NCBI GenBank assembly: GCA_017960005.1
Contig: JAGCZM010000064.1
Location: forward strand, 1 to 11,915
DNA: 11,915 nucleotides
Direction: 5' to 3'
DNA from: Eggerthellaceae bacterium
GTDB lineage: Bacteria > Actinomycetota > Coriobacteriia > Coriobacteriales > Eggerthellaceae
The notes under the pieces are model-generated. The model saw only the letters and a program-made list of their open reading frames with translations. It had not been told where the DNA came from and made no database searches. Every line of letters begins with the position of its first letter. Within the stretch, counting starts at the first letter, position 1. Shown in pieces: positions 1 through 11,915 of this stretch. Made by a program: the position numbers and the translations under genes.

Positions 1-613
1 CACGCGCAAGCATGCATGAGGTCACCGCAAGCGTGCCTCCCGCGCTGTCTCCGCCGATACCGATTCTGTTTTTGTCGATGCCGAGATCCTCCGCGTTTTC
101 GAAAACCCATCGCAGAGCGTAATAACAATCCTCTTGGGGATAGGGAAAAGGATATTTGGGAGCCAGACGATAACGCACGTACACCACGACGCAGTGCGCC
201 TCTTTGGCATAGGTCATGGCATGGGAAAAATGACTGTGAAATCCCTCGAACACGAATCCTCCGCCGTGTATGTCGATAAAGCAGGGAGCGGGTGTTTCAA
301 GGGAAACGGGGTTTAAGATCAAAAGCTCGATTTCTCCGTCTTTATAGGTATCGATTTTTACCAGGCGTGCCGATACGTCCTTATCGGTATAAATCCATCC
401 CGGAATGCCCATGACCGCCTGCGACATTTTGGCAATGCTCGGGCTTAAGGGAGGGGTGAGTTTGTTGAAAGGAAAGAACTCGTCGCTGATGGGATATTTG
501 GTTTTGGACATACGAATCATCTCTCTTTTGTGCGGCATATGTCTGTCGTACGCCATTTTATACAAATCCCGAAGCGGTTTGCCATGTACATGACCGACGA
601 GATACCCATACAT
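1..613 (-). CDS. alpha/beta-hydrolase (HSL-type esterase/lipase), C-terminus cut by window edge
   Basis: The N-terminal part of a carboxylesterase of the hormone-sensitive-lipase branch of the alpha/beta-hydrolase fold, a cytosolic family that cleaves short-chain esters; the real substrate cannot be told. Counting from the ATG at 511, the oxyanion-hole motif HGGG is at residues 82-85, the segment YRLAPKYPFPYP typical of the family is near 114-125, and the nucleophile elbow GDSAGG is at 154-159 with Ser156 as nucleophile. The acid and histidine of the triad lie beyond the window. The frame stays open upstream to an ATG at 613, which adds 34 plausible residues behind a poorly spaced AAAAGG. The ATG at 511 is the alternative and corresponds better to where this family usually starts. 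No signal peptide is seen. It is transcribed divergently from the carboxylase operon. The family is firm; the start is not. Confidence 0.8.
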   Translation of the reverse strand, partial: MYGYLVGHVHGKPLRDLYKMAYDRHMPHKREMIRMSKTKYPISDEFFPFNKLTPPLSPSIAKMSQAVMGIPGWIYTDKDVSARLVKIDTYKDGEIELLILNPVSLETPAPCFIDIHGGGFVFEGFHSHFSHAMTYAKEAHCVVVYVRYRLAPKYPFPYPQEDCYYALRWVFENAEDLGIDKNRIGIGGDSAGGTLAVTSCMLAR

Positions 614-626
614 ATGCCTTTTGCCG

Positions 627-632
627 TATAAT
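627..632 (+). promoter_or_regulatory. candidate -10 box for the carboxylase operon
   Basis: A perfect TATAAT lies 86 bases upstream of the ATG at 719 and would give a leader of about 80 bases. No good TTGACA-like box stands at the right distance, so the promoter would be weak or activator-dependent, or the match is chance. A similar TATAATTAC string precedes leuS at 8352. Confidence 0.4.
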
Positions 633-636
633 TACC

Positions 637-663
637 TGTTTGAAATACATACGAAAACAAACA
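637..663. repeat. inverted repeat, possible operator
   Basis: TGTTTG at 637-642 and its exact reverse complement CAAACA at 658-663 flank a 15-base AT-rich spacer. The dyad would cover the start of transcription from the TATAAT box at 627. Operators of the biotin regulator BirA also have two arms with a spacer of about 15 bases and control biotin-related genes, but their arms differ and are longer. Six-base arms can easily occur by chance in AT-rich DNA. Confidence 0.25.
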
Positions 664-702
664 ATGTTTTGGGTAGGAATTACCGGAACCTTGATACCGA
701 AA

Positions 703-708
703 AGGAGG
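703..708 (+). promoter_or_regulatory. strong ribosome binding site for the fusion gene
   Basis: A perfect AGGAGG lies ten bases before the ATG at 719 and fixes the start of the carboxyltransferase-AccB gene. Confidence 0.8.
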
Positions 709-718
709 TGCTGATCAG

Positions 719-2590
719 ATGTCGCGGTTAGCCATTATGGATACCACCATTCGTGACGGCCAACAAAGCCTTTGGGCCACCCGCATGCAAGTCGGCGATA
801 TGCTGCCGATTCTGCCGCTGATGGACAAGGTCGGATACTGGGCCATAGAGGCATGGGGTGGTGCGACGTTCGACAGCTGCCTTCGTTTTTTGGATGAAAA
901 CCCCTGGGAGCGTCTGCGCTCCATCAAAACGCAAACCCCCAATACGCCGCTTGCCATGCTCACCCGCGGGCAAAACCTGGTCGGCTACAAGCATTATTCC
1001 CGCGAAATCTGCAACCGCTTCATCAAGGCTGCCCACAGAAACGGCATCGATGTGTTCAGGGTGTTCGATGCGTTAAACGACATCCGCAACGTCGTGGACA
1101 ACGCCGAGGCCATCAAGGAATGCGGCGCGCATTTCGAGGGAGCGATTTCTTATACGATTTCTCCGGTGCACACTTTGGACAGTTTCATCGAATATGCCCA
1201 GCAGCTCAAAGAGCTCGGCGCCGATACCATTTGCATCAAGGACATGGCCGGCATGCTTACACCTTATCGTACCGAGCGTATGGTCAAGGTCCTCAATGCC
1301 GAAATCGGTTTGCCCGTTCATATCCATACCCATTATGTCGGCGGTATGGCTCCCGCCAACATCATCAAAGCGGCCGAAGCCGGTGCCGCCATCGCCGATA
1401 CCGCGTCGGCTCCGTTGGCGTTCGGTAACTCGCATCCCTCCGTGGAGATGATCGTGGCTGCCTTGCAGGAGAGTCGCTACGACACCGGTTTGGATTTGAA
1501 TTTGCTGTTCGAGATAGCAAATTACTGGGAAGAGGTGCGCGAGCGCAATCACTACAAGCGCGGCGTTTCTTCCCTGATGCATATGCAGGTTCACACGCAC
1601 CAGGTTCCCGGCGGCATGATGTCGAATCTGGTCAGCCAGCTCGAGATACAAAAGGCAGCCGATCGTCTGCCCGAGGTCATCGCGGAGATTCCGCGCGTTC
1701 GTGCCGAAGTCGGTTATCCGCCGCTTGTGACGCCGATGAGCCAAATCGTCGGAACGCAGGCGGTGTTCAACGTCATCACGGGAAAACGCTGGAGCGTCAT
1801 CTCCAAGGAGATGAGGGATTTCATATGCGGATACTACGGCAAAGCTCCCGGAAAGATGGATCCCGATGTGGTTGCCAAGGTCGTGCAATCATCCGAGATT
1901 CTGCCTCCGGATGTGGCGCCGGGTTCGCTGGTTACCACCACCTATGACGAAGTTGCCGCGGAAATCGGAGATCTCGCAAAGAGCGAGGAAGATGTTTTGA
2001 TGTACGCGCTGTTCCCGACGGAAGCACGCACGTATCTGACCAAACATCGCACCTCCGGCAACGTCGATTTTATGCTCGCTACCGAAAGCAGTTCCACCAA
2101 AGAGGAGGACTACGTGGACATCAATCAGATTCGTGAATTGGTCAAAGTCGCCGAAGAAAGCGGCGTGGGTGAGATTGTCGTCGAAGAAGAAGGCATGAGA
2201 ATCTCGGTGAGAATGCCGGGCGCCGTTTCTGCCGGACAAGCGGCCCCCGCGGCTGCCTCATCTCCCGCCGCCGTTGCCTCTGCCACCCCCAAACAGGCTG
2301 CCCCGGCACCGGTTGATGAGGGTATGGAGGGCTGCTATGCCGTCAAGGCACCGATGGTCGGCACGTTTTATGTTGCGCCGGCACCCGGCGAGCCTCCGTT
2401 TGTTCAGGAAGGCGATGAGGTCACCGCAAACCAGACGCTGTGCATCGTTGAGGCCATGAAACTCATGAACGAGGTCACCGCCGAGGAGATGGGTGTCGTT
2501 CGCAAGGTTTGTCTCAAGGACGGCGATCCGGTCGAATACGGCACCGTCATGTTCTACATCGAGCCCCACAGCGTTTCCGCACTGCAGTAA
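719..2590 (+). CDS. OadA/PycB-type carboxyltransferase fused to a complete AccB-type biotin carrier
   Basis: A 623-residue biotin enzyme subunit. Residues 1 to about 450 are a carboxyltransferase of the pyruvate carboxylase B / oxaloacetate decarboxylase alpha / transcarboxylase 5S family, a TIM barrel followed by the PYC_OADA scaffold. Matched by spacing to Rhizobium etli pyruvate carboxylase, the active site looks intact: Arg12, Asp13, Gln16, Arg83, the carbamylated lysine Lys174 in IKDMAG, metal histidines His203 and His205, and Thr338. Residues 466-623 resemble a full acetyl-CoA carboxylase carrier (AccB). They include its N-terminal segment (DINQIRELVKVAEESG), an Ala/Pro linker at about 500-533, the PMVGTFY strand, a thumb-like APAPGEPPF insertion, and the biotin site EAMKLMN with Lys581. 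Pyruvate carboxylase or oxaloacetate decarboxylase carriers normally lack the thumb. The gene occupies the accB slot directly before accC. Likely pyruvate/oxaloacetate carboxylation with AccC, possibly also acetyl-CoA carboxylase; the substrate is inferred. No sodium-pump beta or gamma subunit is nearby. Confidence 0.9.
   Translation: MSRLAIMDTTIRDGQQSLWATRMQVGDMLPILPLMDKVGYWAIEAWGGATFDSCLRFLDENPWERLRSIKTQTPNTPLAMLTRGQNLVGYKHYSREICNRFIKAAHRNGIDVFRVFDALNDIRNVVDNAEAIKECGAHFEGAISYTISPVHTLDSFIEYAQQLKELGADTICIKDMAGMLTPYRTERMVKVLNAEIGLPVHIHTHYVGGMAPANIIKAAEAGAAIADTASAPLAFGNSHPSVEMIVAALQESRYDTGLDLNLLFEIANYWEEVRERNHYKRGVSSLMHMQVHTHQVPGGMMSNLVSQLEIQKAADRLPEVIAEIPRVRAEVGYPPLVTPMSQIVGTQAVFNVITGKRWSVISKEMRDFICGYYGKAPGKMDPDVVAKVVQSSEILPPDVAPGSLVTTTYDEVAAEIGDLAKSEEDVLMYALFPTEARTYLTKHRTSGNVDFMLATESSSTKEEDYVDINQIRELVKVAEESGVGEIVVEEEGMRISVRMPGAVSAGQAAPAAASSPAAVASATPKQAAPAPVDEGMEGCYAVKAPMVGTFYVAPAPGEPPFVQEGDEVTANQTLCIVEAMKLMNEVTAEEMGVVRKVCLKDGDPVEYGTVMFYIEPHSVSALQ
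2103..2116 (+). promoter_or_regulatory. internal in-frame start signal at the AccB boundary (possible free BCCP, 2114-2590)
   Basis: Inside the fusion gene a perfect AGGAGG (2103-2108) is followed after five bases by GTG (2114-2116). This GTG is in frame (codon 466) and stands exactly where AccB similarity begins, with VDINQI matching the usual start of AccB proteins. Initiation here would give a free 158-residue biotin carrier, close to the 156 residues of E. coli AccB. The bases also encode Glu-Glu-Asp, so the site could be a by-product of the amino acids or a relic of a once separate accB. Position and spacing are seen; use in the cell is inference. Confidence 0.45.
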
Positions 2591-2622
2591 AGGAATTTCG
2601 AACACGAAAACGGATAACGATC

Positions 2623-3975
2623 ATGTTTGAAAAAGTACTCATAGCAAACAGAGGAGAGGTTGCGTTGCGTGTCATGCGCGCCTGCAAGGAGTTGGGCGTC
2701 AAGACCGTTGCGGTGTATTCCGAAGCGGATACGGATACGTATCCGGTCGCTTATGCCGACGAAAAGGTATGTATCGGACCCGCACAGGCCTCAAGAAGCT
2801 ATCTGAACATGGACAACATCATATCCGCGGCCCTCAACACCAAGGCGCAAGCCATTCATCCGGGCTACGGGTTTTTGGCGGAGAATGCCGACTTTGCCGA
2901 AAAGGTCATCGAAAACGGCCTTGTTTGGATCGGCCCTTCTCCCGAAAGCATCCGCCTGATGGGTGATAAGGCACGCGCCAAGGAAACCATGCACGCTTGC
3001 GGCGTTCCCATCATCATGGGTTCCAAAGGCATCGTCGAATCGACTGTTGCGGCTGTCAATTACGCATCGAACATCGGTTATCCGGTTTTGATCAAAGCAT
3101 CCGCGGGCGGCGGCGGCAAAGGCATGCGCGAGGTGTGGAGCCAAAACGAGATGGAGGCTCAGTTCACCGCGGCAAGGGCCGAAGCCGAAGCGGCGTTTGG
3201 GTGTGCCGATGTTTATATCGAAAAGCTCGTGCCCCATCCCCGTCATATCGAAGTGCAGGTTTTGGCCGATGATTTCGGAAACAGAATCGCGCTTCCCGAG
3301 CGTGACTGCTCGGTACAGCGTCGTCATCAGAAACTGATCGAGGAAAGCCCCTCCACGGTGGTGTCTTCGGGCATACGCAAGCAGCTTGCCATGGCGGCGT
3401 TGCGTGCTGTTCGTGCCGTCGATTACCGCAATGCCGGTACCATCGAGTTTCTTTTGGATGAAACAGGGCGTTTTTATTTCATGGAAATGAACACGCGTGT
3501 GCAGGTCGAGCATCCCGTATCCGAAGAGGTGTCGGGTATCGACATCATCAAAGAGCAGTTGCGCATTGCCGCCGGAGAGCCCATCTCCTGTCTCAAGCGC
3601 GATTTGAGCGAAGCTCAGGGTCATGCCATCGAGTTTCGTATCAACGCCGAAGACCCCGACAACGGGTTTAGGCCTTGTCCCGGCAAGATCACCGCGTATC
3701 GCGTGGCTGCCGGTCCCGGCGTTCGTGTGGAGAGCTATGTCGGCGTGGGAAGCGTCATCACGCCTTATTACGATTCCATGGTTGCCAAGTTGATCGTGCG
3801 CGGGCAAAACCGCGAAGAGGCGCTGGCCCGCGCATCGCGTGCGCTCGATGAGTTTGTCATCGAGGGTATCAAAACCACCATACCGTTTCATAAGGCGGTA
3901 TTGGCCAACGAAACGTTTAGGGCAGGTCAGGTAACGACCGATTTCATCGAGACCCAAATGGGGGAGAAAAAATGA
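2623..3975 (+). CDS. accC: biotin carboxylase subunit (AccC)
   Basis: This 450-residue protein is an ATP-grasp enzyme that carboxylates carrier-bound biotin with ATP and bicarbonate. It starts with the biotin carboxylase N-terminus KVLIANRGE and has AIHPGYGFLAEN near 77-88. Compared with E. coli AccC it keeps Lys116, Lys158 in the glycine-rich ATP loop (GGGGKGM at 162-168), Glu200, His208, Lys237, Glu275, Glu288, Asn290, Arg292 and Glu296, and the RINAEDP segment near 339-345 with Arg339. The length is the family norm. The ATG at 2623 is the only sensible start; its ribosome binding site is weak, so translation may be coupled to the fusion gene 32 bases upstream. Its natural partner is the carrier domain of that gene. 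No accA or accD lies in the window, so it may serve pyruvate carboxylation, acetyl-CoA carboxylation, or both. Confidence 0.95.
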   Translation: MFEKVLIANRGEVALRVMRACKELGVKTVAVYSEADTDTYPVAYADEKVCIGPAQASRSYLNMDNIISAALNTKAQAIHPGYGFLAENADFAEKVIENGLVWIGPSPESIRLMGDKARAKETMHACGVPIIMGSKGIVESTVAAVNYASNIGYPVLIKASAGGGGKGMREVWSQNEMEAQFTAARAEAEAAFGCADVYIEKLVPHPRHIEVQVLADDFGNRIALPERDCSVQRRHQKLIEESPSTVVSSGIRKQLAMAALRAVRAVDYRNAGTIEFLLDETGRFYFMEMNTRVQVEHPVSEEVSGIDIIKEQLRIAAGEPISCLKRDLSEAQGHAIEFRINAEDPDNGFRPCPGKITAYRVAAGPGVRVESYVGVGSVITPYYDSMVAKLIVRGQNREEALARASRALDEFVIEGIKTTIPFHKAVLANETFRAGQVTTDFIETQMGEKK

Positions 3976-4313
3976 GTGTTTTGAATGTTGCGGGTACCGA
4001 GGTATCCATCGGTGTTTTGGAGACCATCATATCGGTAGCGATACGTGATGTGCCCGGCGTTACCGGCCTTGCGCGTTCAAGCGAAGGTATTACCAGACGT
4101 TTGATGGGTCAGGCCAAAAGCGAGCCCGCGGTTGTCGTGGAGACCTCGGACGGAAAGATTTCCAAAATCAGCGTTCATCTGGCCATCAAATCGGGTTTTG
4201 TATTGCCCGACATCGCCATCGGCGTGCGTCGTTCCGTGGTCGATGCCCTGCGTGCCCAGCTCGGCCTTGAAATCGATACGGTCGATGTGTTCATCGACAG
4301 CGTCAGCTTCTGA
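3972..4313 (+). CDS. Asp23/Gls24 family protein (YqhY-like, DUF322)
   Basis: A small 113-residue protein of the Asp23/Gls24 (DUF322) family. The family pattern is clear: an opening beta strand (GTEVSIGVLETIISVAI), then DVPGVTGLA, and a basic middle part, followed by VHLAIKSGFVLPDIA and a final strand with VDVFIDSV. No transmembrane segment or signal peptide is seen. The ATG overlaps the accC stop by four bases (ATGA) behind a GGGGGAG ribosome binding site, so translation is probably coupled. In Bacillus subtilis the paralogue in the same place, YqhY, lies between accC and nusB and has been linked genetically to acetyl-CoA carboxylase activity. A role in tuning the biotin carboxylase is therefore a fair guess, but the molecular function is unknown. 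Confidence 0.9.
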   Translation: MSVLNVAGTEVSIGVLETIISVAIRDVPGVTGLARSSEGITRRLMGQAKSEPAVVVETSDGKISKISVHLAIKSGFVLPDIAIGVRRSVVDALRAQLGLEIDTVDVFIDSVSF

Positions 4314-4324
4314 TAGGAGTGCTC

Positions 4325-4834
4325 TTGAGCCCGAAGCGTCACGAAAGAACACAGTCCCGTCGCATCGCTTTGCAGGTGCTCTATGCGGCCGATATCCAAA
4401 ATGCCACGGTTGAGGCGGTCATGGAGACCAAGGATTTACCCACCGCAACCGGCATACAGCGTCCAGCCTCCTTTGCTTTGGTCGAAAAAACAAGCGGAGA
4501 CGCATCGATCGACATCCTGCCCGCGTACGCCTTAAAGCTGATTCGCGGTGTTGCCACCCATGTATCCGATTTGGATGCCTATGTTGCTTCCGTCTCGGAA
4601 AACTGGGCACTCGAAAGAATATCTTCGGTCGATATGGAGATATTGCATATCGCCGTTTATGAGATGAAATACGTTGCGGAGGTCCCCGTATCCGTCGCCA
4701 TCAACGAAGCGGTCGATTTGGCAAAGGAGTTTGGGGGAGAGGACGAAAGTCCGAAGTTCGTCAACGGTATTTTGGGAAAGATAGCCTTGGTTTTGGAAAA
4801 CGAGGCCGCAACGAAAGGTACAACATGTCGCTGA
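4325..4834 (+). CDS. nusB: transcription antitermination factor NusB, TTG start
   Basis: NusB is an all-helical RNA-binding protein that joins NusE (S10) on boxA RNA to prevent early termination of rRNA transcription. The N-terminal arginine-rich helix (RRIALQVLYAADIQ), the block WALERISSVDMEILHIAVYE near 94-113, VPVSVAINEAVDLAKEFG and the signature KFVNGILGKI near 145-154 are all present. I chose TTG at 4325 because AGGAG at 4315-4319 stands five bases before it. The GTG at 4319 overlaps that site and could not use it. At 169 residues the protein is longer than many NusB proteins; the extra length is a polar stretch of about 28 residues around 35-62, between the first helices. It lies 11 bases after the Asp23-family gene, as in Bacillus. 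Confidence 0.93.
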   Translation: MSPKRHERTQSRRIALQVLYAADIQNATVEAVMETKDLPTATGIQRPASFALVEKTSGDASIDILPAYALKLIRGVATHVSDLDAYVASVSENWALERISSVDMEILHIAVYEMKYVAEVPVSVAINEAVDLAKEFGGEDESPKFVNGILGKIALVLENEAATKGTTCR

Positions 4835-5073
4835 AAGAATCCTATCCGGAAATCGACGCTCGTCTCAATGAGATCGTCGAAGAGGTCAAACGCGAAGACA
4901 TTTCGTTGGACGAGGCACTCAAACTCTACGACGAGGCAGTCAAACTCGCTCTCAAGGCATGTGATTTGAGCGAAGAGGATTTTGCCGAGAAAGCGGCATC
5001 CGAAGTTGTCGACGAAACAACATCGGCTCAACGCTTGGATGAAACATCCGCCGCAGCCGAGCAAGAACAATAG
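4825..5073 (+). CDS. xseB: exodeoxyribonuclease VII small subunit (XseB)
   Basis: An 82-residue protein whose first 50 residues match the small subunit of exonuclease VII, a short helical hairpin that binds the nuclease subunit XseA. The typical pattern RLNEIVEEVK, SLDEALKLYDEAVKLALKACDL is clear, including the late cysteine. The remainder (about 50-82) is an acidic, Ala/Glu-rich, probably disordered tail. The start codon lies ten bases inside the end of nusB with AAAGG a few bases upstream, so translation is likely coupled. The catalytic partner xseA, which usually stands directly before xseB, is absent from the window, so it must lie elsewhere or be missing. Because the gene is short and helical the call depends on the motif and on its place between nusB and dxs, which together are convincing. 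Confidence 0.85.
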   Translation: MSLKESYPEIDARLNEIVEEVKREDISLDEALKLYDEAVKLALKACDLSEEDFAEKAASEVVDETTSAQRLDETSAAAEQEQ

Positions 5074-5123
5074 CCTTGCCGAATAATTAATCCGTTTTTG
5101 CAAAGCAGACAAGCCGTATCAAT

Positions 5124-7073
5124 ATGTCCGATACCCAACGCATACTCGATGCCATTTCTTCTCCTTCGGATTTGAAGGTGCTCGACGACGAGCAAATGCG
5201 CGTGCTGGCGCGCGAGATTCGCGAGCAGATCATCAACACCACCGCACATTCGGGAGGACATGTCGCCTCGAGTTTGGGTGCCGTCGAAATCATCTTGGCG
5301 GTACACAGCATCATCGATGCTCCCACGGACAAGTTCATATTCGATGTGGGACATCAGGCTTATGCCCACAAACTGGTCACCGGACGCTTGAATAAGTTCG
5401 AGAGCCTGAGAAGTTTCGGGGGAATAAGCGGTTTCCCGAAACCTTCCGAAAGCCCTTATGACGTGCATCCTTCGGGCCATGCGTCGGATTCTTTGTCCAT
5501 CGCGGTGGGGCTTGCCAAAGCACGTCAGTTAAACGGCACTCACGAAAAAATAGTCACCCTTATCGGCGATGCCAGCCTATCGGGCGGCATGGCGTTTGAG
5601 GCGCTCAACTACATCGGCCAAGCGCAGCTTCCCATGGTCATCATCCTAAACGACAACGAGATGAGCATCTCGCGCGGTGTCGGTGCGCTGACCAAGCATC
5701 TGGGTTACCTGCGTGCTTCAAACGTATACCGCGGTACCCGTGACAAGATGCAGGGCATCATGGAGACGACCGGTCTGGGTGCCCGCATGGTCGAGTTCGG
5801 CAGAAACGCCAAGGACTCTTTCAAACAGATGATCATCCCGCAATCGATGATATTCGAGCAGCTGGGTATTTTGTGCACGCCTCCCGTCGACGGTCACAAC
5901 ATCGCGCTTTTGCGCGAAGTTTTGTCCAAGGTCATCAACACCGACGGCCCGGTATTGGTGCATTGCGTCACCAAAAAAGGCGCCGGATACGCTCCTGCCG
6001 AAATGGAACCCGAGCGATTCCACGGTATCGGTGCATTCGATCCCAAAACCGGCAAATCCTTAAACGGTGCTCACGTATCGACGTTTACGGAGGCGTTCGG
6101 GAAGGCTTTGGTGGAAGAGGCCGCATCCAATCCCGACATCGTCGCCATCACCGCCGCCATGGCGGGAGGAACCGGGCTCAAGGATTTCGCAAGAGAGTTC
6201 CCGAACAGGTTTATCGATGTGGGTATCTCAGAAGAGCATGCCATCGGTATGGCCGCGGGTCTTGCCAAGGGCGGCAAACGCCCCGTCGTGGCCATTTATT
6301 CTCCGTTTATTCAGCGCGGTATCGACCAGATGATCGTCGACAATGCGCTCGATAAGGCAAATGTGGTGTTTGCCATCGATCGTGCCGGTTTGGTCGGGGA
6401 AGACGGTCCCACCCATCACGGCATGTTCGATATCGCTTTTACCCGCATGATTCCCAACATGAAGGTATTGGCGCCATCCGATGAAGCCGAACTGGTCAAT
6501 GCGCTTCATACCGCATTGCAAATCGACGGACCCGTTGCCATACGCTATCCCAGAGGAGCGGGTATGGGTGTTGCTTTGCCCAAGGAACCGCAAACTTTGC
6601 CGATGGGTCCGGGAAGCTCCCGTATTCTGTTTAAAACAAAAGGCCTGCGGGCAAGCGAGGCTGCCGATATCGAGATTTTGGTGTTCGGAAGCATGACAAG
6701 TCAGGCGCTTTGCGCGGCAGCCGTTCTCGAGAAGAAGAAATATCGGGTGCGCGTCATCGACATGCGCTGGATTAAACCGCTCGACACCAAGGCAATCAAG
6801 CGTGCGCTCAAGGCCAAAGTCCTCATTACCCTCGAAAACGGCAGCGTATGCGGCGGTGTGGGAGAAGAGGTCCTTAAAGAAATCAGTGCGCTCAAAAACC
6901 GTGCCACCGCCAAAAAACCTCTCAATGTTCCGCTTGTCGCCACGTTGGGTCTGCCCGATGCCTTCATCGCCCAGGGAAAGCAAAACGAACTGCTCGCTTC
7001 TTTGGGATTGGACGGAGACGGCATTGCCAAAACCGCCTTGAAACTGCTTAGGAAAGCCGCCAAAAACAACTGA
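5124..7073 (+). CDS. dxs: 1-deoxy-D-xylulose-5-phosphate synthase (Dxs)
   Basis: A 649-residue thiamin-diphosphate enzyme that joins pyruvate and glyceraldehyde 3-phosphate to form DXP, the first step of the MEP isoprenoid pathway and a source for thiamin and pyridoxal. Seen in order: HSGGHVASSLG (42-52), DVGHQAYAHKLVTGR (74-88), GGISGFPKPSES (99-110), the cofactor motif GDASLSGGMAFEALN (148-162) with NDNEMSI (176-182), then the transketolase-like half with the catalytic Glu370 in SEEHAIGMAAGLA, DRAGLVGEDGPTHHG (419-433) and the C-terminal domain with LENGSVCGGVGEEV. The motif begins GDA where GDG is usual. No good ribosome binding site precedes the ATG, but a stop codon in frame a short way upstream leaves no better choice. 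It follows xseB by 50 bases, as in Bacillus apart from the missing ispA. Confidence 0.96.
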   Translation: MSDTQRILDAISSPSDLKVLDDEQMRVLAREIREQIINTTAHSGGHVASSLGAVEIILAVHSIIDAPTDKFIFDVGHQAYAHKLVTGRLNKFESLRSFGGISGFPKPSESPYDVHPSGHASDSLSIAVGLAKARQLNGTHEKIVTLIGDASLSGGMAFEALNYIGQAQLPMVIILNDNEMSISRGVGALTKHLGYLRASNVYRGTRDKMQGIMETTGLGARMVEFGRNAKDSFKQMIIPQSMIFEQLGILCTPPVDGHNIALLREVLSKVINTDGPVLVHCVTKKGAGYAPAEMEPERFHGIGAFDPKTGKSLNGAHVSTFTEAFGKALVEEAASNPDIVAITAAMAGGTGLKDFAREFPNRFIDVGISEEHAIGMAAGLAKGGKRPVVAIYSPFIQRGIDQMIVDNALDKANVVFAIDRAGLVGEDGPTHHGMFDIAFTRMIPNMKVLAPSDEAELVNALHTALQIDGPVAIRYPRGAGMGVALPKEPQTLPMGPGSSRILFKTKGLRASEAADIEILVFGSMTSQALCAAAVLEKKKYRVRVIDMRWIKPLDTKAIKRALKAKVLITLENGSVCGGVGEEVLKEISALKNRATAKKPLNVPLVATLGLPDAFIAQGKQNELLASLGLDGDGIAKTALKLLRKAAKNN

Positions 7074-7097
7074 TCGGTGCGTTTATATGCGACCGAT
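7073..7097 (+). other. small hairpin between dxs and the acetyltransferase gene
   Basis: ATCGGT (7073-7078) pairs with ACCGAT (7092-7097). An inner GC pair (7079-7080 with 7089-7090, G7091 bulged) leaves an 8-base loop. It overlaps the dxs stop and ends four bases before the AAAGGAG of the next gene. There is no T-tract, so it is not a terminator; it could affect mRNA stability or translation, or mean nothing. Confidence 0.3.
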
Positions 7098-7112
7098 ACA
7101 AAAGGAGCATTC

Positions 7113-7670
7113 ATGAGTGTTTTGTTCGTTCCGGTCAAAACCGATGCCGATAAACAAAAGCTTGCCGATATCGCCGGCAGGATTTGGCGCGAATACTGGC
7201 CTCCGCGCATCGGCGAGGCTCAAACCGAATACATGATAGAAAACTTTCAAAGCTTATCCGCCATCCGACGCGACATGTCACTGGAAGAAAACCCTTACGA
7301 GTATTGGTTCATCGTCGAATGCGACTGCGATATCGATGCCAAGATGTGTTGCATCGAAGATTCCCGCTGTCGTATTGTCGGATACACCGGCGGTCATGAC
7401 GAGCCGCAGACAAAGCGGTTTTTCATATCGAAGGTGTACCTGTTTGCCGAGGAAAGAGGCAAAGGTTATGCCTCAAAGACCATGGCCTTTTATGAACGGC
7501 TTTGTAAGCAGCGCGGGTTTGTCGGCATGTATCTGACGGTCAACAAATACAACGAGTTGGGAGTCCGCGCATACAAGGGCAAGGGTTTTGTCGTCATCGA
7601 TTCCATCGTCAAAGACATCGGAGACGGTTTTGTGATGGATGACTATGTCATGGAAAAAAGACTCGGTTAA
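7113..7670 (+). CDS. GNAT family N-acetyltransferase with cysteine-rich insertion
   Basis: A 185-residue acetyl-CoA-dependent N-acetyltransferase of the GNAT fold. Motif A is clear at about 106-130: the strand ISKVYLF, then EERGKGYAS, which holds the R/Q-x-x-G-x-G/A pyrophosphate loop for acetyl-CoA. LTVNKYNELGVRAYKGKGF (141-159) is the typical motif B with the final beta strand. The substrate cannot be told. A segment at 70-86 carries five cysteines (70, 72, 79, 80, 86) between two core strands, where most relatives have a short turn; metal binding or redox sensing is possible. The ATG at 7113 is supported by AAAGGAG six bases upstream; an ATG 36 bases earlier has no such site. It follows dxs by 39 bases and its end overlaps the possible starts of engB. 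Confidence 0.85.
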   Translation: MSVLFVPVKTDADKQKLADIAGRIWREYWPPRIGEAQTEYMIENFQSLSAIRRDMSLEENPYEYWFIVECDCDIDAKMCCIEDSRCRIVGYTGGHDEPQTKRFFISKVYLFAEERGKGYASKTMAFYERLCKQRGFVGMYLTVNKYNELGVRAYKGKGFVVIDSIVKDIGDGFVMDDYVMEKRLG

Positions 7671-8256
7671 AAACGTGAACTTCCACAAGGCGACATATAC
7701 CGCTTCGTACGGCACATCCGCGCAGCTGCCCGCTTCGACCGGTCCCGAGGTAAGCTTTGTCGGCAGGAGCAATGTCGGCAAAAGCTCGCTTTTGAACAAG
7801 CTGATGTATCGCAAGGATCTGGCCAAGGTATCATCGACGCCGGGAAAGACCGCGACCATCAACTTCTACGATGTGGACGGAGCGGATTTCGTGGATCTGC
7901 CCGGATACGGGTTTGCCGGTGTCGCCAAGTCCGAAAAAGCCCGCTGGTCGGAGCTTATCGAGGGCTATTTTTCTCAAACGCGCGCATTTGCGTTGGTGGT
8001 TTGTTTGATAGACATACGCCACGAACCCTCCGATTTGGATTTGGGAATGATTCGGTTTGTGCAGGATATGAATTTGCCCTTTGCGGTGGTGTTTACCAAG
8101 GCCGACAAGCTTTCCAATCAACAGTGCAACCGTCAAAAATCTCTCCTGAAAAAATCCCTCGGTTTGGGTGAGGATGTCGCCGTGATGGTCACCTCTTCGG
8201 AGAAGGGCACCGGCATCGATGAGCTGAGAGCATACATTGCCGGCATCATCGATTGA
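7639..8256 (+). CDS. engB: ribosome biogenesis GTPase EngB/YsxC
   Basis: A TRAFAC-class GTPase needed for assembly of the large ribosomal subunit; also named YsxC or YihA. Numbered from the ATG at 7639 (205 residues), G1 is GRSNVGKS (42-49), G2 lies in SSTPGKT (65-71) with the family-typical TINFY after it, G3 is DLPGYG (86-91), G4 is TKAD (153-156) and G5 is TSS (185-187). The length is normal. The start is uncertain. ATG 7639 and ATG 7645 overlap the acetyltransferase gene; 7645 has a GGA five bases before it. GTG 7675 lies just after that gene's stop and fits where homologues begin (NFHKATYTASYG), but lacks a ribosome binding site. It is the last gene of the operon, followed by an intrinsic terminator. 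Confidence 0.94.
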   Translation: MTMSWKKDSVKNVNFHKATYTASYGTSAQLPASTGPEVSFVGRSNVGKSSLLNKLMYRKDLAKVSSTPGKTATINFYDVDGADFVDLPGYGFAGVAKSEKARWSELIEGYFSQTRAFALVVCLIDIRHEPSDLDLGMIRFVQDMNLPFAVVFTKADKLSNQQCNRQKSLLKKSLGLGEDVAVMVTSSEKGTGIDELRAYIAGIID

Positions 8257-8287
8257 TTCTTAGTTTTTGTCTTTGTCTGTCCGTTCG

Positions 8288-8313
8288 AAAGCCTCCCGAA
8301 AGGAAGGCTTTTT
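8288..8313 (+). terminator. intrinsic terminator after engB
   Basis: AAAGCCT (8288-8294) pairs with AGGCTTT (8305-8311). After one C-A mismatch, two further G-C pairs close a GAAA tetraloop (8298-8301). The stem runs into five T's at 8309-8313, continued by GTTTG. It lies 31 bases after the engB stop and separates the long operon from leuS. The T-tract is on one side only, so it acts on plus-strand transcripts. Confidence 0.85.
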
Positions 8314-8351
8314 GTTTGTGCGTAAAATGGCATTGCAGGCCCTTATTCTTC

Positions 8352-8357
8352 TATAAT
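8352..8357 (+). promoter_or_regulatory. candidate -10 box for leuS
   Basis: A perfect TATAAT lies 45 bases before the leuS ATG, downstream of the terminator, where a promoter is required. The -35 region is poor: TTGCAG at 8333-8338 is only 13 bases away. The implied leader of about 38 bases is too short for a T-box riboswitch. Confidence 0.5.
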
Positions 8358-8402
8358 TACAATTTTGTATAAATGTTTTCTTGTTCTTAAAAAGGAAGAG
8401 GT

Positions 8403-10979
8403 ATGAAGCCCTATAACCCCCATGAAACGGAACCGCGTTGGCAGCGTATTTGGGATGAAACCGGACAGGATAAAGTCCGTGAGGATTCATCCAAACCCAA
8501 GCGCTACGTGCTCGAGATGTTTCCCTATCCTTCGGGCGATATCCATATGGGCCATGTACGCAATTATTCCATCGGCGATGTGGTGGCGCGTTACAGCCGC
8601 ATGAGGGGTTTTGATGTGTTGCATCCCATGGGATGGGATGCCTTCGGTCTTCCCGCCGAAAACGCCGCAATCAAGCACAACAGTCATCCCGCCGTCTGGA
8701 CTTACGGCAATATCGAAACCCAGAAGGCAAGCTTTAAGAGGATGGGCTTTTCTTATGACTGGGATCGTACCGTCGTGGCCTGCGATCCCGAGTACTATCG
8801 TTGGGGTCAATGGATCTTTTTGCAGTTTTGGAAAAGAGGATTGGTCGAACGCAGAAACTCACCGGTCAACTGGTGTCCCAACTGTGAGACGGTCCTTGCA
8901 AACGAGCAGGTTACCGAGGGTGAGTGCTGGAGATGCCACGGTGCCGTCGAAAAACGCGATTTGACCCAGTGGTATTTCAAGATAACGGATTACGCGCAAC
9001 CTTTGTTGGACGACCTTGAGCAGCTGGGCGGTTGGCCCGAGCGCGTGCGTCAGATGCAGGCCAACTGGATCGGCCGAAGCGAAGGTGCCGAGATAGATTT
9101 CGTGATGTGTGACAAGGAGGGCAACGCTCCCCAAAATCCCTATCCGCAAGACATCGTGACGGTGTTTACCACCCGTCCCGACACTTTGTTCGGATGCAGT
9201 TTTTTCCTCCTTTCTCCCGAATACAAGGGCTTAAAGGAAATGGTTGCCGGTACCGAGTACGAAAAACCCGTCAACGACTTGTGTGAGGCTGCCGCCAAGG
9301 TCAGTGCCGTGGAGCGTGCCCAGGGCGATCGGGAAAAGCACGGCGTGTTCACCGGCCGCTATGTTGTCAATCCCGTCAACGGGGAGAAGGTTCCGGTATG
9401 GGTAGCCGACTACATCGTTGCCGATTACGGCACCGGCGCGGTCATGGCCGTTCCCTGCGGAGACCAGCGTGACTTCGAGTTTGCCCGCAAATACAACCTT
9501 CCCATCATTCCCATCATCGTCACCAAAGACGACCCCTTGTTTGCAAAACTCAACGGACAAAAAGAGCGTATCGTCTCGTCCGTGGATTGGGACAGCGCCT
9601 GCGATACCGAAGGAATACTCGTGCAAAGCGGCAAATACACCGGTTTGACCGGCGGCAAGCACAGCGAAGCCGTCGATGCCATCATGGCCGATCTGATTGC
9701 ACAGGGCAAAGGAAAAAAGACCGTGCAGTTCCGTTTGCGCGACTGGCTCATCAGCCGTCAGCGCTATTGGGGCAATCCCATTCCTGCCATCTACTGCGAC
9801 GATTGCGGTCTTGTCCCCGTTCCCGAATCCGATTTGCCGGTATTGCTTCCCGAAGATATCGATTTGGCTGCCGGAGAGACGCTTGCCACGCATAAAAGCT
9901 TTGCCGAGTGCACCTGTCCCAAATGCGGCAAACCCGCCCGTCGGGAAACCGACACGATGGATACGTTTACCTGTTCGAGCTGGTATTACCTGCGCTACAC
10001 CGATCCGCACAATGCGCATCTGCCCTTTGACAGCGATAAGGCAAACAGGTGGCTTCCCGTCGATCAATACATCGGCGGTATCGAGCATGCCATCCTGCAT
10101 CTGCTCTACAGCCGTTTCTTTACCAAGGTATTAAATGACATGGGCATGGTTTCTTTTACGGAGCCGTTTACCAATCTGCTTTGCCAGGGCATGGTCAAAG
10201 ACGCCAACGGAGAGACCATGAGCAAATCAAAGGGAAATGTCATCGCACCCGAGGACATGATTGCCGAATACGGTGCCGATGCGGTACGCGCCTATATCTT
10301 GTTCATGGCACCGCCCGATAAGGATTTGAACTGGGATGAAGCCGGTTTGGCGGGTTTGTACAAGTTTTTGAACCGCGTTTGGAGGGTTGTGCACGACTTG
10401 GTCGGCAAGGCCGGCGAAGATACGCTGTTCAAGGGCGGAAGCAAAGAAGAAGTCGACGGGTTCAAGAAGGTATTGTTGCGTGAGCGCCATCGCGTGGTCG
10501 GTAAAGTCACCGAGGATTTCGAGAGAAACAACTTCAACACGGCGATATCGGCCATCATGGAGCTGACCAACGCGGCAGGCGATTTTTTGCGTGTCGCTCC
10601 TCCCGAAAAGCGCATCTCCTGTCAAACCTGCGGACCTCTTTGCGCCGATGTCGCGGAAGTCATGGTAAAACTCATCGCTCCGATTGCTCCCCATATGGCC
10701 GAGGAGCTTTGGCATGAGGTGCTCGGACACACCGACAGCGTTCACAACCAATCATGGCCGACGTTTGATGCGGATTTGGCCGTGGATGACGATATCGAGA
10801 TGGTCGTGCAGTTAAACGGCAAGATCACCTCGAAGATCACGGTTTCCAAAACGGCTTCGGAAGACGAGATCAAAAACATCGCGCAACAAAGCGTTGCCGG
10901 GGTTTTGGCAACAAGGAATTTAAGCATCGTCAAGGCGATTGCGGTGCCGGGCAAGTTGGTTAACTTCGTGGTTAAATAA
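8403..10979 (+). CDS. leuS: leucyl-tRNA synthetase (LeuS)
   Basis: An 858-residue class I aminoacyl-tRNA synthetase that charges tRNA-Leu and edits wrong amino acids. The ATP site has the HIGH box as HMGH (48-51) within [15 protein letters not shown] and the KMSKS box as TMSKS (605-609). The CP1 editing domain shows TTRPDTLFG (256-264) and [12 protein letters not shown] with DQRDFEFA (340-361). Zinc-type cysteine pairs are at 158/161 with 175/178, and at 465/468 with 505/508. The anticodon-binding helices and a small C-terminal domain follow (about 798-858). The length is normal for bacterial LeuRS. The ATG is fixed by AAGGA six bases upstream. It stands alone after a terminator with its own probable promoter. 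Slight oddities are Pro-Cys-Gly-Asp where E. coli has Pro-Gly-His-Asp in the editing site, and a cluster of three cysteines at 740-747. Confidence 0.97.
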
Positions 10980-11002
10980 GCATAAATACGTTCAAAAACA
11001 AA

Positions 11003-11915
<913 letters not shown>

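Follow-up and report, generated by a model that had tools for sequence, protein, structure and literature searches.

The analysed window, a stretch of 11,915 nucleotides from an Eggerthellaceae bacterium (contig JAGCZM010000064.1 of assembly GCA_017960005.1), contains a fused open reading frame that is followed by accC and then by a gene of the Asp23 family. Profile searches showed that the fused frame joins a carboxyltransferase of the HMGL-like and PYC_OADA type to an AccB-type C-terminal biotinyl domain. Within this gene the first-pass annotation had described an AGGAGG, a five-base spacer and an in-frame GTG at codon 466, from which a second product of 158 residues might be made. All these elements were confirmed in the sequence, and the masses given at that time, about 67 and 16 kDa, are close to those computed here (Table 1).

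Table 1. Features of the fused gene, its internal start site and the neighbouring accC gene. Positions are those of the window.
Feature	Position	Strand	Remarks
Ribosome-binding site AGGAGG of the long form (for ATG 719)	703..708	+	anti-SD energy -11.3
Fused CDS, 623 aa, predicted 68.1 kDa	719..2590	+	PF00682, PF02436, PF00364; NF006761 743.7 bits (cut-off 402)
Carboxyltransferase part alone, codons 1-465	719..2113	+	465-aa piece against NF006761: 666.2 bits
Internal Shine-Dalgarno AGGAGG	2103..2108	+	anti-SD energy -10.1; three bases later than the AAGGAGG of most relatives
Spacer ACTAC, includes TAC codon 465	2109..2113	+	
Internal GTG start codon, codon 466, in frame	2114..2116	+	
Predicted free AccB (biotin carboxyl carrier protein), 158 aa, 16.5 kDa	2114..2590	+	TIGR00531 144.0 bits
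Codons 469-475	2123..2143	+	low third-position GC like that after the true start
Codon of the biotinyl Lys581 in EAMKLM	2459..2461	+	position computed
accC, biotin carboxylase, 450 aa	2623..3975	+	TIGR00514 652.1 bits (cut-off 626.5)

The fusion has the domain arrangement of subunit B of two-subunit pyruvate carboxylases, a carboxyltransferase with a C-terminal biotinyl domain, and the separate biotin carboxylase gene that such enzymes have as a partner is present as accC, the sole PF02785 match in the assembly of the window. The fused product would thus be of the pyruvate carboxylase subunit B type, with pyruvate as the presumed substrate, going by the family name only. Two other identities were rejected, since the scores lie below the equivalog cut-offs: oxaloacetate decarboxylase alpha (TIGR01108, 631.9 versus 756.5 bits) and methylmalonyl-CoA carboxyltransferase 5S (NF008984, 484.3 versus 827 bits). 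A protein search with 3006 matches, the best 120 of which were inspected, yielded close relatives together with the names given in databases; it does not enter the counts below. Nine of these 120 relatives are named, eight as acetyl-CoA carboxylase biotin carboxyl carrier protein and one as oxaloacetate decarboxylase alpha. The carrier-protein name on eight of the nine conceals the carboxyltransferase part.

The C-terminal part of the fusion corresponds to a complete AccB. Residues 466-615 match positions 1-155 of the 156 positions of TIGR00531, the NCBIfam equivalog model for the biotin carboxyl carrier protein (BCCP), and codon 466 aligns exactly to position 1, as had been noted before. The score is 138.2 bits for the fusion and rises to the value given in Table 1 for the short form (cut-off 115.2); the short form therefore matches over the whole length, above the cut-off and with the initiator position. 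We presume that Lys581 is biotinylated, as it lies in the EAMKLM motif of such domains.

By computed anti-Shine-Dalgarno (anti-SD) energy the internal site (-10.1) nearly equals the one that precedes ATG 719 (-11.3), and it is much stronger than that of accC (-3.3). The region between positions 2595 and 2625 leaves accC nearly without a Shine-Dalgarno sequence, unlike the strong internal site upstream, and translation of accC may depend on coupling to the fused gene. Judged from the window alone, the evidence for the internal site is weak: a search for AGGAGG-N5-GTG with at most one mismatch gave two matches in the window, one of them exact, and 1.9 are expected in shuffled sequences. The site stands out from chance because it is conserved across relatives.

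Relatives were gathered by searching sets of 60 and 138 genomes with the fused protein, and named loci and gene stretches were added. A cut copy of the window (L001) and loci L060-L119 were excluded beforehand. The remaining 147 loci gave 137 distinct fused genes, including the window's own (L002), after eight identical genes and two loci that did not pass a length filter (L057 and L059) had been dropped. Groups were formed by identity and do not represent taxonomy: the 122 genes with at least 63.5% identity are termed Coriobacteriia-like and the 107 genes with at least 74% Eggerthellaceae-like; one gene below the 63.5% band (L208) comes from a member of the same order as the window. Synonymous steps were counted by parsimony on a tree of the 122 genes (length 17.85), and a Fisher test, uncorrected for kinship, was made separately.

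All 137 genes have an NTG start codon at codon 466, which is GTG in 121, ATG in 14 and TTG in two of them. The residue varies between valine, methionine and leucine while the codon remains a start codon. Genes with ATG include those of Actinomycetota and Clostridia MAGs, both genes with TTG are from Desulfosporosinus, and among the 122 Coriobacteriia-like genes 121 have GTG and one has ATG. The two loci dropped by the length filter, L057 and L059, carry ATG and GTG, respectively, at this position. Re-examination of L057-L111 revealed nine open reading frames that match both profiles. Four have the start codon (L057, L058, L059 and L064; L058 is among the 137), and it is missing at the aligned position in five more distant fused frames (L060, L069, L070, L073 and L074); L060 has GTA at this place and an ATG two codons later, and L070 shows no alignment at the border. 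Two archaeal genes that resemble subunit B and have no AccB profile match (L063, L072) are likewise without the start codon.

The synonymous codon choice around the site is strongly constrained. In the 107 Eggerthellaceae-like genes synonymous variation is lowest, among all 11-codon windows of the gene, in the one around codon 463 (z -5.4), and the next separate constrained region is found around codon 128 (z -3.2). GTG 466, TAC 465 and GAG 462 are invariant in this set, and codon 464 is GAT in 105 of the 107 genes although the mean third-position GC is 0.80. Codon 466 is the only all-GTG column among 32 conserved valine columns (mean 52%), and codon 462 the only all-GAG column among 34 glutamate columns. 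On the tree of the 122 Coriobacteriia-like genes, codons 462, 465 and 466 show no synonymous step (codon 466 in 121 tips with valine, codon 465 in 115 tips with tyrosine), while column means per 100 tips are 18 steps for glutamate, 16 for tyrosine and 28 for valine. The tyrosine in front of GTG is encoded by TAC in 115 of 115 genes, and in front of an ATG start TAT is used in two of the three genes with tyrosine. A TAT in front of GTG would give rise to an ATG out of frame, which may be why TAC is fixed.

The Shine-Dalgarno sequence is kept even where its position changes. AAG-GAG-GAY, which places AAGGAGG eight bases before the start, is present in 91 of the 122 Coriobacteriia-like genes. Thirteen genes, including that of the window, have AAA in place of AAG at codon 461; all of them have GAG at codon 463, and AGGAGG has moved three bases downstream, to five bases before the start. 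When AAG at 461 is combined with glutamate at 463, the latter is encoded by GAA in 10 of 11 genes. The class of the Shine-Dalgarno sequence changes in 14 parsimony steps on the tree, and it is difficult to account for such shifts if ribosomes do not bind there. Of the 122 Coriobacteriia-like genes, 120 have an exact AGGAGG within 20 bases upstream of codon 466, and all 122 have a computed anti-SD energy at or below -6; among the 15 genes with less than 63.5% identity the numbers are 10 and 13. The first-pass annotation had proposed to look at relatives that keep Glu-Glu-Asp for codons that destroy the site. Among 25 Coriobacteriia-like genes of this kind, 24 retain the exact AGGAGG and none loses the start codon; the sole exception (L041) has GGGAGG with a computed energy of -10.0, equal to the rest. 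An in-frame Shine-Dalgarno sequence and start codon are therefore conserved beyond what the amino acids need, as expected for internal initiation.

Codon 466 also stands out when all positions of the gene are compared. Over the 137 genes it ranks first of 587 columns both for the mean anti-SD energy (-9.9 kcal/mol) and for low structure (-5.5, mean -13.2). This ranking used an assumed anti-SD core that may differ from that of the organism's own 16S rRNA, and a few of its columns (352, 353) have meaningless mean energies. At codon 466, 99% of the genes combine a start codon with an anti-SD energy at or below -6; at every other column at most 37% do. In the set of 107 genes codon 466 is second for anti-SD energy, level with its overlapping neighbours, and in the 15 genes below 63.5% identity it is second for anti-SD energy and eighth for low structure. 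The lowest third-position GC in seven-codon windows is found around codon 5 (0.56) and codon 472 (0.57), compared with a gene mean of 0.80; the next lowest window (0.60) lies in the Ala/Pro linker.

These comparisons strongly support two starts, and the suggestion that one gene encodes two proteins has gained from them: start codon, Shine-Dalgarno sequence, low structure and codon choice are all kept. We consider it likely that one message is translated twice, into the 68-kDa carboxyltransferase-carrier fusion and a free AccB of 16.5 kDa. Initiation at ATG 719 would give the subunit B of pyruvate carboxylase type, and ribosomes starting at GTG 2114 would give the free AccB. Both forms would be biotinylated at the lysine of EAMKLM and charged by the same single AccC. 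The division of labour between them that we infer is that the fusion acts as part of a two-subunit pyruvate carboxylase and that the free carrier completes acetyl-CoA carboxylase in relatives with AccD-AccA. In lineages in which AccA was not detected, probably including that of the window, the free carrier would have AccC and the fused subunit as its partners, perhaps helping in assembly or serving as a carrier that can be exchanged.

The genomes were then considered with regard to AccA and further carriers. In a tally of 99 Eggerthellaceae genomes that carry the fusion at full length, compiled from hand-copied genome tables and with other carriers counted at E <= 1e-10, 38 have AccA and the fused gene as the only detected carrier gene; 24 of the 38 are at least 95% complete and three consist of a single contig (G028, G063, G160). 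AccA plus further carriers is found in 34 genomes, neither AccA nor another carrier in 22 and another carrier without AccA in two, where absence of AccA from draft genomes may reflect incompleteness; in three the AccA match is only weak or truncated. Eight genomes of the 60-genome set have AccA and only the fusion as carrier, each with exactly one biotin carboxylase match. FabD was found in seven of them and not in G016. With the threshold relaxed to E <= 1e-3, G023 shows a second, weak biotinyl match and the other seven still show only one. A strong AccA match was obtained in 13 of the 15 genomes behind the more distant named loci; seven of these 13 have no carrier other than the fused gene at E < 1e-10 (G162-G167 and G171; the AccA match of G162 is truncated). 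As AccA is present there and no other carrier was detected, acetyl-CoA carboxylase in such genomes must draw its carrier from the fused gene, in free or fused form. The full-length fusion itself might reach AccD-AccA. In the 34 genomes with further carriers there is no need for a free form through lack of a carrier. Several draft assemblies break in the Ala/Pro-rich linker at about codons 511-531 (L189 and L192-L196, from G021, G088, G085, G150, G152 and G114), so that the carrier domain can seem to be a separate gene or to be missing.

The 38 genomes with AccA and no other detected carrier agree with the earlier proposal of a free carrier for acetyl-CoA carboxylase; the assembly of the window and the other genomes without AccA that keep the site do not. 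In the assembly of the window (896 kb, 78% complete) a single AccC and a single carrier gene were found, and no match to AccA, AccD or FabD. The Shine-Dalgarno sequence and GTG are kept in every one of the 22 genomes that have neither AccA nor a further carrier, for example in G008, a single-contig genome in which FabD is missing as well. No match to PF01039 or PF03255 was found in seven Eggerthellaceae genomes (G000, G002, G008, G011, G013, G025 and G032). AccA, AccD and FabD were all undetected in these seven, which suggests that fatty-acid synthesis has been lost repeatedly among them. Strictly within clades of several genomes without detected AccA, about 9.6 synonymous changes are expected at codons 462, 465 and 466 and none was observed. 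Since the site persists where AccA was not detected, a function of the free carrier solely in acetyl-CoA carboxylase was rejected, and the free carrier seems to be useful beyond this enzyme.

Several other explanations of the site were weighed. A linker under constraint could by chance have Glu-Glu-Asp and Val codons that resemble a start site, as the number of matches in the window alone would allow; with columns that are frozen or compensate each other while other conserved Val and Glu columns vary, this is extremely improbable. The site might instead be a fossil of a once separate accB that lost the upstream stop codon while its old ribosome-binding site lingers. It lies exactly where a separate accB would begin, yet a fossil is expected to decay, and the absence of synonymous steps at three codons over a tree length of 17.85 as well as the compensating shifts of the Shine-Dalgarno sequence make this very improbable. 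Synonymous constraint in the relatives thus disfavours both the fossil and the chance reading that the first-pass annotation had mentioned. Shine-Dalgarno-like motifs have been proposed to slow ribosomes, and an AGGAGG at the domain border might cause a pause in which the carboxyltransferase folds before the carrier is made. A pause does not need a start codon, yet NTG is found in 137 of 137 genes with valine, methionine or leucine; low structure and the dip in third-position GC after the codon are likewise not needed, and we regard a pause site as improbable.

A further possibility accepts the internal start and holds that the free carrier never serves acetyl-CoA carboxylase, being instead a structural or exchangeable component of the enzyme of pyruvate carboxylase type, or else a store of biotin. 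The unchanged codons in lineages without AccA and the seven genomes without PF01039 and PF03255 matches are in line with this. It is nevertheless unlikely in view of the 38 of 99 genomes in which AccA is accompanied by no other detected carrier gene, and of FabD in seven of the eight genomes of that kind in which it was looked for.

With translation from two starts as the preferred reading, a more general picture appears moderately probable. In Coriobacteriia, other Actinomycetota and Clostridia, an internal ribosome-binding site would split one carrier into a fused form for pyruvate carboxylase (anaplerosis) and a free form for acetyl-CoA carboxylase (fatty-acid synthesis). One AccC would charge both, the strength of the internal start would set the balance, and the free carrier would have a second, undescribed role where acetyl-CoA carboxylase has been lost. 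If this is true, the route to malonyl-CoA is explained in genomes that have AccA and no separate carrier gene, the locus is a metabolic gene within a gene with two carboxylases sharing one carrier, and current annotation misses a product.

The two products fall into known families, and there are precedents for in-frame internal starts. The two-subunit type of pyruvate carboxylase is described in the part of PMC3199775 available to us, a phylogenetic study of biotin-dependent carboxylases that covers fusions and fissions of the carrier; in that part no mention of an internal start at the carrier border was found, and its main text contains no word beginning with "translation". Among the matches listed in literature searches on biotin carriers, carboxylases and internal starts, which mostly do not cover subscription papers, none points to an internal start for a biotin carrier.

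Like subunit B of two-subunit pyruvate carboxylase (NF006761; PDB 5ks8, beta chain), the long form is a fusion of carboxyltransferase and carrier with an adjoining biotin carboxylase gene, and its best PDB match is 5ks8_C (residues 1-449). In contrast to the 5ks8 chain, the carrier here is a complete AccB that includes the N-terminus proper to AccB; that chain matches only residues 96-151 of the short form (its last 56). The short form resembles the AccB/BCCP of acetyl-CoA carboxylase (TIGR00531; PDB 4hr7, chain B) over the whole length from codon 466, with 4hr7_B as the best PDB match (residues 1-149), but it is encoded inside a larger gene rather than by a separate accB. In-frame internal starts within a gene are described, in the accessible text of the respective papers, for the nuclease inhibitor RpnS (PMC10327210) and the CRISPR subunit Cas11b (PMC11899642). 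As in these two cases, a start inside the gene would yield part of the protein on its own; unlike them, as far as that text goes, the inner product here would be a metabolic carrier common to two enzymes.
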